A stretch of DNA of 64,000 nucleotides from Bacteroidota bacterium (GTDB lineage: Bacteria; Bacteroidota; Bacteroidia; B-17B0; Aurantibacillaceae). Below the pieces are notes generated by a model that made no database searches, was not told the origin of the DNA, and saw only the letters and a program-made list of their open reading frames with translations. This document shows, one piece after another, positions 1 to 64,000 of the stretch (position 1 is its first letter; each line of letters opens with the position of its first letter). Position numbers and translations under genes: made by a program. The stretch spans positions 1-64,000 of the forward strand of contig JACCXH010000067.1 of the NCBI GenBank assembly GCA_013697245.1, written 5' to 3'.

Positions 1-164
1 TTTGAGAAAACAAAGTTATATTTGTCATGAGAGAAAGTTTTTTTGTTGTGCAACTCAAAGATAATTTGAGATACTTAAATTCTTTCTCTTATTTTTTTTA
101 ATTATAAACGTTTAGGACGCTATTGATTTATAATTGTAATTTAATATCATAAAATATTCTTACT

Positions 165-467
165 ATGAACAGACTTCTTTTTTTTGTTGTATTTAGTTTG
201 ACCTTTGCTGTAAGCAACGCGCAAGATAAAATAAAATTAAAAACAGGCGATATTATTAAATCCCGCGTATTAAAAGTGTCGGGCACAGAGATAACGTATT
301 ATAAGATCTTTAAATTAAAAGATCCGAAATTAAAATTAAAGAAGGCTGATGTGGAATATATACAATACGAGAACGGAAAGATCGTTTATATGTCGGGCAA
401 GAATCCAACAATGAAACCTAAAAAATCTGGTACAACCAAAAAACCGGTAGTAAAAAAGAAAAAATAA
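165..467 (+). CDS. Small exported lysine-rich hypothetical protein
   Basis: I do not recognise a family. The 100-residue product opens with a clear signal peptide (hydrophobic residues 4-16, then SNAQ, cleavage after about residue 19), so it should be exported to the periplasm or beyond. The mature part is short, mixed beta-like and strongly basic, ending in a lysine-rich tail (KKPVVKKKK). The sequence from about residue 20 (KIKLKTGDIIKSRVLKV) resembles the short 'exported beta' proteins common in Bacteroidota that have no assigned role. It converges on the amidohydrolase gene with one base between the two stop codons. The ATG start is preceded by an AT-rich leader without a recognisable Shine-Dalgarno sequence, as is usual in this phylum. 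Confidence 0.7.
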   Translation: MNRLLFFVVFSLTFAVSNAQDKIKLKTGDIIKSRVLKVSGTEITYYKIFKLKDPKLKLKKADVEYIQYENGKIVYMSGKNPTMKPKKSGTTKKPVVKKKK

Positions 468-468
468 T

Positions 469-1677
469 TTAACTGTTCAACTCACTTAATGTAAGCTGGG
501 CCATCAGTCCAATTCCGATCTCCAGAGCACTTTCATCAATATTAAAAGTAGAGGTATGCACACCTGATGTAATGCCATTTGCTTTATTGCCAGTACCTAA
601 TCTAAAAAAACAACTTGGTACTTTTTGAGTGATGAATGCAAAATCTTCTGCCGTCATGCGTAAAGGCAATTCTTCTACATTGTTATTTCCTAAATAATTT
701 TGCGCAACACAAAAACAAGCATTTGTAAAATTTTCGTCATTCACTAAAAAAGGATATCCTTTTTCAACCCTTAAAACTGAGTCTACATTATATTTATCAG
801 ATACTTTTTTTACAATATTGTTTAATTGCTGATGTACACTTTCTCTCCATTTTTCATCCATCGTTCTAAATGTTCCGGCTATGTCTACTTTTTCGGGAAT
901 TACATTTGTAGCGCCTTTTCCTTCTATTTTACCAAATGCCAAAACGGTTGGAATATTTTCGCCGGCGGTTCCTTTTAAAGCACCCGGCAACATATATTGG
1001 TTATTTATTTCTAATATTATTTCAGAAGCGATTATTAATGGATTTATATACTCTGCCACCATGGCTGCATGCCCACCTTTACCATTTACCGTAATATACA
1101 GCTCATCTGTACTGGCCATATACATACCACTTTTAAAACCAACTTTACCAGTTTCCATGCTCGGAAAAACATGTAATGCAATGGCCTTGTCTACTTTTGG
1201 CTCTTCCAACACACCGGCTTGTATCATTAAGCTGGCTCCACCGGGCAATACTTCTTCACCGGGTTGAAACATGATCTTTACAGTACCTTCAAATTCATTT
1301 TTAAGATCGTTTAAAATAAATGCTGCACCTAAACTAATGGCAGAATGTACATCGTGTCCGCAGGCATGCATTACGCCCGGGTTTTCAGACTTGTAAGTAA
1401 CATTATTTTTTTCCTCGATTGGTAGTGCATCCATATCGGCACGCAAAAGAATTGTTTTTTTGCCGGAGTTCTTTCCTTTGATCAATGCAATGATCCCGGT
1501 TTCAACATGCCCTGTTGTAAACGAAATACCGGCTTCTGATAACTGTTTTTGAATGTATTTAGAGGTTTCAAATTCTTTAAAAGAGAGTTCGGGATGTTGA
1601 TGCAAATGCCTTCTTATCTCAAGAACTTTTGTGAAGTACTGTTTAGCAAGATCTTTTATTATAGCCGTAAGCGCCAT
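469..1677 (-). CDS. M20 family metallo-amidohydrolase
   Basis: This 402-residue protein is a complete member of the M20D/amidohydrolase family (N-acyl-L-amino-acid or hippurate hydrolase type), which removes acyl groups from amino acids in the cytoplasm using a two-metal centre. The metal-binding motif MHACGHDVH is present near residue 105, the acidic residues follow in GEEVLPGG near residue 140, the dimerisation 'lid' domain runs from about 190 to 305, and the last ligand is the histidine of SGVHTSTF near residue 370. The length is normal for the family. Its start codon overlaps the stop of the upstream TauE-like gene by one base (TAATG), which points to translational coupling within a three-gene minus-strand operon. 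The exact substrate cannot be deduced. Confidence 0.93.
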   Translation of the reverse strand: MALTAIIKDLAKQYFTKVLEIRRHLHQHPELSFKEFETSKYIQKQLSEAGISFTTGHVETGIIALIKGKNSGKKTILLRADMDALPIEEKNNVTYKSENPGVMHACGHDVHSAISLGAAFILNDLKNEFEGTVKIMFQPGEEVLPGGASLMIQAGVLEEPKVDKAIALHVFPSMETGKVGFKSGMYMASTDELYITVNGKGGHAAMVAEYINPLIIASEIILEINNQYMLPGALKGTAGENIPTVLAFGKIEGKGATNVIPEKVDIAGTFRTMDEKWRESVHQQLNNIVKKVSDKYNVDSVLRVEKGYPFLVNDENFTNACFCVAQNYLGNNNVEELPLRMTAEDFAFITQKVPSCFFRLGTGNKANGITSGVHTSTFNIDESALEIGIGLMAQLTLSELNS

Positions 1678-2042
1678 TATTTATTCCACAACATTTTTAC
1701 ACCAACCAATATCATTACAAGTGCAAATATTTGTTTTACAACTTTGGTATCTATTGCAATTGCGGTTTTGCTTCCAAAATAACTGCCAACAAAAAAAGTA
1801 ATAGCCATTATGGCCGCGAATTTAAAATCAATATGGCCTGCTTTATAATAATTGTAAACGCTTAATAAACCAATTGGTAATAAGAACATAAAAATAGCGG
1901 TACCCTGGGCTGTTTTTTGATCCATACTTAAAAGATAAACCAATACGGGCACTACAATTATGCCTCCGCCAATACCAACCAAACCACTTAAGAAACCGGC
2001 TACCAGGCCAACACATAAAAGAATGATAATTGTATTTGACAT
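1677..2042 (-). CDS. TauE/SafE (TSUP) family permease, short form
   Basis: The product is an integral membrane protein of the TSUP family, whose members are proposed to export sulfite, sulfonates or other small anions. About four hydrophobic segments are visible, and GLVAGFLSGLVGIGGGI near the N-terminus is the family signature loop. I chose the internal ATG at 2042 (MSNTIIILLCVG), giving 121 residues, because the longer frame from 2102 would add a polar stretch overlapping the upstream gene. Full TSUP proteins have about 250 residues and two repeats of four helices; this is a half-length version that presumably dimerises. It sits eight bases after the propeller/barrel gene and overlaps the amidohydrolase start by one base. 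Substrate unknown. Confidence 0.85.
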   Translation of the reverse strand: MSNTIIILLCVGLVAGFLSGLVGIGGGIIVVPVLVYLLSMDQKTAQGTAIFMFLLPIGLLSVYNYYKAGHIDFKFAAIMAITFFVGSYFGSKTAIAIDTKVVKQIFALVMILVGVKMLWNK

Positions 2043-2050
2043 ATAAAAAT

Positions 2051-5000
2051 TTAAAAATCTGTTGCTAAAGAAACACCAACTACCTTTTTTTGAACTTCCC
2101 AATTATCAATACCCCATCCAAAATCCAGCCTAACAAAATACCCCAGCAAACGCGATCTGAAACCAAAACCCATACCACCCACTAACGGGTTTTTTGGATT
2201 ATTTACCGTAACAATAATATTGCTTCCTTCGTATGGGTAAACATTCACGTTCTCTGTATTCTCTTTACTAAGCGGGTTCCAGCCTGTCCAAGCCATGCCT
2301 ACATCAGTAAATCCAATAACCTGGAAATTATTTAAGAAATCAGACCGTAAAGGATAATTAATAAAATAACGGACAATTGGTATACGTAATTCTGAATTGT
2401 AAACTACAAAATTGTTTCCGTTACGTATATTTTGTTTAAAGCCACGCATATTGGTAGCAATGGTTTGAAATCCATATTGCTCTGGTTTTACAATATTGAT
2501 GTTACTATTGAATGATGGATTTAGCCAATTATCAACGCCTCCTAAATAAAATATTAAACGATCTGTGCCTAATGAATTTCCACCGGCTAAACGATTACAC
2601 CAGGTTATCTGACGATGTACTTTTTGATAATGACGCGCATCAAAACCGGTGGTAATTAAATTTCTGTTCTTTGTGTCTTTTATTTGCCAATACTCGCCCC
2701 ATACTTTAAAACGGAAACCGTTCATGATATTTATCATCACACTACGGGTGTTATCAAAACAATATTCTGCTCTTACACCCGCCATATTTTGATATTGCGG
2801 TTTTAACGGTAAAGAAAAATCACCATTTGAAAGTGGCATGTACCTGTCATTTCTATATAACAAAGCACCACGCACAGAAGAAACCGGATTGAATGGATAT
2901 TTTATTTTATAACTTAATGAGTGTGTATTTACTTTTGCATAAAAATTCGAGATCAGATCGGGCGCAATTGCTACACGCGCGAAAGTTTGCCTGTCGAATA
3001 AGATCTGATGATCCCAACGTTTTTTACGTTGTTCCCAAGAGATCATAAACTCATTATCTAATGATGGGTTGATCCTGAAACCACCAGTAATACGCTGATC
3101 TTCGAAAAGATCGCTCACGGCAACTTTAGTTAGAAAATTAAAGCCAGGGTTTAAATACAATGGTGCGCCACCGCCAGTAAAGACTTGGTAATTATTGGCC
3201 AGAAATGAATTATCAAATTGTGTTACAACATAATCCGTATAAAATGATGTAAAATAATTTTTTTGGATCGGGAAATTAAAAAGGTTTGAGTTTGCTTTTT
3301 TTGTAGTGTCTTTTTTAATAGAATTGTTTACCGTTGCAGTAGCTGTTTTAGTGGCATTATTTTTTTCTCCGTCAAATTTATAATTATCAAAATCAATACC
3401 GTTGTTAGCAGGCTCGTCTTTTTTAGGAACAGAGATCGTCTCGGCCGGCCTTGGCTGCTGGTTCTCTGAAAGATCTACCAATACCGGGCGTGCAGAGATC
3501 TTTGCCCAGGTTTGCAATGGATCTTTTATGGTTATTTCATTCAGCTTACTAATTGGCGTAACCAACAACATGTTTTTTCCGTTAGCATAAATTACTTCTC
3601 CAATATGTGTGTTTTGATCATTAATATGGTGCTCTAAAATATTACGATCGAAATTTGTGATCGGTTTTGTTTTGAAAAAATAACGGTAATGCTCTGTTGT
3701 ATCTACAAAAGAAATAGTACTGTCAAACTCTGCAATGTAACGGTTATAGATCCCGTTCTTCTCGCTTAAATAACAAATATAATTGTTGTTATAAGCTTGT
3801 GGTTGCGTTTCATTCGTCTCAGGCGTATTGCTTATCCTTACCATTGCTTTGTTGGTGAAAGGATATTGCGCCATAAAGAGATCCATATTTTTATTTATTT
3901 TATAAAAATACTTAGCGTCATCGGTTGCTTTAATGGTATCATTAACACGGTTACTTTCAAAAACAATTTGTTTGTTGCCTTTTATAAATACAGGATTGTT
4001 ATCATCCCAAATATCATTCGTGAGCTGCTCAATACCACTGGTGTTTAATGCAAATACAAAAATATCGCTTTGGCCTTTGCCTTTTTTAACCGCACTTATT
4101 ACCAATTTTTTTCCATCGGGACTAAAAGAAAAACTATTTACTTTTTCGAAGCCGGGTAAATTGCGAATTACTTTTTCGTTGGTCTCAATATCAACAGTAT
4201 GAATAATTATCTGATCCTTTTTTTCATAGATCATAAAAATTGTTTTGCCGTTGGGATGCCATCCTAATAAAGGATAGTTGTAATCAGGCAACTGCAATAC
4301 CTTTGGCCCGAACTTCAGTAAACGCTTTTGTTTTTTTTCGCCGATGGTATTTAAATAAACACGGATCTGGCTCAACTCGGTTCGCGCATAAATAACCTGT
4401 TTACCATCCGGACTAACTTTTAACTGGTAATACTGGCGATAGGTTTTGTACTTTTTTAAAACACTGTTATTATTTATTGGCGACTTGCGAAGCGTATCTT
4501 TATTAATAAATAATCTTCGGTTGTATGCATCAGTAAAATCGTAGACCAAGTTTGAGAGCGAAACGCCAAGTACAAATAAAAATGCATTGTCGGGGCTGCG
4601 CGTAACTTTGGTCATGTACACTAAATTTGGAATTACTGCCTCACCATACGATTCAACAATATAACCCCATAAGGCGTGACCAGCGTAAACTGCTTCTTTG
4701 CCCTCTAAACGATTAAAGTGACTTAAGTGATCGTTCTTAATAGCATCGTAAGTATAATTATCGGTATAAGAAGTTGTACCTTCAGAAAGAAAACTAATTA
4801 AACCCTGCACATACCATGTTGGAAGGTTTAAGAGCGTGGAGTTACGCACCATTTCGCGGGCATTACCTCCAAATAAATATTGATTAACAAGGATCTGTGC
4901 TAAACCCGCTTTTATCTGAATATCCAGCTCGGCATGAGAACCATTAAAGAACACGCTCATTTTATTACCAATTATTTTGGTAACACCGCCAATGTTGGTT

Positions 5001-5335
5001 TGCTCGTCGGTACTTAAGCCTAAATTACTTTGTTTAAAGTCGTTTTGATTGTTGTAAACGATAATACTTATTTTATCTTCGAGTTGATAATCTAGTTTTT
5101 TTTCGAAAGCAGGTAAATAATTATTTACCGAAACAGAAACGTATTTGGAAATTTCTCCACCACCCTGGTATGAATAAACACGAAAACGATCGTAGTCATA
5201 ATAGGTCCAGTTAAAATTCTGATATTGGATCCTGTTCTTACCAAACTCCATTTGGTGCCCATAGTTAAATTGAGCTTTTAGCAGTACCGAAGAAAAAAGT
5301 ATAAAACAAATTATGTAACGTTTGATCAAATCCAT
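2051..5335 (-). CDS. Outer-membrane protein with TolB-like propeller and surface-antigen barrel
   Basis: A very large envelope protein of about 1094 residues. It starts with a signal peptide (MDLIKRYIICFILFSSVLLKAQ; the upstream in-frame ATG at 5350 would only add five residues). Residues about 45-195 resemble the gluzincin 'peptidase MA-like' fold, retaining the LPTWYVQGLISFLSEG helix but not the HExxH zinc motif. Residues about 290-560 contain PD40/TolB-type propeller blades (SPDGKQVIYAR, HPNGKTIFMIY, SPDGKKLVIS). From about 690 to the terminal phenylalanine there is an Omp85/surface-antigen style beta-barrel (GGMGFGFRSRLLGYFVRLDFGWG). The three-part build suggests a periplasm-facing module anchored by an outer-membrane barrel. 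It leads the operon with the TauE-like and amidohydrolase genes; a functional link is not evident. The domain calls are from motifs read by eye. Confidence 0.8.
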   Translation of the reverse strand: MDLIKRYIICFILFSSVLLKAQFNYGHQMEFGKNRIQYQNFNWTYYDYDRFRVYSYQGGGEISKYVSVSVNNYLPAFEKKLDYQLEDKISIIVYNNQNDFKQSNLGLSTDEQTNIGGVTKIIGNKMSVFFNGSHAELDIQIKAGLAQILVNQYLFGGNAREMVRNSTLLNLPTWYVQGLISFLSEGTTSYTDNYTYDAIKNDHLSHFNRLEGKEAVYAGHALWGYIVESYGEAVIPNLVYMTKVTRSPDNAFLFVLGVSLSNLVYDFTDAYNRRLFINKDTLRKSPINNNSVLKKYKTYRQYYQLKVSPDGKQVIYARTELSQIRVYLNTIGEKKQKRLLKFGPKVLQLPDYNYPLLGWHPNGKTIFMIYEKKDQIIIHTVDIETNEKVIRNLPGFEKVNSFSFSPDGKKLVISAVKKGKGQSDIFVFALNTSGIEQLTNDIWDDNNPVFIKGNKQIVFESNRVNDTIKATDDAKYFYKINKNMDLFMAQYPFTNKAMVRISNTPETNETQPQAYNNNYICYLSEKNGIYNRYIAEFDSTISFVDTTEHYRYFFKTKPITNFDRNILEHHINDQNTHIGEVIYANGKNMLLVTPISKLNEITIKDPLQTWAKISARPVLVDLSENQQPRPAETISVPKKDEPANNGIDFDNYKFDGEKNNATKTATATVNNSIKKDTTKKANSNLFNFPIQKNYFTSFYTDYVVTQFDNSFLANNYQVFTGGGAPLYLNPGFNFLTKVAVSDLFEDQRITGGFRINPSLDNEFMISWEQRKKRWDHQILFDRQTFARVAIAPDLISNFYAKVNTHSLSYKIKYPFNPVSSVRGALLYRNDRYMPLSNGDFSLPLKPQYQNMAGVRAEYCFDNTRSVMINIMNGFRFKVWGEYWQIKDTKNRNLITTGFDARHYQKVHRQITWCNRLAGGNSLGTDRLIFYLGGVDNWLNPSFNSNINIVKPEQYGFQTIATNMRGFKQNIRNGNNFVVYNSELRIPIVRYFINYPLRSDFLNNFQVIGFTDVGMAWTGWNPLSKENTENVNVYPYEGSNIIVTVNNPKNPLVGGMGFGFRSRLLGYFVRLDFGWGIDNWEVQKKVVGVSLATDF

Positions 5336-5403
5336 TGGCAAGAAGAACATTAAAGATACGGAATTTGTTCAAATTTATTGTGTAAACGGGTTAATAAATT
5401 AAC

Positions 5404-6624
5404 TTACTCTAACATTTTAAGATCGCCCACGGCATTGCCCGCTATACCTTTGATGGAGCCATGAAACTGCATAGTATTTAACAACACTTTATCTAATTGT
5501 TTTTCGCGCTCTTTCCAGATCTTTTCCATTTGGATTTTTTCTTTTATAATTCCTTCCCGTAAAGCTAAAAAACCTTCTCCAACTGCCTCTATATGTTGCC
5601 TGAACTCATTGGAGGTTAGGTAATTATAGAGCATTTGCATTTTATCGCCTTTGTTTTCCTGGCTTACAAGCGCTAAATTGATCTTTAACAAACCGTCGCG
5701 TAATAAGAACGAAAGTGCTTTTACATCATTAAAGCGACAGATCCATACCCCATCTTTAAAACCAAAATGATCCATATCCTTTGGCAGCACCTCAGTAACA
5801 ATTACAGCAATATCGGCCTGTTGGGCCCGCATATCTTTTTTTAATTTCTCTATCCACTCGTTGGTAAAAGCCTTGGTGCGCTTGCTTTCGTATATTATTC
5901 GTCCGCAAACATCACCATTATTATTTTTTACATGTTGCATGCAATCAGCGCCCTTAATGCCTTTGGCCACTTCTTCAATAGTATCGAAAGGAAAAGTGGT
6001 CCGTAATAATTCTTCCAGCGCCAGTTCCAACACCTCGCCCTGCAATTGCATACTGCCCTGTTCTGCCTTGCGGCGCATAACTTCCACAAGCTCGGCCTGG
6101 TCTGTCAGTTTTTTTTCAAGTTCTTTAATTTTAAGGTCCGAGCGCTCACTCTCCATTCTTTTAACCCTGTCCTCGATTTCCTTTTGGCGAATGGCCATTT
6201 GCTTTTCAAGATCAAGTTTTAAAGTTTCTTCGCGCTCTTTAATTTGTTTTTCCTTTTGTAAAAGTTCTAGTTCTTTAGCCTGACTGGCTTTAAGTTTTTC
6301 TGACTTTTCGGTTAATTCTTTGTTAAGCATTTCCATTTGCAAGGCCAATTCGGAGGCTGCTTTCTTAATGGCTTCCTGCTCCAGCTGGCTTTTGGCCAAA
6401 CGTAACTTATCAGCTATAATTTTTTCCTGGTTCTCTCCTATAGTTTTAATCACTTCTGCATCTTTTGCCAATTGTGCTTTTTCGGCCTCCAGTTTTTGTT
6501 GATCCTCGTTGTGTTTTTTAATATACCTCGCCTTGATCTCCTCTTCATATTTTTGCGATAGCGCTTTTTCTATAGCAAACTCATGTTTACAATTGGGGCA
6601 TATAATTGTTGAATTGTTGCTCAT
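5404..6624 (-). CDS. DUF2130 domain-containing coiled-coil protein
   Basis: The 406-residue protein matches the DUF2130 family. It begins with a short zinc-ribbon-like pair (CPNCKHEF, residues 9-16), continues as a long charged coiled coil (about 25-190, rich in E, K and Q heptads), and ends in the globular DUF2130 domain (about 195-370), which has a nuclease-like pattern with GRIIYESKRTKAFTNEW and a D...E/K arrangement reminiscent of PD-(D/E)XK folds. The molecular role is not established. Length is typical. It is divergently transcribed from the sixA-ppk run, separated by 75 bases. Confidence 0.88.
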   Translation of the reverse strand: MSNNSTIICPNCKHEFAIEKALSQKYEEEIKARYIKKHNEDQQKLEAEKAQLAKDAEVIKTIGENQEKIIADKLRLAKSQLEQEAIKKAASELALQMEMLNKELTEKSEKLKASQAKELELLQKEKQIKEREETLKLDLEKQMAIRQKEIEDRVKRMESERSDLKIKELEKKLTDQAELVEVMRRKAEQGSMQLQGEVLELALEELLRTTFPFDTIEEVAKGIKGADCMQHVKNNNGDVCGRIIYESKRTKAFTNEWIEKLKKDMRAQQADIAVIVTEVLPKDMDHFGFKDGVWICRFNDVKALSFLLRDGLLKINLALVSQENKGDKMQMLYNYLTSNEFRQHIEAVGEGFLALREGIIKEKIQMEKIWKEREKQLDKVLLNTMQFHGSIKGIAGNAVGDLKMLE

Positions 6625-6699
6625 AACAAAGTATGGTTTTATGTAAATTTACGCTTTATAGTTTTTTAATTTGTTTGTTTTTATTAAAACATTAATAAC

Positions 6700-7206
6700 A
6701 TGAAGGAACTGATTTTAATAAGGCATGCAAAAAGCGATTGGGGAAATGAATATTTGAAGGATATTGACAGGCATTTGAACGACAGAGGCTACGGCGATGC
6801 CTATCTTTTAAGTAATTGGTATTTTAAGAGCCACGGCATTCCAGATCTTATTCTTTCCAGCACTGCTACAAGGGCTTTAAACACCGCGCTTATTTTTGCC
6901 AGAACTTTTGATTTTAACATGAATGATTTTATACTTGAAAAAAACATGTACGAAAGTACAGCCGCCAAATTATTATCCATTATAAAAAAACAAAACGATA
7001 CCAAAAAAAAGATCATGCTATTTAGCCATAACCCGGGCATAACTAACCTTTCTAACGATCTATGTAAAGATGTTTTTTTTGACAATTTGCCAACCTGCGC
7101 TATTGTAAGCCTTAAATTTGAAACAAATTCGTGGAAAGATATTACTGAAAAAAATTCGAAATTAAACTATCATCAATTCCCTAAAGATCATAAAAATTCT
7201 AATTAA
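6700..7206 (+). CDS. sixA: SixA-type phosphohistidine phosphatase
   Basis: A 168-residue histidine phosphatase of the SixA subgroup. The catalytic RHA(K)S motif lies at the extreme N-terminus (LILIRHAKSDWG), and the second conserved histidine is in LFSHNPGIT near residue 109. SixA enzymes remove phosphate from phosphohistidine, for example on HPt or phosphotransferase proteins, in the cytoplasm. The gene is first in a plus-strand run; ppk1 starts 18 bases after its stop, which makes cotranscription likely. The family level is certain; the physiological substrate in this organism is unknown. Confidence 0.9.
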   Translation: MKELILIRHAKSDWGNEYLKDIDRHLNDRGYGDAYLLSNWYFKSHGIPDLILSSTATRALNTALIFARTFDFNMNDFILEKNMYESTAAKLLSIIKKQNDTKKKIMLFSHNPGITNLSNDLCKDVFFDNLPTCAIVSLKFETNSWKDITEKNSKLNYHQFPKDHKNSN

Positions 7207-7223
7207 CGTACTCAAAAAACAGG

Positions 7224-9332
7224 ATGAAGAAAAAAGAAGTTCCATTTATTAATCGTGAAATTAGCTGGCTTTCGTTTAACGAAAGAGTCTTACAGGAAGC
7301 TGCAGATACTACTACACCACTTATTGAACGCTTAAAATTTTTAGGCATCTTTAGTAATAACCGCGATGAATTTTATCGCGTGCGCGTTGCCACCGTGCGT
7401 CGTTTAGCAAAGCTTGGAAAAAAAGCCCTAGCCATTTATGATGAGGATCCTAAAGAATTATTAACGCGTTTACAACGTAAAGTAATTGAACAGCAAATAC
7501 GTTTTGAAAACATTTACCAGGAAATTTTAAAAGAACTGGCCATTAACGATGTTTTTATCATTAACGAAAAACAATTAACCCCGGCACAAGCAAGTTTTGT
7601 AAGGGATTATTTTCGCGAAGAGATCGTTTCTACCTTGTTCCCGGTAATGATAGATGATACAAAACCTTTTCCTTTCTTAAAAGATAAAGCAAGTTATCTT
7701 TATTTAAAACTGGAGTCGATCGTTAACAAACAAAAAAATAAATTTGCGATCATTGAAATTCCGTCTAAAATTATTTCACGTTTTGTTGTTTTACCAAAGC
7801 AGGGCAACAAACATTTTATTATGTTGTTGGATGATGCCATTCGTTTTAATACCGACCAGATCTTTGATGTGTTTGGATTTAGAACCGTTGAATCGTACAA
7901 CATTAAACTTACCCGCGATGCAGAGCTGGACATGGATAATGACGTAAGCAAAAGCATGATCGAAAAGATCTCTAAAAGCGTAAAAGCACGTAAACAGGGC
8001 TTACCGGTACGTTTTGTATATGATGCTGCCATGCCTAACGATATGTTACGCCACATTATGAAAAAACTTGGGATGGCAAAAAAAGATAATGCTATTCCCG
8101 GTGGACGTTATCATAATTTTAAAGACTTTATCAGTTTCCCCAAGCTTGGCGAAAAGTCGCTTACTTATAATAACCCACCATTATTGCAGCACAAGCATTT
8201 GATTAACAACCCACTTTCTACTTTACGAGCCATTAAAAGCCATGATATACTTTTACATTATCCATATCACACTTACAATCACATTATCACTTTATTGCGC
8301 GAAGCCTCTATCGACCCTATTGTTGAGACCATAAAAATTACTTTATACCGCGTGGCAGATTCATCAAAAATTGCCAATGCCTTAATAAATGCTGTTAAAA
8401 ATGGCAAAAAAGTTACCGTAGTAGTTGAATTACAGGCGCGTTTTGACGAAGAAAATAATATTTACTGGGCAAATAAATTACAGGAAGAAGGAGCAAAAGT
8501 AATTTATGGCGTGCAGGGCTTAAAGGTGCATTCTAAATTGTTTTTAATAACTACCCGCGAAGGCGGAAAAGAAGTAAAATATGCGCATGTTGGTACCGGT
8601 AACTTTAACGAAACCACGGCTAGGGTGTATACCGATTTTTCGTTACTCACCTGTAATAAACTTATCGCAGACGACCTCAGTAAAATATTTGATTTTTACG
8701 AGAACAACTTTAAAGTATACAACTTTAAAACACTGGTAGTAGCGCCATTTTATATGCGTAAAGTATTTCTTGATCTGATACAGAAAGAAATTCAAAATGC
8801 TAAAAGTAAAAAGCCGGCTGCCATTACTTTAAAAATGAATAGTCTGGTAGATAAAGAAATGATCGAAAAACTTTACGAAGCAAGTAAAGCAGGCGTTCAT
8901 GTTACCTTAATCATAAGAGGAGCTTGTTCATTAGTGACAGATTTTGAAGGCTGGAGCGACAACATTAAAGCTTATAGTATTGTAGATAAATATTTGGAAC
9001 ACACCCGCGTTTTTATTTTTCACGATAATGGAAATGAAAAAATATTTATTTCATCCGCAGATTGGATGAGCCGTAACCTGGACAGCAGAAGCGAAGTAGC
9101 GGTGCCAATATTTGACGAAGGTATTCGCGCGCAATTAAAAGAGATCATCCGCATTCAACTATCCGGCAATACCAAAGTGCGTATCATTGACCGTAAACAA
9201 GAGAACTTTTATAAAAAAGCTAAACCGGGCGAGAAAAAAGTAAGGGCCCAGGATGAAGTGTATTCTTATTTAAAGAACGACAATGACAAATTTTTGAATA
9301 TAAATAAAACAAAAAAAATAATTTATAACTAA
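7224..9332 (+). CDS. ppk1: Polyphosphate kinase 1
   Basis: This 702-residue enzyme reversibly transfers the terminal phosphate of ATP to inorganic polyphosphate. The four-domain layout is intact: N-terminal helical domain opening with FINREISWLSFNERVLQEA, head domain with FPFLKDKASYLYLKLES, and two phospholipase-D-like catalytic domains. The autophosphorylated histidine motif is VHSKLFL/KYAHVGTGNFNETTAR near residues 430-470, followed by the second catalytic motif (FISSADWMSRNLDSRSEVAVP) near 610. Length matches the family. Its TAA overlaps the ATG of the following Ppx/GppA gene (TAATG), a classic translational coupling of polyphosphate synthesis and breakdown. Confidence 0.97.
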   Translation: MKKKEVPFINREISWLSFNERVLQEAADTTTPLIERLKFLGIFSNNRDEFYRVRVATVRRLAKLGKKALAIYDEDPKELLTRLQRKVIEQQIRFENIYQEILKELAINDVFIINEKQLTPAQASFVRDYFREEIVSTLFPVMIDDTKPFPFLKDKASYLYLKLESIVNKQKNKFAIIEIPSKIISRFVVLPKQGNKHFIMLLDDAIRFNTDQIFDVFGFRTVESYNIKLTRDAELDMDNDVSKSMIEKISKSVKARKQGLPVRFVYDAAMPNDMLRHIMKKLGMAKKDNAIPGGRYHNFKDFISFPKLGEKSLTYNNPPLLQHKHLINNPLSTLRAIKSHDILLHYPYHTYNHIITLLREASIDPIVETIKITLYRVADSSKIANALINAVKNGKKVTVVVELQARFDEENNIYWANKLQEEGAKVIYGVQGLKVHSKLFLITTREGGKEVKYAHVGTGNFNETTARVYTDFSLLTCNKLIADDLSKIFDFYENNFKVYNFKTLVVAPFYMRKVFLDLIQKEIQNAKSKKPAAITLKMNSLVDKEMIEKLYEASKAGVHVTLIIRGACSLVTDFEGWSDNIKAYSIVDKYLEHTRVFIFHDNGNEKIFISSADWMSRNLDSRSEVAVPIFDEGIRAQLKEIIRIQLSGNTKVRIIDRKQENFYKKAKPGEKKVRAQDEVYSYLKNDNDKFLNINKTKKIIYN

Positions 9333-10222
9333 TGATCTTCGCAGCTATTGATATTGGAAGTAACGCCATGCGCCTTTTATTTTGTCGCGTTTACGTGATG
9401 GATGGCAAACCACATTTTAGTAAAGAAGAACTATTCAGGATGCCGATAAGGTTAGGAGAAGATGTTTTTACTATTGGAAAAATATCTGATCAAAAATCTG
9501 AAAAATTAATTACCGCCCTGAGAGGATATGCCGAACTTATTAAGGCATATGGTGTAGAAGCCTACAGGGCCGTTGCTACCAGTGCCATGCGCGATGCCTC
9601 GAACGGTGCTCAAATAATTTCACGTATTAAATCAGAAACCGGTTTGAACGTGGAGATCATAGACGGTAAGAATGAAGCCTCGCTGGTTTTTTCAAATCAC
9701 ATTGAAGAAATATTGAACCCGCGCTTTGCTTATTTATATGTGGATGTGGGTGGAGGAAGTACCGAACTAACTTTATATTTTAATAATAAAGTAGTAGCGG
9801 CAAAATCATTTAATATTGGTACGGTAAGGATGTTACTAGATAAAGTTGATAAAAATGAGTTCGAAGAAATGAAAGTTTGGTTGAAGCGCAATACAGTTGG
9901 CATTCATCCCTTAAGCGCTATTGGCTCAGGCGGTAACATTAACAAGATTTTTAAAATGAGTGGTAAAAAAGAGACCAAACATTTAAGCTACGATAGGTTA
10001 AAGGGCCTTTATGATATGTTATGCTCCTATACTTATCAGGAAAGAATTGAACGTCTGGATCTGAAGCCGGACAGGGCCGACGTAATTGTACCAGCCGCAA
10101 AAATATTTTTAACCATTATGAAAAATGCCGATATAGAAAAAGTATACGTGCCGCAGGTTGGTTTATCTGATGGATTGGTGCACGAAATGTATGAAAACCA
10201 TATCAAAAAAATAAATAAATAA
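9332..10222 (+). CDS. ppx: Ppx/GppA family exopolyphosphatase
   Basis: A 296-residue member of the actin-fold Ppx/GppA phosphatases, which trim phosphate from polyphosphate or from pppGpp. The ATP/phosphate-binding motifs are visible: AIDIGSNAMRLLF at the start, AVATSAMRDASNG near residue 86, DVGGGSTELTLY near 138 and AIGSGGNINKIF near 196. The protein lacks the C-terminal HD-like domain found in E. coli Ppx, as in other short Bacteroidota versions. Because it is translationally coupled to ppk1, exopolyphosphatase activity is more likely than guanosine pentaphosphatase, but both remain possible. Confidence 0.92.
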   Translation: MIFAAIDIGSNAMRLLFCRVYVMDGKPHFSKEELFRMPIRLGEDVFTIGKISDQKSEKLITALRGYAELIKAYGVEAYRAVATSAMRDASNGAQIISRIKSETGLNVEIIDGKNEASLVFSNHIEEILNPRFAYLYVDVGGGSTELTLYFNNKVVAAKSFNIGTVRMLLDKVDKNEFEEMKVWLKRNTVGIHPLSAIGSGGNINKIFKMSGKKETKHLSYDRLKGLYDMLCSYTYQERIERLDLKPDRADVIVPAAKIFLTIMKNADIEKVYVPQVGLSDGLVHEMYENHIKKINK

Positions 10223-10223
10223 T

Positions 10224-11033
10224 TTGTTCATTCAAAGTTTTATATGTTTTCTTTCATTTGGCATTACCGATGCTGTAGATATTTTATTGGTGGCTATTAT
10301 GCTTTACCTGGCCTACAATTTGGTTAAAGGCACATCGGCGGTTAATATTTTTATTGGCCTTGCTTTTATTTATTTTGCTTATATTATTATTAAAGCATTC
10401 GACCTGCGCTTACTCTCCTCTATCATTGGCAAGTTTGTAAATGTTGGTGTTATTGCCGTGATGATCGTTTTCCAGCAAGAAATAAGAAAATTTTTATTAT
10501 ACATTGGCTCTAACGAGTTTTTACGCAATAAGAACTGGAAGAATATTTTTAAACGCAATTTTACAAACGCCGGCGAAAAAGAGATCTATTTAAATATTGA
10601 AGCTGTTGTTGAAGCCTGTTTTACTATGAGCGAAACTAAGACCGGTGCTTTAATCATTATTGCCCGCAAATCGGACCTTAAATTCTTTGTCAATACCGGC
10701 GATCATTTAGACTCCGGTTTAACCAGCAGGATGCTGGAGAATATCTTCTTTAAGAACTCGCCTTTGCACGACGGAGCCGTTATTATACAGGACAATAGAA
10801 TTGTAGCCGCAAGATGTGTTTTACCGGTTACTGAAAAAGAGAATTTTCCGGCCAATTATGGCATGCGCCACCGCGCAGCCGTTGGTATTACCGAAAATAC
10901 GGATGCCCTGGCCATTTCGGTAAGCGAACAAACAGGTGCGGTTTCTTTTACTATGCACGCCGAAATTACACCCAATATTAATAAACAAACTTTAACCTTT
11001 CTGTTAGAAAAAAACCTAAAGCAGTTAAACTAA
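10224..11033 (+). CDS. cdaA: Diadenylate cyclase, CdaA type
   Basis: The protein makes cyclic di-AMP from two ATP at the cytoplasmic membrane. Three hydrophobic segments lie in residues about 15-90 (ILLVAIMLYLAYNLVKG, IFIGLAFIYFAYIII, VGVIAVMIVFQQEIRKFLL), followed by a DAC (DisA_N) domain with both catalytic motifs, DGA at 183-185 and RHR at 215-217. The frame opens with TTG at 10224, two bases after the ppx stop; no in-frame ATG occurs before the first membrane helix, so a TTG start fits best. 269 residues is normal. In many Bacteroidota cdaA lies next to folP; here it follows polyphosphate genes instead. Confidence 0.94.
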   Translation: MFIQSFICFLSFGITDAVDILLVAIMLYLAYNLVKGTSAVNIFIGLAFIYFAYIIIKAFDLRLLSSIIGKFVNVGVIAVMIVFQQEIRKFLLYIGSNEFLRNKNWKNIFKRNFTNAGEKEIYLNIEAVVEACFTMSETKTGALIIIARKSDLKFFVNTGDHLDSGLTSRMLENIFFKNSPLHDGAVIIQDNRIVAARCVLPVTEKENFPANYGMRHRAAVGITENTDALAISVSEQTGAVSFTMHAEITPNINKQTLTFLLEKNLKQLN

Positions 11034-11069
11034 AATTTAGTAATTTCAAAAAAAATTAAATTAAAGAAC

Positions 11070-11585
11070 ATGACTATTTCAGAAGACAAGGCGGTAGCGG
11101 TTAATTACTATTTAACCTCGAGTAAAAATAATCAACCCGAACAATTAATAGAACAAACTTCTACCGAGCATCCATTTGTTTTTTTATTTGGATTTGGTGG
11201 CGTGTTACCCGATTTTGAAGCGAACCTTATGGGAAAACAAAAAGGCGATAAATTTGATTTTCATATCGGTTCAGAAAAAGCTTATGGCGCTTTTGAAAAA
11301 GAGTATGTGGTGAAAATTGATAAAGCCGCTTTTGAAGTAGACGGTAAATTTGATGATGCACGTATTAAATTGGGCGAAGATGTGGAGATGAACGATGCGG
11401 ATGGCAACCAATTAATTGGTAAAGTTTTAGAGATCACCGATGTGCATGTAGAAATGGATTTTAATCATCCCTTAGCCGGGCATGATCTTCATTTCATTGG
11501 CGAGGTGTTGGATGTTAGAGACGCAACACAGGAAGAGTTGGATCATGGCCACGTTCATGGGCCGGGTGGGCATCATCATCATTGA
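11070..11585 (+). CDS. slyD: SlyD-like FKBP-type peptidyl-prolyl isomerase
   Basis: A cytoplasmic FKBP-type prolyl isomerase and metal-binding chaperone. The split FKBP domain with inserted IF flap is visible: the FKBP N-part with FVFLFGFGGVLPDFEANLMG (residues about 36-55), the insert from about 75 to 120, then VHVEMDFNHPLAGHDLHF, the SlyD signature near residue 132. The protein ends in a histidine-rich tail (HGHVHGPGGHHHH) that can bind Ni or Zn. At 171 residues it is a typical short SlyD. It follows cdaA after 36 bases and may be the last gene of the run that starts with sixA. Confidence 0.94.
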   Translation: MTISEDKAVAVNYYLTSSKNNQPEQLIEQTSTEHPFVFLFGFGGVLPDFEANLMGKQKGDKFDFHIGSEKAYGAFEKEYVVKIDKAAFEVDGKFDDARIKLGEDVEMNDADGNQLIGKVLEITDVHVEMDFNHPLAGHDLHFIGEVLDVRDATQEELDHGHVHGPGGHHHH

Positions 11586-11635
11586 GAAACATATATTGAG
11601 TCACCTTTTAGATAAGAGCATTTAAATATAAAACC

Positions 11636-11998
11636 ATGAAAAATAATTTTATAATAATAGTTTTTATATTTATTAATAGCTTTTGCGTTGCTCAAGTTAG
11701 CAAAACAGATACTTTGGCATATAGCTATGCTGTTTTACGATATGATGGCGGTCTGATAAAAGGCATAACCGTAACATACGATGACAAACTTCCAATTATA
11801 GACTTAAAGGAATTATTAAAAAGAGATAAGTCACCAAGCCAACAAATTAAAGGAATTAATTCTGTAGATGATGAATATATATTTGAAGGATTTCGATTTT
11901 TAAATAAGCAAGGTTACGATCTAGTCACTTCGTCAGTATATGTTTTAAAAGAATATAAAGTTATGAGGGAATATATTTTTAAAAAGAAAAATCGTTAA
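11636..11998 (+). CDS. Small exported hypothetical protein
   Basis: A 120-residue protein with a signal peptide (residues 1-20, ending SFCVAQ). I recognise no family. The mature part carries mixed charged and beta-prone sequence (YAVLRYDGGLIKGITVTYDD), a short helical central stretch and a basic C-terminus (EYIFKKKNR). It begins 50 bases after slyD but its base composition is more AT-rich than its neighbour, and it lies at the edge of the small accessory patch with the remnant and the toxin-antitoxin pair. No function can be proposed. Confidence 0.6.
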   Translation: MKNNFIIIVFIFINSFCVAQVSKTDTLAYSYAVLRYDGGLIKGITVTYDDKLPIIDLKELLKRDKSPSQQIKGINSVDDEYIFEGFRFLNKQGYDLVTSSVYVLKEYKVMREYIFKKKNR

Positions 11999-12028
11999 TA
12001 AAAGCGTTAGTACCAATCACCTTACTTT

Positions 12029-12103
12029 TTATTCCGAGTGTTTACTCAAAGACCCAAAATCGTATTTTAATTTTACGATGCACATGGTTTTGTTGTTGGG
12101 ATC
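12029..12103 (-). pseudogene. Remnant of the C-terminus of the 12716-13744 gene
   Basis: Read on the minus strand this stretch encodes 24 codons and a stop ([18 protein letters not shown] and on), matching the last 24 codons and stop of the gene ending at 12716 in 20 of 24 residues and 62 of 75 bases with no gap. An in-frame TAA lies immediately upstream (12104-12106), and similarity stops there, so it is a truncated duplicate rather than a gene. The two copies are in the same orientation, 687 bases apart, and bracket the toxin-antitoxin pair. Most differences preserve the reading, which suggests the copy came from a once-functional paralogue rather than being a very recent duplication. Confidence 0.75.
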
Positions 12104-12178
12104 TTAGAATATATAGCGAAACAACGATTTTGAAAATTCGTTAAAATTTATGACCTTTAAAATTGTAAATAAATTCAA

Positions 12179-12421
12179 ATGACAACAACAGATCACATCC
12201 GAAATGGAATCATCGATAAATTGCTTACCATTTCAAATAAAGATTATTTATCTGCATTATTTAAATTAGTTGAAAATAATAAAAGTGATAAGGATATTGT
12301 AAAACTAACCGAAGAGCAATCTCTTATGCTAAAGCTTAGTGATAAAGATATTAAGGCCGGCAAATTGATATCACAATCCCAACTTGATAAGAATGATCTG
12401 AAATGGCTAAAAGAACTGTAG
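12179..12421 (+). CDS. Putative antitoxin partner of ParE/RelE toxin
   Basis: An 80-residue, acidic, helical protein with no recognisable DNA-binding motif. Its position decides the call: its end overlaps the start of a ParE/RelE-type toxin gene by 19 bases, the usual arrangement of type II antitoxins, and its C-terminal half (LSDKDIKAGKLISQSQLDKN) looks like the toxin-wrapping tail of the short Bacteroidota antitoxins that precede ParE-like toxins. It would neutralise the toxin by direct binding and may autoregulate the pair. Antitoxin identity is inferred from context only. Confidence 0.7.
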   Translation: MTTTDHIRNGIIDKLLTISNKDYLSALFKLVENNKSDKDIVKLTEEQSLMLKLSDKDIKAGKLISQSQLDKNDLKWLKEL

Positions 12422-12711
12422 TTTGGACTGAAACAGCCGCAAGGCAAAGAAGAGAAATACTAAAATACTGGGTCAAGAGAAACGGCTCAACGGTTTATGC
12501 GGAAAAATTAATTAAGTTAACCGCAAAACAAATAAAAATTATATTAAGGAATCCCCAACTTTTCAAAAAAGCTGATCATCCAAACACTCATGAATCTGCA
12601 ATGGGTTACTTTAGCATTTATTATAAATTTACATCCAATCATTTAATAATAACTGCTTTTTGGGATAACCGTCAAGACCCAAAAAAATTATTGGAAATTA
12701 TAAAAAAATAA
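12403..12711 (+). CDS. Type II toxin, RelE/ParE family
   Basis: A 102-residue basic protein with the RelE/ParE fold pattern: helix pair with VVWTETAARQRREILKYWVKR at the start (residues 5-25), LRNPQLFKKADHP in the middle, then the terminal strands GYFSIYYKFTSNHLIITAFWDNRQDPKKL. The aromatic/arginine FWDNRQDP segment is typical of this family in Bacteroidota. Such toxins either cleave mRNA on the ribosome or poison gyrase; which of the two cannot be told here. It ends four bases before the stop of the converging gene at 12716 and lies between two copies of that gene's 3' end. Confidence 0.85.
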   Translation: MAKRTVVWTETAARQRREILKYWVKRNGSTVYAEKLIKLTAKQIKIILRNPQLFKKADHPNTHESAMGYFSIYYKFTSNHLIITAFWDNRQDPKKLLEIIKK

Positions 12712-12715
12712 CGTT

Positions 12716-13744
12716 TTATTCCCCCCTTTTACTCAAACTCCCAAAATCGTATTTTAATTTTACGATGCGCATGTTCTTATTATTGGGGTCGCGGATGATG
12801 AATGAATTTAATAAACCGTTACTCGAATCAGTTACATAACTTACTTCTTTGATCAGAACTTCATTCTTAAAATGTTTTTCGGTATATAATTCTTCTTTAT
12901 TATCGTATTCGTAAGTAATTTTCAGATCAACATTATTATGCGCGTTGCCTTTAAAACGTGCTTCAGATAAATGATTTTTTTTATACTCGAATTTATGTTC
13001 CTGCATGATCCAGGAAGCAGCAGTATAATTTTCGAGGATCTCTTTTTTTCTTCCTAAACTATCGTAATTGGTTATTACTTCTTTGTACGAACGGTTCTCG
13101 TTATTTAAATAGGTACATTTTGTTTGTCCCGAAGAATATTTTTGATATTGAAAACTATCTTCGCTTAACAATACCTGATTGCCTAAAACAAACATGGATC
13201 TGTCTTTGCTGTTGTTCGTTTCTTTAAAGCGTAGCTCTTTGGTTAAATTGCCCTGCGCATCATAGCGGTAATAACGGCTTTCATAATAATTAAACCCATC
13301 GTTATAACGTTTTAATATTAAATTTTTGCCTGAATAAAAATAATTGGTACTTACTGTATCGTAAATGTAAACGCTTTCTATTCTTGTGCCGCCATTACTG
13401 ATCTTTCTTCTTTTACGATAAATCGGTGGTGTGGTAACTTCTTTTTCGATCGTCTTAATAATGGTGGTATAAAAATAGCGGGTTATCTTGCCGTTAGTAT
13501 CAAAGTCGTAAGACTCAATTAAACTTTTATCTACCGCCACCTGGTAATCTTTTTTATCAATAATATCAAAAGTAATGCGCTTGATATTATTGTTTTTGAT
13601 CACATCGGGGTTAAAATTATGTTGTGTTTCAAAAGGCGTTTCGGTAGAAGGTAAAAGCACCTGCGTTCTTGCTGTTAAACAAAAAACAAAAGAAAAAAGT
13701 ATCAGTATAAATTTATTCAAGTTGCAAGAGCGCTTCTTCCACAT
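12716..13744 (-). CDS. Exported hypothetical protein with RHS/YD-like text repeats
   Basis: A 342-residue protein with a signal peptide ([21 protein letters not shown]). The mature part is beta-rich with repeated tyrosine/aspartate strands ([46 protein letters not shown]), similar in style to the YD repeats of secreted Bacteroidota proteins; I assign no function. The ATG at 13744 overlaps the upstream DUF255 gene by 32 bases; a TTG at 13720 would give a more conventional signal peptide and an eight-base overlap. Its last 24 codons are duplicated at 12029-12103. Confidence 0.7.
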
Positions 13745-15743
13745 ACTCTACCGGTTGTTTACAAGCATGGTTCTCGCAAACATAGATCATTGTTTTTTGC
13801 GGGTTAAACCTGTTGCTTGTTAAAGGCAGGAGCGAGTCGGTGGCGCTTACCGCTAAAATCGCATTTGTTATGCCTTGTTGGTATAGGGCCAGCAACTTTT
13901 CATCAACATTTTTACCAACAATGGCAAGCTCTTTAAAAGGAAAGACGAAATGCAGGGCTAAACATCCCCAATTGCTGTATCCCGGGCCATATTCCTTTAG
14001 TTCGGTAGCGAGGCAATTTAACATTTTCTCTGCCTTTTTTATCCATTTCTCGTTGTCATACAAGGTTCCGAGGTAAAATAAATTAAGCGCCATTTGCGAA
14101 TTAGAAGCCGGAATAACATTATCAGAAATTTCGGAAGTACGGGCAACTAATTGCGAAGATGAGTTATTGGTATAGTATAACAAGTCACTTTTTGGGTTAA
14201 CAAATTGTTCTAATGCCAGTTGCATTAAACTTTTTGCCTTGCTTAAATAATCCTCGTCTTGCGTAATTAAATAAACATTTTGTAGCGCTTCAATAGTAAA
14301 AGCATAATCGTCCAAGAAGGCGTCAATTTTCGCTTTCCCATTTTTATAGGTCCGCCATAATGTTCCATCCGCATTTGATAATTTATTTAAAATAAAATTA
14401 ATGGATGATAAACAAATCTCTTTGTATTCTTTATTTCCAAAACTTAAATAAGCTTTTGCATAAGCATTACACATCAAAGCATTCCACGAGGTGATGGATT
14501 TATCATCCAAGCCCGGCATAATGCGGCTTTTAGATTCCTGCTTTAAAATATCTTTACAGATATTTATTTTTTCTTTCAGTTGCTCCGGCGTTAAATTAAA
14601 TTTTGTTAGCAGCTCAGGTAAATTTTCGGCGCGCATTAAAATATAATTACCGTGCTCCCAATAACCGGTATCATTTATTTCGTAATACATAGCAAACACA
14701 TCATAATGTTCGCCCAAAAGATCTTTTAGGTCTAACTGGTTCCACACATAATATTTTCCCTCTTCGCCATCACTGTCGGCATCAAAAGCGGAATAAAAAC
14801 AACCTTCTTCACCATACCAATACTGTTTAACAAACGCTAAAGTATCTTCTGCAATTTCTTTATACAATTTATTTTTTGTTAATGTATATGCTTCACAGTA
14901 TAATGATACCAATTGCGAATTATCATACAACATTTTTTCAAAATGCGGCACTTTCCAAAGCATATCGGTGCTGTATCTTGCAAAACCACCGTGCAACTGA
15001 TCGTAAATGCCACCAAAGGCCATTTTTGTAAGTGTAAGGTTAACATGCTTTAATAATTCTGCATCTTTATTTAAAACTGCATACCGCAATAAATATTGGT
15101 AGTTAGATGGTAAGGGAAATTTGGGTGCCCTGTTCGGCCCACCTTGTTTATTATCTAAACCTGTTTTCCATTTATTGATGCTTGCTGCCAATAAATTTTT
15201 ATCTACAATCAGGTCGTTTTGCTTTTGTGTTGTTAATAATTCTGCCTGTTTTATACCGTCGGTTAAATTTTGCGCATACTCAATGGCTTTTTCTTTATTT
15301 TCAGTAAACAAGCCGGATAAGCCTTTCAAAATATCCATCCATTTGTTCTTATTAAAATACGTGCCGCCATATATTGGTCTGCCATCGGGCAATGTAAAAC
15401 AATTTAACGGCCAGCCGCCTGATCCGGTCATTAGCTGCACGGCCTGCATGTAAAGCATATCTACATCCGCACGCTCTTCCCTATCCACTTTAATATTGAT
15501 GAAATTTTCATTCATTAATTTTGCTACTTCGGCATCTTCAAAACTCTCGTGTTCCATTACATGACACCAATGGCAAGCACTGTAGCCAATACTAATAAGC
15601 ACAGGCTTATTCTCTTTTTTCGCTTTTTCAAAGGCTGCGTCCGAAAAAGGCAGCCATTGTACCGGGTTATAGGCATGTTGCAATAAGTAAGGACTGCTTT
15701 CGTTTATTAAACTATTTGGAGTTTTATTTTTGGTTGAATTCAT
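13713..15743 (-). CDS. DUF255 thioredoxin-fold protein (YyaL/SPATA20 family)
   Basis: A 676-residue protein of the YyaL family. The N-terminal thioredoxin-like DUF255 domain has the diagnostic [16 protein letters not shown] motif (CxxC near residues 57-60), followed by [15 protein letters not shown]. From about residue 190 onward there is an alpha/alpha toroid related to N-acylglucosamine 2-epimerase and cellulase folds ([34 protein letters not shown]). Catalytic role unknown; a thiol-redox function has been proposed from the fold. Length is normal. It is divergent from the HlyD-type gene, with promoter-like elements between, and overlaps the downstream hypothetical gene. Confidence 0.92.
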
Positions 15744-15782
15744 TTAAACTGTATAAGTGGTAAATATTGCCTTCTAAACACA

Positions 15783-15790
15783 CAAATTTA
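15783..15790 (-). promoter_or_regulatory. Candidate Bacteroidota -7 element for the DUF255 gene
   Basis: On the minus strand this reads TAAATTTG, matching the Bacteroidota -7 consensus TAnnTTTG, 39 bases before the DUF255 start codon. No convincing -33 TTG at the expected spacing was found, so the call rests on the octamer and position only. Confidence 0.35.
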
Positions 15791-15824
15791 AACATGGTTT
15801 TAAGCCTAAACCTATATATTTAGT

Positions 15825-15832
15825 TAAATTTG
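15825..15832 (+). promoter_or_regulatory. Candidate Bacteroidota -7 element for the HlyD-type gene
   Basis: TAAATTTG on the plus strand matches TAnnTTTG and ends 47 bases before the ATG of the adaptor gene. It mirrors the minus-strand element 35 bases away, as expected for a divergent promoter pair in this 136-base gap. No clear -33 element. Confidence 0.35.
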
Positions 15833-15879
15833 AATAAATATTTTTTGTTGATCCTAAAAGCGAAAAATAAGAACAAGAT

Positions 15880-17226
15880 ATGAAACGAATATATTGGATA
15901 ATTGCAATTGGTATTGTTATCATTTTATCGGTGGTACTGGTAAAATATTTCAATGGTAACAAGCCTTTTGAGGTATACACGCAAAAAGCTACCACCCGCA
16001 CAATTATTGAACTGGTATCTGCCACAGGCAAGATCCAACCGGAAACAGAATTAAAATTAAGCAGCGACGTAAGTGGTGAAATAACCGAAATGACTGTAAA
16101 AGAGGGCGACCAGGTTAAAAAAGGTGCATTACTTTGTAGAATAAAACCGGATCTGTATGTTAGTGCTATTGACCGTGTAAATGCTAACGTAAATACTACC
16201 AAGGCCAATTTAAAAACTGCCATGGCGCAGTTAGAGCAAGCAAAGGCCAATTTAGCCAATAGCGAAGCCGTATTTAACCGCAATAAAAAATTATTAGATC
16301 AAAATGCTATTTCGCAACAGGAGTTTGATGCGTTTAAAGCACAATTTGAATCTTCGAAAGCAAATGTAACGGCCTTGGAATCGAGTGTAAGCGCCAGCCA
16401 ATTTAATATTCAAAGCAGCGAAGCTACTTTAAAAGAAGCTAATACTAATTTGGATAAAACATTTATTTATGCGCCGGTTGATGGAACGGTTTCAAAACTG
16501 AGTGTTGAAAAAGGCGAACGTGTAGTGGGCGTAAGCGGCATGGCAGGCACAGAGATCTTACGTTTGGCCAATTTAAATGAAATGGAAGTAAGCGTTGAAG
16601 TAAATGAGAACGATATTATTAAAGTTCACAAAAATGATACAGCTTTAATTGAAGTGGATGCGTACATGGACAAAAAATTTAAAGGCATTGTAACAGAGAT
16701 CGCTAACTCGTCCAATAGTATGGGTATTTCGGTTGACCAGGTAACAAATTTTGTGGTAAAGATACGATTGCTTAGAGAGTCGTATCAATATTTAGTGTCT
16801 GATAAAAATCAAATTCCTTTCAGGCCGGGTATGAGTGCCAGCGTAGACATCCAGACAAGAAAAGTAGTGAATGTCATTGCTATTCCGATACAAGCGGTAA
16901 CAACACGTAACCCGGATTCATTAAATGTTGCCAATGATGAGGATAATCGAGATGTAAAAGTAAAAAATGATCTTGAAGAGAAAGACAATAAAAAAGAAGA
17001 AATAAAAATTAAAGAATATGTTTTTGTGGTGAATACGGATGGCACATCCAAACAAATAGAAGTAAAAACAGGCATACAGGATAATGATTTTATTGAAATT
17101 ATTTCAGGCCTTGCCAATAAGCAGGAAGTGATATGTGGCCCTTATAGCGCGGTATCTAAAAGTTTAAAAGAAGGCTCTAAAATTAAGATCGTGAAAAAAG
17201 AAGATCTTTATAAAACGGAAAAATAA
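15880..17226 (+). CDS. HlyD/MacA-type efflux periplasmic adaptor
   Basis: A 448-residue membrane-fusion protein. A single N-terminal membrane anchor (residues 5-22) is followed by the first half of a lipoyl/barrel-sandwich domain (GEITEMTVKEGDQVKKGALLCRI), a long coiled-coil hairpin (about 85-185, rich in Q/A/N/K), the second lipoyl half (FIYAPVDGTVSKLSVEKGERVVG) and beta-barrel/membrane-proximal domains to about 400. Such adaptors join an inner-membrane ABC or RND pump to an outer-membrane channel. No transporter or TolC-like gene is adjacent: tsaB begins at the very next base after the stop codon. An acidic-basic low-complexity insert lies near residues 355-380. Confidence 0.92.
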   Translation: MKRIYWIIAIGIVIILSVVLVKYFNGNKPFEVYTQKATTRTIIELVSATGKIQPETELKLSSDVSGEITEMTVKEGDQVKKGALLCRIKPDLYVSAIDRVNANVNTTKANLKTAMAQLEQAKANLANSEAVFNRNKKLLDQNAISQQEFDAFKAQFESSKANVTALESSVSASQFNIQSSEATLKEANTNLDKTFIYAPVDGTVSKLSVEKGERVVGVSGMAGTEILRLANLNEMEVSVEVNENDIIKVHKNDTALIEVDAYMDKKFKGIVTEIANSSNSMGISVDQVTNFVVKIRLLRESYQYLVSDKNQIPFRPGMSASVDIQTRKVVNVIAIPIQAVTTRNPDSLNVANDEDNRDVKVKNDLEEKDNKKEEIKIKEYVFVVNTDGTSKQIEVKTGIQDNDFIEIISGLANKQEVICGPYSAVSKSLKEGSKIKIVKKEDLYKTEK

Positions 17227-17907
17227 GTGGCTTTTATTTTAAATATTGAAACATCAACAACTGTTTGTTCGGTATCTATTAGTCAAAATGGCGAATTACT
17301 TTCCTGTAAGGAAATAAATAATGGCTACACACATGCCGAAAATTTGCACGTATTTATTAAAGAAGTTTTACACGAAGTCTCATTAGATATAAGCAAACTA
17401 AATGCAGTTGCTATTAGCAAAGGTCCGGGCTCATATACCGGTTTACGCATTGGTGTGAGTGCGGCCAAAGGCCTTGCATATGGTTTAAACATTCCTTTAA
17501 TTGCTTTAGATACTTTGCAGGTAATGACAAACAGTGCATTGGTTAAAGAAGCGAAAGGCGAAGCTTATTGCCCCATGATAGATGCGCGAAGAATGGAAGT
17601 ATACACCGCTGTTTACGATAATACTTTAAAACAATTAAAAAAAACAGAAGCATTGATCGTAGATGAAAATTCAATCAAACACTTCTCGTCCTTTAATAAA
17701 ATTTGTTTTTTTGGCGACGGCATGCAAAAATGCCAAGAGGTGTTGGGTCAACTTAAAAATGCTGAATTTATTGATAATATATTCCCAAGCGCAAAAAACA
17801 TGTGCGACCTATCCTATAAAAAATATAAAGAAGAAAAATTTGAAGACGTTGCCTACCTTGAGCCTTTTTATTTAAAAGACTTTTTAATTATTTCAAAGAA
17901 AGGTTAA
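17227..17907 (+). CDS. tsaB: tRNA threonylcarbamoyladenosine biosynthesis protein TsaB
   Basis: TsaB is the inactive ASKHA-fold partner that organises TsaD and TsaE for t6A37 modification of ANN-decoding tRNAs. The 226-residue protein has the typical N-terminus (ILNIETSTTVCSVSI), the YTHAENLH segment near residue 36, and the KGPGSYTGLRIG motif near residue 68, with PMIDARRMEVYTAVY near 115. Start codon is GTG, immediately after the stop of the adaptor gene with no gap, so reinitiation is likely. The downstream DUF5686 gene starts one base after its stop. Confidence 0.95.
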   Translation: MAFILNIETSTTVCSVSISQNGELLSCKEINNGYTHAENLHVFIKEVLHEVSLDISKLNAVAISKGPGSYTGLRIGVSAAKGLAYGLNIPLIALDTLQVMTNSALVKEAKGEAYCPMIDARRMEVYTAVYDNTLKQLKKTEALIVDENSIKHFSSFNKICFFGDGMQKCQEVLGQLKNAEFIDNIFPSAKNMCDLSYKKYKEEKFEDVAYLEPFYLKDFLIISKKG

Positions 17908-17908
17908 A

Positions 17909-20353
17909 ATGTTTAAAAAAATAGTTTCCTTCCTACTCTTTTTACTTGCACAAAATTTTACCGCCCAAACTATTAAAGGAAAAATAATTGATACCGATAA
18001 CAAACAGGCTATCCCTTTTGCTATTATTGCTTTAGAAGGTACCAACAAAGGAATCACCGCCGATCTTGATGGAAATTTCGAAATAAAAATCCCGGCAGGG
18101 GTTTTAAATATTGATGTACAAGTAATTGGGTACACAAAAAAAATAATCCCTGTTTTAGAGTTAAATGACACTAAAATTAATATTATAAAATTAATAGGTA
18201 ATTCTATTGAGTTGTTTGAAATTGTAGTAAGGCCAAAAGAAAATCCTGCCATTCCGATCATTAAAAATGTATTGAAAAACAAACCCATTTTTAATATAGA
18301 GAACCTGCCTTATTATTTTTGCTCAACCTACGCTAAAACTTATTTTACTTTAAGCGACAAAACAGGTGACGAGAATTTTTATAAAAAAGGTGACGCAAAA
18401 GATAGTCTTAGTAAATTTCTAGATAAGAGTTATTTATTTTTTATGGAATCGGTTACCGAAAAAAAATATAAATACAAAAATATCTCGCAGGAAAAAGTAA
18501 CTGCCTCAAGGGTTTCGGGTTTTAAAAGCTCGCCATTTGGTGCTTTCGCATCCCAATTACAATCTTTTACTTTTTATGCCGATAATATTGAATTATTAGA
18601 TCTGAAGTACGTGAACCCTTTAAGCAAAGGTACTTTTAAGCGTTATAATTTTGAAATTACTGATACCGTTTTAAATGATGCGGATACAACCATTATCATA
18701 AAATTTTATCCCAAAAAGAAAAGCAACTTTAAAGGCTTAAAAGGCTTATTATATATAAATAAGAATCAATATGCGCTGGCAAATGTTTTGGCCGAGCCGG
18801 CAGAAAAACCCAGCGATGGCAATGGCATTAAGATACAACAGTTGTATGAAAGAGTTGACTCTTCGCATTGGTTTCCGAAACAGGTAAATACCGAGATCTT
18901 TTTTTATGGTTTAACCGTAAACGGAAAAAAAGACGATGATAAAAAAGGGCAGGTTATAAAAGGCGTAAGCAGAATGTATATTAAAGATATAAAACTTGAT
19001 AGTGCAATAAAAATTAGGCACAAAAGCATTAGCGTTTATAATGAAGAAGGTTTTGATAAAAAAAACGAAGCTTATTGGAACTCTAAACGTATTGATACTT
19101 TATCTGAAAAAGAAATAACCACCTATCAGTTAATAGATAGTGTGGGCAGAGCAGCAGACCTTGATAAAAAATTCAAATGGTTTACTGCCTTAACAACCGG
19201 AAAATTTCAGATGGGTTATTTTAATATTGACCTTAAACACATTGTCCGCGCCAATGATTATGAAAATATACGTTTAGGTATTGGTATAAGTACAAGCAAT
19301 AAATTATCGCGCTGGTATAGTGTTGGCGGTTATGGCGGTTATGGTTTTAAAGATAAGGCTTTTAAATACGGCGGTTTTGCGCAAATAAATTTAAACTGGC
19401 GTCAATCTACTTTTCTTTTAGCAGAGGCTGCACATGAGGTTATGGAAAGTGCTGGCACCTCCTTTTTAAATGAATCGCAAAGCCTTATCAATACAGAAAA
19501 GATCCGTGACCTTTTAGTTAGCAGGATGGATATTGTAAATTTTGCTAAAGGAAGTTTCAATACCAACCTATTTAATTTTATCCGAATGTCGGCTTATTAT
19601 AAAGTAGAACAACGTCAATCGCCCTTTGGTTATGCCACAGCGCAAGATAATTTGTTGTTGAACGAAAAAAATAATTTTACCTTAAATGAAGCCGGCATAC
19701 AATTTAAGATCTACCCCAAAGAAAAATTTGCAGAGGGTATGGGACAATTAATTTCGCTTGGAAGTAAGTGGCCAAAATTTTCGATCAACCTGGTTAAAGG
19801 TTTAAATATTACAAGTCTTGGCTATAAAGGCGATTTTGATTATACAAAGCTAGATTTGAAGATTGACCACCAGGTGTATTTTAAAGTAAAAGGTTTTATT
19901 TCTTACCAGTTGCAAGCCGGTAAAGTATTTGGCAGTGTTCCTTATTCATTGCAATACAATAACAAAGGTTCGCGTATTGATAAATACTCTTTAAGCGCAG
20001 AAAAAACATTTGAGACCATGTATTTAAATGAATTTATAAGCACACAGTATGCTGCATTTTTCTTTGCCATTAATTCCGGTAAGATCGTAAAGCCCAATAA
20101 ATATTGTAATCCTGAATTAGAGTTGATTCACAATTACGGAATTGGAACTTTAGATAACCGTCAAAATTTAACGAATATTGAATTAAATGATATTAGTAAA
20201 GGCTTTACCGAAACAGGTTTGAGGATAAAAAACATCTATAAGTCTAAGTTTAGCTCTTTTGGCGCGGGTGTTTATTACCGTTATGGAAATTACGCTTACG
20301 AAAACAAGAACAACAATATCGTTTACAAATTGGTTTTGGGCGTTTCGTTCTAG
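17909..20353 (+). CDS. DUF5686 outer-membrane protein with carboxypeptidase-regulatory-like domain
   Basis: An 814-residue envelope protein. It has a signal peptide (cleavage after TAQ, about residue 20), an N-terminal CarboxypepD_reg-like beta-sandwich (residues about 21-105: IKGKIIDTDNKQAIPFAIIAL ... GNFEIKI), and then the DUF5686 region, which ends in an outer-membrane beta-barrel with a final phenylalanine (LVLGVSF). The family is widespread in Bacteroidota but functionally undefined. The stop codon overlaps that of the converging TPR gene. It follows tsaB by one base. Confidence 0.9.
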   Translation: MFKKIVSFLLFLLAQNFTAQTIKGKIIDTDNKQAIPFAIIALEGTNKGITADLDGNFEIKIPAGVLNIDVQVIGYTKKIIPVLELNDTKINIIKLIGNSIELFEIVVRPKENPAIPIIKNVLKNKPIFNIENLPYYFCSTYAKTYFTLSDKTGDENFYKKGDAKDSLSKFLDKSYLFFMESVTEKKYKYKNISQEKVTASRVSGFKSSPFGAFASQLQSFTFYADNIELLDLKYVNPLSKGTFKRYNFEITDTVLNDADTTIIIKFYPKKKSNFKGLKGLLYINKNQYALANVLAEPAEKPSDGNGIKIQQLYERVDSSHWFPKQVNTEIFFYGLTVNGKKDDDKKGQVIKGVSRMYIKDIKLDSAIKIRHKSISVYNEEGFDKKNEAYWNSKRIDTLSEKEITTYQLIDSVGRAADLDKKFKWFTALTTGKFQMGYFNIDLKHIVRANDYENIRLGIGISTSNKLSRWYSVGGYGGYGFKDKAFKYGGFAQINLNWRQSTFLLAEAAHEVMESAGTSFLNESQSLINTEKIRDLLVSRMDIVNFAKGSFNTNLFNFIRMSAYYKVEQRQSPFGYATAQDNLLLNEKNNFTLNEAGIQFKIYPKEKFAEGMGQLISLGSKWPKFSINLVKGLNITSLGYKGDFDYTKLDLKIDHQVYFKVKGFISYQLQAGKVFGSVPYSLQYNNKGSRIDKYSLSAEKTFETMYLNEFISTQYAAFFFAINSGKIVKPNKYCNPELELIHNYGIGTLDNRQNLTNIELNDISKGFTETGLRIKNIYKSKFSSFGAGVYYRYGNYAYENKNNNIVYKLVLGVSF

Positions 20354-21357
20354 TTCTTTAAATATTTTTTTGCCTTTTCTGAATAAAATTCGCCTTCATC
20401 GGCAATAACTTTAAATTTTGAAATGGCAGTTTCCTTGTCACCACTCTCATACAAAGCCATGGCATTATAATACATGGCTTCCTGTAAAAATGTATTATTT
20501 ACGCTTTCAATGCACTTGTCAAAAAACTCAATTGCCTTTGCGTAATTTTTTTTGTAATAATAACACATACCTGAATAAAAATTACAATTTATATCTTCAT
20601 CATTGTAAGCTGCAATGTTCTTTAAGGCATAGACACACTGATCATAATATCCTTTTTTAAATAACAATAAAGCGCCCGAAAATTCTTCATGCAAATAATA
20701 ATCTGCGCTTTGTTTAAGGCTATTTGTATTTTTATTCAAATCATCTTTATTTGCAAATGAAACCGGAAGTGCACCATTAGCCGGAAGTTTCACATATTGG
20801 TTCTTTTTAAAATATAAAGTAGTGTAATTGGTCACTTTCAGATCATGAATATAAACAACAGGTGCATTTGAAATATATTTGAGCTTAGATTCATTCATTT
20901 TATCATCCAAGATTGACTCCACATTAATCGGTTTGGCTGGGATCATAGAAACGCTATCGATTATACTGTTATAGGCGATGCTTGCGGTATCCAAACTATT
21001 TTTTATGGCCGCACGTGGATTAACAAAATTTTCTTTAAAGACCTTAACTGTGTCTAACAAAATAGCTGTTTCACTAATTGGTTTTTTTACGGGCATTGTA
21101 TCATTTAAGATCTTATTTGGCGCATTTGACGAATAAATAACCGGTTTATTGGCCACCATAAAAAATAACGACACTCCAATAAACACGCCAATAATTAAAC
21201 TTATGAATCCAAAATAAAGACCGTTGTTATAAGAGAACACACGTTTCTTTATTTTACTATCCAGGTCCTTCAGATCGAGATCAGAAATAGATATCTTCTC
21301 AAAGCCAAGCTGGGCAAGATAATCAAGATCGTCTGTATTACTTTTATTAACCTGCAT
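20350..21357 (-). CDS. Membrane-anchored TPR protein paired with a sigma factor
   Basis: About 335 residues from the ATG at 21357, which overlaps the sigma-factor stop by 11 bases; the longer frame from 21384 would place nine lysine-rich residues inside the upstream gene. The N-terminal 50 residues are soluble and presumably cytoplasmic, one membrane helix follows (GLYFGFISLIIGVFIGVSLFFM by shape, near residues 55-75), then a periplasmic linker and C-terminal TPR-like repeats (NFYSGMCYYYKKNYAKAIEFFDK, YYNAMALYESGDKETAISKF). This topology and the coupling suggest an anti-sigma-like regulator, but no canonical zinc or FecR motif is present, so that role is inference. Confidence 0.78.
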   Translation of the reverse strand: MQVNKSNTDDLDYLAQLGFEKISISDLDLKDLDSKIKKRVFSYNNGLYFGFISLIIGVFIGVSLFFMVANKPVIYSSNAPNKILNDTMPVKKPISETAILLDTVKVFKENFVNPRAAIKNSLDTASIAYNSIIDSVSMIPAKPINVESILDDKMNESKLKYISNAPVVYIHDLKVTNYTTLYFKKNQYVKLPANGALPVSFANKDDLNKNTNSLKQSADYYLHEEFSGALLLFKKGYYDQCVYALKNIAAYNDEDINCNFYSGMCYYYKKNYAKAIEFFDKCIESVNNTFLQEAMYYNAMALYESGDKETAISKFKVIADEGEFYSEKAKKYLKN

Positions 21358-21943
21358 TTTTTTTGTTTTTAATTTTATTTTCAATTAATAACTTCAAATT
21401 CCGTTTCCCGTTCTGTATAAAACTTTTTACTTCATTCAAAGAAAAACTAGTCTTATCACAAATTTGTTGATAGCTCTGTGCTTTTAAATAGAAAAGATCA
21501 ACACAAACTCTTTGATTTTCTTTTAACTCAATTAAACTTGCCTGCATGTGGTCAAGCATCACTTCATCACTTATACCTAAAATTCTTTCTTCTTCTTCAA
21601 AGCTTGTTTCATTTACCTCGAAGTCAAGATAGCTTTCGGGCAAACGGTATTTGTTTTTATTTTTTCGGATCTCGCTAATGCAATAATTCCTTACCACAAA
21701 ACTTAGCCATCCTTTAAAATTCTTTACTTCGGTCTTTTTTAATTCGGTAATTAACTTCTCGAAGATTTGCATCACCGCATCTTTTGCAATATCCTTATCC
21801 CTGAAATAGAATAAACACACACCAAAAACGGTTTTTACGTGTTTTTCGAAAAGTAATCCCACAAGTTCCTTATCGCCTGTATTAAAATAATTCAGGGCAA
21901 GTTCCTCATCCGTGGCAAAGTCTCTTTTCTTAAATAACCACAT
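21347..21943 (-). CDS. ECF-type sigma-70 family RNA polymerase sigma factor
   Basis: A 198-residue alternative sigma factor. Region 2 is seen at residues about 20-95 (LLFEKHVKTVFGVCLFYFRDKDIAKDAVMQIF, then WLSFVVRNYCISEIRK), and region 4 helix-turn-helix at about 130-185 (LKENQRVCVDLFYLKAQSYQQICDKTSFSLNEVKSFIQ by pattern). Length and order are those of small ECF factors of Bacteroidota. The linker between regions 2 and 4 is long and acidic (DFEVNETSFEEEERI). It overlaps the following membrane TPR gene and is divergent from a TonB-plug gene across a 134-base gap with a strong palindrome. Confidence 0.92.
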   Translation of the reverse strand: MWLFKKRDFATDEELALNYFNTGDKELVGLLFEKHVKTVFGVCLFYFRDKDIAKDAVMQIFEKLITELKKTEVKNFKGWLSFVVRNYCISEIRKNKNKYRLPESYLDFEVNETSFEEEERILGISDEVMLDHMQASLIELKENQRVCVDLFYLKAQSYQQICDKTSFSLNEVKSFIQNGKRNLKLLIENKIKNKKNAG

Positions 21944-21979
21944 AAATCCTTTTCTCTTTATTAAGACGCTTTTAGTTTA

Positions 21980-22012
21980 ATATTCCATAAAAATAATTTA
22001 TTTATGGAATAT
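21980..22012. promoter_or_regulatory. 12-bp-arm palindrome between sigma factor and TonB-plug gene
   Basis: Perfect inverted repeat: ATATTCCATAAA at 21980-21991 and its reverse complement at 22001-22012, with a nine-base AT spacer. It sits 37 bases upstream of the sigma-factor ATG and 65 bases upstream of the plug-protein ATG, in the divergent gap, so it is placed as an operator rather than a terminator; there is no T-run following it in either direction. The binding factor is unknown. Confidence 0.6.
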
Positions 22013-22077
22013 ATACTCATTTCCGTCTTATTATCAGAAACCGGTTCAGATCTTATAAACTTTTAAAACTAGAAATT

Positions 22078-22923
22078 ATGAAAACTTTAACATTAAAAAC
22101 AGCAGCAATAACCTTACTATCACTAGTATTTGGCCTAAATATAAACGCTCAGGGTTATGGCGAAATAAGAGGAATTATTAAAGATACCACGCTGGAGCCA
22201 ATAGCTTTTGCAACGGTAAAAATTTTGCAGGGCACTACCTTAATTGGCGGAACACAAACCGATGCAAACGGAAGATATAAATACAAACCATTAAATCCGG
22301 GCACTTACGATATGGTTGTACTGGAACCAGAGCATATAACACAGCCGGTACATAAAATAAAAGTGACCCCAAACGAAGCCACATACGTAGATGTAAAAAT
22401 GAGTAGTAATATGTTAGGTACAGTAACGGTAACTGCTAAACCTTACGATTACACACATGCAGGTTCGGATAATAATGTTTATACGATAAAAAGTTTAGAT
22501 GCTACCGAATTATTACAATTAGCCGGCAGTTCGAGAGGAGATATAAAAGGAGTTTTAACCAGCATTACTTCTGACGTGATAGAGACAAATGGAGAGATAC
22601 ATTTTAGGGGTACCAGGGGCGATGCCACCGCTTATTATATTGATGGTGTAAAAACAATAGGTGGTACAGAGGTGCCGGGCCTGAGTATTGAGAACCTAAC
22701 AGTATATAGTGGTGGCGTGCCAGCCATGTATGGCGATGTAATGGGCGGTGTTGTGATTATTACCACTAAAAGTTACTTTAGCGGCATTCGCGAAAAAAAT
22801 ATGAGAGTAAATGCCTACCAAGAAAAAGTAGCTGAAAAAAAACGCCTTGAAAAAGCAAGGTTGGATGAAGAAAAAAGGAAAATAGAAATTGAAGAAGAAA
22901 AGAAAAATGGGATAAGCGAATAA
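22078..22923 (+). CDS. TonB-plug protein lacking a beta-barrel
   Basis: A 281-residue exported protein. After a signal peptide (cleavage near INAQ, residue 24) comes a carboxypeptidase-regulatory-like beta-sandwich (about 28-110: IRGIIKDTTLEPIAFATVKI), then a TonB-receptor plug domain (about 125-225: VLTSITSDVIETNGEIHFRGTRGD by pattern, YYIDGVKTIGG, VYSGGVPAMYGDVMGGVV). It then stops after a short highly charged helix (KVAEKKRLEKARLDEEKRK). TonB-dependent receptors continue for 500 or more residues as a barrel, which is absent here, and the following sequence contains no barrel remnant. It may therefore act as a free-standing plug or signalling module. It is divergent from a sigma-factor operon. 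Confidence 0.85.
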   Translation: MKTLTLKTAAITLLSLVFGLNINAQGYGEIRGIIKDTTLEPIAFATVKILQGTTLIGGTQTDANGRYKYKPLNPGTYDMVVLEPEHITQPVHKIKVTPNEATYVDVKMSSNMLGTVTVTAKPYDYTHAGSDNNVYTIKSLDATELLQLAGSSRGDIKGVLTSITSDVIETNGEIHFRGTRGDATAYYIDGVKTIGGTEVPGLSIENLTVYSGGVPAMYGDVMGGVVIITTKSYFSGIREKNMRVNAYQEKVAEKKRLEKARLDEEKRKIEIEEEKKNGISE

Positions 22924-23029
22924 ATATATCGATTAAGTAATTACTAATTTTATTTTAAGAGAAGGTTAACTTTTAGTTGCCTTCTTCTTTTGTGCTTATA
23001 ATACTTTGCAGGCACATACTTTTGCAGGT

Positions 23030-24232
23030 ATGAAACATTTTATCCTTATTACAAGTCTTTTATTATCTAACGCATCTTACTTTTTTTCTCAAACTAAAAA
23101 TATTAAAGAGCTGCTAGCCAAAAAAAGGGTTGTTATTATTATGCTAGATGGGTTTGGAATGAACTATTACCAAAACGCGCCGATGCCAAATCTTAAACGA
23201 TTAACCGGTACAGGGTTTTTTAGAGAAGTGAAGGCCTTAATGCCAACTGTTACAAATGCAAATAACACTTCTATTTGTTGTGGCAATTTTCCGGATAAGA
23301 ATGGCATAACGGGCAACTCTTTTTTAGCGGTAAATGATAAAGAAGAATATATGGAAAGCAAAGAGTTAGTATTATCGCCAACCATTTTTGAAAAATTAAA
23401 AAAATATGGCATCAAGTCGGCACTTTTAGCCAGCAAGAAAAAAAGTATTGCTTTATTAAGTAAAGGAGCTGACATTGCCTTATCCCCCGAGATAGCAGAT
23501 AGTGTATGGGTAAAACGTTTAGGGAAAGCACCAAACATTTATAGTCCCGAAGTAAATTACTGGACCATGGAAGCGGCCCTTGATATTTTAAAAGATCAAA
23601 AAGACATTCGCTGCCTTTATATACACACAACCGATTACCCTATGCACATGTGGGAACCAAGTGACAGTAATTCGTTAAAACATTTAATGAGAATAGATGA
23701 ATACATTGATAAGATCTCTAAAATGGCGCCCGATGCAATGATCCTGATCACGGCCGATCATGACCTGAACCATAAAGACCGTTGCGTGGATATTGAGAAC
23801 GCGCTTGCAAAAAAGAATGTTAAGGTGAAGATAGCTATTAGTGCAGAGCGCGATAAATATTTAAAACACCATCGCGGTTTTGGTGGAACGTCTTTTGTGT
23901 ATTTAAATGATCAAAAAGACGAAGCATTAGTGAAAAAAGAATTACTTACTATTAAAGGCGTTAAAACAGTATTAACAAAAAAAGAAGCGAGTAAAGAATA
24001 TCACTTAATGCCTGAACGTATTGGCGATCTTATTGTTTTTGCCGATTCATTAACTGTTTTTGGAAACCTTGAAAATAAAGAGGAAGAAACGCTACCCGCA
24101 AATTATCGCACGCATGGCTCTGAATACGAAATAAGAGTACCCTTACTGATCTTAAATGCAGAACATATTCCGCCGGCTTCTTATTTTAAGTATAACAAAG
24201 ATCTTACAACCTGGTTGTTTAGGGAGAATTAG
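23030..24232 (+). CDS. Exported alkaline-phosphatase-superfamily phosphodiesterase
   Basis: A 400-residue protein (ATG at 23030; an upstream in-frame start at 23006 would add eight non-signal residues). Residues 1-21 are a signal peptide. The mature part is of the type I phosphodiesterase/nucleotide pyrophosphatase group: metal site IIMLDGFGMNYY near residue 35, nucleophile region TVTNANNTSICCGNFPDKNG (catalytic Thr near residue 75), and the second metal cluster TADHDLNHKDR near 240 and YRTHGSEYEIRVPLLI near 365. It would hydrolyse phosphonate or phosphate esters in the periplasm. Its stop codon lies two bases from the likely original end of the converging gene. Confidence 0.88.
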   Translation: MKHFILITSLLLSNASYFFSQTKNIKELLAKKRVVIIMLDGFGMNYYQNAPMPNLKRLTGTGFFREVKALMPTVTNANNTSICCGNFPDKNGITGNSFLAVNDKEEYMESKELVLSPTIFEKLKKYGIKSALLASKKKSIALLSKGADIALSPEIADSVWVKRLGKAPNIYSPEVNYWTMEAALDILKDQKDIRCLYIHTTDYPMHMWEPSDSNSLKHLMRIDEYIDKISKMAPDAMILITADHDLNHKDRCVDIENALAKKNVKVKIAISAERDKYLKHHRGFGGTSFVYLNDQKDEALVKKELLTIKGVKTVLTKKEASKEYHLMPERIGDLIVFADSLTVFGNLENKEEETLPANYRTHGSEYEIRVPLLILNAEHIPPASYFKYNKDLTTWLFREN

Positions 24233-24234
24233 AG

Positions 24235-24366
24235 TTATTCGTATAAAAAAGCAAGAATATCTTTCCTTATTTCTTTTTCAGTATGTTTTGTAATAAATCC
24301 TTTGCGGGTCGGATCTCTAAAATAAGGTCGATCGGAATTAACCTCTAAAAAATAACAGTATAAAAA
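24235..24366 (-). pseudogene. Out-of-frame C-terminal extension of the M48-like gene
   Basis: Shifting frame in the T5 run (minus strand; A-run 24362-24366 on the plus strand) extends the upstream reading through YCYFLEVNSDRPYFRDP and KGFITKHTEKEIRKDILA to a TAA at 24235-24237. Adding one T gives an uninterrupted 593-residue product that ends two bases before the converging phosphodiesterase stop and fills the otherwise empty gap. This is either a real disabling deletion or a sequencing/assembly error in a homopolymer. Confidence 0.75.
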
Positions 24367-26015
24367 TTATAATATTCAATCTCATTTATAAACTCAAAGT
24401 AATGATATCGAACATCGATAAAAAACAATTTATTACAGTTGTTTTCTTTATACCAACTATACCATTCAGGAGCGTAAATAAGAAAATTCTTTTTAAACTT
24501 ATCAGGTAACACTTTGTCTTCACCAGCGTAATGCGAATTCCTAGTGATTTTTTTACACATTTCCTTGTCATCATCATTATATAATGAAAATATTGAATTC
24601 ATTAATTTCTGGGTTTGATTTAGTTTTTTAGGATTAACTCCAAGAAGTTCATTAACCAATAGTACTGTTATACTATTAGAATCTTTTCCAATCTCATTTT
24701 TAAAATCCGAATTAGTCAGCTTTCTTTTCCGGCTTAAATAGTAATTAAATAAGTCTTCACTTAAATGCTCAACATTATTATATAAAACAAATGTTTTCCC
24801 TTTTTCTATATATGGATGTCCTTTATCAACCATTGATTGCGCCATCTCTGAATACAAACCAATACCGTTCTTCAAATATTTATTTAGGTATTTTTGTGTG
24901 CTGTCAGTTTTATTTAAAGCATAAAAATCTAAAGCCAGACTATAGTTTGCCTCATTAAAATTATTTTTGAGGGCCTGATCGATAAAAAATCTAAATCCTT
25001 CCTCATAAGTATTAAAAGGCTTATTTTTATTCATAAAAAAATTATGCTCTTTTGCCTTTATAAAATCCTCTTCATTACTAAAAATGTATTCGGGTTCATA
25101 TAAAATACTTTTATTGTAATAATACAAGTCGAGACCGCCACTATTCTCGGTCAAAAAACCAGTCTTTCTTAATTCGACTTTCGAATACATTGTTCGACGT
25201 ATTGATTCAATAATATAATATAAGTTTTTAAGATTTTTTGGTTCTGTTAAATAATCGACAAACGCATACTTAAGACAATGATCAAAATCGCAGTCCTCAA
25301 AGGCAAGTTTTTTTCTTTCCTCTCCTGCTATTTTTTTCAGTTTTTTAAAGGTAATTGAATCAAGGAAATATTTTGTATTTACAATATATATCGTTTTATT
25401 TATAACATCTCCATACTTTTTTCCCTTTGGTTCAGGGTCGCCCTTTTTTAAAACAACCTTAATCACACTATCATGAATCAACTTTTTCCCCTTTAAAACT
25501 GCAATTGCAAATGAATCGGCTTGAAGCCTTATAGCTTCAGCATCATCCCTTAACATGTGTTTAAATAAATAATGTGAGGCCTCTATAGCAAGATCATATG
25601 CTAAAAAAGTTTCATTTTCTTCGTTGTATATTTTACCAACATTAAAAATCAAATTTCCAAAACGGGACACATTAGCATCACTGTAATGCGATCTTCCAAT
25701 AAAGAAATTAAGGTTTTTATTCATTGCATTTGGTGGTAAAATGGCAATTGCAATGTTATTAATATATTTCTCAACTTCATTCCAATTCAAATAAACTGTA
25801 TTATTGTCAAGCTTAAACTGCTCACCATAAACAACCGTTGTAATATATCTTTCAATATCAAGTTTACTTCCTTTTAAATCTTGTTTCATCAAAGACTTAT
25901 GAATTTCCTCAGGTTTCATATCAAATGCCGGATTAAAATATTCCGGAAACTGATATTGCTTTTGAGCCAGAAAACATGAAGCTTGAAAAACCAAACAAAT
26001 TAAAAAAAATCTCAT
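24345..26015 (-). CDS. Degenerate M48-like exported protein, 3'-frameshifted
   Basis: A 556-residue exported protein (signal peptide MRFFLICLVFQASCFLAQ). Residues about 80-175 follow the pattern of M48 metallopeptidases: a strand region FFIGRSHYSDANVSRFGNL where M48 has the 'NAFALPGG' turn, then AIEASHYLFKH in place of HExxH (I144 for the first His, E145 and H148 kept), and LQADSFAIAVL where M48 has EADRLG (Q165 for the ligand Glu). Two of three zinc ligands are thus lost, and peptidase activity is unlikely. The rest, with helical repeats, is unrecognised. The frame ends early because of a probable one-base deletion: the correct C-terminus is in the adjacent frame (see next entry). It is the last gene of the purD-ccm-maf run, three bases after maf. 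Confidence 0.72.
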   Translation of the reverse strand: MRFFLICLVFQASCFLAQKQYQFPEYFNPAFDMKPEEIHKSLMKQDLKGSKLDIERYITTVVYGEQFKLDNNTVYLNWNEVEKYINNIAIAILPPNAMNKNLNFFIGRSHYSDANVSRFGNLIFNVGKIYNEENETFLAYDLAIEASHYLFKHMLRDDAEAIRLQADSFAIAVLKGKKLIHDSVIKVVLKKGDPEPKGKKYGDVINKTIYIVNTKYFLDSITFKKLKKIAGEERKKLAFEDCDFDHCLKYAFVDYLTEPKNLKNLYYIIESIRRTMYSKVELRKTGFLTENSGGLDLYYYNKSILYEPEYIFSNEEDFIKAKEHNFFMNKNKPFNTYEEGFRFFIDQALKNNFNEANYSLALDFYALNKTDSTQKYLNKYLKNGIGLYSEMAQSMVDKGHPYIEKGKTFVLYNNVEHLSEDLFNYYLSRKRKLTNSDFKNEIGKDSNSITVLLVNELLGVNPKKLNQTQKLMNSIFSLYNDDDKEMCKKITRNSHYAGEDKVLPDKFKKNFLIYAPEWYSWYKENNCNKLFFIDVRYHYFEFINEIEYYNFYTVIF

Positions 26016-26018
26016 CTT

Positions 26019-26615
26019 TTAAAATTTAATTAGTTCTTCATATAATTCCTTAACGGGTAAACCCATAACGTTATAAAAGCTACCGTCGATCTTATCAATG
26101 CCAATATAACCGATCCAATCCTGCACGCCATAACCGCCGGCTTTATCATACGGACTAAAATTGGTTAGATAATACTCTATTTCATCTGCTTTTAATTTTT
26201 TGAAATACACTTTACTTACATCGTAAAAAGTGGTTTGTTTTGTGGCGCTCTTTAAACAAACGGCTGTAAAAACTTCGTGCATCTTTCCACTTAAGGTTTC
26301 CAGCATTTTTTTTCCTTCCGCAAAATTCTCCGGCTTATTAAATACTTTTCCTTCGCACCAAACCACTGTATCGGCAGTTATTAATAATTCATCTTCTTTT
26401 AAAAGATCTTCATATGCAGCTGCTTTCAGCTCTGCCAAAAAAATAGGTATCTCGTGTGCTTCTAACTCTTTCGGCCACAAGGTTTCGTCTACCTTTACAG
26501 GTTTATTTAAAAATTCAAAACCTAAGCTTTTTAAAAGGTCTTGCCTGCGTGGCGAAGCAGAACCTAATATTAATTTGTAAGGAAATTCTTTTAAAGTAGT
26601 TTCTACTGTATTCAT
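26019..26615 (-). CDS. maf: Maf family nucleoside triphosphate pyrophosphatase
   Basis: A 198-residue Maf protein, a cytoplasmic house-cleaning enzyme that hydrolyses dTTP, UTP or modified nucleotides to monophosphates. The P-loop-like LGSASPRRQDLLKSLG starts at residue 17, the catalytic TADTVVWCEGKVFNKP follows near residue 81, and SPYDKAGGYGVQDW near 153 completes the site. Normal length. It begins nine bases after the UbiA-like gene and ends three bases before the next, so it is cotranscribed. Confidence 0.96.
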   Translation of the reverse strand: MNTVETTLKEFPYKLILGSASPRRQDLLKSLGFEFLNKPVKVDETLWPKELEAHEIPIFLAELKAAAYEDLLKEDELLITADTVVWCEGKVFNKPENFAEGKKMLETLSGKMHEVFTAVCLKSATKQTTFYDVSKVYFKKLKADEIEYYLTNFSPYDKAGGYGVQDWIGYIGIDKIDGSFYNVMGLPVKELYEELIKF

Positions 26616-26624
26616 GTTATTTGT

Positions 26625-27599
26625 TTAATTAAAATAAAAAATAAAACTGTAAGCTAATCCCATTAACATAATAAATTTAAGTAAAAGGCTGGCGTTCTTA
26701 AATTGTTTTGATCCTTTCGCCTTTAAGATCATGATCGTTAAAATAATTAATGGAACTATTAAAGCAACAATAATGTAAATATTATTCTCGTTAATAATAA
26801 TGCGGTAAAATTTAAAGGTATTGTAAATTACAAATGATAATAAAATAACAGTTATTACAATTAAGAAAAAAACATTTAGCTTACTTGCCGGAATGCCCCA
26901 TACAATTGGCATCGTTCGGCCGCCGGTTGCTTCATCACCTTTATAATCTTCCATATCTTTTATTATTTCGCGCGAAAGGCTGGTAATAAATGCAAATAGC
27001 GAAAATATAAATGTGATCTTAAAACACGATAGAACAACATCTTGATGAATAGATGTAAAGCCAGGGTGGATCTTTTGCATAACACCCATCTCATACACAA
27101 ATGGCATAAAAGCAACTGCGGCTGTAAGCAGTGATACAACTATATTACCAACCAATAATTGTTTTTTAAAATGTGTACTATAAAACCATAATAAAGTGGC
27201 TGCCACTATATGAAAAATGGCCAAACGCAAATAACCCGTTTTTAAAGCTGCGTACATACCGATTACAATTCCCAAAAAAGTAAAAGTAATGTGCAGGATA
27301 ATTGCCATCCGACGTTTGATTATTTTTCCGACCACAACCGTATCAGGATGATTGATCAGATCGGTCTTCATATCAAAATAATCATTAATGATATAACCCG
27401 CTGCGGCTATAAGAACAGTACTTAAAACAACCAAATAGAACAAAGCATTATTTAATTCTAAATGAATGTTGTTTTGGTTGAGGATTTTTTGCAAAACAAA
27501 ATACCTCAATAAAATTTGAGTTAAAGCTATCATGATAAGGTTCTCCATCCTTATCAGCTTTAAAAAAGCAATGCTCTTATTATTTAATAGTTTATTCAA
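26625..27599 (-). CDS. UbiA-family prenyltransferase (GGGP synthase-like)
   Basis: A 324-residue multispan membrane protein, about nine helices, of the UbiA superfamily. Both aspartate-rich prenyl-diphosphate motifs are present: NDYFDMKTDLINHPD near residue 68 and DMEDYKGDEATGGRTMP near 215. Bacteroidota proteins of this type are annotated as geranylgeranylglycerol-phosphate geranylgeranyltransferase-like; the actual acceptor is not known, and menaquinone prenylation (MenA) is an alternative though the sequence does not look like MenA. It lies between kdsC-like and maf genes, four bases after the former. Confidence 0.88.
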   Translation of the reverse strand: MNKLLNNKSIAFLKLIRMENLIMIALTQILLRYFVLQKILNQNNIHLELNNALFYLVVLSTVLIAAAGYIINDYFDMKTDLINHPDTVVVGKIIKRRMAIILHITFTFLGIVIGMYAALKTGYLRLAIFHIVAATLLWFYSTHFKKQLLVGNIVVSLLTAAVAFMPFVYEMGVMQKIHPGFTSIHQDVVLSCFKITFIFSLFAFITSLSREIIKDMEDYKGDEATGGRTMPIVWGIPASKLNVFFLIVITVILLSFVIYNTFKFYRIIINENNIYIIVALIVPLIILTIMILKAKGSKQFKNASLLLKFIMLMGLAYSFIFYFN

Positions 27600-27603
27600 A
27601 TAA

Positions 27604-28116
27604 TTACCATTTAACTATTTCCCATTTATTTTGTACTCTTAAAACTTGCTCAATAATATCTCTTACGCAACCTTCGCCACCATTTTTATCAGAAACATAT
27701 TGGCAGATCTGCTTTATATCAGTAGCCGCGTCTTTTGGACATACCGCTAGCCCAACCCTACTCATAATCTCATGATCGGGAAGATCGTCTCCCATGAAAA
27801 GAATCTCTTCATCCTTTAAATTATTTAGTTTTAAATAATCGAGATAACAAGCCAATTTATCGTGTTGATTTAAAAAAACATCCATAATACCGGTGCGCGC
27901 CAATGCTTTTTTAACTGCATTATTATTTCCACCGCTTATAATAACTATCCTGAATTTTTTTGTAACGGCCAGGTGCAAGGCATAACCATCTTTAGAATTC
28001 ATGTTCCTAACCATTTCGCCACTTTCCATTACGAGCACTTTGCCATCTGTCATTACACCATCCACATCAAACATGAGGGTGGTTATTTTATTTAGTTTTT
28101 GTTTAAAATTAAGCAT
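27604..28116 (-). CDS. kdsC: KdsC-like HAD-family phosphatase
   Basis: A 170-residue HAD phosphatase of the capless KDO-8-phosphate phosphatase group. HAD motif I is MFDVDGVMTDGKV (nucleophile and acid/base Asp near residues 17-19), motif II RIVIISGG near 55, and motif IV FMGDDLPDHEIM near 107. KdsC releases KDO for lipopolysaccharide synthesis; close relatives act on other sugar-acid phosphates, so the substrate is inferred. It overlaps the DUF2520 gene by eight bases, so translation is coupled. Confidence 0.9.
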   Translation of the reverse strand: MLNFKQKLNKITTLMFDVDGVMTDGKVLVMESGEMVRNMNSKDGYALHLAVTKKFRIVIISGGNNNAVKKALARTGIMDVFLNQHDKLACYLDYLKLNNLKDEEILFMGDDLPDHEIMSRVGLAVCPKDAATDIKQICQYVSDKNGGEGCVRDIIEQVLRVQNKWEIVKW

Positions 28117-28894
28117 GTTTCTTAGTCTGTTGTTTTACAATTAAATTACTTAATTGTAAATAGATTTTTTTTAGGTCTTTATTTTTTGAAAGAAGTTTTA
28201 AATGCTTTTCCATCACTTTTTTATCGCCCCGTTTTGCGGGACCGGTTTGTGCAGCACGCGCATCTAATTTTTCGAGCTTTAGAACGGTTTGCTTAATTAA
28301 TGGCAATAATATTTTATGGCTCTTCCCAATAAGTTCGTCAGCCGAAACATATAAAGCATTGGTAAAATTATTTACAAGCACAGCCGCCAGATGAAGTTCT
28401 AAACGTTCTTTATAATTTAAACTAGTTACTGTATTACTAAATCGCTTTGCGAGATCCAAAATTTTACTTTTAGTTGCAGTATTCATTGCTTCAACGATAA
28501 CAGGTGTTTCCTTCCAGTTTACCTCGTCGTTCTTTGAAAATGTTTGTAGAGGATAAAACACGGCAGCATTTGCGCGATTGCCAAGCTCATTGATCTTTGC
28601 ACTACCCGATGTATGAATTACTATTGCCTTTGGGTCTTTAATTTTTTTAGCAACGGTAGAAATAAATTTATCTGCTACACAAATAAAATAAAGATCTGCA
28701 TCTGTAACGATCTTGTTTAAATTAGGTGTTATACTGCACTTTAATTTTGTTTTAAACTCGTTTAGTAATACGTTTGGTTGGTGGTTATAAATAAAGAGAT
28801 CGTACTTTTTTAAACCGGCAAGTTGTTTTGCTAAATGCCAGGCTACATTGCCGCAACCTATTATTACGATTTTATGCCTGCTTGGTTTTTGCAC
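28109..28894 (-). CDS. Rossmann-fold DUF2520 dehydrogenase-like protein
   Basis: A 261-residue protein with an N-terminal NAD(P)-binding Rossmann domain (VIIGCGNVAWHLAKQL, residues 9-24) and the C-terminal helical DUF2520 domain (about 130-250, with ELHLAAVLVNNFTNALYVSADEL). It resembles the ProC/KARI/F420-reductase type of oxidoreductases. The substrate is unknown. It sits five bases downstream of ccmF and overlaps the KdsC-like gene. Confidence 0.9.
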   Translation of the reverse strand: MQKPSRHKIVIIGCGNVAWHLAKQLAGLKKYDLFIYNHQPNVLLNEFKTKLKCSITPNLNKIVTDADLYFICVADKFISTVAKKIKDPKAIVIHTSGSAKINELGNRANAAVFYPLQTFSKNDEVNWKETPVIVEAMNTATKSKILDLAKRFSNTVTSLNYKERLELHLAAVLVNNFTNALYVSADELIGKSHKILLPLIKQTVLKLEKLDARAAQTGPAKRGDKKVMEKHLKLLSKNKDLKKIYLQLSNLIVKQQTKKHA

Positions 28895-28899
28895 AAGTT

Positions 28900-31479
28900 T
28901 TAAGATTGTACTTTGAATTTACGAATTCTTTCTATAATGGCAATACCGGTTCCAAAAGCCATAATAAGGCAGCCAAGCCACAATACATTGATGTAAGGGA
29001 AAACAAAGGCTTTCATCACAATAAAATCTTTGTTGTTTGAAAGCTTTTCGCTCATGGTTATCTCAATGGTACCATCATCCGGGTTAATTTTCCAAAACAC
29101 AAATTTTAAACCTAACTCGTTAACTATATCTTCTTGCGGAATAACCACATTATGTTTAATGATGAATTTAGGGTAAGACATAAAACTTTTTGCCTGTGTG
29201 TTTACACAACGTAAAACAGCAGTAACTTCCAGAAGAGAATCATTTTTTTCGTATTGTTCTTTACTTAAATTACTTCGTAACGAATCGATAATAACCAAAG
29301 CATTGCCCGAAAAAATTGTATCGCCAACATGCCCAACATAATTTTTAGCTTCGCCAAAAGCATTTTTCTTTTTTGATGTAGTGTCAATGTTAAGATCCGC
29401 AGCAGTTATATGCGTATAAATATCCCTGTCTAAATAATGTTTAGTATCTGGTTCTGCAGCCTGACCCATGCGTGGATTATCTTGTATATGCGGGGTTAAG
29501 GTAAAATCAAATTCAGGTTTATTGTCTTTATTTAATTTAAAATACTCTACTGTAAAATAAACATTTATACCTTCTCTCTTTTTGCCTTTGTACGTTACAA
29601 GGTAAGGTCCCATTGGCAGCGTATCGCCCTGCGTTAATAAAATGCTTTCGCGATCATCAAAATCTTTTCCTAAAGCTGTTAATTTTTTATCGGCAGTATT
29701 TTTTGCAAGCGTTACTTTTTTAGAAGTGGAAATAAGTGCCCCTATCAATACAATTGCAAAACCAATGTGCGCGATAGCCGCACCACTTTTAGAGACCTTG
29801 CCTTTTAAAATGATTAAAAAATAATCGAGATTGGCAAAGAAAGCGAACAAACCGGTAATAAATAAACTTGAATAGCCTATTAATGTAAGCGTATCCTTCT
29901 TTACTTCGTTGTTAGTTAAAAAGTAAAGTGGAATGCTACACGCCAAGCCAAAAAACAAAGCCAATACAAAACTATATCCAATACGCTTGAAGAATTTTTT
30001 TGGATCTGTTTTCTTATATTTTAAAAACTGAGCGGCCCCTATAAGTATCATAATTAAAATAGCAAATGGCAACATCCAGCTATTATACACCGGCACTTTT
30101 GGCGGTGCAAAATTGGTATTAAATAATTTATTAATTACCGGGATAGATGTAAAGTAAGTAATGATCAAACCGGATAATAGAAAAACCAATGAGCCTAAGA
30201 ACATCCAGAACTCGCGCGAATACAATTCTTCTTCTTCTTTTTCTTTAGGGAAATATTTGTAATAAGAAATAACGGTTATTATACCTGATGAAGCCAACCA
30301 TACCAATAATAAAATTGTTTTGTAACCGTATAGCATTCCAAAGAAGAGCATAAGTAGCGAAACTACAATGTAAGAAACTTTAAAAAGCAGATCATCGATT
30401 AATAAAGCAACCGTTATAAAAATAAAAGTGAGCACATATAACACCAACTGCCCTGTCATACCAAGATCGGTAAATGCATGCACCGATGCATTTCCTAATA
30501 CGCCGCTTCGTGTTAAGAAAGTAGAATACAACACCAATAAAAAACTGCCGATAGCTAAAAAATGTGTGGTAAATAATGAACCACCTTTGTTTTTATTGAT
30601 GATCATCGTATGCCCTGCCGCAACAATAACAAGCCATGGTACCAAAGATGAATTTTCAACCGGATCCCATGCCCAGAAGCCGCCAAAGCTTAATGCTTCA
30701 TAAGCCCAGGCGCCACCCATTAAAATACCAATACCTAAGATCATGATACAGAAATAGGTCCAGGGTAAAGCGATCTTTTGCCACTCGTTATATTTTTTAT
30801 TCCACAAGGCGCCAATGGCAAAAGCAAATGGAACCAGCGTAGAAGCAAAACCTAAAAATAAAGTTGGTGGATGAATGGTCATCCAGTAATTCATTAATAA
30901 AGGATTTAAACCTCTGCCATCTAACTTGGCAAGATAATTTGGATTTTGAATAAATGGTAAATTGCTAAACTCTGAATGCTCTCTTAATAATAAAAAAGGA
31001 TTGCTTCCGATCTTAAAATCAAAAATGTAAACGCCCAACAACATGCTTGCTAAAAAAACCTGCACCAATGCAAACACTGTCATTACCGGAACTTCCCACT
31101 CGCCGTTTTTTAATTGACGTTTTAAAATTATTCCTAAAACTACATTCCAGAAGGTCCATAATAAAAAGCTTCCTTCCTGCCCTTCCCAAAAACAAGAGAG
31201 GATATATTTCATATCCATACTTGTGTTGCTGTGTTGCCAAACGTATTGGTATTCGAAATAATGATTAAGCAACATAAAAAACATGGTTACTATAATACCA
31301 ATTACAGAAAGGCCGTGAAAATTAAATGCAATACGTGCAAGTTTTAAAAAAGAAGTATTTTTGGAAGAAAGGTAATACGAAATAAAAGAAAGTAAAGCCG
31401 CAATAAAAGACAGAACAACAAATCCATTACCAAGATGTCCGGCCCATAATCTTTCGCCAATGTATTTTATTTCGTTCAT
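28900..31479 (-). CDS. ccmF: Cytochrome c heme lyase CcmF
   Basis: An 859-residue integral membrane protein of the heme-handling superfamily with about 15 membrane segments. The tryptophan-rich WWD region is seen as GGAWAYEALSFGGFWAWDPV near residue 255, with a following VENSSLVPWL, and flanking histidines at NPLLMNYWMTIHPPTLFLG and HTMIINKN. A large periplasmic C-terminal domain (about 600-825) precedes a final helix. With no CcmH visible here, CcmF would attach heme from CcmE to apocytochromes. Genes ccmE, ccmD and ccmC directly precede it. Confidence 0.95.
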   Translation of the reverse strand: MNEIKYIGERLWAGHLGNGFVVLSFIAALLSFISYYLSSKNTSFLKLARIAFNFHGLSVIGIIVTMFFMLLNHYFEYQYVWQHSNTSMDMKYILSCFWEGQEGSFLLWTFWNVVLGIILKRQLKNGEWEVPVMTVFALVQVFLASMLLGVYIFDFKIGSNPFLLLREHSEFSNLPFIQNPNYLAKLDGRGLNPLLMNYWMTIHPPTLFLGFASTLVPFAFAIGALWNKKYNEWQKIALPWTYFCIMILGIGILMGGAWAYEALSFGGFWAWDPVENSSLVPWLVIVAAGHTMIINKNKGGSLFTTHFLAIGSFLLVLYSTFLTRSGVLGNASVHAFTDLGMTGQLVLYVLTFIFITVALLIDDLLFKVSYIVVSLLMLFFGMLYGYKTILLLVWLASSGIITVISYYKYFPKEKEEEELYSREFWMFLGSLVFLLSGLIITYFTSIPVINKLFNTNFAPPKVPVYNSWMLPFAILIMILIGAAQFLKYKKTDPKKFFKRIGYSFVLALFFGLACSIPLYFLTNNEVKKDTLTLIGYSSLFITGLFAFFANLDYFLIILKGKVSKSGAAIAHIGFAIVLIGALISTSKKVTLAKNTADKKLTALGKDFDDRESILLTQGDTLPMGPYLVTYKGKKREGINVYFTVEYFKLNKDNKPEFDFTLTPHIQDNPRMGQAAEPDTKHYLDRDIYTHITAADLNIDTTSKKKNAFGEAKNYVGHVGDTIFSGNALVIIDSLRSNLSKEQYEKNDSLLEVTAVLRCVNTQAKSFMSYPKFIIKHNVVIPQEDIVNELGLKFVFWKINPDDGTIEITMSEKLSNNKDFIVMKAFVFPYINVLWLGCLIMAFGTGIAIIERIRKFKVQS

Positions 31480-31489
31480 ATATTAACCA

Positions 31490-31876
31490 CTAATTTATTT
31501 GTGGCTGGCCATTGTTGTATTTACTTGGGCACTTCATTAAAATATCATTGGCATGAAACTCGTTCCCTTCTATCTTACCAATCAAAACAATTTGTTCGCT
31601 TTTTTCAAAATCTTGTGGTTTGCTTTTATGTAACACAACCTGTTTGCTTATGCCTTTATTATCGATTAATGTAAAAGTAAACTGATCGGCATTTATTTTA
31701 GGATCGTAGATCTGCGGTTGATTTTTATCCAGCTTACCAACTACATGATATTCTTTTTCGGGATTAGATATCGCCTCTGTAAAATCGGCATAGGTACTTG
31801 TATTTTTTAACGACACAAATATAACGCCGATAGCAACCGCAATAACAACTATACCAACGATGTGTAATTTTTTCAT
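31490..31876 (-). CDS. ccmE: Heme chaperone CcmE, CXXXY type
   Basis: A 128-residue periplasmic heme chaperone with one N-terminal membrane anchor (residues 5-22) and an OB-fold beta-barrel. In place of the HXXXY heme-binding motif of classic CcmE, this protein has C116-P-S-K-Y120 (ILMKCPSKYN), the CXXXY form. This form is known in a variant Ccm apparatus described as System I*. It is spaced 1 base from ccmD and 10 bases from ccmF. Confidence 0.93.
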   Translation of the reverse strand: MKKLHIVGIVVIAVAIGVIFVSLKNTSTYADFTEAISNPEKEYHVVGKLDKNQPQIYDPKINADQFTFTLIDNKGISKQVVLHKSKPQDFEKSEQIVLIGKIEGNEFHANDILMKCPSKYNNGQPQIN

Positions 31877-31877
31877 T

Positions 31878-32099
31878 TTACTTATTATTAATTTGTTTTT
31901 CGAGCTTGTTTACTTTGCGCTCCAGTACTATTAAAAAAACAACCAATGCTATAAATATCATTGCTATAACAGTTATTACAACATAGATCTTTCCTTCACT
32001 TCTAAAACCATCTGCCATTTGAGGAGATGAAACTGTTTCCTGCGCCGAAGAAAATAGTGCGGATATCAAGAACACCAAACTTAAAATTCTTTTAATCAT
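31878..32099 (-). CDS. ccmD: CcmD-family small membrane protein
   Basis: A 73-residue protein with an apparent signal peptide (ending SSAQ) and one membrane helix (IYVVITVIAMIFIALVVFLIV) followed by a charged tail (LERKVNKLEKQ). Position between ccmC and ccmE and the topology mark it as the CcmD that helps release heme-loaded CcmE from CcmABC. It overlaps the ccmC stop by eight bases. Confidence 0.85.
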   Translation of the reverse strand: MIKRILSLVFLISALFSSAQETVSSPQMADGFRSEGKIYVVITVIAMIFIALVVFLIVLERKVNKLEKQINNK

Positions 32100-32751
32100 T
32101 TAATTTATTTTTAATAAAACTAATTCTGTTCTTAATGTTGAATAACCAAAAACTAAATAAGATCCAACCAATAACGGCCGGATAAAATACCATACGCATG
32201 TTATTATCCATATCGTATTGCGCAAATGCGGGGTTACCGCCATTACCGGGATGAAGCGAATCGGTTAAACGCGGCAAGATCATAATAAATACATTCATCA
32301 TTACAAATGCAAATACATTATACACTGCCGAAATTCTTGCACGTTTCATTTCATCATCTACCGAAAAGCGTAAAATAAAATAAGCCAGATAAATTAAAAT
32401 ACTAATCGCAACGCCATTTAATTTTGGATCCTGAAAGGTCCACCAGGTGCCCCAGGTATATTTTGCCCAAATAGAACCTGTTGTTAAACCCGGTAAACTA
32501 AAGAAAAAACCGACTAAAGCTGCGTTGTATGCTTTTGTATCGTTGGTTATATTATTTTTTGTTAAAGCAAGAAGGCTATGAATTAAAGAAACCGTCATCA
32601 TACCCAACATAGCAAACCAAATTGGCACATGGTAATACACATTACGAATAGTTTCGTTTAAAATATCCAAACGAGGAACAGGATTTAGTAAACCCCAAAC
32701 AAGGGTATATAAAATAAAAATTACCGAAAATATTTTGTACCAGTTTTTCAT
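32092..32751 (-). CDS. ccmC: Heme-handling protein CcmC/CcsA
   Basis: A 219-residue six-helix membrane protein. The tryptophan-rich motif is GSIWAKYTWGTWWTFQDP near residues 95-112, with conserved histidines in YYHVPIWF and HPGNGG. It presents heme to CcmE at the periplasmic side. Typical length for CcmC. It follows ccmB after an 84-base gap that carries a tandem repeat. Confidence 0.93.
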   Translation of the reverse strand: MKNWYKIFSVIFILYTLVWGLLNPVPRLDILNETIRNVYYHVPIWFAMLGMMTVSLIHSLLALTKNNITNDTKAYNAALVGFFFSLPGLTTGSIWAKYTWGTWWTFQDPKLNGVAISILIYLAYFILRFSVDDEMKRARISAVYNVFAFVMMNVFIMILPRLTDSLHPGNGGNPAFAQYDMDNNMRMVFYPAVIGWILFSFWLFNIKNRISFIKNKLND

Positions 32752-32770
32752 TTTAAAGTGGTTAGAAATC

Positions 32771-32820
32771 AGTCGTTAGATGTTAGTCGGGAGGACTAAA
32801 GACTATCGACTAAAGACTAT
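32771..32820. repeat. Short tandem and inverted repeat between ccmB and ccmC
   Basis: Two direct copies of GACTAAAGACTAT occur at 32794-32806 and 32808-32820, separated by one base. Just before them, AGTCGTTAGATGTTAGTC (32771-32788) is largely the inverted complement of the same motif. The element fills the 84-base gap inside the ccm operon and looks like the low-complexity 'gactaaagac' intergenic repeats seen in several Bacteroidota genomes. Confidence 0.7.
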
Positions 32821-32835
32821 AATCTAATCATAGAA

Positions 32836-33486
32836 TTAATCGCGCCAAAGATACGGAAATAATAGAAAAGAAAGGGCAATAGTTAAAACATTTAGGGCCA
32901 CTAAAATGCCAATAAAATTAAAGCCAACCCCCGCCCACTCTATACCATCCACCGCCTGTTTGCTGATACGAATAACCACTAAAATAAGGGGCATTAACAC
33001 CGGGAAACTTAAGATGCTCATAATAGCAAAATTGCCATTTGCCTTGCTTGCAATTGCGCTCATTAGGCTTAAAATGGCCGCTAAGCCTGTGGATGCGAGC
33101 GTTAACACCACAAAGAACAAACCAAGATTTTCCACTTCGTTTTTAATAAAAAAGCCATAAAAGAAAAAGGTAATAAAGCTTAATGCCAGCATAAATGCCA
33201 TGTTATAGAGCATTTTTGCAACAATAAATTGTACCGGTGAATAGTGTAAAAAATTAAAAAGAGCCTGGCCGCCTGTTTCTTTTAAAAAGCTTTTTCCGCT
33301 AATGGTAACCGAAGTAAATAAGGTAATTACCCAAAACAAAGCATTCCATGTAGGTTTATCCAACTTACCTTTAAAACATAGTGCGCTCACAAAAATAGTT
33401 CCAACCACGTATACTAATACCCCGCCAATAGTAGATTTTTGGCGGAACTCTAAAAGGAATTCTTTTTTTATGAGTTCAATGATCAT
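32836..33486 (-). CDS. ccmB: Heme exporter permease subunit CcmB
   Basis: A 216-residue six-helix membrane permease of the CcmB family (IKKEFLLEFRQKSTIGGVLVY at the N-terminus is the family signature). It works with the ATPase CcmA and CcmC to release holo-CcmE. No ccmA lies beside it, although in most genomes ccmA and ccmB are adjacent. Its ATG overlaps the purD stop by four bases (ATGA), so its translation is coupled to purine synthesis. Confidence 0.93.
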   Translation of the reverse strand: MIIELIKKEFLLEFRQKSTIGGVLVYVVGTIFVSALCFKGKLDKPTWNALFWVITLFTSVTISGKSFLKETGGQALFNFLHYSPVQFIVAKMLYNMAFMLALSFITFFFYGFFIKNEVENLGLFFVVLTLASTGLAAILSLMSAIASKANGNFAIMSILSFPVLMPLILVVIRISKQAVDGIEWAGVGFNFIGILVALNVLTIALSFLLFPYLWRD

Positions 33487-34766
33487 TGATAAACTTTTAG
33501 GTCTTTACCAATATCGCGCCTGAAATATTTTCCTTCGTAATTTATAATACCGGCTGTGGCAAAGCTTTTATTCACCGCTTCGTCAATGGTCTTTCCAAAA
33601 GAAGTAATAGCAAATACACGGCCACCATTAGTTAAAACTTTATCTCCATCTAATTTTGTTCCCGAATGAAATACCTGCGATTCGAAATTAGTATCTAAAC
33701 CATCTACCAGTTTTCCTTTTTCAAAATCGCCGGGATAACCGCCGCTAACCATAACCACGGTAGTTGCAATTTCGTTAATGGTTTCGTATTGTTTTTCATG
33801 AAGTGTTTGCGTAGCAACACCTTGTAACAAATCTATAAAATCACTTTTTATTCTTGGAATAACCACTTCTGTTTCGGGATCGCCCATACGGCAATTATAC
33901 TCTATAACAGAAGGCTCTCCATCACAATTCATCAAACCAATAAAAATAAAACCTCTGTAATCAATGCCATCTTTATTTAAACCGGCAATGGTAGGTTTTA
34001 CAACCATCTCTTCTACTTTTTTAATAAAGGCTTCGTTCGCAAATGGCACCGGGCTTACCGCGCCCATGCCGCCGGTGTTAAGGCCTGTATCGCCTTCGCC
34101 AATACGTTTATAATCTTTTGCAGCGGGTAATATTTTGTAAGACTTACCATCCGTTAAAACAAAAACAGATAGCTCAATGCCTTTTAAAAATTCTTCAATA
34201 ACTACCTTTGTACTGGCGGCTCCAAATTTAGCATCCACCAACATTTTTTTTAACTCTTCTTTTGCTTCGTTAAGATCATTTATAATCAAAACACCTTTGC
34301 CGGCGGCCAACCCATCGGCTTTTAATACAAATGGTGGTTCTAAGGTTTCTAAAAAAAGAAAACCTTCGTTTAAATTGTTTTTGGTAAAAGTGGCATAGCG
34401 GGCGGTTGGCACGCCATGCTTTAACATGAATTGTTTGCTAAAATCTTTACTGCCTTCTAATTGTGCGCCATCTTTTTTTGGCCCAATTACCGGAATATCT
34501 TTAAGCACATCATCATTTAAAAAGAAATCGTGGATACCATTTACCAAAGGGTCTTCGGGGCCAACCAACACCAAATTAATGTCTTTTTCCCACACTAAAT
34601 TCTTAATGGACTCAAAATCGTTCACCGCAATATTTACATTTGTGCCGCAGTTTGCGGTGCCGGCATTGCCTGGGGCAATGTATAAGTTTTGTAATTGTTT
34701 GCTTTGGGCTATTTTCCATGCAAAAGCATGCTCCCTTCCTCCTGATCCTAAAATTAAAATATTCAT
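33483..34766 (-). CDS. purD: Phosphoribosylamine-glycine ligase
   Basis: PurD (GAR synthetase) catalyses the second step of purine synthesis, joining glycine to phosphoribosylamine with ATP. The 427-residue protein shows the N-terminal LILGSGGREHAFAWKIAQS, ATP-grasp segment (PPFVLKADGLAAGKGVLI near residue 135), GGMGAVSPVPF near 230 and NCRMGDPETEVVIPRI near 285. Length is normal. A hairpin terminator separates it from the upstream basic-protein gene, so it probably has its own promoter and heads the ccm run. Confidence 0.97.
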   Translation of the reverse strand: MNILILGSGGREHAFAWKIAQSKQLQNLYIAPGNAGTANCGTNVNIAVNDFESIKNLVWEKDINLVLVGPEDPLVNGIHDFFLNDDVLKDIPVIGPKKDGAQLEGSKDFSKQFMLKHGVPTARYATFTKNNLNEGFLFLETLEPPFVLKADGLAAGKGVLIINDLNEAKEELKKMLVDAKFGAASTKVVIEEFLKGIELSVFVLTDGKSYKILPAAKDYKRIGEGDTGLNTGGMGAVSPVPFANEAFIKKVEEMVVKPTIAGLNKDGIDYRGFIFIGLMNCDGEPSVIEYNCRMGDPETEVVIPRIKSDFIDLLQGVATQTLHEKQYETINEIATTVVMVSGGYPGDFEKGKLVDGLDTNFESQVFHSGTKLDGDKVLTNGGRVFAITSFGKTIDEAVNKSFATAGIINYEGKYFRRDIGKDLKVYQ

Positions 34767-34784
34767 AATTAATAAAGTGTAAAA

Positions 34785-34813
34785 ATAAAAAATCCCGACG
34801 GTTTATCGGGATT
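34785..34813 (-). terminator. Rho-independent terminator after the basic-protein gene
   Basis: Stem AATCCCGA (34791-34798) pairs with TCGGGATT (34806-34813) around a seven-base loop; on the minus strand the stem is followed by a T-rich run (34781-34790). It begins at the stop codon of the 34812 gene and ends before purD. Confidence 0.8.
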
Positions 34814-35195
34814 AAAAAAACTTTTTACGGTGAAATACTTTATTTCCTCTAACTCTTTTCCTGGCCCTGTCGGAGTTTTGTTTTGCCAGAATATTATGTC
34901 TGTAGGCCTTGCCTTTTGTACGATATCGTGAGAATAAGGTCCTTGAATCTCTGCTGCTATAAGAACCCGGACGAGAATGTCTCATGGCCCACGCCTTATT
35001 CTTTCCTCCCCCTCTTCGTCCGCCTCCTCTTGCAAAATTATCTGCATTTCCGGCGCTGTGTTTGCCCTTGAACATGCCACCACTGGCCCTTTTTTGATTT
35101 CTATGTTCGCGTCTTCGGCCACCACTTTGGGCCATAAAGTCGTTTGAAATTAAAATTCCACATAAAAAAAAGAATATGAAAACGGATCTTTTCAA
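34812..35195 (-). CDS. Very basic exported hypothetical protein
   Basis: A 127-residue protein with a signal peptide (residues 1-22, cleavage after FMAQ). The mature part is almost entirely arginine, lysine, glycine, serine and histidine (SGGRRREHRNQKRASGG, ARGGGRRGGGKNKAW, RARKRVRGNKVFHRKKFF), with hardly any acidic residues. I recognise no family. Such a composition suggests binding to a polyanion such as nucleic acid, polyphosphate or lipopolysaccharide outside the cytoplasm, which is inference. It is followed by a terminator and appears to be a single-gene unit. Confidence 0.72.
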   Translation of the reverse strand: MKRSVFIFFFLCGILISNDFMAQSGGRRREHRNQKRASGGMFKGKHSAGNADNFARGGGRRGGGKNKAWAMRHSRPGSYSSRDSRTLFSRYRTKGKAYRHNILAKQNSDRARKRVRGNKVFHRKKFF

Positions 35196-35431
35196 TTAAA
35201 TTGATTTACAATAATAGTGAAAAAAACGCGAATTTTAACATAAATCGGGCTTTTTGTCGTATATTTAACATAAAGATGTAAACACAATAACTGTATTTAT
35301 CTTTTAAAAAATCTCCAACTATTTCATCAGTTTTTTCGTAATGGTTTTTAAGCGATTTACACTTAAAACTCTACTGAAATTATGGCTTTTGGGCTACAAT
35401 AAATTATATATTTAAACGTTAAATTACTTTA

Positions 35432-37447
35432 ATGAGATCCGCTTTCTTAATACTTAATTTTTATTGTTTAACGCTTTTCTCGCAAGTTGGCCCACCCGAC
35501 CTGCGATGCATTCAGGTGGCGCCAAATGGTAATGTTACCTTAACGTGGATACCTCCGTCCGATCCGGGAGGCTTGTTTGATTCTTATGACATTTACAGCT
35601 CCATTACTTCATCGGGACCTTTTGTGGTTGTTGGCAATGTTAATACCATTAATACAACCACTTTTACGCATGCAAGTTCAAATGCTACCGTTGCAAGCGT
35701 TTATTATTATGTAAGAACCAAATTTAACCCAAGTGGTACAAGTGTATCGGTTCCTTCAGACACATTAAGATCTATTTTTTTAAACATAATTAATACAGCA
35801 GGTGCACCAGATGTTAAGTTGGTTTATAACAACATTCATCAACCTAAATTGCCTACAAGCGGTAGTAATTTTTCTATTTTAAAAGAATTTCCTGCGGCCA
35901 CCTGGAGTAATTTTGCAACTACACCGGCACTAAGTTATGCCGATACCATCAGCGTTTGTTCGGCAAGTTTAAATTACCAGGTTACTTTACCCGATAACAG
36001 CGGTTGCATTTCCTCTTCCAATGTGCAAGGTGGCGTATTTACAGATAAAAAAAATCCAAACCAACCTTATGTGGATTCGATAAGTGTTTTACCAAATGGT
36101 AATGTGGTATTGGCCTGGTATATACCGCGCGATCTTGATATTATAAAATATATTATTGTAAAAAATATTGGTGGAGTTTACACGAAAATAGATAGTGTAA
36201 TTGGCAGAAATAACACCATTTATACTTTTACTACTACCGAGGCAAATTCAAATGCGGTACAGATCTACGTTTTTGCCGTTGATAGTTGCGGCAACCCCGG
36301 CAGTTATGATGTATTGCCAACAACCATGTTCTTAAAAGCAACTTATGATCGTTGTGCGTATAAAACAAATTTAACCTGGAATGCGTATGTAAATATCCCA
36401 AAAGGGATTTTAGAGTACAGGATTTATGCTTCGGTTAATAATAGTCCTTTCTTAAAAATAGGAAATACTACGCAAACTAATTTTACGGTAGATAACGTAC
36501 CGCCTAATTCTAACGTGTGTTATTTTGTAAGAGTTGTTAATTCCAATCAAAGCATTACCGCTTCATCTAACCGAACCTGCATATTTTCAAAACAGGTGCC
36601 GGCATCTAATTTTGTATACATAAAAAAAGCGAGTATTAAAGATAGGTATTCTGCCGAGGTAACCATGTATTTGGATACCACCAAAACCAGCCAGGGGCTT
36701 GATCTTTACCGATCTACCGATGGTGTAAATTTTAACGTAATTACATTTATACCCTATAGTGGCAGGGCAAATTTTTATTTTCTTGACGAAAAAATTGATG
36801 CCGATACAACAAGTTATTATTACAAAGCTGTTGTAAAAGACAGTTGTGGTAACTCTAGAACTTATAGCAACATTGCTAAAACTATTTTATTAAAAGTTAA
36901 AGATGATGATGAAAACATTTTTACAAAACATTTAAACTGGAATGATTATTTAGGTTTTGCCGGAGGTGTAAGTGGATATAATATTTACAGAGTAATTAAC
37001 GACGTGCAATCTTCTTCACCTGTCGCATCAACAGGACCCACAATAAATAATTTTACAGATAACCTGGAGGATGAAGCGCCGAATGGTTCTAAAATTGAAT
37101 ATTTAATAGAGGCGGTTGAAGGTATTGGAAACCCATATGGTTTTTTAGAGGCCGGTAAGTCTAATGCTGCCGCAATTTATATGGAAGGCAAGATCTTTGT
37201 GCCTACAGCGTTTGCACCAAAGGGTAAAAATAAAATATGGCTGCCTGTGACACATTTTGTAGATAAATCAGAATATACAGTTACTGTTTTTAACCGTTGG
37301 GGAAATAAAGTTTTTGAAACCAATGATGATACAAAAGGATGGGACGGCAATGGCAATCCAAATGATGTGTATGTTTATTTGATCACCTATAAAAATGCCC
37401 GGGGCGAGTACCTTGAATTAAAGGGAACCGTTTTTTTACTGGATTAA
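35432..37447 (+). CDS. T9SS type B secreted protein with fibronectin-III-like domains
   Basis: A 671-residue secreted protein: signal peptide (residues 1-16), then about five fibronectin type III-like modules (PDLRCIQVAPNGNVTLTWIPP, VDSISVLPNGNVVLAWYIPRD, and later TNLTWNAYV, KHLNWNDYL), and a C-terminal gliding-motility-associated (CHU_C, T9SS type B) domain from about residue 585 (IFVPTAFAPKGKNKIWLPV, FNRWGNKVFETNDDTKGWDG, GTVFLLD). It should be exported by the type IX system and held at or released from the cell surface. Its upstream region of 236 bases shows no recognisable promoter. It is followed by a bidirectional terminator. Confidence 0.92.
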   Translation: MRSAFLILNFYCLTLFSQVGPPDLRCIQVAPNGNVTLTWIPPSDPGGLFDSYDIYSSITSSGPFVVVGNVNTINTTTFTHASSNATVASVYYYVRTKFNPSGTSVSVPSDTLRSIFLNIINTAGAPDVKLVYNNIHQPKLPTSGSNFSILKEFPAATWSNFATTPALSYADTISVCSASLNYQVTLPDNSGCISSSNVQGGVFTDKKNPNQPYVDSISVLPNGNVVLAWYIPRDLDIIKYIIVKNIGGVYTKIDSVIGRNNTIYTFTTTEANSNAVQIYVFAVDSCGNPGSYDVLPTTMFLKATYDRCAYKTNLTWNAYVNIPKGILEYRIYASVNNSPFLKIGNTTQTNFTVDNVPPNSNVCYFVRVVNSNQSITASSNRTCIFSKQVPASNFVYIKKASIKDRYSAEVTMYLDTTKTSQGLDLYRSTDGVNFNVITFIPYSGRANFYFLDEKIDADTTSYYYKAVVKDSCGNSRTYSNIAKTILLKVKDDDENIFTKHLNWNDYLGFAGGVSGYNIYRVINDVQSSSPVASTGPTINNFTDNLEDEAPNGSKIEYLIEAVEGIGNPYGFLEAGKSNAAAIYMEGKIFVPTAFAPKGKNKIWLPVTHFVDKSEYTVTVFNRWGNKVFETNDDTKGWDGNGNPNDVYVYLITYKNARGEYLELKGTVFLLD

Positions 37448-37474
37448 CTGATACCATTACTATTTATAAAATAA

Positions 37475-37504
37475 AAAACTCCGATCAAAAAAGACCGGAG
37501 TTTT
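37475..37504. terminator. Bidirectional terminator between convergent genes
   Basis: AAAACTCCG (37475-37483) pairs with CGGAGTTTT (37496-37504), with two more base pairs inside after one mismatch. A-rich and T-rich flanks on both sides allow use by the T9SS gene ending at 37447 and the Spo0M-like gene ending at 37524. Confidence 0.85.
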
Positions 37505-37523
37505 ATTTTTTAAAAATTTGTTG

Positions 37524-37988
37524 TTATTTTAAAACAGCTGTTACCCATCCAGAATCCGGATCATTTCCTTTGGCATCAAGTCCAACATAAAACTGCCACT
37601 CGTGATTGGCATATTTACCAGTGTAAGATGGCGTTGCGTTTGCAGGAAGTGTTACTTCATAGGTCCAGTTATACGTTTTTCCACCATCTAATGTTTGTGC
37701 CTGACTTATTACAAACTCTTGTTGGTTAAACACATCGTGATCTATATTTACGTTTTGCGGATTTTTATCGGTGCCTCCCGGTAATTTATCTCGCGAGATA
37801 TTTATTTTTTCCACGCTCTTCACATACAAATAAACTTTTTCGATCGGTAAAGGCGCTTCTTTTACAACAGCTGTAACGTTTACCTTTATTTTCTCTTTAA
37901 TACTTGTTCCTTCAACAGTTATACTAACTTTTGCTCCACCACCTGTAACCTGGTTAGCAAGGTTCTTAATTTTATCAAATAATCCCAT
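37524..37988 (-). CDS. Spo0M/arrestin-like protein
   Basis: A 154-residue, probably cytoplasmic protein without signal peptide. The sequence (KVSITVEGTSIKEKIKVNVT, PIEKVYLYVKSVEKI, WTYEVTLPANATPSYTGKYA) resembles the N-terminal arrestin-like beta-sandwich of Spo0M-family proteins, which carry similar VKGG-type strands. In this phylum the role is unknown, and sporulation is not implied. Family assignment is tentative. It is divergent from the VWA gene and converges on the T9SS type B gene. Confidence 0.6.
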   Translation of the reverse strand: MGLFDKIKNLANQVTGGGAKVSITVEGTSIKEKIKVNVTAVVKEAPLPIEKVYLYVKSVEKINISRDKLPGGTDKNPQNVNIDHDVFNQQEFVISQAQTLDGGKTYNWTYEVTLPANATPSYTGKYANHEWQFYVGLDAKGNDPDSGWVTAVLK

Positions 37989-38056
37989 GTTTTTAGTTTT
38001 TAAGTTATACTTCTAAAATTAGTATTTATATCCGAAAATATTTTACTTTACGCATA

Positions 38057-38087
38057 TTATATAATTGTTATGTAAATAATTATATAA
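38057..38087. promoter_or_regulatory. AT-rich palindrome in the Spo0M/VWA divergent gap
   Basis: TTATATAATT (38057-38066) and its reverse complement (38078-38087) flank an 11-base spacer in the 234-base gap. The sequence is very AT-rich, so chance is possible; position suggests a regulator site for one or both genes. Confidence 0.35.
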
Positions 38088-38222
38088 GCTACTGAAAATC
38101 AACCAGTAAATAAAGATTTTAAGTAACCGTTTTCAATAACAACTCCTTTATATCTTTTTAAATTATTGGTATTATTATAAGAAGTAGTAAATAATTTTAG
38201 CTTGCAGATCTTAAACCATTTG

Positions 38223-39590
38223 ATGAGATACTTTTTTTTTATATTTTTTATTTCGTTTTCGTTTTTTGTTGCAGGCCAAAAAAAACCTGCGGTAAAATTT
38301 ACGCGCATTTTATTTGTGTTCGATGCCAGTAAAAGTATGATCGCCAAACATCAAAACACCACGCGAATGGATGGTGCAAAAGAACTCTTCTACAAATTCA
38401 TTGATAGTTTAAGTAAAGATAAAACCATACTTTTTGCTTTACGTATGTATGGCCACACGGTAAAATATCCACCGGGCGATTGTAAAGACAGTAAATTAAT
38501 TGTGCCTTTTGGTATTAATAATGTTGCTTTAATAAAACAAAAAGTGCAAGCCGCCACACCCACGGGCATTACACCTATTGAACATTCGTTAACCGAGTCG
38601 GCCAATGATTTTAACGATAACAAAACAAATAATATTGTAATATTAATTACCGATGGGATTGAAGAATGCGGTGGCGATCCCTGCAGCGCGAGGCAAAAAT
38701 TAATGACCAAAGGAATTGTCTTTAAACCGTTTATTATTGGTATTGGTTTAACACCTGAACAAATAAAAACATTTGAATGCGTGGGTACTTTTTATGATTA
38801 CGACGAGCAAAATACATTTAGCAATATTACTAACATCATTCAGCAACAAAAATTAAACAAGACCTCAGCGCAGGTAAATTTATTAGACGCATCCTCACTG
38901 CCCTCTGAAACTAACGTCAATGTTACATTTTACGATGTAGGTAAAAAAGAATATAAGTACAACTACATTCACACTTTAAATTATCAATCTAACCCTGATA
39001 CTTTATATATTGATGATTTTCCAACTTATAAAGTAATTGCGCATACCATACCGCAAACTGAAAGTAAAGAAGTAAAATTATCGCAGGGTAAACATACCAT
39101 CATCCCTATTGATGCGCCACAGGGTTCGCTGATCGTTAAACGACCGGATGGCGTTTATAATTTTAATGAACGGGTTAAGTGTGTTGTTCGAAAAGTAAAT
39201 GATATGCAAACCATTAATGTGCAATTATTAAATGCCACTGAAAAATATATTACCGGCAAATACGATCTTGAGATCTTAACACTTCCAAGAATTTATATTA
39301 ACCAAAATGTAATTGAGCAATCAAAAACAAACACCATTGACATCCCAAATGCCGGCGTGTTACAGGTAAAATGTTTAGAGGCAGGCGACGGATGTATTTT
39401 GGTAAAACGAAATAATAAACTGGAGTGGGTTTGTAATTTAAGTACGCAAACTTTACAAACATATTACCTGCAACCCGGTAATTATGTTTCTACCTGGCGG
39501 GCAAAAGCTTTAAAAGGAAGTATTTATACTGTGGAAAAAAAATTCACCATTACTTCGGATAATCAAACGACCATAGAATTTTACAGGTAA
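38223..39590 (+). CDS. Exported VWA-domain protein
   Basis: About 455 residues from the ATG at 38223 (an in-frame TTG at 38202 would add seven residues). A signal peptide (FFFIFFISFSFFVAGQ) is followed by a von Willebrand A domain, residues about 25-215: MIDAS motif VFDASKSM, the conserved threonine in TGITPIEHSL and the aspartate in ITDGIEECGGDPC, a fragment resembling YfbK/BatA-like proteins. The remainder consists of beta-sandwich-like segments with no recognised family (NVTFYDVGKKEYKYNYI, LQPGNYVSTWRAKA). It probably binds a ligand or partner in the periplasm or at the surface. It converges on the LpxR-like gene. Confidence 0.88.
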   Translation: MRYFFFIFFISFSFFVAGQKKPAVKFTRILFVFDASKSMIAKHQNTTRMDGAKELFYKFIDSLSKDKTILFALRMYGHTVKYPPGDCKDSKLIVPFGINNVALIKQKVQAATPTGITPIEHSLTESANDFNDNKTNNIVILITDGIEECGGDPCSARQKLMTKGIVFKPFIIGIGLTPEQIKTFECVGTFYDYDEQNTFSNITNIIQQQKLNKTSAQVNLLDASSLPSETNVNVTFYDVGKKEYKYNYIHTLNYQSNPDTLYIDDFPTYKVIAHTIPQTESKEVKLSQGKHTIIPIDAPQGSLIVKRPDGVYNFNERVKCVVRKVNDMQTINVQLLNATEKYITGKYDLEILTLPRIYINQNVIEQSKTNTIDIPNAGVLQVKCLEAGDGCILVKRNNKLEWVCNLSTQTLQTYYLQPGNYVSTWRAKALKGSIYTVEKKFTITSDNQTTIEFYR

Positions 39591-39617
39591 CACTCCATAA
39601 TTTAAGCCATGAATTAC

Positions 39618-39699
39618 ATAAATTTCACAAAGCTTTTATTCATAAATTAAACTTATGATTTGTGAAATTTATATTTCTAAGATAAAATTATCTTAGAAA
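39618..39699. repeat. Two stacked perfect hairpins between convergent genes
   Basis: Hairpin 1: ATAAATTTCACAAA (39618-39631) with its exact reverse complement (39659-39672), with a further six-base pair TCATAA/TTATGA inside the loop. Hairpin 2: TTTCTAAGATA (39674-39684) and its complement (39689-39699) with a four-base loop. Neither has a run of T right after it, so they are not typical intrinsic terminators though they lie where one would be expected. Confidence 0.65.
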
Positions 39700-39770
39700 A
39701 AATTACACCAATTAGCGGTTAACAAAAATTAATTAGCGGCATTAGTGAAACTGGTGGCAAAAACAATGTA

Positions 39771-40793
39771 CTAAAAAGCAACGGCCAGAAAAATGCCACC
39801 CCAACCGTGATCTACGCCTGTATGATACTCCTGCGTGATGTATGTTCTTGAATAGGTTAAGCTAAAACGTTTATAAGCTACTACAATTGCTGCTGTTCCA
39901 TCAAATACAAAACGCTCAACATTATTCGCATCAATCACATAAATATCTTTAGAAAAAATTCCGCCCTGCAAAGTTGCATTATAACCAACTAACTTTGCAT
40001 TGGCTTTTATAATGCCATAAATTTTAAATTTTCTACTTGCCGGATCTTTTGACAAACCCAAATTATTAAAATAAGGGTCAAAAAACCCAATGCGTACGTT
40101 CAAACCTGTTCCAAGATCTGTGTATAAGGTACCCAACCGGAAGTTAGCATTGGCCATTAGCTCAAAATTCTTTTTATAAATGATTCCCTTCTCTAATTTG
40201 GTTCTGTAATTAATAACATAGTCGTTTGCTAACTGGTATTCCCAACTCAGTGGCCTAATGTTCAACAATGCTTTATGAATGGCTTTTTGTTCGTCTTCGC
40301 AACGCGCGCATCTTCCAATACCACCAAGGTCTAACTGCGTTTGTAAAAGCAGTCTTTTTTCTTTACTTAAAGAGTTAAGTGAGTGCGAAATAAAAACTGT
40401 TCCTGTGTAAGGCCGTTCGCCAAACATAATGGTGTCTATGCGGATGCTTTTGGGTGTAAAACAATCCTGCTGGGCATGAATGCCATAATAATTTACCGCA
40501 TTTTTATTGAGCTTTAATAAGGTTCTAGAAAAAGGAGAATACTTTACAATTGGATGAATGAAGCTTACCAATATGCCTTGTGTATAATACCTGTCAGTCT
40601 GACTAAAGAAATCGTTCTCGTAATTAAATTTGAAATAACTTTCTTGTTTTATTTTTAACGCCAAACTATCTGTTTGTGCTAAAAAAACAGAGCTAAAAAA
40701 AATAAAAGATAAAAGTAGTTTTGTTCTCAAGGTTAAAATGCGTTGCTTATATATACGATGACCGGAATGTTTTGGGTTTAATACTCTCATCAT
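39771..40793 (-). CDS. LpxR-family lipid A deacylase-like outer-membrane protein
   Basis: About 340 residues of the LpxR (DUF2219) family, outer-membrane beta-barrel enzymes that remove 3'-linked acyloxyacyl chains from lipid A. The signature FKFNYENDFFSQTDRYYTQG lies near residue 55, HSLNSLSKEKRLLLQTQLDLGG contains the conserved acid/loop, and the C-terminus closes with barrel strands (GGIFLAVAF). Start: ATG at 40793 preceded by CGGGGCGGA; a TTG at 40730 would give a more standard signal peptide (RTKLLLSFIFFSSVFLAQ). The catalytic activity is inferred from the family. It is divergent in role from its neighbours and lies downstream of the oxidase terminator. Confidence 0.82.
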   Translation of the reverse strand: MMRVLNPKHSGHRIYKQRILTLRTKLLLSFIFFSSVFLAQTDSLALKIKQESYFKFNYENDFFSQTDRYYTQGILVSFIHPIVKYSPFSRTLLKLNKNAVNYYGIHAQQDCFTPKSIRIDTIMFGERPYTGTVFISHSLNSLSKEKRLLLQTQLDLGGIGRCARCEDEQKAIHKALLNIRPLSWEYQLANDYVINYRTKLEKGIIYKKNFELMANANFRLGTLYTDLGTGLNVRIGFFDPYFNNLGLSKDPASRKFKIYGIIKANAKLVGYNATLQGGIFSKDIYVIDANNVERFVFDGTAAIVVAYKRFSLTYSRTYITQEYHTGVDHGWGGIFLAVAF

Positions 40794-40827
40794 TCCGCCC
40801 CGATACAAAAGAGAGGGAGACTAACAA

Positions 40828-40856
40828 AAAACCCCCGAACAAAATTCGGGGGTTTT
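40828..40856 (-). terminator. Terminator of the act-cox operon
   Basis: Perfect stem: AAAACCCCCGAA (40828-40839) with TTCGGGGGTTTT (40845-40856), five-base loop. It begins eight bases after the coxA stop codon, and the minus strand continues with T residues. It is a strong terminator for the long respiratory operon. Confidence 0.9.
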
Positions 40857-40863
40857 AAATTTA

Positions 40864-42687
40864 TTAGTGACTGTCTCCATCCTGTTCTCCTTCTTCGAGA
40901 GGAACAGTTTGAACAACGAAATCTTTTTCCTTTCCTGGCTTTGAATAGTCATAAGCCCAACGGTGAACTACCGGTAAAGAACCTGGCCAGTTACCATGGA
41001 TATGCGCCATTGGAGTTGTCCACTCTAATGTATTTGAATTCCAAGGATTTTGCGGAGCTTTTTCGCCACGGAAAATACTGTAGAAGAAATTAAATAAGAA
41101 AACACCTTGTCCTAATGCACCAATGATAGCGCAAATAGTAACGATCTCATTAATGTCAACCAAATTATCGAACATTGGGAAATTGCTGTTTGTGTAATAA
41201 CGACGAGGTACACCAGCCAATCCTAAAAAGTGCATTGGGAAGAATACACCGTAAGCCATTGTTAATGTGATCCAAAAGTGAACGTAACCTAATTTTTTGT
41301 TCATCATACGTAAGAACATTTTTGGGAACCAATGATAAACACCGGCAAACATACCAAATATGGCACTTAATCCCATTACAATGTGGAAGTGAGCAACCAC
41401 AAAGTAAGTATCATGCACGTTGATATCTAAAGTTGAATCGGCAAGGATAATACCTGTAACACCACCGGTAATGAAAGACGAAACCAAACCAATAGAGAAT
41501 AACATGGCTGGTGTAAATTGAATATTACCTTTCCACATTGTGGTAATGTAATTGAACGCTTTTACTGCAGATGGTATTGCAATTAATAATGTTGTAAATA
41601 CGAATACCGAACCTAGGAACGGGTTCATCCCTGTCATGAACATATGGTGACCCCAAACGATGAATGATAAGAAACCGATCGCTAACATAGAGCCGATCAT
41701 GGCGCGGTAGCCAAAAATTGGTTTACGTGAGCTGGTTGCAATAACTTCTGATGTAATACCTAAAGCCGGTAATAATACAATGTAAACCTCAGGGTGACCT
41801 AAGAACCAGAATAAGTGTTCAAATAATACAGGGCTTCCACCGACATTATCTAAAGGTCTTCCGCCAATATAAATATCCGATAAATAAAAACTTGTTCCTA
41901 AACTTCTGTCGCATAATAATAACACAACGCAAGAAACCAAAACCGGGAAAGACAATACACCCAAGATAGCAGTAATCAAGAAAGCCCAAACTGTTAATGG
42001 CATTCTTGTCATTTTCATTCCTTTGGTACGTAAGTTAAGCACGGTTACAACGTAATTGATACCACCTAATAACGATGAAACAACGAATAAGGTCATAGAT
42101 ACTAACCATAAGGTCATGCCTAACTTAGAGCCAGGAATTGCTTCAGGTAAAGCAGATAGTGGCGGGTAAATTGTCCAACCGGCAGATGCAGGACCATCAT
42201 CAATAAATAATGAAGCGGTCATAATTACACTTGATACAAAGAAGAACCAATACGAAAGCATATTTAAAAATCCGGATGCCATATCACGGGCTCCAACCTG
42301 GTATGGAATTAAAAGGTTAGCGAAAGTTCCGCTCAATCCACCTGTTAATACAAAGAATACCATGATGGTACCATGAATGGTTACCAAAGCCAAATACATA
42401 TTAGGATCTAATATTCCGTCTTTACCCCATTTATCACCAAGCATAGCATTGATAAAGCCGAATTTTTCACCCGGCCAAGCTAATTGCATACGGAAAATAA
42501 CAGACATTGTCATCGCAATCACAGCCATAACCACAGCTGTAATTAAAAACTGCCGAGAGATCATTTTGTGATCTTGACTGAACACATATTTCTGCACAAA
42601 ACTTTCTTCATGATCATCATGATCATGAACATGGTCATGATGGACCAAATGTTCTTTTTCTAATTCTGAATTTTTTACGGTAGCCAT
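40864..42687 (-). CDS. coxA: Cytochrome c oxidase subunit I
   Basis: A 607-residue, about 12-14-helix heme-copper oxidase catalytic subunit. The binuclear-centre motifs are visible: FWFLGHPEVYIVLLPALG near residue 285 (the GHPEV form with Glu, typical of A1-type D-channel oxidases), IVWGHHMFMTGMNP near residue 340, and HDTYFVVAHFHIVMG near 425 for the heme a3 and a ligands. The histidine-rich N-terminal stretch (HLVHHDHVHDHDDHEE) is unusual, possibly metal binding. It is the last gene of the operon; a stem-loop follows. Confidence 0.97.
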   Translation of the reverse strand: MATVKNSELEKEHLVHHDHVHDHDDHEESFVQKYVFSQDHKMISRQFLITAVVMAVIAMTMSVIFRMQLAWPGEKFGFINAMLGDKWGKDGILDPNMYLALVTIHGTIMVFFVLTGGLSGTFANLLIPYQVGARDMASGFLNMLSYWFFFVSSVIMTASLFIDDGPASAGWTIYPPLSALPEAIPGSKLGMTLWLVSMTLFVVSSLLGGINYVVTVLNLRTKGMKMTRMPLTVWAFLITAILGVLSFPVLVSCVVLLLCDRSLGTSFYLSDIYIGGRPLDNVGGSPVLFEHLFWFLGHPEVYIVLLPALGITSEVIATSSRKPIFGYRAMIGSMLAIGFLSFIVWGHHMFMTGMNPFLGSVFVFTTLLIAIPSAVKAFNYITTMWKGNIQFTPAMLFSIGLVSSFITGGVTGIILADSTLDINVHDTYFVVAHFHIVMGLSAIFGMFAGVYHWFPKMFLRMMNKKLGYVHFWITLTMAYGVFFPMHFLGLAGVPRRYYTNSNFPMFDNLVDINEIVTICAIIGALGQGVFLFNFFYSIFRGEKAPQNPWNSNTLEWTTPMAHIHGNWPGSLPVVHRWAYDYSKPGKEKDFVVQTVPLEEGEQDGDSH

Positions 42688-42717
42688 GTTATATTTTATT
42701 TAGAATTTTTATAATTA

Positions 42718-43755
42718 TTATTTTGCCGCAACAGCAGTTTTAAATACTTTTTGTTTTGCTAACCAAGCCTGATAATCTGCTTCGGTATCAACAATTACAT
42801 TCATTTGCATATTGTAGTGCGATGCACCGCAAATTTTATTACATAATAAAAGGTAATCAAATTCAACCGGGTCTTTTCCGAATTTAGCGCGTTGAGTATT
42901 GATCCCTGCCATCATTTTTAAAACGTAAGGGTCTTTTTTCATTTGTGCAGAAGTTTTATTTGCTATGAATTTGAAAGTAGTTACCATACCCGGCACACAG
43001 TTCATTTGTGCACGGAAATGCGGTAGGAAGGCAGAGTGAATAACATCGCGGCTGCGCATTAATAATTCTATCTCGCGATTAACAGGAATGTGAATTTCGT
43101 TTTTAATATTTGCAAGATCATCAAAACCTGCTGCATCTGATGTATCCATACCCATAGCATTTCCACCATCGATCTGACGGTAATCAGTTTCTCCTAATTT
43201 ACCATCTTTTCCAGGGTAGCGAGCACTCCAGTCAAATTGCTTGGCGTATAATTCAACTACAACTCTATCAGGTGCGTCGGCAGTAGTCATAATTTCGTTC
43301 CAATATTTTAAACCAAAAATTACAATGAACGCTAAAGCAATTGCCGGAACAATTGTCCATGCCATTTCTAATTTATTATTATGTGTAATGTAAGAAGCTT
43401 TGGTTTTATCGGTACCGCGGTATTTATAAGCAAACCAAAAAAGAAAGAAGTTGGTTACTAAAAAAATAACAGTAATTAAATAAATGTTAGCGTCCCATAA
43501 GGCATCAATTTTTTCCCCATGCACAGAAGCGGCAGGAGGTAAAGACCTATCCATCCAACGGTTTACCTGCCAAAAGAAGAATGCGAAAAATACAATCATA
43601 AAAGCGAACATAGCTCTTCCCATCATATTATTATCGGTTTCAGTAACCTTCCATTCTTTTGTTTTCTTTAAGCCGCGGCTTAATTCAATAACTCTTAATA
43701 ATTGATGTCCCGCAATTATTAATAAAACGATGGCTAACAGTACTAAAAAATTCAT
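42718..43755 (-). CDS. coxB: Cytochrome c oxidase subunit II
   Basis: A 345-residue subunit that takes electrons from cytochrome c through the CuA centre. Three membrane segments are seen in the N-terminal third, then a cupredoxin domain. The CuA ligands are in HSAFLPHFRAQMNCVPGM and CNKICGASHYNMQMNVIV near residues 300-315. This corresponds to the C-x3-C-x3-H-x2-M pattern. It lies between actF and coxA with short gaps, so electrons pass from alternative complex III to this oxidase. Confidence 0.95.
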   Translation of the reverse strand: MNFLVLLAIVLLIIAGHQLLRVIELSRGLKKTKEWKVTETDNNMMGRAMFAFMIVFFAFFFWQVNRWMDRSLPPAASVHGEKIDALWDANIYLITVIFLVTNFFLFWFAYKYRGTDKTKASYITHNNKLEMAWTIVPAIALAFIVIFGLKYWNEIMTTADAPDRVVVELYAKQFDWSARYPGKDGKLGETDYRQIDGGNAMGMDTSDAAGFDDLANIKNEIHIPVNREIELLMRSRDVIHSAFLPHFRAQMNCVPGMVTTFKFIANKTSAQMKKDPYVLKMMAGINTQRAKFGKDPVEFDYLLLCNKICGASHYNMQMNVIVDTEADYQAWLAKQKVFKTAVAAK

Positions 43756-43811
43756 TTTATTTAAGTTTTATATTTTTAATCTATTTTTTATTTTAAAGTT
43801 CTTTTTTGTTA

Positions 43812-45047
43812 TTAGGTTGAATGATGCAAACTTTCGCTTAAGAAAGGATGATTTTTAACTAATAATGGTGCTTTAGCAAGTGCATTTAAAACCACATAAA
43901 GAAACAAGCCAAGGAAGAAAAAGAAATTACCAAATTCCATCCAGCTTAAACCGTGCCAGTGGTGACCAACTGTTCCGGGCATTACAATCATGATCACATC
44001 CATGTAGTGACCGATAAAAATAATTGTACCAACAAACATTAAGAAGAAGAAATTACGTTTGCTATCTCTACTCATTAACATTACCATTGGGAATGCAAAG
44101 TTGACAAAGAAAACAGTCCACATTAATCCTTTAAAATTTTCCCAACGTGTTTGGTAGTAAACAATTTCTTCAGGAATATCGGCATACCAGATCAACATAA
44201 ATTGAGAGAAGTATAAGTATGTCCATAAGAACGAAATAGCGAACATCCATTTACCTAGATCGTGAATTGTACTTTCTGTAACAAACTCTAAATAACCAAT
44301 CTTTTTTAACCAGATCACTAAAACTGTAATGGCAATGATAGCGCTGATCCACATACCTGAAAAGATATACCAGCCAAATAAAGTAGAGAACCAATGTGTA
44401 TCGATGCTCATTACCCAATCCCATGCAGATGTAGAAGATGTTACAGCAAATAAAACCATGAACCATGCTCCTAATTTAATATTCTTCCAGTGGTAGCTGT
44501 TGTTAATATCAACGTCTAATTTATCAGCTTCAATAGAGTTTTTACGAAGCTTGAAAGTAAACCATAACCAGCCTACCATATAAAGTATTGTTCTTACCCA
44601 CCAAAAAATTCCAAAGTAACCTAATTTATTAGCGATGATCTCGTCATAGTTTGCACTACCCGGTGTACCAACACCTTCGGCTTGCCAATGGTAAATATGG
44701 TGACCGTGAAAATGACCAACAATAAATAATAACATCATAAAACTTAAACCATAAGGTAAATACATGGTTACTGCTTCAATGATACGTTTAACGGTTGTAG
44801 CCCAGCCGGCTTCTGCAGCATATTGCAGCCCTAAAAAGAAAGCTGCGGCTAAAGATAAGGCCATAAAAAAGAAAGAGCCTGCAAAAAGATTGCTCCATGC
44901 ACGCGTTCCGGCGTGGTAATGCTCTTCTTCATTTCCTTTGTCAAGTAAAAACATCAATATAATTGATATTAAACCTACTGCCATTAAGCCAAAAGATACC
45001 AATCTTGCTTTTGACGGAACTGTAAAATTTAATTTTTCGGTATTCAT
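43812..45047 (-). CDS. actF: Alternative complex III subunit ActF
   Basis: A 411-residue, about ten-helix membrane protein, related to the quinone-binding NrfD-like subunits of alternative complex III. The sequence features HFHGHHIYHWQAEGVG and DWVMSIDTHWFSTLFGW, both typical of ActF. The family pattern and its position between actE and coxB fix the name. It probably forms part of the quinol-oxidising membrane module. Confidence 0.9.
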   Translation of the reverse strand: MNTEKLNFTVPSKARLVSFGLMAVGLISIILMFLLDKGNEEEHYHAGTRAWSNLFAGSFFFMALSLAAAFFLGLQYAAEAGWATTVKRIIEAVTMYLPYGLSFMMLLFIVGHFHGHHIYHWQAEGVGTPGSANYDEIIANKLGYFGIFWWVRTILYMVGWLWFTFKLRKNSIEADKLDVDINNSYHWKNIKLGAWFMVLFAVTSSTSAWDWVMSIDTHWFSTLFGWYIFSGMWISAIIAITVLVIWLKKIGYLEFVTESTIHDLGKWMFAISFLWTYLYFSQFMLIWYADIPEEIVYYQTRWENFKGLMWTVFFVNFAFPMVMLMSRDSKRNFFFLMFVGTIIFIGHYMDVIMIVMPGTVGHHWHGLSWMEFGNFFFFLGLFLYVVLNALAKAPLLVKNHPFLSESLHHST

Positions 45048-45066
45048 AGTCTCTCTTAAATCTTAA

Positions 45067-45717
45067 TTAATATTGTTTTTTAGCAGCAACCGTAGGAGTT
45101 ACAGCGGCAACGGCTTTGGTGCTATCGCTTGCAGTTTCTTTAGGCCCTTGTAATTTTTGTACATAAAAAACCAATTTCCAACGTTCTTCTTGCGTTAACT
45201 GACTAGCATGAGAACCCATTGAATTTTTACCGTAAGTTATCGTGTGAAATATTTTTCCTTCCGGTAAATTCTTCAAAGATCCATTGTATGCGGGAGGAGG
45301 ACCAGGTAATTTACCACCCACTTTTCCATCGCCACCACCGGTAGCACCATGACAGTGTACACAGAATTTTCCGTAAAGTACTTCTCCGTCTTTTTCAAAT
45401 GCTTCTTTTTGACTTGCATACGGGTTATGTAAATTCAATCCTGCTTGCTCATAACCTTCCGGTGTATTAGGGTAAGCATAAGGCAAATAACCACGCGCAA
45501 CAGTTCCTGCTACAGGTTGCATAGCGTTACTTAAAGTATCGCCATCAATTGTGTGAGAACTATAATTTTCAAGTGAAGGTGAACGATACATGTCAGGCAT
45601 AAACTCTACACCCGGACTGTTCTGATCTTTTTTACCACAAGATGTAAAACTCGCCAGTGCCAAGCCAACAAAAGCCGAGGCAAAAACAAATTTTATGGTT
45701 TTATAATATTTTTTCAT
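45067..45717 (-). CDS. actE: Alternative complex III mono-heme cytochrome ActE
   Basis: A 216-residue exported lipoprotein cytochrome: residues 1-25 form a signal with a lipobox-like SFTSCGKK (lipid attachment on the Cys), followed by one class I cytochrome c domain with FCVHCHGATGGGDG near residue 118 and a distal methionine in the NSMGSHASQL stretch. It accepts electrons from the ActAB side of complex III and passes them to the oxidase. Translation is six bases downstream of actD. Confidence 0.92.
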   Translation of the reverse strand: MKKYYKTIKFVFASAFVGLALASFTSCGKKDQNSPGVEFMPDMYRSPSLENYSSHTIDGDTLSNAMQPVAGTVARGYLPYAYPNTPEGYEQAGLNLHNPYASQKEAFEKDGEVLYGKFCVHCHGATGGGDGKVGGKLPGPPPAYNGSLKNLPEGKIFHTITYGKNSMGSHASQLTQEERWKLVFYVQKLQGPKETASDSTKAVAAVTPTVAAKKQY

Positions 45718-45722
45718 ACTAA

Positions 45723-46301
45723 CTAGTGTGTTTCTTCTAATACATATTTTGGTTCAACAACAAAAGATCCTTTTTGATTTACTTCCTCAGCACCATTGCC
45801 TTTCATGATCTCTTCAGCTTTTTGAGCCTGTTCATCATTTAACTCTAAGTAAATCAAAAATTTATCGTCAGTTGTTCTTGGGTCAGGGTTTTTTGCCTTT
45901 GTGCCGGGAACTAACCAGCAACGTAAAAAATAAGTTAAGGCCATACCATGAGCCGCGCAAAACACCGTACTTTCAAAAGTAATGGGTATGAATGCAGGAA
46001 TATTCATATAGTACGTGAAGTTTGGTTTACCGCCAATATCATTCGGCCAATCAGAAACCATCATATACCACATCATTAAAGTGGCTAATGAAGTTCCGGT
46101 TATACCATAAATAAATGCGCAGATCGCCAGGCGGGTTCTTGGAACACCAATTACACCGTCAATACCGTGAATTGGCATTGGAGAATATACGTCTTTAATA
46201 CGGATACCGGCAGCCCTTAATTTCTTGCAGGCTTCCAGCAATGGCACCTCGTCTCCGAAGACGCCATGAATTATGTGTTTATTAGTTGCCATATGTGCCA
46301 T
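45723..46301 (-). CDS. actD: Alternative complex III subunit ActD (DUF3341)
   Basis: A 192-residue protein with two membrane helices (AICAFIYGITGTSLATLMMWYM and the FIPITFESTVFCAAHGMALTYF stretch) and soluble N- and C-terminal parts; DUF3341 signature VFGDEVPLLEACKKLRAAGI and DVYSPMPIHGID. It is a structural subunit of the complex. A start four residues later (ATNKH) is equally possible. Confidence 0.92.
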   Translation of the reverse strand: MAHMATNKHIIHGVFGDEVPLLEACKKLRAAGIRIKDVYSPMPIHGIDGVIGVPRTRLAICAFIYGITGTSLATLMMWYMMVSDWPNDIGGKPNFTYYMNIPAFIPITFESTVFCAAHGMALTYFLRCWLVPGTKAKNPDPRTTDDKFLIYLELNDEQAQKAEEIMKGNGAEEVNQKGSFVVEPKYVLEETH

Positions 46302-46321
46302 ATGTTTAGTTCTGTTTTAAA

Positions 46322-47710
46322 TTAGTTATGAAGATGATGTTTACTACTTTCTTTTTGTGACTCTCCTGATGATTTCAGAATTGTTTTTAATTCTGATTGC
46401 GCGATCACAGGGAAATATCTTGAGAATAATAAAAAGAACATACCAAACATACCGATAGTTCCAACAAAAATTCCAATGTCAATAAATGAAGGTGTGTAAG
46501 TATTCCAAGTAGATGGTAAATACGTACGGCATAATGTAGGAACGATAATTACAAAACGCTCGAACCACATACCGATATTTACAACGATAGAGATAATAAA
46601 TGTTGCAATGATGGATGTACGTACTTTTTTGAACCAAAAAATTTGTGGCGATAAAACATTACATCCCATCATACACCAGTAACTCCAGGCTAACGGACCG
46701 GTAGCCCTGTTTAAGAATGCATATTGTTCCCATTCTACACCAGAATACCAGGCAACAAATAACTCCGTTAAATAAGCAACACCAACTATTGAACCTGTAA
46801 CGATAATTACAATGTTCATATACTCGATATGTTTAATTGTAACGTATGCTTCTAATTTGTAGATTTTACGAATAACCAATAATAACGTTAATACCATCGC
46901 AAAACCTGAGAATACCGCACCAGATACGAAATAAGGTGGGAAAATAGTGGTGTGCCATCCCGGAACAATAGAAGTAGCAAAGTCCATGGATACAATTGAG
47001 TGAACCGAGAATACAAGTGGTGTGGATAAACCTGCAAGAACTAAAGATACTTCTTCGAAACGGCTCCAGTGACGGGCGCTTCCGCCCCAACCGAATGATA
47101 ATAAACCGTACATTTTCTTTTGCCATGGTTTGATAACGCGATCGCGGATCATACCAAAATCAGGAATTAAACCAATGTACCAAAATACAAGTGATACAGT
47201 AAAGTAAGTTGACACCGCAAACACATCCCATAATAAGGGTGAGTTAAAGTTAGGCCATAAAGAACCAAACTGATTTGGCAATGGGAATAACATATAATCT
47301 AACCAAGGGCGGCCAGTGTGCAGCATTACGAAAATAGCCGCGCACATTACAGCGAAGATGGTCATCGCTTCTGCAGAACGGTTAATCGCCATACGCCATT
47401 TTTGACGGAACAATAATAACACTGCCGAGATAAGAGTTCCCGCGTGACCAATACCGATCCACCATACAAAGTTGGTAATATCCCAAGCCCAATCAACACC
47501 GTTGTTAGATCCCCAGGCACCAATACCTACACCAATAGTGTAAGATAAACAGCCTATACCCCATAAAAAAGACAGGGTGCAAATTGTTACTAAAGTGTAC
47601 CAGCCCTTTGCCGCTTTGCCTTCAATTGGCGCTATAATATCATCAGTAATCTGGCGATAACTTTTATCGCCAAGTATTAATGGTATTCTTATTTCTGATT
47701 CTGCGTGCAT
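46322..47710 (-). CDS. actC: Alternative complex III subunit ActC (NrfD family)
   Basis: A 462-residue NrfD/PsrC-type membrane subunit with about ten helices that carries the quinol-oxidation site and, probably, a proton path. Seen: GIGHAGTLISAVLLLFRQKW, GRPWLDYMLFPLPNQFGSLW, SWGCMM-like stretch WSYWCMMGCNVLSP. A histidine tail (SSKHHLHN) closes it. Position between actB and actD is canonical. Confidence 0.95.
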   Translation of the reverse strand: MHAESEIRIPLILGDKSYRQITDDIIAPIEGKAAKGWYTLVTICTLSFLWGIGCLSYTIGVGIGAWGSNNGVDWAWDITNFVWWIGIGHAGTLISAVLLLFRQKWRMAINRSAEAMTIFAVMCAAIFVMLHTGRPWLDYMLFPLPNQFGSLWPNFNSPLLWDVFAVSTYFTVSLVFWYIGLIPDFGMIRDRVIKPWQKKMYGLLSFGWGGSARHWSRFEEVSLVLAGLSTPLVFSVHSIVSMDFATSIVPGWHTTIFPPYFVSGAVFSGFAMVLTLLLVIRKIYKLEAYVTIKHIEYMNIVIIVTGSIVGVAYLTELFVAWYSGVEWEQYAFLNRATGPLAWSYWCMMGCNVLSPQIFWFKKVRTSIIATFIISIVVNIGMWFERFVIIVPTLCRTYLPSTWNTYTPSFIDIGIFVGTIGMFGMFFLLFSRYFPVIAQSELKTILKSSGESQKESSKHHLHN

Positions 47711-47738
47711 ACTATATTTTTAATTTTTTATACTAATA

Positions 47739-50700
47739 TTATGAATGTTTTTCTTCGCTGTGAACTTCTTTTTTGTCTTCATGTTTTCCAGCAGCATGAT
47801 TTTCTTCACGAAGAATTTTCTCATCCTGATTTCTAACTTTAAGTAAGTACGAAACTGTAGGTTTAACACCAACTTCTTCTAACAATAAATAATTACGGTC
47901 GTTTGTGCGCCATGCAGATACTTCTGATTTATCATCATTAAGATCACCAAACATAATTGCATTTGTAGGACAAGCTTGTTGACAAGCTGTTTTAATTAAA
48001 CCGTCAGGTAATTCAGTACCGGCTTTTTTAGCAGTTAATTTACCTGCTTGTGTACGCTGTTGGCACATTGAACATTTTTCCATTACACCACGGGAACGAA
48101 CTACAACATCAGGGTTTAAAACCATACGTCCTAATTCTTGTTGTGCAGGATTTACATCTGCAAACCATTCATTAGTGTTATAATTGAACCAGTTAAAACG
48201 ACGTACTTTAAAAGGACAGTTGTTAGCGCAGTAACGTGTGCCGATACAACGGTTATAAGTCATCATGTTTAAACCTTCAGAACTGTGGCTGGTAGCTAAT
48301 ACCGGACAAACAGTTTCGCAAGGTGCGTGATTACAATGTTGACACATCATAGGTTGGAAAGTAACCTTCGGATTCATTGAAGGGTTTTCCATTTCAAGAT
48401 ATGTTTGTTTTGATCCTAAATGTTCTTCTTTACCTTTTTCAAGGTTCATATCAGAGCTGTAATAACGGTCAATACGTAACCAGAACATATCACGTGTTTT
48501 AGCAACTTCTTCTTTACCAACAACAGCCACATTATTTTCTGAAGTACAGGCAACCACACAAGCGGCACAACCTATACAGGTATTCATATCAATAGTTAAG
48601 CCCCATTTGTGGCCCATACGTGGAAACGCATTCCAAAGATCAATATCGTTCACATGTTTTTTACCATCATGAACGGTTAATTTTGCTGTAGGGTTCCAGG
48701 CTTCTTTTTCTAAGCTCTTAAATTCATTTAAAGAAACTTCGCGTAACAAATATTCTTCACGGCCCATAATGGTGTGTTGAATTTGTGTTGCGGCAAATTT
48801 ATGTTCTTCGGTAGTTTTAGCAATTGAAACGTTTGCAACAATTGGTTGAATGGTTTCATTTGAATAACTTAAAAATTGGAAAGCATTAACACCTTTACCA
48901 TGTGCTACTTTCATACTTTCTGCATTACGGCCGTAGCCTAAAGCTAAACCAATGGTGCCTTGCGCCTGCCCCGGTTGAGGGAAAACAGGTACAGTTAATT
49001 TAACGCCATTAACAGTAAGGTCAACGATAGAACCATAAATGTCCTGACGTAACATTTCATTTAATCCCATTGCTTTTACATCAAGCGGGCTCATGGTAAT
49101 GTAATTATCCCAGGTTACTTTCGAGATAGGATCTGGTAACTCCATTAACCATGGGTTATTAGACTGGTTACCGTTTCCTAAACTTATTTTTTCATACACA
49201 ACAAGATCAAAAGCACCGCCTTTAATTGCGGTTGCCATTGAAACGGCTTTATTATAATCCGGTGTTGGAAGAGTTTCTATAACTGCAGCTTCTTTTTTAA
49301 TTTCCGGTTTAGCATGCGAAACAACCTTAGTTGAATCAACTGTTTCACCATTCTCATTAATTGCTGTTGCAACTCCTGCAAAAATTGGTTTACCTGTAGA
49401 ATCTTTTGGCATTGGCAATACAGGAGCGTCTTTATATACTGCTACTTTAGTAACACCATCATGTAAAGCATGTGCCCAAAAACTTGGGAAATCTAAATAT
49501 TTACCTTGATTAACAAAAACATGATTGTTCCAGTAACCTTGTAAGTAAGATAAATAATCACTTTTAATACCTGACCATTTTAAAATGCTATTTTGAAATT
49601 GACGGGTACCTTCGTGACGAGGGCTTGCAAAAATTGGATTAATGGTTGGTTGTTGTAATGAATAATGTCCTCGTTTTGGATTCGCATCACCCCACGACTC
49701 TAAGTAATGATGATCAGGACAAACAACATCAGCTAACTGAGCTGTTTCATCCAACACCGAAGCAAACGAAACTTTTGTTGCAACTTTTTTATAAGCATCG
49801 GCAAATTTGAAAGAAGCCGGAGCAGTATAAACCGGATTACAGTTGTAAGTCATTAAAACACTTACTTTTCCTGCAGCCATATCCGCTACTAAGTCAGCAA
49901 ATTCTTTATCATTACCCTGTTTTAAATTGTAATGCATTTCAACGTCTACAGATTTACCGTAGTTGTCAAGCATTTTATTCATTCCATTTATTAATGTTTG
50001 AATTCCTTCATCATTAACTCCTGAAACAACTAATGAATTTCCTTTATTTTTTAATAGATCTTCTGCAGCTTTTTTAATTGCTTTTACAGCTAATGGATTA
50101 GAAACTTTTTCGTCACCATTTGCTTTTGCATTTCCTGTAGCACCTGCGATCTCGTTAAATAAAGCAACCGTTAAACGACCAAGCTCTGAAGCTTTTACTG
50201 TAAAACGATCATCGGCATTTGCACCGGTTAAAGATAAATTAGATTCGAAATGATAATGTTTGCTCATTTCGGGTTTGTCTTTAGAAACACGGCGGTTAAC
50301 CGCGTATTGTCTTGCGAATTCGGTTGGGTTTAACCAGTTTCCTAAAAAGTCGCAGGCAATTCCTACTATTATTTGTGCTTGACTAAAATCGTAAGATGAA
50401 ACAACTGATTTACCAAAAACATTTTTATTTGCTAAAGTTAAAGCGTTGTATGAAATAGCATCGTAAGTAATGTGTTGTGTACTTGGGTATTTTGCTGTGA
50501 ACTCAGCAATAACCGCTTTTGTAGATGGGCTAATAATAGTTGAGGTTAAAATGCGGATAGCACCACCATTTAAACTTGCTGCAACTGCATCATCTGCGGT
50601 TTTCCATGAAGCATCTTTGCCTTTTACTTTCGGGCCACGTAAACGTGCGCCATCATATAATCCAAGAACTGAAGCCTGAACACGTGCAGTAGTGCCGCCA

Positions 50701-51086
50701 TGCGTGATCTTTGAAAGATCGTTTCCTTCAATTTTGATCGGACGGCCTTCACGGGTCTTCACTAAAATTGATGAGTAATCATGCCCATCATAAAAAGTAG
50801 AGGCATAAAAATTTGCAACACCAGGTGTAACTTCTTCCGGTTTTACAACGTAAGGAATAGATTTCATAACCGGCGTTTCGCAAGCTGCTAAAGCAACTGC
50901 GGCAGTTGAAAATCCCATTACCTTTAAAAAATCACGGCGTGATGTGCCTTCTTTTTCGGCTTCATCACTACCTAAAAACTCATCCATAGGAAGAGGAGTA
51001 GCAAACTCATTCTTTTGTTGCTCTTGAAACTCCGGACTATTATGTAGTTCAGGTAGACCTTTCCAGTATTTTTTTGACATAGACAT
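47739..51086 (-). CDS. actB: Alternative complex III subunit ActB (molybdopterin-oxidoreductase-like iron-sulfur protein)
   Basis: An 1115-residue protein. A twin-arginine-like signal (SRRDFLKVMGFSTAAVALAAC, residues about 50-70) is followed by a molybdopterin-oxidoreductase-like domain to about residue 750, which in this complex is thought to have lost its cofactor. The C-terminal ferredoxin domain has clusters CIGCAACVVACTSENN, CQHCNHAPCETVCPV, CIGTRYCANNCPFK and CSMCQQRTQAGK with CQQACPTN, enough for three to four FeS clusters. It conducts electrons from the quinol site to the cytochrome subunits. Confidence 0.95.
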   Translation of the reverse strand: MSMSKKYWKGLPELHNSPEFQEQQKNEFATPLPMDEFLGSDEAEKEGTSRRDFLKVMGFSTAAVALAACETPVMKSIPYVVKPEEVTPGVANFYASTFYDGHDYSSILVKTREGRPIKIEGNDLSKITHGGTTARVQASVLGLYDGARLRGPKVKGKDASWKTADDAVAASLNGGAIRILTSTIISPSTKAVIAEFTAKYPSTQHITYDAISYNALTLANKNVFGKSVVSSYDFSQAQIIVGIACDFLGNWLNPTEFARQYAVNRRVSKDKPEMSKHYHFESNLSLTGANADDRFTVKASELGRLTVALFNEIAGATGNAKANGDEKVSNPLAVKAIKKAAEDLLKNKGNSLVVSGVNDEGIQTLINGMNKMLDNYGKSVDVEMHYNLKQGNDKEFADLVADMAAGKVSVLMTYNCNPVYTAPASFKFADAYKKVATKVSFASVLDETAQLADVVCPDHHYLESWGDANPKRGHYSLQQPTINPIFASPRHEGTRQFQNSILKWSGIKSDYLSYLQGYWNNHVFVNQGKYLDFPSFWAHALHDGVTKVAVYKDAPVLPMPKDSTGKPIFAGVATAINENGETVDSTKVVSHAKPEIKKEAAVIETLPTPDYNKAVSMATAIKGGAFDLVVYEKISLGNGNQSNNPWLMELPDPISKVTWDNYITMSPLDVKAMGLNEMLRQDIYGSIVDLTVNGVKLTVPVFPQPGQAQGTIGLALGYGRNAESMKVAHGKGVNAFQFLSYSNETIQPIVANVSIAKTTEEHKFAATQIQHTIMGREEYLLREVSLNEFKSLEKEAWNPTAKLTVHDGKKHVNDIDLWNAFPRMGHKWGLTIDMNTCIGCAACVVACTSENNVAVVGKEEVAKTRDMFWLRIDRYYSSDMNLEKGKEEHLGSKQTYLEMENPSMNPKVTFQPMMCQHCNHAPCETVCPVLATSHSSEGLNMMTYNRCIGTRYCANNCPFKVRRFNWFNYNTNEWFADVNPAQQELGRMVLNPDVVVRSRGVMEKCSMCQQRTQAGKLTAKKAGTELPDGLIKTACQQACPTNAIMFGDLNDDKSEVSAWRTNDRNYLLLEEVGVKPTVSYLLKVRNQDEKILREENHAAGKHEDKKEVHSEEKHS

Positions 51087-51116
51087 TAGTTATATAAATT
51101 CTTAAGTAACTTAATA

Positions 51117-52400
51117 TTAATAGTGACACTTAGCGCATTCTAAACCACCGATCTTATCAACAGTAAACTTAACGTCGTACTGACCGGCATATTTTTCTTT
51201 TAAAGCTTTGTGTAAACGATCGTAGTATGCATTGCCGGCCATTGCAACTTCTGTTTTGCGGTGGCACTCAATACACCATTTCATGGTTAACGGCGCCTTT
51301 TGCTCGGCAACTGTCATCGCTTTTACATCTCCGTGGCAAGTAGCGCATTCTACTTTTCCTACAACAACGTGTTGTGAGTGATTAAAGTAAACGTGATCTG
51401 GTAAATTATGAACTTTAATCCACTTTAAAGGATTTTGCTTGCTGTTGTCATAAGTTCCCGCTTTAGGGTCAAATCCGGCAGCAGCATAGATCTTGGCTAT
51501 CTCTTTATCCTTGTAAACCGGTCCGCTTTGAATTCCTTTATGGCAATTCATACAAATGTTTACAGTTGGAATACCTGCGTGGCGTGATTTTTCAACAGTA
51601 CTGTGGCAATATTGACAAGCGATTTCGTTATCACCGGCGTGTAATTTGTGTGAGAATTTAATTGGTTGTTCAGGCTTATACCCTTTTTGAGTTCTGTAAT
51701 CGTAATACACACCAATATTGTAACAAGCATCCCAACAACTTTTCATACCAACAAAAACAATAATAAGGCTAAATACGCCAACTAAACGGCGGTGACCAGA
51801 TATCCAATGTTTAACCTCTTGTCCAAAAGTCATTTCCGGATTTTCAGGTTTTCCTTCAGAACGGTTGTTTGCGTTTTGTAAAGAAGCTCTAACACTGCGC
51901 AAAGAGCCAATTAAGATCATTAAAATAACTATAGAACCCAGAATCAAATAAAGTGGCTCGATACCACCGTTACGGCCAGCTGTTTCGCCGGATTCAGGAT
52001 CATTGCCCTTAACAACAACGTCTCCTTTTGGTGGTGGCCCTTTGATAAACCCTAAAATAGCAGTAACATCTTTATCCGTCAACTGTCCTTCAAACACAGT
52101 CATGGCGGCCTTTGCATTCTCAGTATAGATCTTATTTGCATAAGCATCGCCACTTTTGATCATCTTTTCAGAATTAAGGATCCATTTGTTGATCCAATCA
52201 CCTTTTGGAACGCGGTCAAACACGCCCTTTAAGCCCGGACCCGTGAGTTTTTGCGAATCGTGCGATTTGTGGCAAACTGCGCAATTTTGTTTGAATAATT
52301 TTTCTCCGTCTTGTGCGTAGATCTTGGAAGAGATGGCAAAAACCGTGAAAACTAATGCTAGCAAGGTTTTTACTGAACTTTGAGATATGTTGTTTTTCAT
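51117..52400 (-). CDS. actA: Alternative complex III multiheme cytochrome ActA, fused to cytochrome c
   Basis: A 427-residue protein with six CXXCH heme motifs. The N-terminal part after the signal peptide is a mono-heme cytochrome domain with CAVCHKSHD near residue 40 (followed by Met in a KSGDAYANK stretch); then a membrane helix (near residue 150), a second helix (HRRLVGVFSLIIVFVG), and a pentaheme domain: CQYCHSTVEK, CMNCHKGIQS, CATCHGDVKA, CIECHRKTE and CAKCHY at the C-terminus. Compared with a plain pentaheme ActA it has a cytochrome domain fused in front. It is the first gene of the operon. Confidence 0.93.
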   Translation of the reverse strand: MKNNISQSSVKTLLALVFTVFAISSKIYAQDGEKLFKQNCAVCHKSHDSQKLTGPGLKGVFDRVPKGDWINKWILNSEKMIKSGDAYANKIYTENAKAAMTVFEGQLTDKDVTAILGFIKGPPPKGDVVVKGNDPESGETAGRNGGIEPLYLILGSIVILMILIGSLRSVRASLQNANNRSEGKPENPEMTFGQEVKHWISGHRRLVGVFSLIIVFVGMKSCWDACYNIGVYYDYRTQKGYKPEQPIKFSHKLHAGDNEIACQYCHSTVEKSRHAGIPTVNICMNCHKGIQSGPVYKDKEIAKIYAAAGFDPKAGTYDNSKQNPLKWIKVHNLPDHVYFNHSQHVVVGKVECATCHGDVKAMTVAEQKAPLTMKWCIECHRKTEVAMAGNAYYDRLHKALKEKYAGQYDVKFTVDKIGGLECAKCHY

Positions 52401-52675
52401 ATAAAAATGAGAAATTTTAATCTTTTTACGTTGTTATAATGACAAATTAATGACATTAAACGTTGGCAAAATTAGCAGAAGATTAACAACTAACGAGGGA
52501 ATTTTTAATTTTTTTTAACGAAATGTGTAATTTATAATCATTCTAAATAAGAAGTTTTTGAATGTTGGATTGATAGGTAAAAAAAGGAGTTTTGTCGAGA
52601 TTGAAACATTCCAAAAACTAAATATTTAGGAACTCAATTATGAACAAAATCGAAATTTAGAATCAGATGCAATGT
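52401..52675. other. Gap upstream of actA, candidate promoter region
   Basis: 275 bases without a gene between actA (minus) and the BNR-repeat gene. A minus-strand TAATTTTG (52467-52474) matches TAnnTTTG 66 bases before the actA start, but no -33 TTG sits at the usual distance. An imperfect inverted repeat, TTTTTGAATGTT (52555-52566) and AACATTCCAAAAA (52605-52617), lies closer to the BNR gene end. I see nothing else. Confidence 0.35.
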
Positions 52676-55333
52676 TTATTTGACAATAAACCGTTTTACG
52701 CCCAATTTTTCTTTTGAAGAAAGCCTTAAATAATATGCACCGGGCGCCAAATTTAAATTTAAACCCACTTTAGTTTCGTTCGTGTTTTGCGTATAAACTA
52801 TTTTACCCATCACATCTAAAACCTCAATTGTTTTTTGCCCATGAATGGATTCAAAATCCAAACTAAATTTCCCTTCGTTTACACTTGGAAACAAGCTAAA
52901 ATCTAACGAGAGCTTCTCTGACTTATTTATGTTTGTTATAACCGAATAACTGGTTTCCCAAATACCTCTTCCAAAAGTAGAAACATATACTTTATTTAAC
53001 GGAATATTAAATTCAATATCGCTTATAATTACATTTGGCAAACCAAAGCTATTACTTACCCAGCTTGTATTACCAAAGGTTAGCACATAAACACCAAGAT
53101 CTGTTGCAACTATTAAATTATTTGTACCGGGAATTTGTTTGATGCAATTTACAGGTATGTTTGGTAAATTATAAGATATGTTTTGCCACGTTGCACCGCC
53201 ATTGGTTGTTGTAAAAACCTTTCTGCCGGCGCTAAACCCGGCCATTGATACATAAGCAATATTTGGATTTGTTTCATTCACCTCAATGCCCGTGTAATAC
53301 AAACTATCGGGTAAATTATTGGTAATGTTTGAAAAACTTACTCCACCGTTCGTTGTTTTAAAAACCATGCCCGGCATTCCCAATTCATATCTTACTCTTC
53401 TTGCTGCATACACTACCAGGCTGTTTGAGGCCGATACACCTAAAGCACTTATCTCCGTATTTGTATTAGAAGTTGTGTTGGTATAAATAGATGCCAGCGT
53501 GTTCCAGTTATTTCCGCCATCTAATGATTGCACCACATTTTCATTTCCAATATAAATTACCTGAGGGTTGGAAGGGTCTGCAGCTATTGGTGTTACCCAC
53601 TCTGCCGCTTCTGAATTTGGATTTGTATTTGGGTAATTGCTTGAAACTCCATCATTATTGCTTGTGTAAAAATTTCCATATTGGCTGGAACCTACAACAT
53701 CACTACTTCCTGTGGGATCGATATAATTATCCATACCATCGCCGCCAAAAATAGTTGACCATGCCCCGCCTTTATAATAGAACGTGGCATTGTCCTGCGC
53801 ACCCGCTACAAGCCTGCCACTGGCATTTTTTGAACTTGATAATCTATAAAAGGAAGACACCTGCATGCCAGAATTTAATTTTGTCCAGTTAGTTGGCCAG
53901 GCACTTGTTGTCCAACTGCTAATGGCAATATTAGCTGTTCTATAAGCACCACCATCACTACACACAAAAAATTGATTGGTGCTTGGTTGCCTGCCAATAA
54001 AATGAATATCGCCATGAAGTGTGGGCCCGTAATTTGTTGTCCAATGCGAAACAGGATTAAATGTAAGCGCTCCATCTGTTGATCCCCAAATGTTCACACC
54101 ACCAGTATATACGGTGGTTTTTATTGTGGGATGCACAAGTAAACCGAGATCGTAATTTCCTTGTCCGCCCGGAGAATTACCTGTACCTCCTTCTAAAATA
54201 TTATCGTTTGGTGGAATAAATGTCCATGTAAGGCCGGCATTTATACTTTTATAAAAACCATACAAACCCCCACTACCGTCTACCGTTAAAGCGTAAATAT
54301 AATTTGGATCGGATGGCGCAATAGCCAGCTTAACACGCTGTATGCTTCCTGTTAAAGGCATGGCTGTGTTTAACATATTCCATGTGTTTCCAAAATCGGT
54401 TGATTTATAAACGCCCGCGTTTCCCAAATTAGAATTTAAAACCCAACCCGTTGCACCATATAAAATATTTGGATTTGCCGGATCAATTTGCAGGTCCCAA
54501 AAAAGCGAATCTAATTTTTTTATCCAGGTAGTGCCGCCGTTGGTAGATTTATACATGCCGCTAACACCACAAGCAACAAGATCGTTACTGTTGGCAGGAT
54601 TTACAATTACTTTTCTTATTAAAGAAGCATCACCATTCGTTAATTGAAACGTTAAGCCGGTAGCAGCCCAGGTTACACCACCATCAGTCGTTTTATAAAC
54701 GCCCAAACCATAATGTGTATTTCTTTTTCTTCCATTTAAAAATAAACTCACACCAATGTATTCAAAATCACAAACAGAAATATACATGGTGTTTGGATTA
54801 GTTGGATCGATACTGATATCGCTGATCCTGGTAATTGGTAAATTATCGGTTAAGGGTGTCCAGCTGGTACCATTGTTTGTGGTCTTCCAAACGCCACCCT
54901 GTGCTACACCAACAAAATAGGTGTTAGCGTTTGATGGGTGAAATGCGATGCAATTTATTCTTCCGATACCGTTCTCCATATAACCCGTTAAGTTATTTGG
55001 CAAAACATTTGGACCCGTTGGCGACCATACAGAAGAAGCATTTGAGGCCTCTGCCTCTTGTTTTGAGTTAGCCATTTCTATGGCCGCATTTATATAATCT
55101 GCAAAACCGGCTGGTTCGCCTTGTGCATTGGTATGTAATTGCGTTTCATATTCCCAACGCTTAAAACTTTTCCAATGTTTTTTTTGCGACAGGTTATTAT
55201 TTTTTTTATAATCGTCAAATTGCTTTTGTACCTCTTTAAAAGTTAAAGCTCTGCCGGTTGTGTTTTTCGTAAAACTTTGTCCATAAGAAAGACAGACAAT
55301 TGTTATAAAGAATAAAGAGATAAGAAATTTCAT
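52676..55333 (-). CDS. T9SS type A secreted protein with BNR/sortilin-like repeats
   Basis: An 885-residue secreted protein: signal peptide (residues 1-18), helical spacer to about residue 105, then at least seven BNR/Asp-box blades (GGVWKTTNNGTSWTPLTD, VYKTTDGGVTWAATGL, MYKSTNGGTTWIKK, VYKSTDFGNTWN, FYKSINAGLTWT, VFKTTNGGVSFSN, VFTTTNGGATWQN) forming one or two beta-propellers of the sialidase/sortilin type. The end is a T9SS type A sorting domain (FSLFPSVNEGKFSLDF, GKIVYTQNTNET, PGAYYLRLSS, KRFIVK). No sialidase catalytic residues are obvious; it is more likely a binding or exported enzyme-like protein. Not part of an operon. Confidence 0.92.
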   Translation of the reverse strand: MKFLISLFFITIVCLSYGQSFTKNTTGRALTFKEVQKQFDDYKKNNNLSQKKHWKSFKRWEYETQLHTNAQGEPAGFADYINAAIEMANSKQEAEASNASSVWSPTGPNVLPNNLTGYMENGIGRINCIAFHPSNANTYFVGVAQGGVWKTTNNGTSWTPLTDNLPITRISDISIDPTNPNTMYISVCDFEYIGVSLFLNGRKRNTHYGLGVYKTTDGGVTWAATGLTFQLTNGDASLIRKVIVNPANSNDLVACGVSGMYKSTNGGTTWIKKLDSLFWDLQIDPANPNILYGATGWVLNSNLGNAGVYKSTDFGNTWNMLNTAMPLTGSIQRVKLAIAPSDPNYIYALTVDGSGGLYGFYKSINAGLTWTFIPPNDNILEGGTGNSPGGQGNYDLGLLVHPTIKTTVYTGGVNIWGSTDGALTFNPVSHWTTNYGPTLHGDIHFIGRQPSTNQFFVCSDGGAYRTANIAISSWTTSAWPTNWTKLNSGMQVSSFYRLSSSKNASGRLVAGAQDNATFYYKGGAWSTIFGGDGMDNYIDPTGSSDVVGSSQYGNFYTSNNDGVSSNYPNTNPNSEAAEWVTPIAADPSNPQVIYIGNENVVQSLDGGNNWNTLASIYTNTTSNTNTEISALGVSASNSLVVYAARRVRYELGMPGMVFKTTNGGVSFSNITNNLPDSLYYTGIEVNETNPNIAYVSMAGFSAGRKVFTTTNGGATWQNISYNLPNIPVNCIKQIPGTNNLIVATDLGVYVLTFGNTSWVSNSFGLPNVIISDIEFNIPLNKVYVSTFGRGIWETSYSVITNINKSEKLSLDFSLFPSVNEGKFSLDFESIHGQKTIEVLDVMGKIVYTQNTNETKVGLNLNLAPGAYYLRLSSKEKLGVKRFIVK

Positions 55334-55397
55334 TTGATCTAAATTTAATTAAAGATACGAAAAATATTGTTTAATTTGTTAATCAAAACTTCACCGA

Positions 55398-57062
55398 GTG
55401 ATCAAACAAAAAAATAATCTTATTGTTAATTTAAAAGAGATAGCTCCACTTTTTAATGATAGCTCTGCCCAGCAGAAAAAAGCGATTTTATTTGAATGTG
55501 CTAACTTAAAATTAAATTCAAAAAAAATAATTGAGCCATACCACGATTGTTTGTTGTTCTTATTGGGTTATCCCGAAAATGAAGAGCTATTTAATATGGC
55601 TCAAAAAGAAATGGAGCGCCTATCTGAATCTGTAAAAAAATTACCCAACAAAATAAAAGATCAACTTGAAAGAACCGGTATTGCATATACACAAACGCAA
55701 GGCGCAAATAGTTTTACTTTAATAAAATGGTTATTAAAAACATATCCCGACCAGGTTTCACTACATTCTTTTGATGAAACAGGCATTCACCCGAAAGAGA
55801 TTTTGCGACATGCTTTGACTGAAATGGAATTTGAGTTTGCTTTTACCGAAAAATTAGGCCCCGTAAAATGGTTACAGGAAGCCTGTGGAACAAAAAATAA
55901 AAAAGATCTTTTAACCTGGCTTATTGAACACTTTGAAAAAATGGATGCTTCTGATCTTATCAAAGATCAATTATTTGAATCGCTTAAAGTTTACATATCA
56001 GTTATTCCAAACAATAAAAAATTCTCAAAAGGTTTTGGAAATTTTTACCTTCACAAAAACCATTATCATACTAATGGTTTATTAAAACGTTTTGATGAAA
56101 AAGAACTGATCCATAAAAAATTACCTGCTCCAAAAAAATTATCTCTTACCGAAAAAGAAGAAATAATTGAAAAAGCCCGCGTGGCTTTATTTTTATTGAA
56201 TCGCGAAACCGAGCCGGTTGTTTATTGCAATGCTGATGGCTTATTATTTTATGAATTAGAACATGGTTTATCAATCGCATTATTTAGCATTCTTCCCGAA
56301 AGACGTTTACCGCTTGAGTCTTACATTGGTTTTATGATGTTTAAAAATGGTTTTCCAATGGCTTATGGCGGTGGTTGGTTGTTTGGCGATCGCTCGTTAA
56401 TTGGCGTAAATATTTTTGAAAGTTTTAGAGGAGGCGAATCCGCTTTCGTTTTTTGTCAATTATTGCGAACCTATAAACAAAGTTTTGGCGCCAATTATTT
56501 TGAAGTAGAGCCTTATCAGTTTGGAAAAAATAATCCGGAAGGATTAAAATCCGGTGCTTTTTGGTTCTATTACCGTTTTGGTTTCAGGCCCGTAGATAAT
56601 GACTTGAAAATATTAGCCACCAAGGAAGCAGAAAAGATTCAAAACACAAAAGGGTATCGTACTTCTATTGAGACCTTAAAACGTTTTACCAATTCAAATC
56701 TTGCAGTAAACTTTAATAATGCTATTCAACCAATAAATCCGAGTACCATTAGCGAATACATTACCAAACAAATTAAATTAAAATTTAAAGGGGATCGTTC
56801 TGCTGCAGAAAAATGGTGCTTGCAAAAACTCAAAACAGGCCTTGGAATTGAAATAAACAAGATCTCCAAGGCTGAAAGAATTGGAGTAAACAAACTAAGT
56901 TCTTTTATTGGCTTTTGTATAGACACTTCCCGCTTAACATCTGCAAATAAAACCAAATTAAAGAATTTTGTTTTGGAAAAAGGCCGTTCAGAATTTAAAT
57001 ATATAGAATTATGTAATTCTATCGACTGTAAAAAATTGCTTGTAAAAGAAATTACTAAGTAA
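55398..57062 (+). CDS. Unrecognised protein with GNAT-like segment
   Basis: A 554-residue soluble protein without signal peptide that I do not recognise. The start is a GTG at 55398; no ATG occurs before residue 70, so the true start is uncertain. Residues about 1-240 are charged and helical (LKWLLKTYPDQ...-type helices). From about 305 to 395 the sequence has the look of a GNAT acyltransferase: GFMMFKNGFPMAYGGGWLFGD, FESFRGGESAFVFCQLLRTY with SFGANYFEVEPYQFG, ending FWFYYRFGFRP. Three further helices follow. If GNAT-like, it would transfer an acyl or aminoacyl group to an unknown substrate. Converges on the PorP/SprF-like gene, two bases away. Confidence 0.6.
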   Translation: MIKQKNNLIVNLKEIAPLFNDSSAQQKKAILFECANLKLNSKKIIEPYHDCLLFLLGYPENEELFNMAQKEMERLSESVKKLPNKIKDQLERTGIAYTQTQGANSFTLIKWLLKTYPDQVSLHSFDETGIHPKEILRHALTEMEFEFAFTEKLGPVKWLQEACGTKNKKDLLTWLIEHFEKMDASDLIKDQLFESLKVYISVIPNNKKFSKGFGNFYLHKNHYHTNGLLKRFDEKELIHKKLPAPKKLSLTEKEEIIEKARVALFLLNRETEPVVYCNADGLLFYELEHGLSIALFSILPERRLPLESYIGFMMFKNGFPMAYGGGWLFGDRSLIGVNIFESFRGGESAFVFCQLLRTYKQSFGANYFEVEPYQFGKNNPEGLKSGAFWFYYRFGFRPVDNDLKILATKEAEKIQNTKGYRTSIETLKRFTNSNLAVNFNNAIQPINPSTISEYITKQIKLKFKGDRSAAEKWCLQKLKTGLGIEINKISKAERIGVNKLSSFIGFCIDTSRLTSANKTKLKNFVLEKGRSEFKYIELCNSIDCKKLLVKEITK

Positions 57063-57064
57063 AA

Positions 57065-57985
57065 TTATTTTTCTTTTTTCTCCCAGGTGGCAGATTGTTT
57101 TTTCGAGAAACGAATACCCAACATGATCTCGTGTGTACCTGTTGAATATTTTTTAATGTTGGTAGTAGTTATATCATATGAATATCCGATCATTAAATAA
57201 TTTTTATAAAAATAACCGATCAGTGCCGTAAAAGCATCGTGATGACGGTAAGCCCCGCCTATCCAAATTTGTTCTTGATAAATAAGTCTTGCACCAACAT
57301 CAATTTTTGGCGGAGCAGGAATCTCGTATTTTAATAAGAACGAAGGCTCGATCTTAAAATCATCGCCAAGATCAAATTTGTAGGCTCCGTTTAAATTAAA
57401 ATGATTTACGATCCTGCTATTTTTTCCGGCGCCTTCATATAATTTAATAGGTGCCTGATAAAGTTGTGGTAAACTTAAACCTAAATAAAATTTGTCTTTT
57501 TTATGGAAATAAATTCCTGCGCCAAAGTCAGGCACATAAGTGGTTTGGTAAGTGCTTAATAAATTTTCATCACCACTATCTCTTAAAACTAATTTACTTC
57601 CATCAATTCCCCATTGTAAAATTCCTGCACTAACACCTAGTGATAAGAACATGTCTTTTTTTAATTTTGCATGATAAGCGTAAGAAAAATTTAATCCTGT
57701 TCTGCGGGTTGGCCCTACAATGTCAGTATACAAATTCATACCAACGCCCATATTTTTTGCTTTTATAGGGCCGTTCAAGGTTAACATGTAAGTTCTTGGC
57801 GCATCGGTTATACCGATCCATTGATAACGATTATTAGAGCGAACATCTGCATAATCATCTTTACCGGCAACGGCAGGATTTATTGCCATTTCATTTAGCA
57901 TATATTGCGTGTACTGCGGCAATTGCTGACTAAAACCGCAAACCGCAATTAAACTAAATAAACATATGTAGCACCTTTTTATCAT
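57065..57985 (-). CDS. PorP/SprF family outer-membrane protein
   Basis: A 306-residue outer-membrane protein of the PorP/SprF family (signal peptide FSLIAVCGFSQ, then QYTQYMLNEMAINPAVAGKDDYADV, the family signature, followed by 14 or so barrel strands and KYSTGTHEIMLGIRF at the end). Flavobacterium SprF assists surface display of the SprB adhesin. Its ATG overlaps the stop of the giant SprB-repeat gene by one base (TAATG), so the two are translated together and very probably form an adhesin-secretion pair. Confidence 0.93.
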   Translation of the reverse strand: MIKRCYICLFSLIAVCGFSQQLPQYTQYMLNEMAINPAVAGKDDYADVRSNNRYQWIGITDAPRTYMLTLNGPIKAKNMGVGMNLYTDIVGPTRRTGLNFSYAYHAKLKKDMFLSLGVSAGILQWGIDGSKLVLRDSGDENLLSTYQTTYVPDFGAGIYFHKKDKFYLGLSLPQLYQAPIKLYEGAGKNSRIVNHFNLNGAYKFDLGDDFKIEPSFLLKYEIPAPPKIDVGARLIYQEQIWIGGAYRHHDAFTALIGYFYKNYLMIGYSYDITTTNIKKYSTGTHEIMLGIRFSKKQSATWEKKEK

Positions 57986-60900
57986 TATCTAAATATGGTT
58001 AATGGTCCGGTAAACGGAGTTTTATATGCCGGATGATTTAAATTAATTACATAATAATACGTTCCAACGGGCAGATCTTTTCCTTTGAACTTACCATCAA
58101 ACTGCCCATTGTAATTATTGTAGAAATACAATAGTTCTCCCCAACGATTATAAATCTCCACGGTGTTTTCCGGGAACTGATCAAGATAATCGATAATCCA
58201 TTTTTCATTTTTGTTATCGCCGTTAGGACTAAAGCCATTTGGTATTTTTATTAAAGGATATAAGAACACCGTCATCGTATCACTTGCAGTACACCCTGTT
58301 ACAAGATCAATTACTGTAACTGTATATACCGTATTAATTGTATTTGATGCTACAGGGTTTTGAAGGCTCGGATCGTCTAAAGAGAAAGACGGCGACCAGT
58401 TTATTGTAACAGATCCCGAAGTAGTTGGATTGCCGCCAATAGTGACATTTGAGAATACAGGTATTGTATAAGTTGGCCCTGCATCAACAACAGGTAAAGG
58501 ATAAATATATACCACTACCTGGTCTGTGTCCCTGCATGCAGCAACTGAAGAAGTAGTTACTAACTCAAAAGTATAAGTGCCCGGCGTTATGTTTGGTATT
58601 GGTGTTAATAGATTTGCTGTGTTGCCAACCGTATTGGTATTATTCGGCAATAAATACCAGTCGTAAGAAACAGCCCCAAAAGAATTGGTACCGGTTAATG
58701 CAACCAAAGGAGTTGGACAAAGACTAAAATCATTTCCGGCTTGCGCTACAACGCTAACCGTTGGCACAACATCTAAAGTAGTATCTCTTTGGCAACCACT
58801 CTTATCAACTAAGGTTAAAGAATATGTGCCTGCTAACAAATTAGAAATGTTTTGCGTAGTTGCAGTAAATGCTCCAGGGCCCATCCAGGTATATGAATAA
58901 CTAGGAGTACCGCCGTTAACTCCCATATTTAATAAACCATCTTTAACGGAACTACAAGAAGAGTTCGTTACTGTGGGCGTTAACGTAATGAATGCCGGAT
59001 TATTTAAAGTTAAGCTGGTAGACGTTGCACAGCCTTTTGAATCCGTTACGGTTGCAAAATAAACAATTGCTGCTGTACTTGGACCGGGACATAATGAGAA
59101 TTGTGGATTACCGGCTGCCAAAGGCGACCAGCTAAATGAATACGGTAATGATCCACCACTCGGAACTAATGTTATTGCACCGTTACAATCATCATGACAT
59201 TTTGGTTGTTGCACATTTGCGAGACTTAATTGTAATGCCGGATTATCGGTAAGTGTAAACGATTGTACTGTTAAGCAGCCGTTAAATGCGCCAACAGTTA
59301 ATGTTATAACACCTTTACACAATCCGCTCACGGCAGCAGTATTAGCGCCATTGCTCCAAATATAATTAACTGGTGTAGATGTACTGGTTCCAAGTGTTGT
59401 AATAGATCCTGTACAAGCATTAAAACAACTTATATTAGATTGCGTAAATGTAATTGAAGGTCCATTTGGATTATTGATGGCATACACTTGTGTTACCTGG
59501 CAGTTTCCTGGAGTTCCATTATCGGTAACTGTCACCGTATAATTTCCTGCTGGTACATTCGCATAAGTAAAACTTAAGTTTGGTCCGGGAACCCACGAAA
59601 TTGAATAAGGTCCAACGCCACCGGTTGGAACAAGTGTGATCGTACCATTTGGTGAAGTACAAGCCGGCGCGTTTATAGTAGGCGTAAGCGTTAAATGAGG
59701 CGCAGGGCTAATCGTTACTGAAGAAGTACGAATACAACCCTGCGCATCCATCATTTGCACAAAATAAATTCCTGCACATAAATTTGTGATAACCGAATTT
59801 GAAACTACGGGGTTTATCCAGTTATATTGTATTGGCGCAGTTCCGCCAATTGCTGTTACAGTAGCTGCGCCTGTGCAGGGAGCAGAACATAATTCGTTTT
59901 GAATGTTTGTTGTTTGTCCGGTAATTCCATTTGAATTACTGATGAGAATATTTTGCAATTGCGTACAAAGATTATTATCAGTCACTAATACCTGATATAA
60001 GCCGGCACATAAATTAGATGCAGTTGATGCGGCAGCGCCCGATGTCCAACTGTAAGTATAAGGAGCGATACCGCCTAATGCAGTTACAGTTCCCGAACCA
60101 TTACACATATTACAGGATGGCGAGACCACCGCGCTTGTTGCGGTAATTTGTAATGGTGCAGTAATATTTGTAGTAAAAGTATTAAAACAACCAATGGCAT
60201 CGGTAGCAGTTAATGTATATATTCCGCTACATAAATTATTTGCAAATGGTCCCGTTTGAGCATTACTCCAAGCAAAAGATATTGGAAGATTTGGACTTCC
60301 GGAAACAGCTATAACACTTGCGGCGCCAATACAACTTCCAAAACAAATATTATTAGTAGTTGCTGGTGTAGCAGTCATGTTTTGCACACCGGGCAAAGTA
60401 AGTGTTTGTGTAGATGGACAAAGATTATTATCTAAAATATTAACTGTGTATGTCGCCGCACATGCATTTATTAATGTTGCAGTAGCGGACACGCCCGGAG
60501 ACCATGTATATTGGAAAGGGCCTGTTCCACCAAATGTACTTAAAGTAATAGAACCATTACAAATACCATTACAAGTTGGGAAAGTAAGATTAGGTAAAAT
60601 TGAAATAGAGGCGGGTTGTGTTATGGTAACAGAATTAAATAATAAACAATTATTAGCATCCATAATTTGTGCTGTATATGTTCCTGCACATAAATTTATT
60701 TGTGGATTCACTGATGAGGTTGAAGGTGGAACGATCCACGAAACCGAAAATGGAAAAGCACCGCCAACTATACTTGCGGTTGGAACCGAAGCTGTTCCAG
60801 TACATTGTCCGTTACATGAAATATTTGAAGACGTAATTGGCGCCGAACTTGGCCCGTTCGAATTACTTAATGGAATAGTTAATGTATTTGTACAGTTATT

Positions 60901-63900
60901 AGCATCGTTTACCACGACAGTATAAATGCCTGCAAAAAGCCCAGTAATAACACCTGTTGTATTTGTTACAGCGGGTGTTGTAAATTGGAATGTATAATTT
61001 GGTGTTCCACCAACAGCAATTACAGTAATTGAGCCATTCGAGGAACCGCAAGTTGCAGGACTTATAGATGTGTTAATGTTTAAGACGGGAGGATTAGTTA
61101 ATGTAAATGTTTGAACATCGGTACAATTATTATTATCCTTAACTAACACCGTATAATTTCCTGCACATAAAGCGCTTAATGTTGGCGAGTTTGGTCCTGC
61201 CGGCGTCCATGTAAAACTTAATGGCGGAACAGCATTAGCTGGTGTGCTGATGGCAATTCCGTTACAGTTACCACTACAGGAAGGATTTGTTGTTGTAACA
61301 TTTGCAAGTAATGCCGGAGGGTTAATAAGATTTGCAACTCCTGTAGCAATACAACCACTTGCATCAGTAGCTGTTAATGTATAGTTACCTGCGCATAAAT
61401 TTGTAGGGTTTTGTCCTGCACCCGTAGCTACCCAGTTAAAGTTTACTGTGCCTTGTGCGCCTGCCAATACTGTGCTGATACTACCATTACAGATGGCATT
61501 ACACAAAGGGTTGGTTGGTGTTAAAGTAACATTAAATAAACTTGGTGCAGTTATTGTAAACCCTTGCGCGGTTGTACAACCATTTGCATCCACAATTGTT
61601 CCGGTGTAATTACCGGCACATAAATTTCCAATATTAGGTGTAGTTGCAGGTCCATTAGACCAACTGAAACTATAGGTAGGAACTCCACCGCCTGCAGTTA
61701 ATGATGCCGTAGCATTACAGGAGTTAGAACAACTTGCATTTACAATTGTAAGTGTGCTATTTAATGCTGTGGGTTGTGTGATCGTAACAACAGTTGTTGC
61801 AGGGCAACCATTTATATCGCTTGCATTTACCGTATAAGAAGCCGGGCATAAATTAAAAATATTTTGGTTGGTAGATCCGGTAAAAGTTGCAACCGGCAAC
61901 CAGGTATACGTTATGGCACCAGTACCACCGCCGCCTGTTGCATTTATACTACCATTACATGCGGCATTACATAAAACGTTACTTGCAGTAGTAGTTAATG
62001 TTAATGCAGTTGGTTGTGTTATATTAAAGATCACTTGTCTTGGACACAAATTAGCATCGTTAACATTTAAAGTATAAGTACCCAAACATAAATTTGTTAC
62101 AGTTTGTGTTCCTTGTCCGGTGATTGGACCTGATAACCAGTTAAGCGTATAAGTTGGAGTACCGCCTGAAACTGCAACTGTAATAGAACCGTTACATGCT
62201 GCAAAACATTTTGCATTTGTAACTGCCGAGTTAACTGTAATTGAAGTTGCAGGTTGTGTAATAGCAATTGTTTGTGTGGTGATACAACCCGTTGACACAT
62301 TGGTAACCGATATGTTATAGGTCCCTGTAAAAAGGCTGCTTGCCGTACTTACGTTGCCTATTGTTGTAAATCCAACAACGGGTGTCCATGTAAATGTAAA
62401 TGGTCCTGCGCCAACCGCTGTAACAGTTGCTGCGCCATTATTTCCCCCAAAACAAGTTACAGATTGTGTATTGATATTTAATGTTGGTCCGGTTGGGTTA
62501 GTTAATATCGCAGATAAAGTTGCAGAGCAGGCGCCAGCAGAAACAACTAATGAATAAGATCCTGCACCTAAACCGGAATAACAACTTGTTGCTGCACCAA
62601 TGCCACCAGGCGGGGTCCATGCGAATGTATATGGGCCGCCGTTACCGCCGCTTGGCGTAGCGCAAATGCTTCCATTATTAACATTACAGGCCGAAGGATT
62701 TGTTGTCGTGAATGTAGCTGCAATAGCAGGTTGAGAAGTAATTGTAAAAGCCGGAGGCGTTTTTATACAGCCATTTGCATCGGTAACTTTTAAAGTATAT
62801 GTACCAACACATAATCCCGAAAGATTGGCTGTTGTTATTGCACCCGGACTCCATGAATAAGTTAAAGCACCGGTTCCACCGGATGCATTTGAATTAATTG
62901 CGCCTGTACAATTACCAAAACAATTTACATTGGTTTGCGTTGGGGCAATTACAATTGCCGGAGGGTTTACAAATGAAATAGTAGCCGTGTTAGAACAGCC
63001 ATTAAAATCGGCTACCAGAACTGTATAGGTGCCGGCCCCCAGACCTGTTGCCACCTGAGTGGTTTGTGTTGGCAATGTCGGATTCCATGTGTAACTATAT
63101 GGTGCAAGTCCACCTAAAGGATTTGCAGTTGCTGTAGCAGTTAAACCACCAAAACACTGAATTGTAGATCCTGATGTAGCAACAGTTACACTCACGGTTT
63201 GCGCAATATTAACTGTGGCGGTTGCAGTGCAGCCTTTACTATCCGTTACTGTAGCAGTATAATTACCCGGACATAATGCACCAACAGCAGCATTTGTTCC
63301 AACCGAAACCGCTAAAGTGTTTGTCCATACAAATGAATAACCAGGCGTACCATTAGAAGGTGTAACCGTTGAAGCCCCCGTGCATGCATTACAGCTTGAT
63401 TTTATACCTGTGATGGCTGCAGACAATGCAATTGGAGAAGTAATTGTAAAATTAATGGATTGAGAGCATCCATTTGCATCTGTAATATTTGCAATATAAT
63501 TTCCTGCACATAAACCACCAATAATACCCGTAGTATTTGTTGTAGGAATAGGCAGTGTATTAAACTGGTAAACATAAGGAGGTGTTCCTCCTAAAGCAAC
63601 AACCGTTGCAGATCCATTACAACTGCCTGCACATGAAGTAGGAGCTGTTGTTTGAGTTATTGTGATAGATGAAGGGGTTGTAATTGTAGCTGTGGCTGAT
63701 TTTATACATCCTTTTGTATCGTTTACAACTAAAGTATAATTTCCGGCGCATAAACCTGAGTTTGGATTTCCTATCGGCCCGTTTGACCAAGTTAAAGTAT
63801 AACCGGGTGTACCACCGGCAACAACACCTATTAAATTACCATTACAACTACCAAAACAAGTTGGATTGGTTGCATTAATTGTAACTGTAATATCCGGTGG

Positions 63901-64000
63901 TTGGGTTAAAGTAGCCGTGGCGCTGGCCGTACATCCATTCGCATCGGTAACCGTTAAAACATAATTCCCTGCGCATTGTCCCGCGAGGGCTCCACCGGCA
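57985..64000 (-). CDS. Giant SprB-repeat adhesin, T9SS type B, 5' end beyond the window
   Basis: The frame is open from the stop at 57985 to the right edge of the window, at least 2004 codons; the nearest start-like TTG at 63426 is internal, as the repeats continue in frame upstream of it. I count about 22 repeats of roughly 80 residues plus a partial one, each with the pattern CxxxCNGSxTV ... GGTPxYTYxW ... LCAGNYTVTVTDANGC, i.e. SprB repeats (PF13573 type). Two cysteines per unit are usual. After them comes a PKD/Ig-like region (AQAGNDFSLCP, WSPSFSLDDPSLQNPVAS) and a C-terminal gliding-associated type B domain (PNGFSPNGDNKNEKWIIDYL, EIYNRWGELLYFYNN, TGPLTIFR). A surface-displayed adhesin exported through the type IX system, perhaps for gliding or attachment. 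Confidence 0.93.
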   Translation of the reverse strand, partial: AGGALAGQCAGNYVLTVTDANGCTASATATLTQPPDITVTINATNPTCFGSCNGNLIGVVAGGTPGYTLTWSNGPIGNPNSGLCAGNYTLVVNDTKGCIKSATATITTPSSITITQTTAPTSCAGSCNGSATVVALGGTPPYVYQFNTLPIPTTNTTGIIGGLCAGNYIANITDANGCSQSINFTITSPIALSAAITGIKSSCNACTGASTVTPSNGTPGYSFVWTNTLAVSVGTNAAVGALCPGNYTATVTDSKGCTATATVNIAQTVSVTVATSGSTIQCFGGLTATATANPLGGLAPYSYTWNPTLPTQTTQVATGLGAGTYTVLVADFNGCSNTATISFVNPPAIVIAPTQTNVNCFGNCTGAINSNASGGTGALTYSWSPGAITTANLSGLCVGTYTLKVTDANGCIKTPPAFTITSQPAIAATFTTTNPSACNVNNGSICATPSGGNGGPYTFAWTPPGGIGAATSCYSGLGAGSYSLVVSAGACSATLSAILTNPTGPTLNINTQSVTCFGGNNGAATVTAVGAGPFTFTWTPVVGFTTIGNVSTASSLFTGTYNISVTNVSTGCITTQTIAITQPATSITVNSAVTNAKCFAACNGSITVAVSGGTPTYTLNWLSGPITGQGTQTVTNLCLGTYTLNVNDANLCPRQVIFNITQPTALTLTTTASNVLCNAACNGSINATGGGGTGAITYTWLPVATFTGSTNQNIFNLCPASYTVNASDINGCPATTVVTITQPTALNSTLTIVNASCSNSCNATASLTAGGGVPTYSFSWSNGPATTPNIGNLCAGNYTGTIVDANGCTTAQGFTITAPSLFNVTLTPTNPLCNAICNGSISTVLAGAQGTVNFNWVATGAGQNPTNLCAGNYTLTATDASGCIATGVANLINPPALLANVTTTNPSCSGNCNGIAISTPANAVPPLSFTWTPAGPNSPTLSALCAGNYTVLVKDNNNCTDVQTFTLTNPPVLNINTSISPATCGSSNGSITVIAVGGTPNYTFQFTTPAVTNTTGVITGLFAGIYTVVVNDANNCTNTLTIPLSNSNGPSSAPITSSNISCNGQCTGTASVPTASIVGGAFPFSVSWIVPPSTSSVNPQINLCAGTYTAQIMDANNCLLFNSVTITQPASISILPNLTFPTCNGICNGSITLSTFGGTGPFQYTWSPGVSATATLINACAATYTVNILDNNLCPSTQTLTLPGVQNMTATPATTNNICFGSCIGAASVIAVSGSPNLPISFAWSNAQTGPFANNLCSGIYTLTATDAIGCFNTFTTNITAPLQITATSAVVSPSCNMCNGSGTVTALGGIAPYTYSWTSGAAASTASNLCAGLYQVLVTDNNLCTQLQNILISNSNGITGQTTNIQNELCSAPCTGAATVTAIGGTAPIQYNWINPVVSNSVITNLCAGIYFVQMMDAQGCIRTSSVTISPAPHLTLTPTINAPACTSPNGTITLVPTGGVGPYSISWVPGPNLSFTYANVPAGNYTVTVTDNGTPGNCQVTQVYAINNPNGPSITFTQSNISCFNACTGSITTLGTSTSTPVNYIWSNGANTAAVSGLCKGVITLTVGAFNGCLTVQSFTLTDNPALQLSLANVQQPKCHDDCNGAITLVPSGGSLPYSFSWSPLAAGNPQFSLCPGPSTAAIVYFATVTDSKGCATSTSLTLNNPAFITLTPTVTNSSCSSVKDGLLNMGVNGGTPSYSYTWMGPGAFTATTQNISNLLAGTYSLTLVDKSGCQRDTTLDVVPTVSVVAQAGNDFSLCPTPLVALTGTNSFGAVSYDWYLLPNNTNTVGNTANLLTPIPNITPGTYTFELVTTSSVAACRDTDQVVVYIYPLPVVDAGPTYTIPVFSNVTIGGNPTTSGSVTINWSPSFSLDDPSLQNPVASNTINTVYTVTVIDLVTGCTASDTMTVFLYPLIKIPNGFSPNGDNKNEKWIIDYLDQFPENTVEIYNRWGELLYFYNNYNGQFDGKFKGKDLPVGTYYYVINLNHPAYKTPFTGPLTIFR

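Follow-up and report, generated by a model that had tools for sequence, protein, structure and literature searches.

The window (the whole stretch of Bacteroidota DNA analysed here, 64,000 nucleotides long) contains a gene for an ECF sigma factor that overlaps the gene for a single-pass TPR membrane protein, with a gene for an exported protein lying divergently across a shared gap (Table 1). Both the gene calls and Pfam agree with the initial annotation on the overlapping sigma and TPR genes. The span covered by that annotation, 21347-22923, misses most of the TPR gene.

Table 1. Genes, protein segments and predicted promoter elements of the locus, with positions in the window.
Feature	Position	Strand	Details
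TPR gene	20350..21357	-	335 aa, ATG start 21357; predicted anti-sigma factor, single-pass
TPR protein, C-terminal TPRs	about 20353-20685	-	
TPR protein, conserved periplasmic segment with YIHDLKVTNY	about 20803-20880	-	
TPR protein, TM helix	about 21148-21213	-	
TPR protein, cytoplasmic anti-sigma-like N-terminus	about 21223-21357	-	
ECF sigma gene	21347..21943	-	198 aa; Pfam; overlaps TPR gene by 11 nt
Predicted ECF promoter toward sigma	21962..21991	-	TTTATGGAAT-N13-CGTCTTA; 18 nt before sigma ATG
12-bp inverted repeat	21980..22012	.	predicted: two -35 elements back to back
Predicted ECF promoter toward plug	22001..22030	+	TTTATGGAAT-N13-CGTCTTA; 47 nt before plug ATG
Plug gene	22078..22923	+	281 aa, exported, barrel-less; Pfam and model
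Plug protein, signal peptide	about 22078-22152	+	judged by eye
Plug protein, CarboxypepD/transthyretin-like domain	about 22165-22431	+	
Plug protein, TonB plug domain	about 22477-22752	+	
Plug protein, charged helical tail	about 22780-22920	+	

The sigma protein matches the Pfam families Sigma70_r2 (E 3.5e-9) and r4_2 (E 2.3e-6). Sigma-70 regions 2 and 4 are present in all 20 aligned sigma orthologues, for which Pfam lists no region 1 or region 3 family. In keeping with an ECF assignment, a GGAA-type -35 and a CGTC-type -10 element precede the sigma factor's own operon.

In the exported protein, Pfam identifies CarboxypepD_reg (residues 30-108, E 7.2e-14) and Plug (residues 134-225, E 2e-5) with no receptor-barrel match, which confirms its earlier description as a barrel-less protein with regulatory-like and plug domains; STN was not matched at E values up to 1. 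Residues 130-231 of the structural model resemble the plug of FyuA (Z 10.6, 97 residues, rmsd 3.1), a match that is soft because the model is weak in its plug half (mean pLDDT 69.5). Short plug orthologues with a shared conserved core occur in 20 of 36 same-genus genomes, and also in G054 and G056. The Plug family is present in all 20 aligned orthologues, and the 11 families that these match (E up to 0.01) include neither STN nor a receptor barrel. The orthologous frames stop soon after the plug, at 250-286 aa, and do not continue into a 22-strand beta-barrel; in this count the frame of L054 runs to the contig end and L060 is lacking, and the alignment excludes both, the latter because its start was not located.

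A plug domain without a barrel could be what is left of a decayed TonB receptor, and the same genomes contain frames of about 1240 aa that share 28-33% identity with the plug protein over the matching part. However, the short frames have been kept open in 20 same-genus genomes (49-80% identity), together with their conserved core and promoter, and we see next to no chance that decay explains the gene. Truncation in this strain only, which would have undone the initial proposal, does not hold either, as short orthologues are found in relatives.

The trio of plug, sigma and TPR genes is intact in all 21 relatives with enough flanking sequence, and the genes that flank it differ in several of them. 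The conserved linkage on which the initial proposal depended is therefore borne out by the neighbourhood comparison. Outside the genus, the three genes are linked at 14 of 21 loci selected by hand from search matches, in a divergent arrangement at five and a collinear one at nine. Judged from these neighbourhoods, the trio has been conserved as a unit and is no local fragment.

The perfect 12-bp inverted repeat in the shared gap is present as first described, with arms at 21980-21991 and 22001-22012 that are 9 nt apart. By sequence, the arms are the -35 halves of two predicted back-to-back promoters, each completed by an outer element that had escaped notice before. Arms and outer elements recur in relatives, and thus lie above chance. 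When the best-scoring site in each direction was taken at 22 loci, a choice by which invariant positions lean toward the consensus used, 36 of 44 sites scored 15-17 of 17 and the other eight 12-14. Those 36 sites beat all 440 shuffles, which had a mean of 10.9 and a maximum of 14. Sites toward sigma scored 13-17 of 17 across the 22 loci, with 18 of them above every shuffle. The spacer between the -35 and -10 elements is 13 nt in 40 sites and 14 nt in four, and the separation of the two divergent promoters ranges from 7 to 451 nt. Spacers of 13-14 nt are shorter than those of textbook ECF promoters and of other ECF groups. ECF-type promoters with a CGT -10 box have been reported in Flavobacterium psychrophilum (PMC9723704).

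Perfect 12-bp arms at 9-nt spacing would also suit the operator of a dimeric regulator or a terminator hairpin, with the linkage of the genes being incidental. Yet the gap between the arms varies over the range given above while each arm keeps its distance to its outer CGTCTTA-like element, the propeller genes described below are preceded by single, directional copies of the motif, and the strict site occurs in none of the 16 same-genus genomes that lack the trio. We consider an operator or terminator highly improbable, the variable gap and the fixed outer element being decisive. Of the idea that the palindrome is conserved upstream of both genes, the recurrence of the arms stands and a kept separation does not; what had looked like a shared operator resolves into two predicted divergent promoters, variably separated and each with a fixed spacer.

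Scanning 40 same-genus genomes with the strict motif yielded 47 sites (8 matches for the reversed control), of which 29 lie at the trio and 13 at a propeller gene or its immediate upstream neighbour, together 42 of 47. The strict motif is present in 22 of 24 genomes with a whole or partial trio vs none of the 16 others (Fisher p 2.4e-9, uncorrected for kinship between same-genus genomes, which are not independent). Five strict sites lie elsewhere (G031:C1:802654, G010:C53, G011:C144, G022:C55 and G008:C71), and the first two precede homologous Cys-rich proteins. The only recurrent targets of strict sites beyond the sigma operon are the plug gene, the propeller gene and, with two sites, one Cys-rich family. 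When two mismatches were allowed, genome-wide scans did not exceed the reversed control, so that the strict motif alone is informative genome-wide.

The propeller gene encodes an exported CarboxypepD-propeller protein of about 440 aa and is unlinked here (G000:C1:33548-34870); it is a fourth member of the system. The initial annotation had missed this gene of the predicted regulon. A relaxed form of the promoter motif lies ahead of 18 of 22 propeller orthologues, a set that excludes L167, for which the upstream stretch is missing, and three distant homologues (L169, L170 and L171) that lack the motif. Among the 18 orthologues that have the motif, the ATG follows CGTCT by 8-11 nt in 14 and by 20-25 nt in the remaining four; an almost leaderless propeller mRNA is predicted. 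The propeller half of the protein resembles YncE (Z 11.0, 246 residues, rmsd 5.8), with unrelated propellers scoring about as high, and its helical insertion is weakly modelled, which makes fold matches of that part soft. In G018 the trio is present with imperfect promoters and the propeller orthologue is absent, so the propeller is dispensable there. A gene of about 355 aa, which from its appearance we take to be a branched-chain aminotransferase, lies near the propeller gene in most of 12 regions viewed, and we read this as housekeeping synteny; the 355-aa gene of L270 is a different protein.

Among 395 genomes, 59 have both propeller and TPR proteins, 8 the propeller only, 19 the TPR protein only and 309 neither, with four or five candidates scored per genome and E thresholds (propeller 1e-45, TPR about 1e-17) set after the lists had been viewed. 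Seven of the eight genomes with a propeller and no TPR match at threshold belong to family f3. Mirror-tree correlations of the four proteins across 17 genomes are 0.87-0.94, values indistinguishable from shared phylogeny. In distant families, a relaxed form of the motif lies upstream of 24 of 45 operon-head genes, none of 30 internal family genes and 2 of 315 other genes; it is missing at 13 of 20 propeller, 5 of 15 plug and 3 of 10 sigma heads. These totals exclude one TPR head gene (0/1) and 22 other genes that immediately follow family genes (0/22), and the relaxation used, C[AG]TC, was picked after the motif results on the same loci had been viewed. The narrower CGTC form, tried first, was found upstream of 11 of 76 family genes vs 1 of 337 others; the -10 element is CATC in several distant families.

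The TPR protein has features of a class I anti-sigma factor (ASDI): its gene adjoins the sigma gene, and it has a small cytoplasmic N-terminal domain and a TM helix, a topology assigned by hydropathy alone, in which residues about 51-69 form the most hydrophobic segment. Pfam matches TPR_2 to residues 260-284 (E 4.8e-8) and finds no FecR in the window proteins at E values up to 1. The Hx3Cx2C anti-sigma zinc motif is present in 12 of 42 members of the TPR family, all from other families of bacteria, and in none of the 20 from the window's genus, among them the window protein, which has neither the zinc ligands nor a Pfam anti-sigma match. The homologue at L067 matches zf-HC2 at E 0.0028, below the cut-off. 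In each of the 20 paralogous sigma loci inspected, the next gene downstream encodes a single-TM protein. The zinc motif in homologues from other families makes the TPR protein very probably an anti-sigma factor, and by sequence it is probably of class I, with the motif missing in the window's genus. The earlier proposal that it occupies the anti-sigma place thus probably holds for the role; given the homology to class I anti-sigma factors, it is probably no exotic substitute.

We propose that the module is likely a dedicated, autoregulated envelope-signalling switch formed by a sigma factor and its anti-sigma factor. The N-terminus of the TPR protein would hold sigma at the membrane, with the TPR domain facing the periplasm. 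Free sigma would recognise TTTATGGAAT-N13/14-CGTCTTA (CATC at -10 in several distant families) and drive transcription of the sigma operon itself, of the plug gene and of the propeller gene. On the comparative sequence evidence, we assign a probability of roughly 0.85 to the joint statement that the TPR protein is the cognate anti-sigma factor and that sigma reads a promoter for very few units. An event in the periplasm or at the outer membrane, acting through the TPR domain, may free sigma by conformational change or regulated proteolysis. The roles of the plug and propeller proteins we infer: they may be dedicated partners in the periplasm that, once made, complete a feedback loop, either because they bind the TPR domain and so shield the anti-sigma factor or because they relieve the disturbance at the outer membrane, a step that we advance tentatively and at somewhat under even odds.

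The layout of an ECF sigma factor, a single-pass anti-sigma factor and a neighbouring plug-domain protein resembles FecI/FecR/FecA, and the free plug could replace the TonB receptor and convey the inducing signal to the anti-sigma TPR protein, much as the signalling domain of the Pseudomonas aeruginosa Fox receptor acts on its anti-sigma factor from the periplasm (PMC11637429). Against this, FecR and STN are absent from the window proteins at E values up to 1, the 20 aligned plug orthologues match no receptor-barrel or STN family, and the sigma factor scores 65.7 against TIGR02985, below the cut-off of 126.4; membership of the FecR class through a replaced FecR was rejected on these grounds. 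The plug is moreover a predicted regulon product, which is compatible with feedback as much as with input, and we consider FecA-like signalling unlikely.

The plug and propeller proteins might instead act purely as effectors, a pair that repairs the envelope or seals a channel by working on a resident outer-membrane barrel and has no direct signalling role. Apart from the Cys-rich family, they are the sole recurrent targets beside the sigma operon, and a separate barrel-sealing protein does exist, the Plug of the SprA type 9 translocon (PMC10994853). However, a barrel partner was not identified, and the 16 PDB matches of the plug profile (E up to 1) include no chain of the SprA complex. Nor is the SprA Plug among the 50 fold matches listed for the plug model. 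An identification with that protein has no sequence support, though the two may still be related in fold. We regard the effector reading as possible, if doubtful.

The proposed switch shares separate traits with several known systems. In Escherichia coli, rpoE-rseA-rseB combines sigma factor, anti-sigma factor and periplasmic modulator in one unit; in layout alone, this resembles the sigma-TPR-propeller order of G172, G359 and G271, the three among the 14 linked distant loci where plug, sigma, TPR and propeller genes are all adjacent, in that order. YncE and YncD are also paired in E. coli, and a search with the plug profile brings up YncD at E 0.06, a likeness to our propeller and plug proteins that is one of folds alone. 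Like RsiW/SigW, ChrR/SigE and RseA/RpoE, the pairs of ASDI and ECF sigma factor, the module has a small N-terminal domain that carries Hx3Cx2C in some family members, a single TM helix, an extracytoplasmic domain, an anti-sigma gene directly behind sigma and a sigma-type promoter ahead of its own operon. It differs from them in its periplasmic TPR domain, in the zinc motif missing from the window's genus and in a predicted regulon of barrel-less plug and propeller. ASDI groups mix zinc and non-zinc members, about 56% of ASDIs have Hx3Cx2C, and no more than 6% of the ECFs in Bacteroidetes are associated with ASDIs (PMC7406223). Dma/Das (ECF21) of Bacteroides thetaiotaomicron likewise pairs an ECF sigma factor with a neighbouring anti-sigma factor in which an N-terminal anti-sigma domain is joined to a TM helix (PMC13088901), but the C-terminus of Dma is an outer-membrane beta-barrel, whereas here it is a TPR domain and the plug protein is barrel-less. 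Dma2 mainly affects its own operon, neighbouring genes and polysaccharide utilisation loci (PMC13088901); in contrast, we saw no polysaccharide utilisation genes among the predicted targets.

Our search of the open-licence PMC literature found no description of this module. The comparative evidence links one Bacteroidetes ECF group to a probable anti-sigma factor, a sharply defined promoter motif and a regulon that in essence has three units, and the module spans at least a dozen families of Bacteroidia. We speculate, while considering it somewhat unlikely, that it is a receptor-free trans-envelope switch widespread in Bacteroidia, in which sigma directs the synthesis of a soluble plug and a propeller protein. 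These would bind to one another, or to a barrel already in place, and would either monitor the outer membrane or seal it, while the TPR domain of the anti-sigma factor reads their free pool. If true, this would be an ECF signalling class in which a plug works without a barrel. That a TonB plug is maintained as a separate protein across families raises the question of what role a plug has without its barrel.

In the window, a gap that holds a perfect 12-bp inverted repeat separates the sigma and TPR genes from the divergent plug gene. The initial annotation had described these three genes as a possible variant signalling module and suggested looking for conserved linkage. The three-gene observation is confirmed, and is stronger than sequence alone could tell, with the linkage kept across relatives within the genus and beyond.

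Genes of the module (bare coordinates refer to the window; G000:C1 is a contig of the window's own genome)
Feature	Coordinates	Strand	Remarks
ECF sigma gene	21347-21943	-	overlaps TPR gene by 11 nt
Gene for single-pass 335-aa protein	20350-21357	-	TPRs C-terminal
Gene for exported 281-aa protein	22078-22923	+	divergent from sigma gene; CarboxypepD-like domain and plug domain, without barrel
Gene for exported propeller protein, ~440 aa	G000:C1:33548-34870		site at G000:C1:34880, ends CGTCTGA

Among the 27 plug matches in its own genome, none has an open frame as short as that of the window's plug gene, at 308 aa; 25 of the others measure 676-1241 aa and one 518 aa. Short plug orthologues are present in 20 of the 36 same-genus genomes searched (frames of 224-319 aa, of which the shortest meets a contig edge) and in two genomes from other families (G054 and G056), with sigma and TPR orthologues adjoining them. 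The trio is complete in each of the 21 relatives whose flank was long enough (fetched regions L046-L052 and L054-L067; L053, from G026, runs into a contig edge). In a good part of them, e.g. L051, L058, L059, L060, L063, L064, L065, L066 and L067, it persists where the outer neighbours differ. Region L070 (G048:C1) has several neighbours in common with L066 and a plug homologue whose match crosses a TAG, but neither sigma nor TPR is matched there, possibly a partial loss of the module.

The initial annotation noted the palindrome in the gap shared by the divergent genes; its reading changes when the sigma-plug gaps are compared in 22 loci (L066, L067 and 20 from the genus) using the best-scoring site in each direction. 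At 13 or 14 nt to the outside of each palindrome arm lies CGTCTTA or a close variant. Out of 17 possible points, 36 of the 44 best sites reach 15-17, more than any of the 440 shuffled gaps does (mean 10.9, maximum 14), and eight reach 12-14, a range into which shuffles sometimes fall. GGAA and the G of CGTC are invariant in all 44, in a choice of sites that leans towards consensus. The two half-sites stand anywhere between 7 and 451 nt apart, yet the spacer inside each is always 13 nt (40 sites) or 14 nt (4 sites), which fits two independent, divergent promoters and neither a dimer operator nor a hairpin.

In the window's own genome, ATGGAAN{12,15}CGTCTTA occurs only at the two sites of the trio gap, and the reversed pattern used as a control does not occur. 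Across 41 genomes, TATGGAAN{13,15}CGTCTTA is present in 14 of the 15 with a full or partial trio and in 0 of the 26 others (reversed control: 11 matches in 9 genomes). The form TTATGGAAN{13,15}CGTCTNA gave 47 sites in 22 of 40 same-genus genomes, which share history, against eight matches of the reversed control. The trio or part of it is borne by 24 of these 40, with G026, G010 and G062 cut by contig ends, and only G018 and G062 among them lack the site; none of the 16 others has it, some of these being incomplete assemblies (down to 60%) and one, G060, having been checked for TPR only. Genome scans that allowed two mismatches gave no excess over the reversed control. Of the 47 sites, 29 are in the trio gap and five elsewhere; 12 of the other 13 precede the gene for an exported protein of ~440 aa, and one (G014) precedes the 187-aa gene immediately ahead of it.

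This ~440-aa propeller protein is the fourth member of the system. In it, a transthyretin-like domain resembling the N-terminal extension of SusC is joined to a propeller, which a helical insertion of low model confidence interrupts. Orthologues occur in all searched trio-bearing genomes except G018, and G055 has a 30% homologue. With a relaxed pattern, the promoter lies upstream of 18 of 22 orthologues; of the remaining four, three have near forms by eye and one is the G014 case. The ATG lies 8-11 nt past CGTCT in 14 of the 18 orthologues with the motif (upstream regions L146-L168), so the mRNA is probably almost leaderless.

Homologous proteins with a Cys-rich N-terminus also have promoter-like sites ahead of them in G010 and G031 (loci L129 and L141), and in the window's own genome such a protein has a like site with CATC for CGTC (G000:C21:135038, L135); these proteins are a possible extra regulon member. 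Separately, TTTATGGAA-N14-CATCTCA is near-identical in four genomes (G000:C33:24922 and sites in G019, G026 and G006) and is perhaps the promoter of a paralogous sigma factor; in G000 it is separated by 7 nt from a frame of roughly 1014 aa that follows it.

Outside the genus, plug, sigma and TPR genes occur together in 14 of 21 regions around TPR homologues, hand-picked to spread over families and hence no unbiased rate; five are divergent and nine collinear, in 11 families. The other seven comprise four with sigma and TPR without plug, one with plug and TPR but lacking a called sigma gene, one with sigma, TPR and a weak plug match only, and one with none. In G172, G359 and G271, plug, sigma, TPR and propeller genes follow in that order on one strand. 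L252, one of the 14, has a second plug-containing gene between the trio genes. Longer plug-containing proteins of 641, 666 and 812 aa lie beside the module in L252, L257 and L263 (G257, G347 and G106) and may be intermediate or partner proteins. Among 395 genomes of the class, 59 have both propeller and TPR protein, 8 propeller only, 19 TPR only and 309 neither, with thresholds set after inspection and only four or five candidates scored per genome; in G018 and family f3, parts of the module exist without one another.

Of 76 family genes in the distant loci, 11 are preceded by the CGTC form of the motif, versus 1 of 337 other genes, and the -10 element reads CATC in several distant families. 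Among genes that head runs, the relaxed motif stands before 7 of 10 for sigma, 10 of 15 for plug and 7 of 20 for propeller; it precedes none of 30 family genes within runs and 2 of 315 others, a large contrast even though the relaxation was chosen after seeing the same loci; at the sensitivity used, it was not found at the other 13 propeller heads. Two control patterns precede no family genes and one each of the 315 others.

No Pfam family matches the N-terminus of the TPR protein in the window. Hx3Cx2C is present in 12 of 42 TPR family members and in 0 of 20 in the genus, where the segment after the zinc-ligand region is retained and the zinc ligands are absent; the L067 protein matches zf-HC2 below the cut-off (E 0.0028). 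At all 20 paralogous sigma loci, drawn from better sigma matches (L074-L093, including G000:C21:85882), a gene for a single-TM protein by hydropathy lies directly behind the sigma gene. A scan of six of these proteins showed TonB_C at the C-terminus of two and TPR at that of three; the sixth gave no match. Zinc and non-zinc members are mixed within groups of class I anti-sigma factors, as a passage of PMC7406223 describes. This mixing, the motif in family members elsewhere and the single-TM genes behind paralogous sigmas make class I anti-sigma factor the most likely identity of the TPR protein. One of the single-TM proteins encoded behind a paralogous sigma gene, L087:6863-8251, unites a TM helix with a CarboxypepD and a TonB_C domain in the same polypeptide. 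Anti-sigma factors that end in a TonB domain may form a further kind that merits attention.

By the features tested, the system is of the ECF sigma/anti-sigma kind and not a member of the FecR/FecA or the Dma family. Sequence comparison supports the unit, its promoter, its targets and the anti-sigma kinship. A signal would reach the periplasmic TPR domain, the sigma factor would then be released, and plug and propeller would be produced. A feedback role of these two proteins is plausible by analogy, since in Fox signalling of P. aeruginosa the signalling domain of the receptor shields the anti-sigma factor from proteolysis (excerpt of PMC11637429). A sealing role is likewise plausible, since the SprA translocon in its quiescent state is sealed by a Plug that is a separate protein (excerpt of PMC10994853).
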